A DNA stretch of 20,416 nt from a virus: IMG/VR virus record IMGVR_UViG_3300029787_004959, positions 1 to 20,416 of that record; one strand, 5' to 3'. Made by a program: the position numbers and the translations under genes. Positions 1-20,416 of the stretch are shown here, in pieces. The notes beneath the pieces are model-generated. The model was not told the origin of the DNA. It searched no databases and saw only the letters and a list, made by a program, of their open reading frames with translations. How positions within the stretch are numbered: the stretch's first letter is position 1; the number at the start of each line of letters is the position of its first letter.

Positions 1-651
1 ATTGCGTGAACAGAAATAGGCAGGGGCCATATTATAGCCTGTGTACTTTTTATCTTTATAATCATCTCCTAAAATTCTTACGTCAATTTTTAATTCATTT
101 ATAAGAGATTCAAGATCTTCTTCCGTTGAGTAAATAACCACCTCATCAACATATCGAATTGATTCTAAAATACTTTTTCTTTCCTCTACAGATAGAACTG
201 GTTTTAACTTTTCTGGGCGTTCCTCATTGGGATTTTCGTGAAGAGCGACTATAAGATAGCTGCACACATTCTTCGCTTCCTTCCACATCTCGATATATCC
301 TGGGTGTATGACATCAAAGGCTCCTGCTACCAAACCTTTAACAGGAATTTCCTGTCTCTTCCAGTCATCAATGTGAATGCATTTATCATCAATTAATAAA
401 TCGAATGTTGGTTTTTTATTTGTTATAAGTTGATGGTACTTAACTCCCCAGGTTTTTAATTGCTCATGAGTAAAATCAGTCCAATCTATTCCTGATGAAG
501 CTCCTCGGGCGGTAAAAAATAAAAGGGTATTCCCCTCATCGTACAACTCATTAATTCTATCTATAACAATACTATCAGGTATAGAATAATGATAGTTATT
601 ATTCCCAGGAGTTGTGCAAATGGTCCCGTCGATATCAAAACAATAAATCAT
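1..651 (-). CDS. HAD phosphatase-nucleotidyltransferase fusion (3' end beyond window)
   Basis: Partial gene; 217 codons are visible from an ATG at 651, and the frame is open to the window edge. Residues 1-100 form a HAD-family hydrolase domain of the kind found in capsule clusters: motif I FDIDGT (5-10, nucleophile D6 and D8), motif II FFTARG (45-50), Lys in NKKP (78-81), motif IV LIDDK (86-90). Residues 105-217 form a cytidylyltransferase-like nucleotidyltransferase: GAFDVIHPGY (110-119, HxGH-type site with Tyr for the second His), RPEKLKP and LGDDYKDKKYTG (194-205), as in TagD and HldE-type enzymes. It is the last visible gene of the glycan run; its ATG overlaps the stop of the isomerase gene (ATGA, 648-651). 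Next to a GmhA-like isomerase and an HddA-like kinase, it could supply both the heptose-bisphosphate phosphatase and the nucleotide transfer steps. That pathway role is inference; the two domains are clear. Confidence 0.85.
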   Translation of the reverse strand, partial: MIYCFDIDGTICTTPGNNNYHYSIPDSIVIDRINELYDEGNTLLFFTARGASSGIDWTDFTHEQLKTWGVKYHQLITNKKPTFDLLIDDKCIHIDDWKRQEIPVKGLVAGAFDVIHPGYIEMWKEAKNVCSYLIVALHENPNEERPEKLKPVLSVEERKSILESIRYVDEVVIYSTEEDLESLINELKIDVRILGDDYKDKKYTGYNMAPAYFCSRN

Positions 652-1157
652 AGAATTGAGTGTAAGATAACCTGATGAAGGCACTCTACGATGCCGAAAC
701 TCTCTGAATCTACCCAAAAGTCTACTGCTGCAGTATCCGCAAAAGCTTTACGTACTTTATTCTCTTCCGAAAACCCTGTTAGGAGAACATACGGAATACT
801 AGATAGATTACAAAAATCGGCACAATTGTATATGTTTATAGAATTACCAGAAGAAGATATCAAGATCACCAAGGTGTTTTTATCAGAAAACTCCTTTAAG
901 AAAATCTTATACGCATTCTCCATTCCATAATCATTAATATAACACGTTAGTCTGGAAGGATCGGAGAAGGTAAAGGCTTCCTTTTTTAAAAATTTGGTGT
1001 AATCCTGACTGATGTGAGAAGCAATTGAATTACTACCTCCATTCCCTATAATTATAATCTTTTTATGTCGATCAACTACTTGTTTTAGTAAATCAACTTT
1101 GTCTCTATCCACTTTTTTTAAGTTCTGCTCAAAACTATTCAAAAAATCAAACTTCAT
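648..1157 (-). CDS. GmhA-like phosphoheptose isomerase (SIS domain)
   Basis: A 169-residue single SIS-domain protein. GNGGSNSIASH (38-48) and SSSGNS (101-106) are the two phosphosugar-binding loops of the GmhA/DiaA branch. The C-terminal helix ECLHQVILHSIL carries Glu and His in the arrangement seen in GmhA, whose C-terminal His is catalytic. GmhA converts sedoheptulose 7-phosphate to D-glycero-D-manno-heptose 7-phosphate in the cytoplasm. It is slightly shorter than typical GmhA (about 190 residues). The start overlaps the end of the GHMP kinase gene by 11 bases, and the stop overlaps the start of the HAD-nucleotidyltransferase gene. Those neighbours match the next pathway steps, which favours heptose over another SIS substrate. 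A non-catalytic DiaA-like role is the alternative, less likely here. Confidence 0.8.
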   Translation of the reverse strand: MKFDFLNSFEQNLKKVDRDKVDLLKQVVDRHKKIIIIGNGGSNSIASHISQDYTKFLKKEAFTFSDPSRLTCYINDYGMENAYKIFLKEFSDKNTLVILISSSGNSINIYNCADFCNLSSIPYVLLTGFSEENKVRKAFADTAAVDFWVDSESFGIVECLHQVILHSIL

Positions 1158-2064
1158 ATGCCTGCACTCCTTGGTTGTCTATGCTTATTGGGATTGTTCC
1201 TGCTGGGGTATATCCTTTTTTAGAAAGGATCAGGAAGTACCCTCCATTCCCTGCCCCACAAAGCCTGTGGGCTAAAATATTAGAGTCCTTAGATAAACGA
1301 TTATCAATATTTTTTAACATATTATCCCCCAGCATTTGAGGAAGGCTTTTCTTTTTGCTTTCCCATCCTAACCCTACAAGATTAATAAACTCTTCAAAAT
1401 CATTATCGTTTATACTCCTATCCATCAAAAGCATTATGTCTAGGATACCCATCCTATCACTTTTAATAACTTTCTCCAAAACAGTAGTAGACTCTCTAAC
1501 AACTCCCGTGTATAAAAGATGCATATCAAAATTAGAAAACATCTCTGAACTTAAATAACATACTTTTGGATCTTCGTCTTTATAAAACTCTAACTTCTTG
1601 AACGACCCTAAACCACAACCATACGGATCTTGATATCCAGTATACCTATTAAATGTTCTTTCTATATCCAAAGCTAACTTAACAATATCAAACGTGGACA
1701 TCTCTTTATTGCATAGCTTTGCCATGGCTGCGACCGCTGCTACTGTATACGAAGAGGAAGAAGCTAATCCTGTGCCTTGAGACGCGGAATCTGTATTAAA
1801 GGTCATAGTAATGGGATCAGTAGGGAAGCGTTTCATTACTTCTCTTGCGATATCATTTCTTATGTCTGTGACATCTTTAACTTCTTCCCTCTCTGAATAA
1901 TTAACAATGTACTTATCGGTATTGTTTTTATGAACCGTAATATAAGTATAAAGAGTAGATGGGAAGCTAATTACTCCTCCGTAACCATTGGAGTCTATGA
2001 AGTCTTGCAGGTCTGTGGATCCTCCTGCGAGCGATACGCGGAGAGGGCATTTAGCAAATATCAT
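1147..2064 (-). CDS. HddA-like sugar kinase (GHMP family)
   Basis: A 305-residue GHMP-superfamily kinase of normal length. Motif 1 is PLRVSLAGGSTD (7-18). Motif 2, the ATP phosphate loop, is GTGLASSSS (97-105). QDPYG (145-149) holds the likely catalytic Asp, and motif 3 is CGAGNGG (269-275). The GGSTD and QDP patterns are those of D-glycero-alpha-D-manno-heptose 7-phosphate kinase (HddA) and its relatives, which make heptose 1,7-bisphosphate. It overlaps the radical SAM gene upstream by 14 bases and the GmhA-like gene downstream by 11, so all are probably co-translated. Substrate assignment rests on family resemblance and on the isomerase, phosphatase and nucleotidyltransferase that follow. 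A fucose-type kinase of the same family cannot be excluded. Confidence 0.82.
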   Translation of the reverse strand: MIFAKCPLRVSLAGGSTDLQDFIDSNGYGGVISFPSTLYTYITVHKNNTDKYIVNYSEREEVKDVTDIRNDIAREVMKRFPTDPITMTFNTDSASQGTGLASSSSYTVAAVAAMAKLCNKEMSTFDIVKLALDIERTFNRYTGYQDPYGCGLGSFKKLEFYKDEDPKVCYLSSEMFSNFDMHLLYTGVVRESTTVLEKVIKSDRMGILDIMLLMDRSINDNDFEEFINLVGLGWESKKKSLPQMLGDNMLKNIDNRLSKDSNILAHRLCGAGNGGYFLILSKKGYTPAGTIPISIDNQGVQAYEV

Positions 2065-3472
2065 GTGATTTTATAGTTGAAATCCTATCATCTTGAGTTA
2101 GTTGATTAGTATCCCCCAAATTTGAAAGCTCATTCATTTGTGAAGTTCCAGCCCAAGAGAGAAGACGCTCGATAATTTTCTTCTCAAAAAAGAAATCAAA
2201 GAAACGCAGTTTCCACCTAAGCAAGGCTAATGCCTCAAAAGGCAAAATTAGTAATCTTTTTAAACCTGGGAAATTTCTATCAGTCTTATCTCCTTTCCCA
2301 CTATGAAACCTCAAACCCCCAATATGATAAAGGTTGCTTGCTCGCTTGTCGTAGGTCTGATGTAAACTATAATCTGACCAAGCCTCCATTGTTGTAGGTA
2401 GCTTAGACTTGTCTACTAAATCATACAAAGGGCTGCCTGGAAGAGCGGTATATGCATAGAAGTTCTGTGTACAATTACCCCCAGCTTTTTTGTGGATTTC
2501 ATGAAGCCTTTCTGCTTGATCAAGGGTTTCATTGACCTCTGCGGTTGTCTCCGTAGGGAAACCCGTGATCCAGTAATAAAGAGGCCAGATACCGTGATTG
2601 GCTAATGCCTCAGCGCACTCAATCTGCTCATCTTTAGTAATGTCTTTTTCTGTTAACTCCAGCATCCTTTCGCTGCCTGTCTCCATTCCGATAGATATGT
2701 GCTTAATTCCCATCTCCGCCATCAACCTAGCATCCTCGTCCTTAATCTGATGAGCGCGAATAGAGGGTCTGTATTCAATCCCATTATCCCATAGAAATTT
2801 AACCAGATCTAAAATTCTTTTCATCTTCCCAGGCCAATCATCTCCATGCTCTAGCTTGTTCATTCCTACAGTATCTCGCAATCTGATAATATCTTCTTTC
2901 CATCTGTCGAGATCTACCGATTGCCAAGTCCTTTCAAAGAACTGTTGGATATAGCAGAAGGCACAACGAAAAGGACACCCTCTACTGGTAAGTAGAATAG
3001 TATCGCCTGATTCGGCTGATTTCTCAAAGTAATGAATTGTGTGATCTGAAACAGGGCTTACCATGTCCTCTGTTTTTAGCATTTTTCGATCAACAATGGT
3101 GTTTACAGGCGCTTCAAGTGCTTCTAACATAGCAACCTCACCTTCGGACTTTACAACTACATCAACGTAATCCTCAACAATACACTGCTCAGGGACTGAG
3201 GTTGGGTGGATACCCCCGAAGATAGTTTTTTTACCATGCTCCTTGGCTAACTTCATATACCTTATTGCGCCCTTTAACTGATAGCCTGTCATAGAAGAAA
3301 TTCCTACCACATCGGGCCAATCCATATCTGGCTCAGGGTCCCAACGCTCATCAAAGTAACGAATCTCATGCCCATGCTTCCTCATGGCCTCTCCTACATG
3401 TAAAACAGGAAGAGGCGGTGACATTTGCGGTGATTGAACAGAGGCAATAGGATATATAAATAAAATTTTCAT
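2051..3472 (-). CDS. B12-binding radical SAM enzyme
   Basis: A 473-residue protein. The N-terminal part (1 to about 125) looks like a cobalamin-binding Rossmann domain, with VVGISSMTGYQ (55-65) and FGGIHPTSVPEQC (85-97). The radical SAM core has the CX3CX2C cluster motif CPFRCAFC (C166, C170, C173) and a downstream IGMETGSERML strand (261-271). Such class B enzymes use a [4Fe-4S] cluster, SAM and often methylcobalamin to methylate unreactive carbons, or act like BchE. The C-terminal about 100 residues contain an aromatic and basic stretch (LRWKLRFFDFFFEKK) that could touch the membrane. It starts in an ATGA overlap with the GT4 gene. Inside a glycan cluster it most likely modifies a sugar or lipid carrier; the substrate is unknown. 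It needs a low-potential electron donor, and a ferredoxin is encoded elsewhere in the window. Confidence 0.85.
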   Translation of the reverse strand: MKILFIYPIASVQSPQMSPPLPVLHVGEAMRKHGHEIRYFDERWDPEPDMDWPDVVGISSMTGYQLKGAIRYMKLAKEHGKKTIFGGIHPTSVPEQCIVEDYVDVVVKSEGEVAMLEALEAPVNTIVDRKMLKTEDMVSPVSDHTIHYFEKSAESGDTILLTSRGCPFRCAFCYIQQFFERTWQSVDLDRWKEDIIRLRDTVGMNKLEHGDDWPGKMKRILDLVKFLWDNGIEYRPSIRAHQIKDEDARLMAEMGIKHISIGMETGSERMLELTEKDITKDEQIECAEALANHGIWPLYYWITGFPTETTAEVNETLDQAERLHEIHKKAGGNCTQNFYAYTALPGSPLYDLVDKSKLPTTMEAWSDYSLHQTYDKRASNLYHIGGLRFHSGKGDKTDRNFPGLKRLLILPFEALALLRWKLRFFDFFFEKKIIERLLSWAGTSQMNELSNLGDTNQLTQDDRISTIKSHDIC

Positions 3473-4575
3473 GATGCTAAATTATATAGGAGTGTTGCGA
3501 CTTTTTCTTTTACACAACTATATGAGTATAAATTATTATACCTATCTTTAGTTTTTTGGCTCAGTCTTTTATACATTTTTTTATCTGTTCGTAAGGCCTC
3601 CATCGAGGAGATATACTCTTCTAAGGAGGAGCAGAAAAATCCGCAGTCTGCGATCTGCTCCTGGTGTCCGTTATTCGTTCCAGGACAGCTAATAATAACT
3701 TTACCATGTGCCATTGCCTCTACTATAGCAGTAGAACATACTTCTCCATCTAACCTTGAATGAGCATAAACGTCAATACCATGAAGGAAACTATGAATTA
3801 ATGATTTATGTGCAGTTGAATCCAAGAATACAACTCGATCTCTTTTATCCTCAGGCCAGGATCTAACTAAATCCCTATGACGTTGGCTTCCTCCCAAAAT
3901 TACCATATAATTACTAGGATCTTGTAATTGAGAAAAAGCCATAAGAGATACAGGAGAAAAAATAGAAGGATCATCTCTTTGGTGCATACCGAAAACAAAA
4001 GCATCCTTAGGAATCTTATACTTTTGCCTAAAATTAGTCGGGTAAGTCTCTGGTATTTCCACAATAGGAGGCACAATCTCTAATTTAGATTGATTACCCC
4101 CATTTGAGAGCCATCTTTTAGATTGCCACTCGCAAATTAAAAGTGATTTAATGATATTATCTTGATCATAAACGTTATCCCCATGAACACTATATACGGT
4201 CTTAACATTCCTGAACTGTGAGGCAGGGTAGTCAGCTTTTCCATTGCCTGCTATAAAAAGTAAATCGTATTGATTTTCGTCAAACTTCTCAAAGATATCA
4301 GAATCTTGCCAAACTTCACCTTGGGGAGCAGTAGGATCATAATTTTTATATCCTACCTTCACTTTAATAAGATTTATTCCTGCATTCTTTAGTGCTTCTT
4401 CTCGTAAAGGATCGTTAGGTGGGTGAGTCCAATCAACACCAACTATGGGGGCTGAGTTGGTATAGTAATAATCAACCTCATGGCCTTCAGCATTTACAAG
4501 AAGAGCTATAGACTGAAGATATCTTTCGACTCCTCCAATACCTAAACCAGCAAATTTTAAAAAAGCAATTTTCAT
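3469..4575 (-). CDS. GT-B glycosyltransferase, family 4-like
   Basis: A 368-residue GT-B fold protein. The N-terminus reads MKIAFLKFAGLGIGGVERYL, a standard GT4 donor-free domain start with the GGxER loop. The second domain has GMHQRDDPSIFSP (196-208) and the retaining-GT signature around EVCSTAIVEAMAHGKVI (278-294), where E278 and E286 are spaced as in the EX7E motif that binds the sugar nucleotide. There is no signal peptide or membrane segment, so it probably acts at the cytoplasmic side on a carrier or protein acceptor. The sugar and acceptor are not predictable. Start and stop both sit in ATGA overlaps with neighbours. Confidence 0.85.
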   Translation of the reverse strand: MKIAFLKFAGLGIGGVERYLQSIALLVNAEGHEVDYYYTNSAPIVGVDWTHPPNDPLREEALKNAGINLIKVKVGYKNYDPTAPQGEVWQDSDIFEKFDENQYDLLFIAGNGKADYPASQFRNVKTVYSVHGDNVYDQDNIIKSLLICEWQSKRWLSNGGNQSKLEIVPPIVEIPETYPTNFRQKYKIPKDAFVFGMHQRDDPSIFSPVSLMAFSQLQDPSNYMVILGGSQRHRDLVRSWPEDKRDRVVFLDSTAHKSLIHSFLHGIDVYAHSRLDGEVCSTAIVEAMAHGKVIISCPGTNNGHQEQIADCGFFCSSLEEYISSMEALRTDKKMYKRLSQKTKDRYNNLYSYSCVKEKVATLLYNLAS

Positions 4576-5291
4576 TTAGAGTTGAACCCCTTCAGTTCCA
4601 GTAACTGTTCTTTTATTGAAGGCGTACTAGTATTTCCGACCAAACATTTATTTATTTTAATTTTATCGTTCTCAAGAATCTTGATATCTTTACCATAAAC
4701 ATCCTTCATAATAGTTAACAAGTTAAACTTAGAGATGCATTCGCTGTAAGGGATGACAACCTCGCTAAAGCATTGAAAATCTCTAATTAAATCCCAACAA
4801 ATTTTAGCCCATTGCAACGTAGTAATCCCGTTCCACATTTGATGCGTATATCCATAAAGCTCGTTCTCAGAGGCCAAAAACCACTCTAATAACCCTTGCT
4901 TACTTGTAAGCTCTGTGCCTATGATGGAACATTTAATGCTTTTTGTTCGTTGGCCTTCTCGCATAAAATAATCAGCGGCTTGTCTTTTTGATGCCCCATA
5001 AAGGTCTTCGTCAGATTCACAGTCAGTCCCAGCATGGATAACACTACAAGATGCATTTTGATCTATCCAAATAGGTAATTCAAAATTAATATCAAAGGTG
5101 TTCGTGCGCTGGGGGATGGCTCCTATGCAATTAACAATCACATCTCCTGAAAATTCTATTAAATAATTTTTAAACTCAGAGCTAGGCCATCTAGTCTCAA
5201 CCGTCTCTACATGACACTCGGGAACAGAGGAAAGGTAGCGAAGAACTGTACTTCCTAACATACCTCGATGACCTAGAACGCAAACCCTCAA
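4572..5291 (-). CDS. RmlD-like NAD(P)-dependent sugar reductase
   Basis: A 239-residue short-chain/extended SDR protein. The N-terminal Rossmann loop is GHRGMLG (7-13), typical of RmlD, followed by DVIVNCIGAIPQR (50-62). The YGASK motif (98-102) supplies the catalytic Tyr and Lys. It is shorter than most RmlD proteins (about 290). The usual Ser/Thr-rich STD strand reads GTD (88-90). The start codon is TTG at 5291, overlapping the TGA of the upstream dehydratase; no later Met precedes the essential GxxGxxG loop and a strong ribosome site lies in front, so TTG is well supported. Next to a 4,6-dehydratase-like enzyme it probably reduces the 4-keto sugar intermediate. Product sugar unknown. Confidence 0.8.
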   Translation of the reverse strand: MRVCVLGHRGMLGSTVLRYLSSVPECHVETVETRWPSSEFKNYLIEFSGDVIVNCIGAIPQRTNTFDINFELPIWIDQNASCSVIHAGTDCESDEDLYGASKRQAADYFMREGQRTKSIKCSIIGTELTSKQGLLEWFLASENELYGYTHQMWNGITTLQWAKICWDLIRDFQCFSEVVIPYSECISKFNLLTIMKDVYGKDIKILENDKIKINKCLVGNTSTPSIKEQLLELKGFNSK

Positions 5292-6238
5292 GATAGAACC
5301 CCCTTCTCACATAAAAAGGAAGAGACCTCATCGCATGATAGTATTGAAGTTTTTGAAGAGTATGACCATGCTTCATTGTTTATGATATCGTCTGTAATCA
5401 TATAGTATTTATCAAACTGCTTAGAGCGCAAAGACTCCTCTAGGCTAATCATCTCTTCATGTATCTTTTCTCCAGGTCGAATGCCCACATAGTCAAGGGG
5501 TAATTGTCTTTTATAAGCTTTACTAAGCGTAGTAGCCAAGTCCACAATCTTCAAAGATTTTAGCTTAGGGACCACTATTGCCCCATGAGATTGAGGGTGA
5601 TTAAAAGCCCAATCAATTAATTCCACGGACTCATCAAGGCTAATCAAAAACCTAGTCATTCGTTCATCAGTTACTGGCAATGAGGTAGTGCTCTCGTCTG
5701 ATAATAAAGATTTAAAGAACGGGAGTACAGAACCTGTAGACTCTAAGACATTTCCATATCTGCACAAAACAACTTTTGTGTCTTTCTGCTTATTAGCAAA
5801 ATCAATATACAATCTCTCAGATATGGCTTTGCACATTCCATAGACATTGACAGGCTTACACGCCTTGTCTGTAGAAATAAACATTAACGTCTCGATTTGA
5901 TGATTACTTACCTGTAAACACTCCAAAAGATTTTCATGCCCCAAAATGTTAACCTTAACGCTTTCGTAAGGATTATCTTCACAAACAGGCACATGCTTTA
6001 ATGCTGCTGTATTTAGAACCACATCGGGCTTATACTCATTTAAGGCTTTTAGCAAACAATCTTTCTCTTTAACATCGCCTATCTGGTAATCGACCGTGGG
6101 GTACTCCCTCTTCATATTCACATGTTTATGCTCATCACGGGAAAAAACTAAAATATCATTATTTTTATGATATCTTTTGGTTAGAGTCCTGCCTAATGCG
6201 CCAGTCCCTCCTATAATCATTATCCTTTTACCAATCAT
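5288..6238 (-). CDS. CapD/PseB-like nucleotide-sugar 4,6-dehydratase
   Basis: A 316-residue extended SDR protein. The NAD loop is GGTGALG (10-16); then LNTAALKHVPVCEDNP (75-90), the hallmark of the FlaA1/CapD/PseB/WbjB group. STDKA (122-126) and YGMCK (133-137) give the catalytic Thr, Lys, Tyr and Lys. Members convert UDP-GlcNAc to a 4-keto-6-deoxy sugar, some with C5 inversion. It has no N-terminal membrane part, so it is the short soluble type. It precedes the RmlD-like reductase with a TTGA overlap, which suggests a two-step route to a 6-deoxy HexNAc-type sugar. Annotated start ATG is at 6238; a second Met seven residues in (MIIGG) is possible. Confidence 0.85.
   Translation of the reverse strand: MIGKRIMIIGGTGALGRTLTKRYHKNNDILVFSRDEHKHVNMKREYPTVDYQIGDVKEKDCLLKALNEYKPDVVLNTAALKHVPVCEDNPYESVKVNILGHENLLECLQVSNHQIETLMFISTDKACKPVNVYGMCKAISERLYIDFANKQKDTKVVLCRYGNVLESTGSVLPFFKSLLSDESTTSLPVTDERMTRFLISLDESVELIDWAFNHPQSHGAIVVPKLKSLKIVDLATTLSKAYKRQLPLDYVGIRPGEKIHEEMISLEESLRSKQFDKYYMITDDIINNEAWSYSSKTSILSCDEVSSFLCEKGVLS
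5299..5305 (-). promoter_or_regulatory. Ribosome binding site for TTG-start reductase
   Basis: On the minus strand the bases read AAGGGGG, 7 nt before the TTG at 5291. This Shine-Dalgarno-like site lies inside the 3' end of the upstream dehydratase gene and supports the non-ATG start. Confidence 0.6.
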
Positions 6239-6611
6239 CGTTAACCCTAACCTCTTTTAAATACAGTTTAGTATTACCCTTGCATTTAATATACGGCAAA
6301 GGGTACGGATGCTGTAGACATCGCACCTTATTAAAGATCTCTTCAGCGGTAAAATTGTCGAAATCCTCTAAAATTATTTCACTCATTTCAGGAGTTCTGC
6401 GCTTGAAAAAAGTTGCTTCCTCATGACTCTGTGGAACTGCGGTACAGTCTCCCTCTAAGTAGGATCTAATGCCTTCAGAACCTACTAATACGATGTTATT
6501 AAAAATGCTTTCTAAGTCCCCAACTAAAGAAAATTCTTTTTGATATAAAATAGGACCAGTATCAATACCTTCATCATCAATGTGAGGAGAGAGTATTAAC
6601 TTTTTATTCAT
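6228..6611 (-). CDS. Truncated formyltransferase with a PIG-L-like N-terminus
   Basis: A 127-residue ORF starting at ATG 6611; an in-frame GTG at 6620 is possible but has less support. From residue 15 on it matches the C-terminal half of formyl-transferase domains: GIDTGPILYQ (15-24), then a TFFKRR-like AT-FFKRRTPEM stretch and NKVRCLQHPYPLPY, as in Fmt/ArnA-type or sugar formyltransferases. The part that binds formyl-tetrahydrofolate is missing. The first 14 residues, MNKKLILSPHIDDE, instead look like the start of a PIG-L/LmbE deacetylase, with its PHxDDE zinc motif. The ORF is therefore probably a deletion fusion of two once-adjacent genes. It is intact in frame but unlikely to keep either full activity. 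It overlaps the neighbours by 8 and 11 bases. Confidence 0.7.
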   Translation of the reverse strand: MNKKLILSPHIDDEGIDTGPILYQKEFSLVGDLESIFNNIVLVGSEGIRSYLEGDCTAVPQSHEEATFFKRRTPEMSEIILEDFDNFTAEEIFNKVRCLQHPYPLPYIKCKGNTKLYLKEVRVNDDW

Positions 6612-7419
6612 TACATTCACTCAACACGGGTCTGTATTGTAGCCACTCACCATCCTGTTTAACAGGAACGCCTCGATCCTGCGTCAAGTAACAGAACCAT
6701 TTCGTTCGTGATTCACCAGCGACAGGATACTTATAATCAACACCAAGAACCGAGTCTTTCCAAGACATCCAGGTAGAACTTATATCTTCTCTCCTCGGCC
6801 CAACTAGATTATCATAATTAGGGTAAGATTCCTCAGACAAAACCTTAGTAATAGAAGAGTTTTGTTGCCTCCATTTTGCATTAAAGTGAGGGAAAGATTT
6901 TGCACCATTTGCTCCATCTTTAGGAACAAGAGGCGATATCTTCTCAGGTTGGTTTAGTCTCCTGGCTTCTAGGTATTCGGACTCTTGTGACTCATAATAC
7001 GCTAAATTAGCTAATCGGAGACGTATAATAAAATCATCATCTTCCCAACCACCACCGTAAAATCTCTCATCCCACCACCCAATTGTGCGATACAACTCTT
7101 TAGTCGATCCAAAAAAACCGACGCTATACTTGGATGCAGCGGCAAAACCCTCCTCTAGTAATTCAACAATATGAATAACATCCTCTGGCTTTGGAGTGAC
7201 ACGATCATTCATCCAAATTACAACCTCCGTAGGGGAGGAAGTAATAGAATCATTTATCATTTCTGAAAACGAAGGATAGGTCTCTGGATGTCTGTCAATT
7301 CGATTGTTCCAGTAAACCTTAAATACATCATTTAATGGTTCGAGTAGCTTCATCTGCTTATCAACAGTTTCACGCTCCCATCCACAATTGCAACACAATG
7401 TTATCTCTTTAGTTTTCAT
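6604..7419 (-). CDS. GT-A glycosyltransferase-like protein
   Basis: A 271-residue protein with GT-A features. An IWMNDRVTP segment (68-76) takes the place of the usual DXD strand. A later GWWDERFYGGGWEDDDF block (114-130) resembles the acceptor-side W-x-E-D-D-D motif of GT2/GT7/GT27-type enzymes, where Asp or Glu is the catalytic base. The remaining 140 residues are rich in Trp, Tyr and charged residues and have no recognised domain. There is no signal peptide or membrane helix. It overlaps the 302-residue putative transferase upstream by 11 bases. Sugar specificity unknown; fold assignment is by motif only. Confidence 0.65.
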   Translation of the reverse strand: MKTKEITLCCNCGWERETVDKQMKLLEPLNDVFKVYWNNRIDRHPETYPSFSEMINDSITSSPTEVVIWMNDRVTPKPEDVIHIVELLEEGFAAASKYSVGFFGSTKELYRTIGWWDERFYGGGWEDDDFIIRLRLANLAYYESQESEYLEARRLNQPEKISPLVPKDGANGAKSFPHFNAKWRQQNSSITKVLSEESYPNYDNLVGPRREDISSTWMSWKDSVLGVDYKYPVAGESRTKWFCYLTQDRGVPVKQDGEWLQYRPVLSECNE

Positions 7420-8317
7420 TTTTTAGATGTTCCTCCAGCGTTGAAACCATATCTTTACCTAATGCTTCCTCCACACCAGTAGTAAGTAACCAATCTCTTT
7501 GTAGAAGAAGAAGGTCTTTATATGCTTCAGAAGGTTGACCGTTTGGAAGGAGACGAGTTATAAGTGTTTCTAATTCCTCCGCGCTAGAATAAGAAGGGGC
7601 AGGTAAATTGTGAGGACTAGCAGTAGAAGGCTTGTCTGCTAAATCTCTAAATAGTAACAGAGAACCAGCCGCCATAATTTCTAAATGCCTTAAAGAATCC
7701 CAGGATCCTTTCCGACAAGTTAGTCCAAACCAAGAACGAGCCATGTCATCATAGTACTCCTCTTCGTCATCAAAAACGTACAACTGTCGAGCGGGTATGC
7801 CTAACACTTGCGGTCCAAACCTTGAGTACGGAGGCGCAGTGCTTTGAATAAGTTGAGTTTTATTAGTAAGGTCAATGGGTTGGATTTTACTAGAAGGTAT
7901 AGAGAATCTTAAAGGATATACCTCTGAATGCTCTTCAAATAGTTCATGCTTAAAACAAGGAGTCTTAACAATATCAGAGTCATCATGCCCATCAATATAA
8001 ACAACGGGTTTGTTTAACGATTCTAACTCTGGATAATAATCGTTAACGTAGTTATTTTTGTTCACAAACCCATAAACAACTACATCAACATCAGAAAAAT
8101 CACGGTCCTTTACCTCTGGAATAGGGTCGTATAAAGTAAACCCCTTACCATGAAAAGAAGGTCGGTCAACCTCAGAGAAGTCACCATATAGAATTTTTTT
8201 GCGTGGGTAATCAATACAATTATCCCCCAAAGCAGACCTAAGGGCTCTTAAACACATTACTTCTTGAAAATCACCCTGCTTGGTAGGATCTTTTATTGTG
8301 ACATATAAAACCTTCAT
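7409..8317 (-). CDS. Putative GT-B-like glycosyltransferase, unassigned family
   Basis: A 302-residue protein that I do not recognise with certainty. The start MKVLYVTIKDP is like the first strand of a GT-B Rossmann domain, and DVDVVVYGFVN (about 76-86) looks like a second core strand. The late part has YYDDMARSWFGLTCRKGSWD followed by RHLEIMAAGSLLLF, resembling the alpha/beta/alpha donor site of GT-B enzymes such as the CgeB-like and Glyco_trans_1_2 groups, with Glu in EIMAAG at the place of the nucleotide-ribose ligand. It lies between two other transferase genes with a TAATG junction at 8317 and an 11-base overlap at the other end. Role in glycan assembly is inferred mainly from position. 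Confidence 0.55.
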   Translation of the reverse strand: MKVLYVTIKDPTKQGDFQEVMCLRALRSALGDNCIDYPRKKILYGDFSEVDRPSFHGKGFTLYDPIPEVKDRDFSDVDVVVYGFVNKNNYVNDYYPELESLNKPVVYIDGHDDSDIVKTPCFKHELFEEHSEVYPLRFSIPSSKIQPIDLTNKTQLIQSTAPPYSRFGPQVLGIPARQLYVFDDEEEYYDDMARSWFGLTCRKGSWDSLRHLEIMAAGSLLLFRDLADKPSTASPHNLPAPSYSSAEELETLITRLLPNGQPSEAYKDLLLLQRDWLLTTGVEEALGKDMVSTLEEHLKNEN

Positions 8318-9066
8318 TAAGAGATATCCTTTAAATAAAACTCATCTGTTCTCCATGTCTGACCGCCAGCCCAATGCCTAATTTTAGTATTCTTTTTCTC
8401 AGACCGTACTATATTATATCTTTGTAGCATTTGCTCTTGAGGAGTTTCCGCTTCTTCGGCTAAAAGAGTAGTATTCCACTCTGGTCCTTTAATGTCTACA
8501 TGCTTCTCTAACTCCTCAAGCGAGTAATGATCTGCATCCCATAACTCCGAGTGGTAACCGTTATTTGGGAGAGATGGAAAAGGAACCCAACTATGTCGCT
8601 TAATCCCAGCTAAAAAATACCAAGAACATTGCTCCCTAAATTCCTGCCAGAAGGGATGATCTTTATACTTTTGGTATCTCTCTTCTGACATAAGCTTATC
8701 AATCATTTCAGTGGACCAATCATTAATTTTAATTCCATAGTTCCCCATGCAATGAGTGTTACCATTATCGATGGAGTAAGTCCAAGATTTGCCTTGATAA
8801 TAATCTTCGCTACCATCCACAATGACCATATCAGCATCCAAATTTACAACAACATCGCCTTCTGATAATTCGTTCTTTATCATGTCCTGGAGAAGAGTAA
8901 ACTTCCACCAAGTTGGATTCCCTCGAAAAGGCTCTTGCGCTCGATAAACTCTATACTCATAGCCCCACTTATCTGCATACTGTTTATTCTTTGGAGAATA
9001 ATAATTATCAAAAATGCTCTGACGATGATCCGAATAATCCGCTATACTAAATAATATCTTTTTCAT
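8317..9066 (-). CDS. DXD-type GT-A glycosyltransferase
   Basis: A 249-residue protein starting at ATG 9066; a TTG 12 bases further upstream extends the frame but lies inside the preceding gene. Features follow the galactosyltransferase GMA12/MNN10 (GT34) pattern: an N-terminal strand MKKILFSIADYSDHR, a PTWWKFTLLQDMI segment (51-63), then GDVVVNLDADMVI (70-82) with the metal-binding DXD (D77-A-D79). A late NNGYHSELWD segment and a C-terminal IRHWAGGQ with His could bind metal or the nucleotide. It has no membrane anchor, unlike the eukaryotic GT34 enzymes. The gap to the FkbM gene stop is only 2 nt. Donor and acceptor unknown. Confidence 0.7.
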   Translation of the reverse strand: MKKILFSIADYSDHRQSIFDNYYSPKNKQYADKWGYEYRVYRAQEPFRGNPTWWKFTLLQDMIKNELSEGDVVVNLDADMVIVDGSEDYYQGKSWTYSIDNGNTHCMGNYGIKINDWSTEMIDKLMSEERYQKYKDHPFWQEFREQCSWYFLAGIKRHSWVPFPSLPNNGYHSELWDADHYSLEELEKHVDIKGPEWNTTLLAEEAETPQEQMLQRYNIVRSEKKNTKIRHWAGGQTWRTDEFYLKDIS

Positions 9067-9068
9067 GT

Positions 9069-9647
9069 TTAATGCCAATAGTGTAATTCTATCCCTCGGC
9101 TTTCAATCTCCCTTCTCAAATAAGACTCGTTAAATTTTTCAACTCTTAAATGGTTATGCCATTCCACATATAATACATTAATTAAATTAATCGTATTGTC
9201 TTTAATTAGTTTGTCAAGAACTTCATACTCTGCTCCTTCAATGTCTAATTTAACCACTACGTGATCTTCTTCTGATACGTTCTCTAATAAGAACTTAGAG
9301 AAATCAATAGAGTCTACCTGTCTGGCGTTTTTTATAATATCATGCTTAATGTAGTCAGGCTGTAGCCAGTTATCTCCTAAGATATTAGTAGCGCCACCGA
9401 AATCGTCAATCCCTTTTTCATGATCTAATGTTAAAGCAAGTTTACCTTCTGAAATCCAAACAGCCTTGTTTATAAGTTGGATTGATGGATGGTTTTTGTA
9501 TAAGGGTTTTTCTTTTAACAGAGAGGATACCTCTTCCATAATTTCAAAGCAAACTATATCCCAAGTGTCATCCATGCCTCGGGACTTGTAAATTGAATGT
9601 AGCCCTTGTCCTTGATTGGAACCGCAATCTAAAAATACTTTTCTCAC
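9069..9647 (-). CDS. FkbM-family methyltransferase
   Basis: A 192-residue SAM-dependent methyltransferase. Motif I is FLDCGSNQGQG (5-15). The FkbM hallmark VKLDIEGAEYEVLDKL (132-147) is complete, followed by a LYVEWH strand. FkbM enzymes O-methylate sugars and other small acceptors; in surface polysaccharide clusters they cap or decorate glycans. Length is typical of compact FkbM domains. It starts in an ATGA overlap with the exostosin-like gene. Methylating a sugar of the phage-directed glycan is the likely role, inferred from context. Confidence 0.85.
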   Translation of the reverse strand: MRKVFLDCGSNQGQGLHSIYKSRGMDDTWDIVCFEIMEEVSSLLKEKPLYKNHPSIQLINKAVWISEGKLALTLDHEKGIDDFGGATNILGDNWLQPDYIKHDIIKNARQVDSIDFSKFLLENVSEEDHVVVKLDIEGAEYEVLDKLIKDNTINLINVLYVEWHNHLRVEKFNESYLRREIESRGIELHYWH

Positions 9648-10507
9648 ACCAAACTTGTTGAAGCCTCAACAACCTCCAATATTTTATTAAATACACTCTT
9701 AATAGCGAAGAAATCACCGTAGACCTCTTGTGCATAATTTATCATAGCCTCACGCTTCCATTCGTAGGAGTTAATAATTTCTTTTATGTTGGGGAGTTCC
9801 TCTGGAGTCATTCTAATAATAAGATCATCCCATTCTACCTCCTCTTGCCAAGGTAACCAATGCCTATTACTTATATAAACAGGGACCGCTTTGTACTGAA
9901 ATGCCTCATATAGTCTATAACTTGTAGGTCCATAACCTCTAGGGCATAACATGTATTTAGATCTTATTGAGATATCTTCAAAAGCTCTAAACCTTTCTTC
10001 TGTTATTTTCTCTGACCAGTGAGGCTGCATAGATAAAGCATATCCATGGACCTCTGGTGGACAGCATTGTGCCATTTGGGCTCGAATAGGGTGAGTGTAT
10101 GATCCTATAAAGGAGGCTGTGATGTCTTTCTCCTTTTCCTCATATTGTGGGACTTCGGATACAACTAAAGGGACTGGAATAGTAGCTAAATTATTACCCC
10201 CTGCACCAAAAACTAATGTATCGGGAGGCAAAGATTCGGTTGGTGCATCATCATGGGTACAAACACAATAGTATTTTTTACTTGGATCTAGCAGGTGAAG
10301 CTTTTGTTGAATAATCGCTTGCTTTTGTTCTTTGTATGCATTAGTCCAAAAAACAGGGATTAAGTACCTATCCCCACACTTCTCCCCATGCTCAACAAAC
10401 ATCTCCTCAAGGTAGGGTCCTTTATGATAAGAAGGATATGTAGGGTACACAGCACCCTTCTTGTTTATGTCTGCGAATAGCCTATTAATTTTTTGCTGAT
10501 AACTCAT
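9644..10507 (-). CDS. Exostosin-like (GT47) glycosyltransferase
   Basis: A 287-residue protein matching the exostosin C-terminal GT-B domain: FIGSYTHPIRAQM (133-145), then SKYMLCPRGYGPTSYRLYEA (183-202) and KAVPVYISNRHWLPW (206-220), the conserved run that ends in a Leu-Pro next to the donor site. The family is best known from heparan sulfate and plant cell-wall synthesis but also occurs in bacteria and large phages. No signal or membrane anchor is present. Its ATG lies 23 bases inside the end of the gene before it, and its stop overlaps the FkbM gene start. Donor sugar unknown. Confidence 0.8.
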   Translation of the reverse strand: MSYQQKINRLFADINKKGAVYPTYPSYHKGPYLEEMFVEHGEKCGDRYLIPVFWTNAYKEQKQAIIQQKLHLLDPSKKYYCVCTHDDAPTESLPPDTLVFGAGGNNLATIPVPLVVSEVPQYEEKEKDITASFIGSYTHPIRAQMAQCCPPEVHGYALSMQPHWSEKITEERFRAFEDISIRSKYMLCPRGYGPTSYRLYEAFQYKAVPVYISNRHWLPWQEEVEWDDLIIRMTPEELPNIKEIINSYEWKREAMINYAQEVYGDFFAIKSVFNKILEVVEASTSLV

Positions 10508-11318
10508 TTACAGTAATTGCCACATTATGCAGTGTTGGGGTTTGGGATATAAAATGACGCATCACATTATTAAAGTTAGTACATGGAGGATATGCAGGAG
10601 AGTTTGGGTTATCTAAAAAGTGTGTATGAATACTTACCACATTGGATCCTAAGTATTTTAACTCCCCATTAAATGTAAAGAAATCATTAAACCTATGTTG
10701 TGTGCGCTCATTATTGAATCTCCACCACCCCATATTATAGGTTATTGGAAATATTCCTACATTGTAACTTCCAGTCTCAATCACCTTAGTCATTGGCTTT
10801 TGCTCATACATAAACTCACCGCTAAAGGTAAGATCTTTCCAGGCTTTTAGATAGTCTTTAGATTTTACATACACAAACCCAACATTATAAACCCCCCACT
10901 GCTCATCTAGCTGGGGGCTTTGCTGCATATGAGGACTTACTATTGCATCGACTGAACTTTCCATAGATTTGATCATATCCTCATCAAACCGATTGAAGAA
11001 AACTATGTCGCAATCAAGCATTAGTACCTGACCACAAGCCTCTAAAGCATACTCAGCGGCTTCAAACTTAAAATTGATAACATCTGAAAAATTCTTCTGA
11101 CTTTGTGCGTCACCCCACTGCTCCCCTTCTTGTAGACAATCAGGATAGGTCTTTACATTTCCCCCTAATTCTTTTAATGCTTCCTCTATGTCAGGGGAGC
11201 AAACCAAGTGCCACTCATAATCATAATGTGTGTTGTATGCATGAAATGAAGAGTATAGAAGTTTAAACTCTTTGAGATACTTAGTTGTTACTACAGAAGA
11301 TAATCCGAATTTTTTCAT
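10485..11318 (-). CDS. DXD-type GT-A glycosyltransferase (nucleotide-diphospho-sugar transferase)
   Basis: A 277-residue GT-A protein. A first strand (FGLSSVVTTKYL) is followed by the DXD site ALEACGQVLMLDCDIVFF (91-108, D102-C-D104), with a conserved preceding KFEAAEYAL helix. WGVYNVGFVYVKS (about 141-153) is the NVG-type acceptor loop seen in GT8-like and related families. A C-terminal VVSIHTHFLD supplies the His that commonly ligates the metal. No membrane segment. Overlaps the DUF4422-like gene upstream by 4 bases and the exostosin-like gene downstream by 23. Specific sugar unknown. Confidence 0.72.
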   Translation of the reverse strand: MKKFGLSSVVTTKYLKEFKLLYSSFHAYNTHYDYEWHLVCSPDIEEALKELGGNVKTYPDCLQEGEQWGDAQSQKNFSDVINFKFEAAEYALEACGQVLMLDCDIVFFNRFDEDMIKSMESSVDAIVSPHMQQSPQLDEQWGVYNVGFVYVKSKDYLKAWKDLTFSGEFMYEQKPMTKVIETGSYNVGIFPITYNMGWWRFNNERTQHRFNDFFTFNGELKYLGSNVVSIHTHFLDNPNSPAYPPCTNFNNVMRHFISQTPTLHNVAITVNELSAKN

Positions 11319-12061
11319 GCGTAATGAGGGTTGTGAAATAAAGGCTCGCTACAAGATGGGTTGTATGGAACAATGCCTTTCAAAAGATACCAAACGAGAA
11401 AAAGTCTCTCCATGAAGTAGCCTGTTGCTTTTTGATTGCTAACCGTGCCGTACTCCGTCTGCATTTTGTAATAGTCAGAACCGTGGACATTTTGAAGGGA
11501 CCATTCGACCATAGGCCAGGAAAATTCCATGAAATCGTTGAATAAATCCTTCCGCATTACCCAATAATTGGCAAAGAACCCTGTGTGTGTCCCTTTCCAT
11601 TTTGCAGGCATTGAGTACCCAAAACGCTGTAAAACATCAGCCATGTATTCATTCAAGCCAGGATGGCAGATTTCAGTCTGCCTATGCAAGGAGATAGGAA
11701 CGCCTCTGCCTTGAATCCCGTTATCAGGCACAAACAACTCGTACTGACCCCAAGCAACAACACCCCACTTATCTAATAAATCCTGAACTTGCTGTTTTGA
11801 TTCAAACTTAAAAGGGAACTTCTCAAGCTGGCGGTGGGAGGTAGTACCAATCCAAGTATCCTGGTCGTAGTCTGAGTTTCGCCAGTGCCACAGAAAGCAA
11901 GCATACTCAGTTAACTGCAATCGAGTTCCTGCATCCTCTAATTCAGGACACTCAACAAAAAGAAGGGGGTTTACCTCAGGCTCTAGACCGAACCCTGTAT
12001 ACGGCTCCTCTAAGAATAGATTATTCATATCCTTAACGAAAGGGAAGCACTGATAGATCAT
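11315..12061 (-). CDS. DUF4422-like putative glycosyltransferase
   Basis: A 248-residue protein with the layout of the DUF4422 family. The early segment DTWIGTTSHRQLEKF (68-82) corresponds to the family's DYIGLCHYRRY strand. ANYWVMRKDLFNDFMEFSWPM is the middle motif, and the late TGYFMERLFLVWYL (213-226) matches the family's GYLSERL block. DUF4422 proteins are found in polysaccharide clusters and are regarded as glycosyltransferases, but few have been tested. Rich in Trp and Tyr. It lies in ATGA overlaps with both neighbours, the GT4-like gene before it and the GT-A gene after it. Confidence 0.65.
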   Translation of the reverse strand: MIYQCFPFVKDMNNLFLEEPYTGFGLEPEVNPLLFVECPELEDAGTRLQLTEYACFLWHWRNSDYDQDTWIGTTSHRQLEKFPFKFESKQQVQDLLDKWGVVAWGQYELFVPDNGIQGRGVPISLHRQTEICHPGLNEYMADVLQRFGYSMPAKWKGTHTGFFANYWVMRKDLFNDFMEFSWPMVEWSLQNVHGSDYYKMQTEYGTVSNQKATGYFMERLFLVWYLLKGIVPYNPSCSEPLFHNPHYA

Positions 12062-13257
12062 ACCAGTTCAAAACCTTCGATTTTTTTGAGAAGATCGTCC
12101 CGCTTTAGCATTGTAAAAGTATCCTTGTATAGTTTTAGGCGCTGCCCTATAACTTTATTCAGATCAAAATACTCCTGAGTAATATCAAACAAATTATTAC
12201 CCATCTGCTCTCGATGTTTTTTATCTTTTATTACTTTAGTAAGCACTTTAACCCAATCGGTTTTTGATGCCTTAGGATCTAGTAAATACCCAGTCTTGCC
12301 ATTAATGATGGTCTCATCATAACACCCAACATTAGAAGCAATCAAAGGAACTTTATACCTACCACACTCAGCAACTTTAATTTCAGACTTAGAGTCATTA
12401 AACGCATTCATCTGAAGAGGTGCTATAGCTATGTCAATATTTGCAAAAATCACACCATACTGATCAGAAGGGAGAGCGCCATGAATATACCAGTTCTTAG
12501 CTCCTCTGAACCCTTGAGTTAAAGTGCGTTCATAATTGTCCCACACATCTAACTGCCAATCCTCTTTAGAGTTGTTTGGGTCTTTAGGGGGCTTTCCAAA
12601 AAAGTGCCACTCCACGTTTTCTCGACCCACACGCTGATTGACAAGGTGAGGAATGCCAGCGAACTCTTTAACGTCTTCTTCGTGATGGATGCCGCCAGCC
12701 CAGCCTACGCGAACTAACCTTTTTCTCCGAACAGGAACTTTTGGGTGATTCCAATTTTCTAAATTATAATCAATGGCATTCTTTGCTACAGCTAAAACAC
12801 CAGAGCAATAATCTTTTATTCTTTCAGCAAATTTTCTTTGGGTTACTGTCACTAAGTCAGCATTTGCGTATAAGTACTTAGTTAGCTCCGATAAACCTCG
12901 GTCTTCATATACAGACTTTAGCCTGTGGCCTTCATACAACTCTGTAAGAAGGTCATCTGTATCAAAGTGAACAAATTTACCAAACTCCTTGGCTTTGCCT
13001 ACAATCCTGGCTGTATATGGACCCCCATAATTATGAATGTTTTGGGTCATCACAATATCAGCCCACTTCATATCAGCAAAGTCCCAATCTTCAATCCATT
13101 GACCGTTTTCAATGTTAAGACCCAAAGGGTTTTCATTAAACTTTATTTCAATAAGGTCTGGGAACTTTTCCGCTAATTTTGCAAAAGGAGCCCAAGCCCT
13201 GTAATAGGAACAACCACCCTGATTTGCGGGTGCGATTAAAATCTTTAACTTATTCAT
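12058..13257 (-). CDS. GT-B glycosyltransferase, family 4-like; first gene of the glycan run
   Basis: A 399-residue GT-B protein. The start MNKLKILIAPANQGGCSYYR fits the N-terminal Rossmann domain, and VRVGWAGGIHHEEDV and WHFFGKPPKD are second-domain strands. The donor site is around FNDSKSEIKVAECGRYKVPL followed by INGKTGYLLDP, as in retaining GT4 enzymes, though the first Glu of EX7E is replaced by Ser-Lys-Ser-Glu spacing. It is the first gene of the long glycan run. Its ATG is only a few bases after the U-tract of the terminator, with no clear Shine-Dalgarno site in front, so expression may depend on an overlapping promoter, on read-through, or on weak initiation. Confidence 0.78.
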   Translation of the reverse strand: MNKLKILIAPANQGGCSYYRAWAPFAKLAEKFPDLIEIKFNENPLGLNIENGQWIEDWDFADMKWADIVMTQNIHNYGGPYTARIVGKAKEFGKFVHFDTDDLLTELYEGHRLKSVYEDRGLSELTKYLYANADLVTVTQRKFAERIKDYCSGVLAVAKNAIDYNLENWNHPKVPVRRKRLVRVGWAGGIHHEEDVKEFAGIPHLVNQRVGRENVEWHFFGKPPKDPNNSKEDWQLDVWDNYERTLTQGFRGAKNWYIHGALPSDQYGVIFANIDIAIAPLQMNAFNDSKSEIKVAECGRYKVPLIASNVGCYDETIINGKTGYLLDPKASKTDWVKVLTKVIKDKKHREQMGNNLFDITQEYFDLNKVIGQRLKLYKDTFTMLKRDDLLKKIEGFELV

Positions 13258-13261
13258 GATA

Positions 13262-13296
13262 TAAAAAAATATGAGGAGCCCTAAAGCTCCCCATAT
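13262..13296 (-). terminator. Intrinsic terminator after SSB-lipoprotein genes
   Basis: On the minus strand an 11-bp stem (13296-13286 with 13279-13269, one G-U pair) closes a 6-nt loop and is followed by seven T residues then ATAT. It lies 23 bases after the lipoprotein stop codon and 5 bases before the first glycan gene. The plus-strand side has no T run, so it works only for minus-strand transcripts. Confidence 0.85.
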
Positions 13297-13300
13297 TATA
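13295..13300 (-). promoter_or_regulatory. Possible -10 box overlapping the terminator
   Basis: A perfect TATAAT on the minus strand, directly before and partly within the 5' arm of the terminator. A start about 7 nt downstream would fall inside the hairpin, so the new transcript could not form it. No good -35 hexamer is seen 17 nt upstream (CATAAG). Weak candidate promoter for the glycan run. Confidence 0.3.
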
Positions 13301-13318
13301 GATCCTACTTTTTACTTC

Positions 13319-13711
13319 TTATGCTTTTTTTGTAGGTTTTGCAGCTTCAACTTTTGCTGTCGCCACTTCATCTTCATTGGTAGCTTTTGTGGCCTCTGAT
13401 GAGTGTGCCAATCCAAGACCAGAACCTAGAGACTTAATCGCGTCTCCAAACTCCATGTTCTTGTTCATAGGAACAATAGCCATCACCATGTTAGAATAGT
13501 GCTGCCTTTTTCGAGGACTAAAGATAGAAGCTCCACCTTCCCAAACGGCAAGGCTAGGAATGAAACCCTTTAATAGAGTCCAAAGAGTGTCAAGAAAGCC
13601 TCCAGGAGAATCGGCTGTGCCTTCTCCCATTACGCCCTCGACCATAGAACAAGACACCAAGCCCGTTCCAAAAAGTACCGCAATAACGGCAGGTAAAATA
13701 ATATTTTTCAT
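13319..13711 (-). CDS. Small phage lipoprotein, unknown function
   Basis: A 130-residue protein. Residues 1-20 are a hydrophobic signal sequence with a Lys at position 2, ending in the lipobox LVSC (18-21), so a lipoprotein anchored through C21 is likely. A mature region with a mildly hydrophobic LWTLLKGFIPSLAVWEGG stretch is followed by the basic SPRKRQHYSN segment. The last 25 residues are rich in Ala, Lys, Glu and Thr, looking disordered. I do not recognise a family. It is translationally coupled to the SSB gene (ATGA, 13708-13711) and is the last gene before the terminator. Phage lipoproteins of this size can be spanin parts or superinfection-exclusion factors; nothing here decides. Confidence 0.7.
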   Translation of the reverse strand: MKNIILPAVIAVLFGTGLVSCSMVEGVMGEGTADSPGGFLDTLWTLLKGFIPSLAVWEGGASIFSPRKRQHYSNMVMAIVPMNKNMEFGDAIKSLGSGLGLAHSSEATKATNEDEVATAKVEAAKPTKKA

Positions 13712-14451
13712 GATTGTAATCTTTCCATGTAATCATCATCACCAACCTCTGTATTAGAACGGTTGATGTCACCAGCAGACCTTTCAACCGCTGCGAAGGG
13801 GTTGATGCTTTCAGCAATCTGCTTAAGCTCTTCATAATCTTCCAGTTTCACAAGAGACTGAATATCATGCAGAGAATCCATCCAACCTGCAACCTCTTTG
13901 CCACTACCCGCAGGGGTAGACTTGGGGCGAGGTGCGGACTGGTCGTACTTAGGCCATTGTCCTTCCATGATCTTAACGATCTTGAAATCATGACCTTCTT
14001 CCACATCAGTAATATCCCCATAATCAGGATCTACCATTGCGGCAATAACTTTCTTGAACAAGATGATACCTACTGAAAGGATCTTCACCTCACCTGTTTC
14101 ACGATCAACCACATTCATGTAGTAGCGATCTCTTCCCTTAATCTGTCGAGCCAAAGTCTCATCCTTAGTAGGCTCTTTCCAGAGAGAGTAGTAAAGGTTA
14201 CAAATAGGGCATTGCTCCCCGTGAACCTGTCGGCAATGAATGTTCTTCACCGTGCCGTCTTGCTGAGGAACCCTATGCAACTTAGTCATCGCATAGAAGT
14301 CTCCATCGTCTTCCTTGGGAGGTAGGATACGGACTGAGTTCGTACCATCCTCAATTTTAAGGAATGTATCGGACATCCCTCCTCCACCTGCACCACCTTT
14401 CCCTGAAAGGTTAGCGTGGATTTCCTTAATTTTATCTAAATCAATAGCCAT
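13708..14451 (-). CDS. 32: gp32-like single-strand DNA-binding protein
   Basis: A 247-residue protein with T4 gp32 architecture. A short N-terminal basic/Gly-rich region (1-25) probably serves cooperative binding. The OB-type core begins at FLKIEDGTNSVRILPP (30-45). A zinc knuckle follows at HCRQVHGEQCPICN (72-85; C73, H77, C81, C84), and RDRYYMNVVDRETGEVK (107-123) is the conserved strand pair. The tail is acidic (GDDDYMERL, 237-245), as used to contact helicase and recombination proteins. T4 gp32 has 301 residues, so this is a compact member. It has its own promoter (TTAACA, 17 bp, TATAAT) and an AAAGGAG ribosome site, which fits the high dose needed. It protects ssDNA in replication and recombination. 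Confidence 0.88.
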   Translation of the reverse strand: MAIDLDKIKEIHANLSGKGGAGGGGMSDTFLKIEDGTNSVRILPPKEDDGDFYAMTKLHRVPQQDGTVKNIHCRQVHGEQCPICNLYYSLWKEPTKDETLARQIKGRDRYYMNVVDRETGEVKILSVGIILFKKVIAAMVDPDYGDITDVEEGHDFKIVKIMEGQWPKYDQSAPRPKSTPAGSGKEVAGWMDSLHDIQSLVKLEDYEELKQIAESINPFAAVERSAGDINRSNTEVGDDDYMERLQS

Positions 14452-14457
14452 TGTAAA

Positions 14458-14464
14458 CTCCTTT
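14458..14464 (-). promoter_or_regulatory. Ribosome binding site of the SSB gene
   Basis: Minus-strand AAAGGAG, 6 nt before the ATG at 14451. It is among the best Shine-Dalgarno sites in the window and fits strong expression. Confidence 0.75.
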
Positions 14465-14492
14465 GTAGTTAGTTAAGCTGTCTGTGGTTAGT

Positions 14493-14521
14493 ATTATAGG
14501 CGACTGTGCCTGTTTTGTTAA
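14493..14521 (-). promoter_or_regulatory. Sigma70-type promoter for SSB-lipoprotein operon
   Basis: On the minus strand TTAACA (14521-14516), a 17-bp spacer and TATAAT (14498-14493). The -35 box overlaps the stop codon of the UvsY-like gene. The predicted start leaves a leader of roughly 35 nt before the SSB ATG. The stretch 14452-14517 is one of only two clear intergenic gaps in the window. Confidence 0.65.
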
Positions 14522-14964
14522 CTGTAAATGTTTTTTTCTGCTCGCATATTAGCGGACAATTGAACGAGCAGGTCTTTCTTCTGTCCTAGAGACTGAACGA
14601 GGCTTTTTAGCATATTAAACTTCAAAGTTAACTCGTTGACCTCAAGGCCGATGCGCCCATACTCCTCCCGTGAAAGGACATAATCATCCAAGTCCTTCGC
14701 AGTTGGTTTTTTGGCGAGTCCACTACCCTCTTCTGTTCTTTCTTTTCTTGTCTTAGCCATGTACATCGTAAGCTCTAAGTTCTTGTCATCTAGCTTCTTC
14801 TTACATAGGTCTTGCATAGCTGAGTAATACGAGTAATGGCTGGCATGTCGAGATAACTCTACATCCATATTTGTTCTATCAATCTTCGTAATACTTTGGC
14901 AGATCTCATTATATGTATCCATGTCCAAGTGGTTAATAACTTGATTTATATCTAGTTTAGGCAT
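14518..14964 (-). CDS. uvsY: UvsY-like recombination mediator
   Basis: A 148-residue, highly charged, mostly helical protein with no signal peptide. The layout resembles T4 UvsY (137 residues): an N-terminal acidic helix, a central SRHASHYSYYSAMQDLCKKK segment (the region where UvsY has its helical KxxKH-type part), a basic loop KTRKERTEEG, then a long C-terminal helix pair ending near RAEKN. UvsY loads UvsX recombinase on gp32-coated ssDNA. Its position between helicase/protease and the gp32 gene supports that. The similarity is to the pattern, not a strong motif. It overlaps the protease gene by 13 bases. Confidence 0.5.
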   Translation of the reverse strand: MPKLDINQVINHLDMDTYNEICQSITKIDRTNMDVELSRHASHYSYYSAMQDLCKKKLDDKNLELTMYMAKTRKERTEEGSGLAKKPTAKDLDDYVLSREEYGRIGLEVNELTLKFNMLKSLVQSLGQKKDLLVQLSANMRAEKNIYS

Positions 14965-15338
14965 AATAGCTCCTTGGCTAGTTCAGGGTTTAGTTGTGTA
15001 AACATCATAATTGCTCTCGATACTGTTATAGTCAGCCTCTCATTAGAAGCGTAGATATATTCTTCATCTTCTCCTTCACCTTCGCCTCCCATGCCGCAAA
15101 GCTCTAAAAAAGCATGACAAATTTCGTGGAAAAGAGTCTCACGCGCAGGTTCGTCTGTAATTTTCTCCTCTAGATGAATCTCATACGTATCGAAGTCACA
15201 GGTTCCCCAGCAGTTCTGTGACCCTGATTTTAATCCCTTTTTAAATATAATTTTAAAAGTAGCCCAGCCCACGTTAACCGTTTGGAGCTTCGGATTCTCT
15301 TTAATTATATCGTATACGTGCTTACTCTGTTGTTTCAT
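14952..15338 (-). CDS. Small HExxH zinc metalloprotease
   Basis: A 128-residue protein from ATG 15338; an in-frame GTG at 15353 would add five residues. The zinc site is TLFHEICHAFLELCGMG with the HEICH core, and a downstream ASNERLTITVSR helix may give the third ligand (Glu). This layout is that of phage-encoded zincins related to SprT/ImmA-type minimal peptidases. A Gly/Glu-rich linker (GGEGEGEDEEY) separates the two helices. No signal peptide, so cytoplasmic. Its 5' end lies inside the helicase gene and its 3' end inside the UvsY-like gene, so translation is coupled. Substrate unknown; processing of a DNA-bound or host regulatory protein is possible. Confidence 0.7.
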   Translation of the reverse strand: MKQQSKHVYDIIKENPKLQTVNVGWATFKIIFKKGLKSGSQNCWGTCDFDTYEIHLEEKITDEPARETLFHEICHAFLELCGMGGEGEGEDEEYIYASNERLTITVSRAIMMFTQLNPELAKELLCLN

Positions 15339-16620
15339 ATGGATCACACTCACTCATTGTTAAGGTACTGTAGTCTATAGATAGAGGAACTACGAATCGC
15401 TGCTTACCATTCCTGGACTTCATAACATAGCATCTCATTTGCCCATCATCAAACTCTTCTTCTGTCTGATTAAGAGAGATAGCATAGTCACAAGTTCGAA
15501 TCTTGCCGTAAGCATCTGCAAGTTCTGAATCTGTAATCAGCTTAACTGCCCTACCCTGTCTGTTGGTTTGCGTAGCGGTCCACACAAGCACATCAGACTC
15601 AACAGCCAAGCCTCTAAGTTCCTCAGAGATCCTCTGCTGTGCCTGATACTCTGCCAGCCCATCCCTAGTTGGTCTAAGAAGCTCAAGATAATCAATCAAA
15701 ATAACATCAGGGATAAAGTCTTCATAGTTATGCAACTGAACGAGCAGGGATCGAATATCATTAATGTTAGCCAGTCCTGTAGGGAACTCTTTAATCATCA
15801 ACTGGCCGTCAGGAAACTTACCATTGAAGATATCAAGCCTCTTCTGTAGAAGACCCAAACTTTGCCTTAGCTTCTTTTGCGAGATCAAGGTCATTACCGA
15901 ATCAAATCTAGCAGCAATCTTATCCTCACTCATCTCTAAACTAATATACAAAACCTTTTTGTTCTGCATTAGTGCTTGCACTCCTTGGTTTACCAAGTAA
16001 AGACTTTTACCTACTCCAGGAGGAGCCACTACCATAGCTAACTCCTTCGGACTAAGCCCACCATCAAGCTCTCGGCTCAAGGTATCAAACACAAGCGGAA
16101 AACGGTTTCCAGAGTTCTCTTGAAGACTTCTCTCGAACCTTTCCATTACGTCATTGAAATACGCCTGACCTAAATCTACATTTCTGTTGATAGAAAGGGC
16201 ATCCCGAACTAAGACTTCAATATCACCCATGCGGTCATCTTTAAGCAGACTGATGCTTGAGGTGATGGCCTCCTTCATTGCCGCACGTTGAGCAAACTTC
16301 TCAATGAGGTCTAAAAAGAACTCATTATGACCAATACATGAAGCATCCATGGTATTGATCCTGTGAAGTTCATCATCATAGTCGGACAAGTCCTCAGAAG
16401 GCTTCTTGAACTCTTTAATACATTCTAATAGGTGTAAGTCTTTAGGAATTTCATGGTACTCTTCATAGTACTTTTGGATTGACCTGTAAAAATTTGAATG
16501 TATAGGATACTCAAAGTACTCAGGATTAACTAATGAGCTAATCTGAAGATAAAAATCTTGGCTATACTTCGAAAGAAAGAGGATACCTCTCTGGATATCG
16601 TCACTAAAATCGTATTTCAT
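15322..16620 (-). CDS. 41: Replicative DNA helicase, DnaB/gp41 family
   Basis: A 432-residue hexameric helicase. The N-terminal domain (about 1-150) is helical like DnaB-N/gp41. The RecA-type core has Walker A APPGVGKS (199-206), the following LYISLEMS strand (224-231), Walker B VILIDYLELL (306-315), the ATQTNR sensor strand (349-354) and the KSRNGK arginine-finger region (401-406). It is close in length to T4 gp41 (475). It unwinds the lagging strand and recruits primase. The start sits in a TAATG junction with the zinc-ribbon gene; its end overlaps the metalloprotease gene. No separate primase or loader gene is seen in this window. Confidence 0.92.
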   Translation of the reverse strand: MKYDFSDDIQRGILFLSKYSQDFYLQISSLVNPEYFEYPIHSNFYRSIQKYYEEYHEIPKDLHLLECIKEFKKPSEDLSDYDDELHRINTMDASCIGHNEFFLDLIEKFAQRAAMKEAITSSISLLKDDRMGDIEVLVRDALSINRNVDLGQAYFNDVMERFERSLQENSGNRFPLVFDTLSRELDGGLSPKELAMVVAPPGVGKSLYLVNQGVQALMQNKKVLYISLEMSEDKIAARFDSVMTLISQKKLRQSLGLLQKRLDIFNGKFPDGQLMIKEFPTGLANINDIRSLLVQLHNYEDFIPDVILIDYLELLRPTRDGLAEYQAQQRISEELRGLAVESDVLVWTATQTNRQGRAVKLITDSELADAYGKIRTCDYAISLNQTEEEFDDGQMRCYVMKSRNGKQRFVVPLSIDYSTLTMSECDPYETTE

Positions 16621-17075
16621 TACTGGGGCTTTTGCTCTAGGGTGTCTTTTATGTTAATGTCCAATCCATTATAGACCGTCTCGGTCATTTTCTTCGAATT
16701 TTCCATTGCTTGTTTTGTCTCTTTATCAGATCTCCGCCTAACTTTTCCTGTGTTTAGAAGCTCTTGCGATACTTTGGGGGTTACTTTAGAGTAATGCTTC
16801 CACCCAGTATCTATGCTTTTCTCTGAAGCTTTAATAGATGCGCTTAGGAATTCATCGGCCTCATCTTTACCCATTCCCTTTTCATATCTATCTCTTAACC
16901 TGACCCTGTTAGTATGACAATCTCCCTTCATTCTAAAGGTAGTAACGGAGGACCAATTCCTGTCCTTAAGCTCGCCGCATTCAGGACATTCCGTTTTCTT
17001 TGGGGCTTTTCCTAAGGGGTGGTCTTGTTCCCAGATAACCTCACATTCAGAGCAAATCCAATCATAGTTTGTCAC
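16620..17075 (-). CDS. FmdB-like zinc-ribbon protein
   Basis: A 151-residue protein. An N-terminal zinc ribbon is formed by [14 protein letters not shown] (C8 and C11) and [14 protein letters not shown] (CPEC pair about 23 residues later), the FmdB-type putative regulatory domain. The remaining about 110 residues are charged and helical with many Lys, with no recognised domain. FmdB-like ribbons are common in phages, where they sit near replication or structural genes, with no known job. The gene joins the ferredoxin gene by an ATGA overlap and the helicase by TAATG. Nucleic-acid or protein binding is plausible, not shown. Confidence 0.65.
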
Positions 17076-17326
17076 TCATGCACCTCCGATAACGTAGCAT
17101 TGATTTCAAGCCACTTCTCCTCTGCTTCATCATCTATGCGAATTGCATCCACAGGACACTCAGGCTCACACGCACCACAATCAATGCACTCTTCATTGTG
17201 GATAAACATGGGAAGCATACTTGTAGCTTCTTTAGGGTCTGTCTCGTAGATACAATCAACAGGACACACCTCTACGCAAGCGGTGTCTTTTACGCCCACA
17301 CAAGGCTCTTGAATTACATATGTCAT
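17072..17326 (-). CDS. 7Fe-type ferredoxin ([3Fe-4S][4Fe-4S])
   Basis: An 84-residue ferredoxin with the spacing of 7Fe bacterial ferredoxins such as that of Thermus. [18 protein letters not shown] (8-25) gives C9, C17 and C21. [13 protein letters not shown] (46-58) gives C47, C50, C53 and C57. By family analogy C9, C17 and C57 would hold a [3Fe-4S] and C21, C47, C50 and C53 a [4Fe-4S] cluster. The residue between C9 and C17 that is Cys in 8Fe relatives is Val (V12), as in the 7Fe type. It is a low-potential electron carrier in the cytoplasm. It is coupled by ATGA overlap to the IscA-like carrier gene before it. Electron partner is not evident; the radical SAM enzyme of this phage is one candidate. 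Confidence 0.88.
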
Positions 17327-17658
17327 ACGCTAAACGATTCTCCGCATCCACAGGTCTTAGACGCTGCTGGATTATTAAACGTGAACCCTCTCCCCATGAG
17401 AGAGCTTTCAAAATCTATGATAGTATCATTAAGATACAGGAAACTCTTTGGATCACAAATTACTTCCATATCCTTTGGCATCCACTCCTTGAGCGAAACC
17501 TGATCGAGTTCAGTCTTGTTATCATCGAACCCTAGAGTGTAAGAGAATCCTGAACAACCTCCTCCTTTCACCCCAACACGAATGAATACTTTGCCAAGAC
17601 CCTGCTCATCGATTATTCTTTCCATCTCTACAGCAGCCCTGTCACTTAGCATTATCAT
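17323..17658 (-). CDS. HesB/IscA-type iron-sulfur carrier
   Basis: A 111-residue A-type carrier of full length. The three cluster ligands are at the family positions: C35 in GGGCSGFSY (32-40) and C103 and C105 in the CGCGESFSV tail (103-111). [21 protein letters not shown] (77-97) is the conserved core strand. Such proteins carry [2Fe-2S] or [4Fe-4S] clusters to target apoproteins; T4-like marine phages often encode one. The start at 17658 has an AAGGAG site 7 nt upstream, chosen over the next Met two codons later. It overlaps the exported-protein gene by 17 bases and the ferredoxin gene by 4, so the pair is likely made together. Confidence 0.88.
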
Positions 17659-18100
17659 GTACTCTCTCCTTCCAGCGCACCAAGATCTCTTTCTTGTTTC
17701 CGTTCTTGATCAGAGCTATCACAGCATGAGTCTGGTCCCAAGGAGCTTTGCTCACATGAGATATATTCTTCCACATACTGTCTACCTTGGCTACGCGCAT
17801 TTGTTTTACACACGCTCTCTTACACCTGCTCTGTGCTTCAGAGATTAGTTGGGCTCCTTTGGGGCTGTCTCTCTTGATTCCCTCTTTCTTCATCTTCTTC
17901 ATCTCTGGAGTGCTATTCATCAACTGCTGCCAATTCACTACTCCAGGTTGTTTTACCATTCTTGGCTCTTTCACTCCACAGATATTATCTGCTGGTGTTG
18001 CAACCCAGCCTGAATCTAATTCACTAACCATGAAGGTGTTGTGAATGAGGGGAGGAAAGCATCCCAAGCTGAGAGCTACGACTAAAGCTAACCTAACCAT
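17642..18100 (-). CDS. Exported Cys-containing protein, unknown function
   Basis: A 152-residue protein with an N-terminal signal sequence: M-V-R then a hydrophobic run to about residue 16 with LSLGC (10-14), which could be a weak lipobox or part of a Sec signal. The mature part has an N-I-C-G site, a CKRACVK pair, and a basic, helical middle (MKKMKKEGIKRD). No family is recognised. It starts inside the end of the 34-residue membrane ORF and ends inside the IscA-like gene. With the small membrane ORF before it, the pair might work at the inner membrane or periplasm, for example in lysis or host control, but nothing decides this. Confidence 0.6.
   Translation of the reverse strand: MVRLALVVALSLGCFPPLIHNTFMVSELDSGWVATPADNICGVKEPRMVKQPGVVNWQQLMNSTPEMKKMKKEGIKRDSPKGAQLISEAQSRCKRACVKQMRVAKVDSMWKNISHVSKAPWDQTHAVIALIKNGNKKEILVRWKERVHDNAK
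17666..17671 (-). promoter_or_regulatory. Ribosome binding site of the IscA-like gene
   Basis: Minus-strand AAGGAG, 7 nt before ATG 17658 and inside the coding end of the exported-protein gene. It decides for this Met over the one two codons later. Confidence 0.7.
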
Positions 18101-18192
18101 GTAGTTATTCCTATTAGAATCGCAAAACCTAAAACTAACCAGGCGATAGCTTCGAAAATAACTACCGCTGTTACACCATTATTTCTACCCAT
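18088..18192 (-). CDS. 34-residue single-span membrane peptide
   Basis: A short ORF from ATG 18192 to TAG at 18088. It starts in a TAATG junction with the ribonucleotide reductase stop, and its stop lies just past the start of the next gene (ATG 18100), so it fits the coupled packing of this block. The peptide begins MGRNNGVTAVV, then has a hydrophobic stretch with an IAWLVLGFAILIGI core, and ends with TTWLG. This is one predicted membrane span with Arg near the N-terminus. Without it the interval 18101-18191 would be the largest non-coding gap in the window. Function unknown; small phage membrane peptides can modulate lysis or host membrane proteins. Confidence 0.6.
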   Translation of the reverse strand: MGRNNGVTAVVIFEAIAWLVLGFAILIGITTWLG

Positions 18193-20084
18193 TAGCAGTC
18201 GCCCCCAGCAAGAGAACAAGCATCTCCAGATTGAACAGAGGTAAGAGTTTCTTCCCTACTACCCATATTCTTTTCTATGTTTTCAGGAGTGAACTCTATC
18301 GCCTGAAGAGGCTCACCTTCTTTAGCTCCTGCTCTATAAACAGTAAGACCCTTGAGGTAAGGAGCGTAGTCCAACGCTGCCTGAGAAAACTCCTCAGGTG
18401 TTGAATCAGCGGGAAGATTGATGGTTTTTGAGATACATGAATCCATGTACTTTTGGACTGTAGCTTGTACCTTGATATGATCCTCGGGGGCCACATCATA
18501 CGCTCCGACGAAAGGTTCAAGGGTCTTTCCTTGATCATAAAACTCTTGGAATAACGGATCGACAACTAGCTTCTCCTTCCAGATATTATTGCTACGCCAC
18601 CTGCGATTATACATAGCAGCGAAGATAGGCTCAATTCCACTCGATACTCCGTGGAGCATTGATATAGTACCACAAGGAGGAATTGTAAGCATAACAGCAT
18701 TTCTAACCCCGTGCCTCTTAATAAGCATCCTGATCCTTGCTGGGAGTGTTTTTGCGAACTCTTCATTTAGATATTTTTTGTAATCGAATTCTGGGAAAGG
18801 CTTCTTGTCCCTTGCGAGATAAATCGACATTTTATACGACTCATCTCGTATGGTAGAAAAGAGTCGGTCTAAAAACTCTAGGCACTTTTCGCTACCGTAC
18901 TTTATCCCCAGTTTAATAAGCATATAATGCAGACCTGTTACGCCCAAACCAATGCGACGAGATCTCTCGCCAACTAATTTACATTCCTCTGTAGGGAAGG
19001 TGTTTACCGTAAGTACGTTGTCTAAAAATCTAATACCCGTTCTTACAGTACGTGCTAGTCTCTTCCAATCAAGATCCTTGCCGTTATCTAAAACCATATT
19101 GCTGAGGTTGATATTACCTAAACAGCAGTTTCCATAAGATGGTAGAGATATTTCTCCACAGGGATTGGTAGAATCTAGACGCTCAAAGTAGGAAACATTT
19201 GTATAGGAATTAGCTAAATCAATGTTGTAAATTCCAGGATCACCTGACTCAACAGAATTCTTCCAAATCTTATCCCAAAGGTCTCTCGCTTTAATGTCTT
19301 TCCTGCCTTGGCATACAAAGGTATCTTTCCAATCTTTTTTATGGAAGTTTTCAGCGCGAGCTAGAGCATCTTCCTCGTCTAGACCTATAACGTAAACAAA
19401 ATCATCGTTGTTTCTTAGCATCTCATAAGAGTGGTACTCTTTATTATTAAAGGTAAAGTACCAATCCTCGTCTAGCTCTACAGCCTCTAAGAAACGATTT
19501 GTAATTGCAACGGAGATATTAAAGTTGTTAAGCTGACCTTGATCAAGTTTAACAGATAAGAACTCTAGCAAGTCAGGGTGTGTAACATTAAGGATACCCA
19601 TAAGGGCTGTTCTTCGATTCTTCCCTGCTCGAACATGCTCACCTACCTCGTTAATCATTTGCAACACAGAAACGGAGCCAGGGGCTGAGTTTTTAACGCT
19701 ACCAATGTGATCACCTCTGGGGCGAAGTTTAGATACGTTAAATCCTACTCCCCCACCCGCGCAAGAGATCCTGTACATATCCTGCACAGTTTTTCCAATG
19801 GAATCGACACTATCTTCTGGAATAATAACATAACAGTTAAGCAGATTATGATTCCCACGGTTACGCCCAGAACCAAAAATAATTCTACCCCCTGGGATAA
19901 AGTCTGCTGAACCCACTGCTTCGTAAAATAGTTTTTCAACTTTCTCTTTATCCTCATCTCTTTCTGCAGAAGCAATGGTCTTAGCGATGGACTTCGCTCT
20001 TTCTGCCCACTTCGTTTCTCCAGGGTATGCATACCTTGTTTCGAAAATTTCTTGCCCTAACTCGTTTAAATTTGCTAATGTCAT
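18192..20084 (-). CDS. nrdJ: Class II (B12-dependent) ribonucleotide reductase
   Basis: A 630-residue adenosylcobalamin-dependent reductase. Key sites: LLNCYV (81-86, C84 of the redox pair), CAGGGVGF (108-115), the catalytic NPCGEI (307-312: N307, thiyl C309, E311), the second redox Cys in NCCLGNINLSN (319-329), LPARIRM (447-453) and the phosphate loop PPCGTISMLHGVSSGIEP (469-486). The C-terminus has a swivelling Cys pair in CSLAGGDC (C623, C630), re-reduced by thioredoxin. No N-terminal ATP-cone is visible, so overall activity regulation by ATP/dATP may be missing. No NrdB partner gene is present, in line with class II. It reduces ribonucleotides for phage DNA synthesis and needs host B12. 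Starts in an ATGA overlap with the gp46-like gene. Confidence 0.9.
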   Translation of the reverse strand: MTLANLNELGQEIFETRYAYPGETKWAERAKSIAKTIASAERDEDKEKVEKLFYEAVGSADFIPGGRIIFGSGRNRGNHNLLNCYVIIPEDSVDSIGKTVQDMYRISCAGGGVGFNVSKLRPRGDHIGSVKNSAPGSVSVLQMINEVGEHVRAGKNRRTALMGILNVTHPDLLEFLSVKLDQGQLNNFNISVAITNRFLEAVELDEDWYFTFNNKEYHSYEMLRNNDDFVYVIGLDEEDALARAENFHKKDWKDTFVCQGRKDIKARDLWDKIWKNSVESGDPGIYNIDLANSYTNVSYFERLDSTNPCGEISLPSYGNCCLGNINLSNMVLDNGKDLDWKRLARTVRTGIRFLDNVLTVNTFPTEECKLVGERSRRIGLGVTGLHYMLIKLGIKYGSEKCLEFLDRLFSTIRDESYKMSIYLARDKKPFPEFDYKKYLNEEFAKTLPARIRMLIKRHGVRNAVMLTIPPCGTISMLHGVSSGIEPIFAAMYNRRWRSNNIWKEKLVVDPLFQEFYDQGKTLEPFVGAYDVAPEDHIKVQATVQKYMDSCISKTINLPADSTPEEFSQAALDYAPYLKGLTVYRAGAKEGEPLQAIEFTPENIEKNMGSREETLTSVQSGDACSLAGGDC

Positions 20085-20416
20085 TTGTTTATCCTTGATA
20101 CTCCTTTGGACTTAATTATAGACAGCCGAGGGGCTGAGTGGAGTAGTGTTTTTAAGTATTTATTATGTGTTATAATGAAAATTAGCTTGTCTTTCTTTAT
20201 TTCCTGGAGTAAAGAGAACAGGCCGTTAATTCCTTCTTCGTCTAGATTTTCTGCGATCTCATCTAAGAAAAGAATGTTTGCTTGATTTTTATCAGTTAGT
20301 AGGAGCAAATCTTTTAATGCCATCATAACTGCTAAATTAATCTTCCGCTTTTCTCCTCCAGACAAAGATATATACTGAATAACTTGATCTTCGGTCATTA
20401 CTTTTTCGTTTAATTC
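20081..20416 (-). CDS. 46: gp46/Rad50-like recombination nuclease ATPase (C-terminal part)
   Basis: The C-terminal 111 residues of a gene that runs in from beyond the right edge; the frame is open through 20416 and the Met at 20398 is internal. LSGGEKRKINLAVMMAL is the ABC signature of SMC/Rad50-type ATPases. ILFLDEIAENLDEEG is Walker B with the D-loop, and IFIITHNKY carries the switch His. T4 gp46 with gp47 makes the Mre11/Rad50-like nuclease for DNA recombination and host DNA breakdown. The coiled-coil and Walker A parts lie outside the window, so a RecF-like or SbcC-like label is possible, but the T4-type neighbours favour gp46. Confidence 0.82.
   Translation of the reverse strand, partial: ELNEKVMTEDQVIQYISLSGGEKRKINLAVMMALKDLLLLTDKNQANILFLDEIAENLDEEGINGLFSLLQEIKKDKLIFIITHNKYLKTLLHSAPRLSIIKSKGVSRINK

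Follow-up and report, generated by a model that had tools for sequence, protein, structure and literature searches.

A three-gene phage cassette that probably encodes a four-activity NDP-heptose module of its own clade

Results and Discussion

Organisation of the locus

The window, that is, the whole stretch of DNA analysed, corresponds to the complete IMG/VR record IMGVR_UViG_3300029787_004959 (20,416 bases). On its minus strand, 16 glycan genes follow one another without a break in a chain (13257 to 1) in which neighbouring genes overlap by 1 to 23 nt. The last three genes form the 3′ end of the chain and encode, in this order, an HddA/WcbL-like GHMP sugar kinase (305 aa; 1147..2064, minus strand), a GmhA-like ketose-phosphate isomerase (169 aa; 648..1157, minus strand) and a fusion protein (minus strand) composed of a HAD phosphatase domain that is not of the GmhB type (352..651) and a TagD/HldE-like nucleotidyltransferase domain (1..351), the C-terminus of which is lost at the contig end. 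Kinase and isomerase genes overlap by 11 nt, isomerase and fusion genes by 4 nt. A sequence-only reading had placed three overlapping genes at 1-2064, and these were recovered.

The 13 co-directional, overlapping genes upstream of the cassette (2051..13257, minus strand) include glycosyltransferases, a PseB-like dehydratase, a GT47-like protein, an FkbM methyltransferase, a B12-binding radical SAM protein and a partial formyltransferase-like protein. No clear transmembrane segment was found by hydropathy in the 16 chain proteins, and none of them was recognisable as a flippase, polymerase or lipid-carrier transferase. GT9 heptosyltransferases were absent from the Pfam matches of the window genes searched.

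The window was assigned to a phage because genes for a gp32-like ssDNA binding protein, a DnaB-like helicase and the large subunit of ribonucleotide reductase lie on the same contig (13708..20084, minus strand). Searches with the helicase and the ribonucleotide reductase returned no cultured phage nearby (best identities about 33-35%).

Family assignment and the sugar kinase

The families proposed from sequence alone (GmhA-like isomerase, HddA-like GHMP kinase and HAD-nucleotidyltransferase) were borne out by matches far above chance. The profile and structure comparison that had been suggested as a check gave a mixed outcome: GmhA was the closest fold of the isomerase and HddA the best model of the kinase, but none of the three proteins reached an NCBIfam equivalog cut-off and the HAD domain was not GmhB. 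The motifs said to be visible for all four activities were confirmed for the kinase and the HAD domain; the transferase reads HPGY, not HxGH, and in the isomerase D and E take the place of the E and Q of the GmhA zinc site.

The kinase matched Pfam GHMP_kinases_N above the cut-off (5.5e-11). Its best NCBIfam model was HddA (1e-24, residues 2-280), although the equivalog cut-off of that model was missed (87.6 bits vs 600), and its top PDB matches were solved HddA/WcbL proteins. The activity of WcbL is abolished by mutating R13, D22, S118-120, Q162 or D163 (PMC4691232). Counterparts of all these essential residues were located in the window kinase: R9 (nt 2040-2038), D18 (2013-2011), S102-S104 (1761-1753) and Q145-D146 (1632-1627; all minus strand). 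These WcbL-type residues are not heptose-specific and do not by themselves prove a heptose substrate.

Isomerase and its metal site

The isomerase matched the NCBIfam GmhA models (1e-14) below their equivalog cut-off (best 54.6 bits vs 265). Its predicted structure (pLDDT 96) places it within the GmhA/SIS fold, with GmhA as the closest fold (Z 23.8, rmsd 1.6 over 165 residues), followed by the GmhA-like DiaA (Z 22.5) and other sugar isomerases (about 17).

The zinc ligands of GmhA are His, Glu, Gln and His (H64, E68, Q175 and H183 in B. pseudomallei); they are stated to be completely conserved in GmhA orthologues, and their mutation lowers activity (PMC5705639). The set aligned to this H-E-Q-H site in the window is H48 (nt 1016-1014), D52 (1004-1002), E158 (686-684) and H166 (662-660; all minus strand), so that two of the four residues differ and, judged by the alignment, the protein falls outside GmhA in the strict sense. 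Isomerase chemistry at the altered site is plausible, because all four residues are still potential metal ligands. H-D-E-H was found in 69 of the 71 viral isomerases compared, the other two having H-E-E-H; among more distant cellular SIS proteins some have H-D-E-H and others H-E-Q-H.

HAD domain of the fusion

By its sequence, the N-terminal half of the fusion belongs to the HAD phosphatase superfamily. It matched PDB 9iqw_A ('Capsule biosynthesis protein'; 3e-14) and PHROG 1238 (1e-25), and its catalytic D-x-D, T, K and DD motifs are conserved across the alignment of relatives. Among the matches listed by the fold search, most concerned the transferase domain, and the HAD domain was barely covered. 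The GmhB identity that had been proposed did not hold: the GmhB and HAD-IIIA models gave no GmhB match for the fusion, whereas the true GmhB of a Prochlorococcus-type chromosome (L158, described below) scored 157 bits with TIGR00213.

The cyanophage genes labelled 'phosphoheptose isomerase' in P-SSM2 (PSSM2_311; L003:7086-7430) and S-CAM3 (L004:7077-7397) match the HAD phosphatase and not SIS. PHROG 1238 bears the same label, and caution is advised, as some cyanophage genes named in this way encode a HAD phosphatase.

Nucleotidyltransferase domain of the fusion

The transferase domain passed the gathering cut-off of Pfam CTP_transf_like (PF01467; 2.5e-13, 50.8 bits vs 21). It also matched NCBIfam TagD (7.4e-20) and RfaE domain II (2.9e-17), missing the equivalog cut-off of the former (71.3 bits vs 165.4) and the cut-off of the latter (62.8 bits vs 181.5, scored on a domain that the contig end cuts short); the complete relative from phage SynMITS9220M01 scored 59.2 bits with RfaE domain II. 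A structure model of another complete relative (L012) showed the fold of this superfamily and was nearest to CTP:glycerol-3-phosphate cytidylyltransferase (TagD; Z 17.7), with HldC at Z 14.4. On account of this nearest fold, CTP is our best guess for the nucleotide. An HddC-type transferase, as proposed earlier, was not supported: no such domain was found in the module, and the transferase is of the HldE/TagD type. The C. jejuni CDP-glucitol cytidylyltransferase was also considered and set aside, as it falls in another Pfam family.

In transferases of this fold, the HxGH motif is regarded as essential. At this position, the window protein reads HPGY (nt 306-295) and so departs from the signature of HldE domain II, HldC and TagD. 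HxGY was present in 51 of the 61 transferases of loci with both kinase and isomerase, and once outside such loci, in a protein fused to a kinase (L005); HxGH occurred 8 times inside and 36 times outside (Fisher p 2e-17, a value that overstates the association, because the contigs are related). A histidine in the next strand (VALH) accompanied HxGY in 27 of 31 cases and HxGH in 3 of 21, and may compensate for the missing second histidine of HxGH. The C-terminal STT motif lies outside the window, because the contig end cuts the fusion; in relatives, the residue before STT is mostly Y or W, and R in one.

The closeness of the L012 fold to TagD rather than HldC, together with stand-alone relatives of the transferase domain in many phages that have neither kinase nor isomerase, would suit a reading with no single pathway, in which the HAD-transferase makes a TagD-like CDP-alcohol or CDP-polyol and the kinase and isomerase serve another route. 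We consider this rather improbable, since the transferase is fused to different partners in different phages (the HAD domain; a kinase in huge phage LR756511; an isomerase in L172 and L208) and HxGY hardly occurs outside loci that have both kinase and isomerase.

Recurrence among phages

A scan with the isomerase profile identified 182 viral stretches, from which 80 IMG/VR contigs were kept for counts; these figures are contigs and not independent events, because some are near-identical. The kinase was present in 66 of the 80, and all five parts (kinase, isomerase, HAD domain, nucleotidyltransferase and a GalE-like epimerase) lay within 6 kb in 40, the usual order being kinase, isomerase, HAD-transferase, epimerase. 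A scan of viral contigs for the kinase only gave no matches, the patterns being too specific. The identification of the downstream epimerase of relatives as HldD was rejected, as its HldD scores were below those of GalE and under the cut-off of the model itself.

The complete genome of phage SynMITS9220M01 (MT408532), in which heptose genes were noted in 2020 (PMC7378029), has the kinase, isomerase and HAD-nucleotidyltransferase in the same order, followed by a GalE-like epimerase. The proteins are 42-50% identical to those of the window. The other glycan genes of this phage differ, and its HAD-transferase is annotated only as hypothetical.

Cellular counterparts

The full cassette was also found in Prochlorococcus single-cell genomes (L089 and L090, and also L091, where the contig end interrupts the kinase) and in L158, a contig of 581 kb from a cyanobacterial genome of 1.7 Mb, where a GmhB gene above the NCBIfam subfamily cut-off lies a few kb from the cassette. 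Ordinary chromosomal genes were recognised elsewhere on the L158, L089 and L090 contigs from translations read by eye. Phage contamination was rejected as the source of the Prochlorococcus copies, as the contigs hold ATP synthase, CTP synthase, Ffh and Era (by the same reading). The trees place SynMITS9220M01, along with three viral contigs, in a group with the cellular copies, and the window among other viral sequences. The cassette is shared with picocyanobacterial surface-glycan islands and was probably derived from them.

The occurrence of the whole cassette in Prochlorococcus chromosomes raises the reverse question, namely whether the window is a bacterial contaminant or holds a decaying cassette. 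This is very improbable, given the phage-type gp32, replicative helicase and ribonucleotide reductase on the contig, the same cassette in a complete phage genome, and open frames and motif residues kept across dozens of contigs.

In other cyanobacteria, an isomerase of the H-D-E-H type adjoins HldE-like kinase/nucleotidyltransferases (L155 and L157; weaker in L153); in L159, an isomerase with one metal ligand changed lies beside an HldE-like protein. These loci often carry a related epimerase. Among the independent lines of evidence, it is this pairing of isomerase and HldE-like protein that speaks most strongly for heptose, and it bears on an unlikely alternative in which the same four steps act on another sugar: the SIS protein with its altered metal site would make a pentose, hexose or octose aldose phosphate, which would then be phosphorylated at C1, dephosphorylated and activated. 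Such a substrate would agree with H-D-E-H in place of H-E-Q-H in nearly all viral isomerases, with the kinase residues tested, which fail to discriminate between heptose and other sugars used by GHMP kinases, and with a HAD domain that is not GmhB. It is opposed by the HldE-like partners, by HddA as the best kinase model and by the top solved folds, all of which are GmhA or the GmhA-like DiaA.

A separate observation concerns Prochlorococcus SCGC AAA795-J16 (L115:7929-8852), which encodes a HAD-SIS fusion; its SIS half resembles classical GmhA.

Comparison with known systems

The module shares a SIS isomerase and an HddA-type GHMP kinase with the GDP-heptose route (GmhA-HddA-GmhB-HddC), but its HAD domain is not of the GmhB type and its transferase belongs to the HxGH superfamily (here HPGY) instead of the HddC type. 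With the ADP-heptose route (GmhA-HldE-GmhB, and HldC) it has in common the SIS isomerase and the transferase superfamily of HldE domain II and HldC; the differences are a kinase of the GHMP and not the PfkB type, a transferase fold nearer to TagD and the fusion of HAD to transferase. The glycan clusters of cyanophages P-SSM2 and S-CAM encode relatives of the transferase and HAD proteins. A SIS isomerase was not detected in them, their 'phosphoheptose isomerase' being a stand-alone HAD protein, and the P-SSM2 kinase is of the PfkB type, unlike the GHMP kinase of the window.

NDP-heptose enzymes occur across kingdoms, viruses included, and some make CDP- and UDP-heptose (PMC11573728). They follow the same four-step logic and provide a precedent for viral heptose enzymes and for the use of CTP. 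The STTR5 motif (GRSTT), reported as a hallmark of NTP promiscuity (PMC11573728), is mostly absent from the relatives of the window transferase. Viral heptose enzymes are already known, and marine phages commonly carry glycan genes (PMC7029224). Four points are new here: the four-step logic comes packed with a fusion of HAD and transferase, a kinase of the HddA type is paired with a transferase of the HldE/TagD type, two active sites have changed in a coupled manner, and it has become apparent how widely the cassette recurs.

Proposed pathway

Assignment of the three genes to a four-activity NDP-sugar pathway is well supported by families, folds, catalytic residues, recurring gene order and varied fusions. 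Of the heptose pathway read from the sequence, this part stood, and the heptose itself gained indirect support; the zinc ligands and the GmhB match did not bear it out. Heptose is the likely substrate, as suggested by the isomerase fold, the HddA model and the HldE-like neighbours in cyanobacteria; it is not demonstrated, because the isomerase lacks the strict GmhA ligand set and the HAD domain is not GmhB-like. The exact sugar and nucleotide named here are tentative, because two active sites depart in a consistent way from those of the textbook enzymes. On balance, the genes probably form a four-activity NDP-heptose module of its own clade that feeds a glycan; the heptose substrate, CTP, the order of the steps and the use of the glycan are what we infer.

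In such a module, the GmhA-like isomerase would convert sedoheptulose 7-phosphate into an aldoheptose 7-phosphate, the HddA/WcbL-like kinase would phosphorylate C1, the HAD domain would strip the C7 phosphate and the fused nucleotidyltransferase would form NDP-heptose by transferring a nucleotide, for which CMP derived from CTP is the most likely candidate. The role of the HAD domain as 7-phosphatase is less certain, because a true GmhB is present in the Prochlorococcus island. In relatives, the GalE-like epimerase of the next gene would probably change one stereocentre. Glycosyltransferases of the operon could then use the sugar in a glycan of the host surface or of a virion component; on the host surface, it might change a receptor and exclude competing phages. 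A role in innate immune signalling had also been raised; nothing in the analysis supports it.

The clade would be marked by the remodelled H-D-E-H metal site together with the HxGY transferase. More tentatively, it is conceivable that these marks define a separate sugar-nucleotide lineage, mobile between phages and picocyanobacteria, that makes a new activated heptose through the H-D-E-H isomerase and the transferase with Tyr for the second His, perhaps CDP-heptose from an HddA-type heptose 1-phosphate.

If the NDP-heptose module is real, many phages would be fully equipped to supply themselves with an activated heptose, independently of host sugar-nucleotide genes and starting from sedoheptulose 7-phosphate, an intermediate of the Calvin cycle and the pentose-phosphate pathway. 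The lipopolysaccharides of marine Synechococcus analysed so far are reported to be without heptose (PMC4515613), so a phage could add a sugar that its host does not normally display. The consistent, coupled changes in the two active sites single out residues for experiments and allow members of the clade to be recognised.

Further observations on the glycan genes

The B12-binding radical SAM protein (2051-3472) lies inside the glycan chain, directly upstream of the kinase. The formyltransferase-like protein (130 aa; 6228-6620) matches methionyl-tRNA formyltransferase-type models at about 141-242 only; its N-terminal part therefore seems absent. The PseB-like dehydratase and the adjacent u239 (4572-6238) recur together in the cassette-bearing phage loci L008 and L013. 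Phage contig sequence in L014 and L015 (1-4568) carries the cassette and shares the GT47-like protein, u253, u302, a GT7-like protein and u277 with the window, which suggests a larger conserved glycan cluster.
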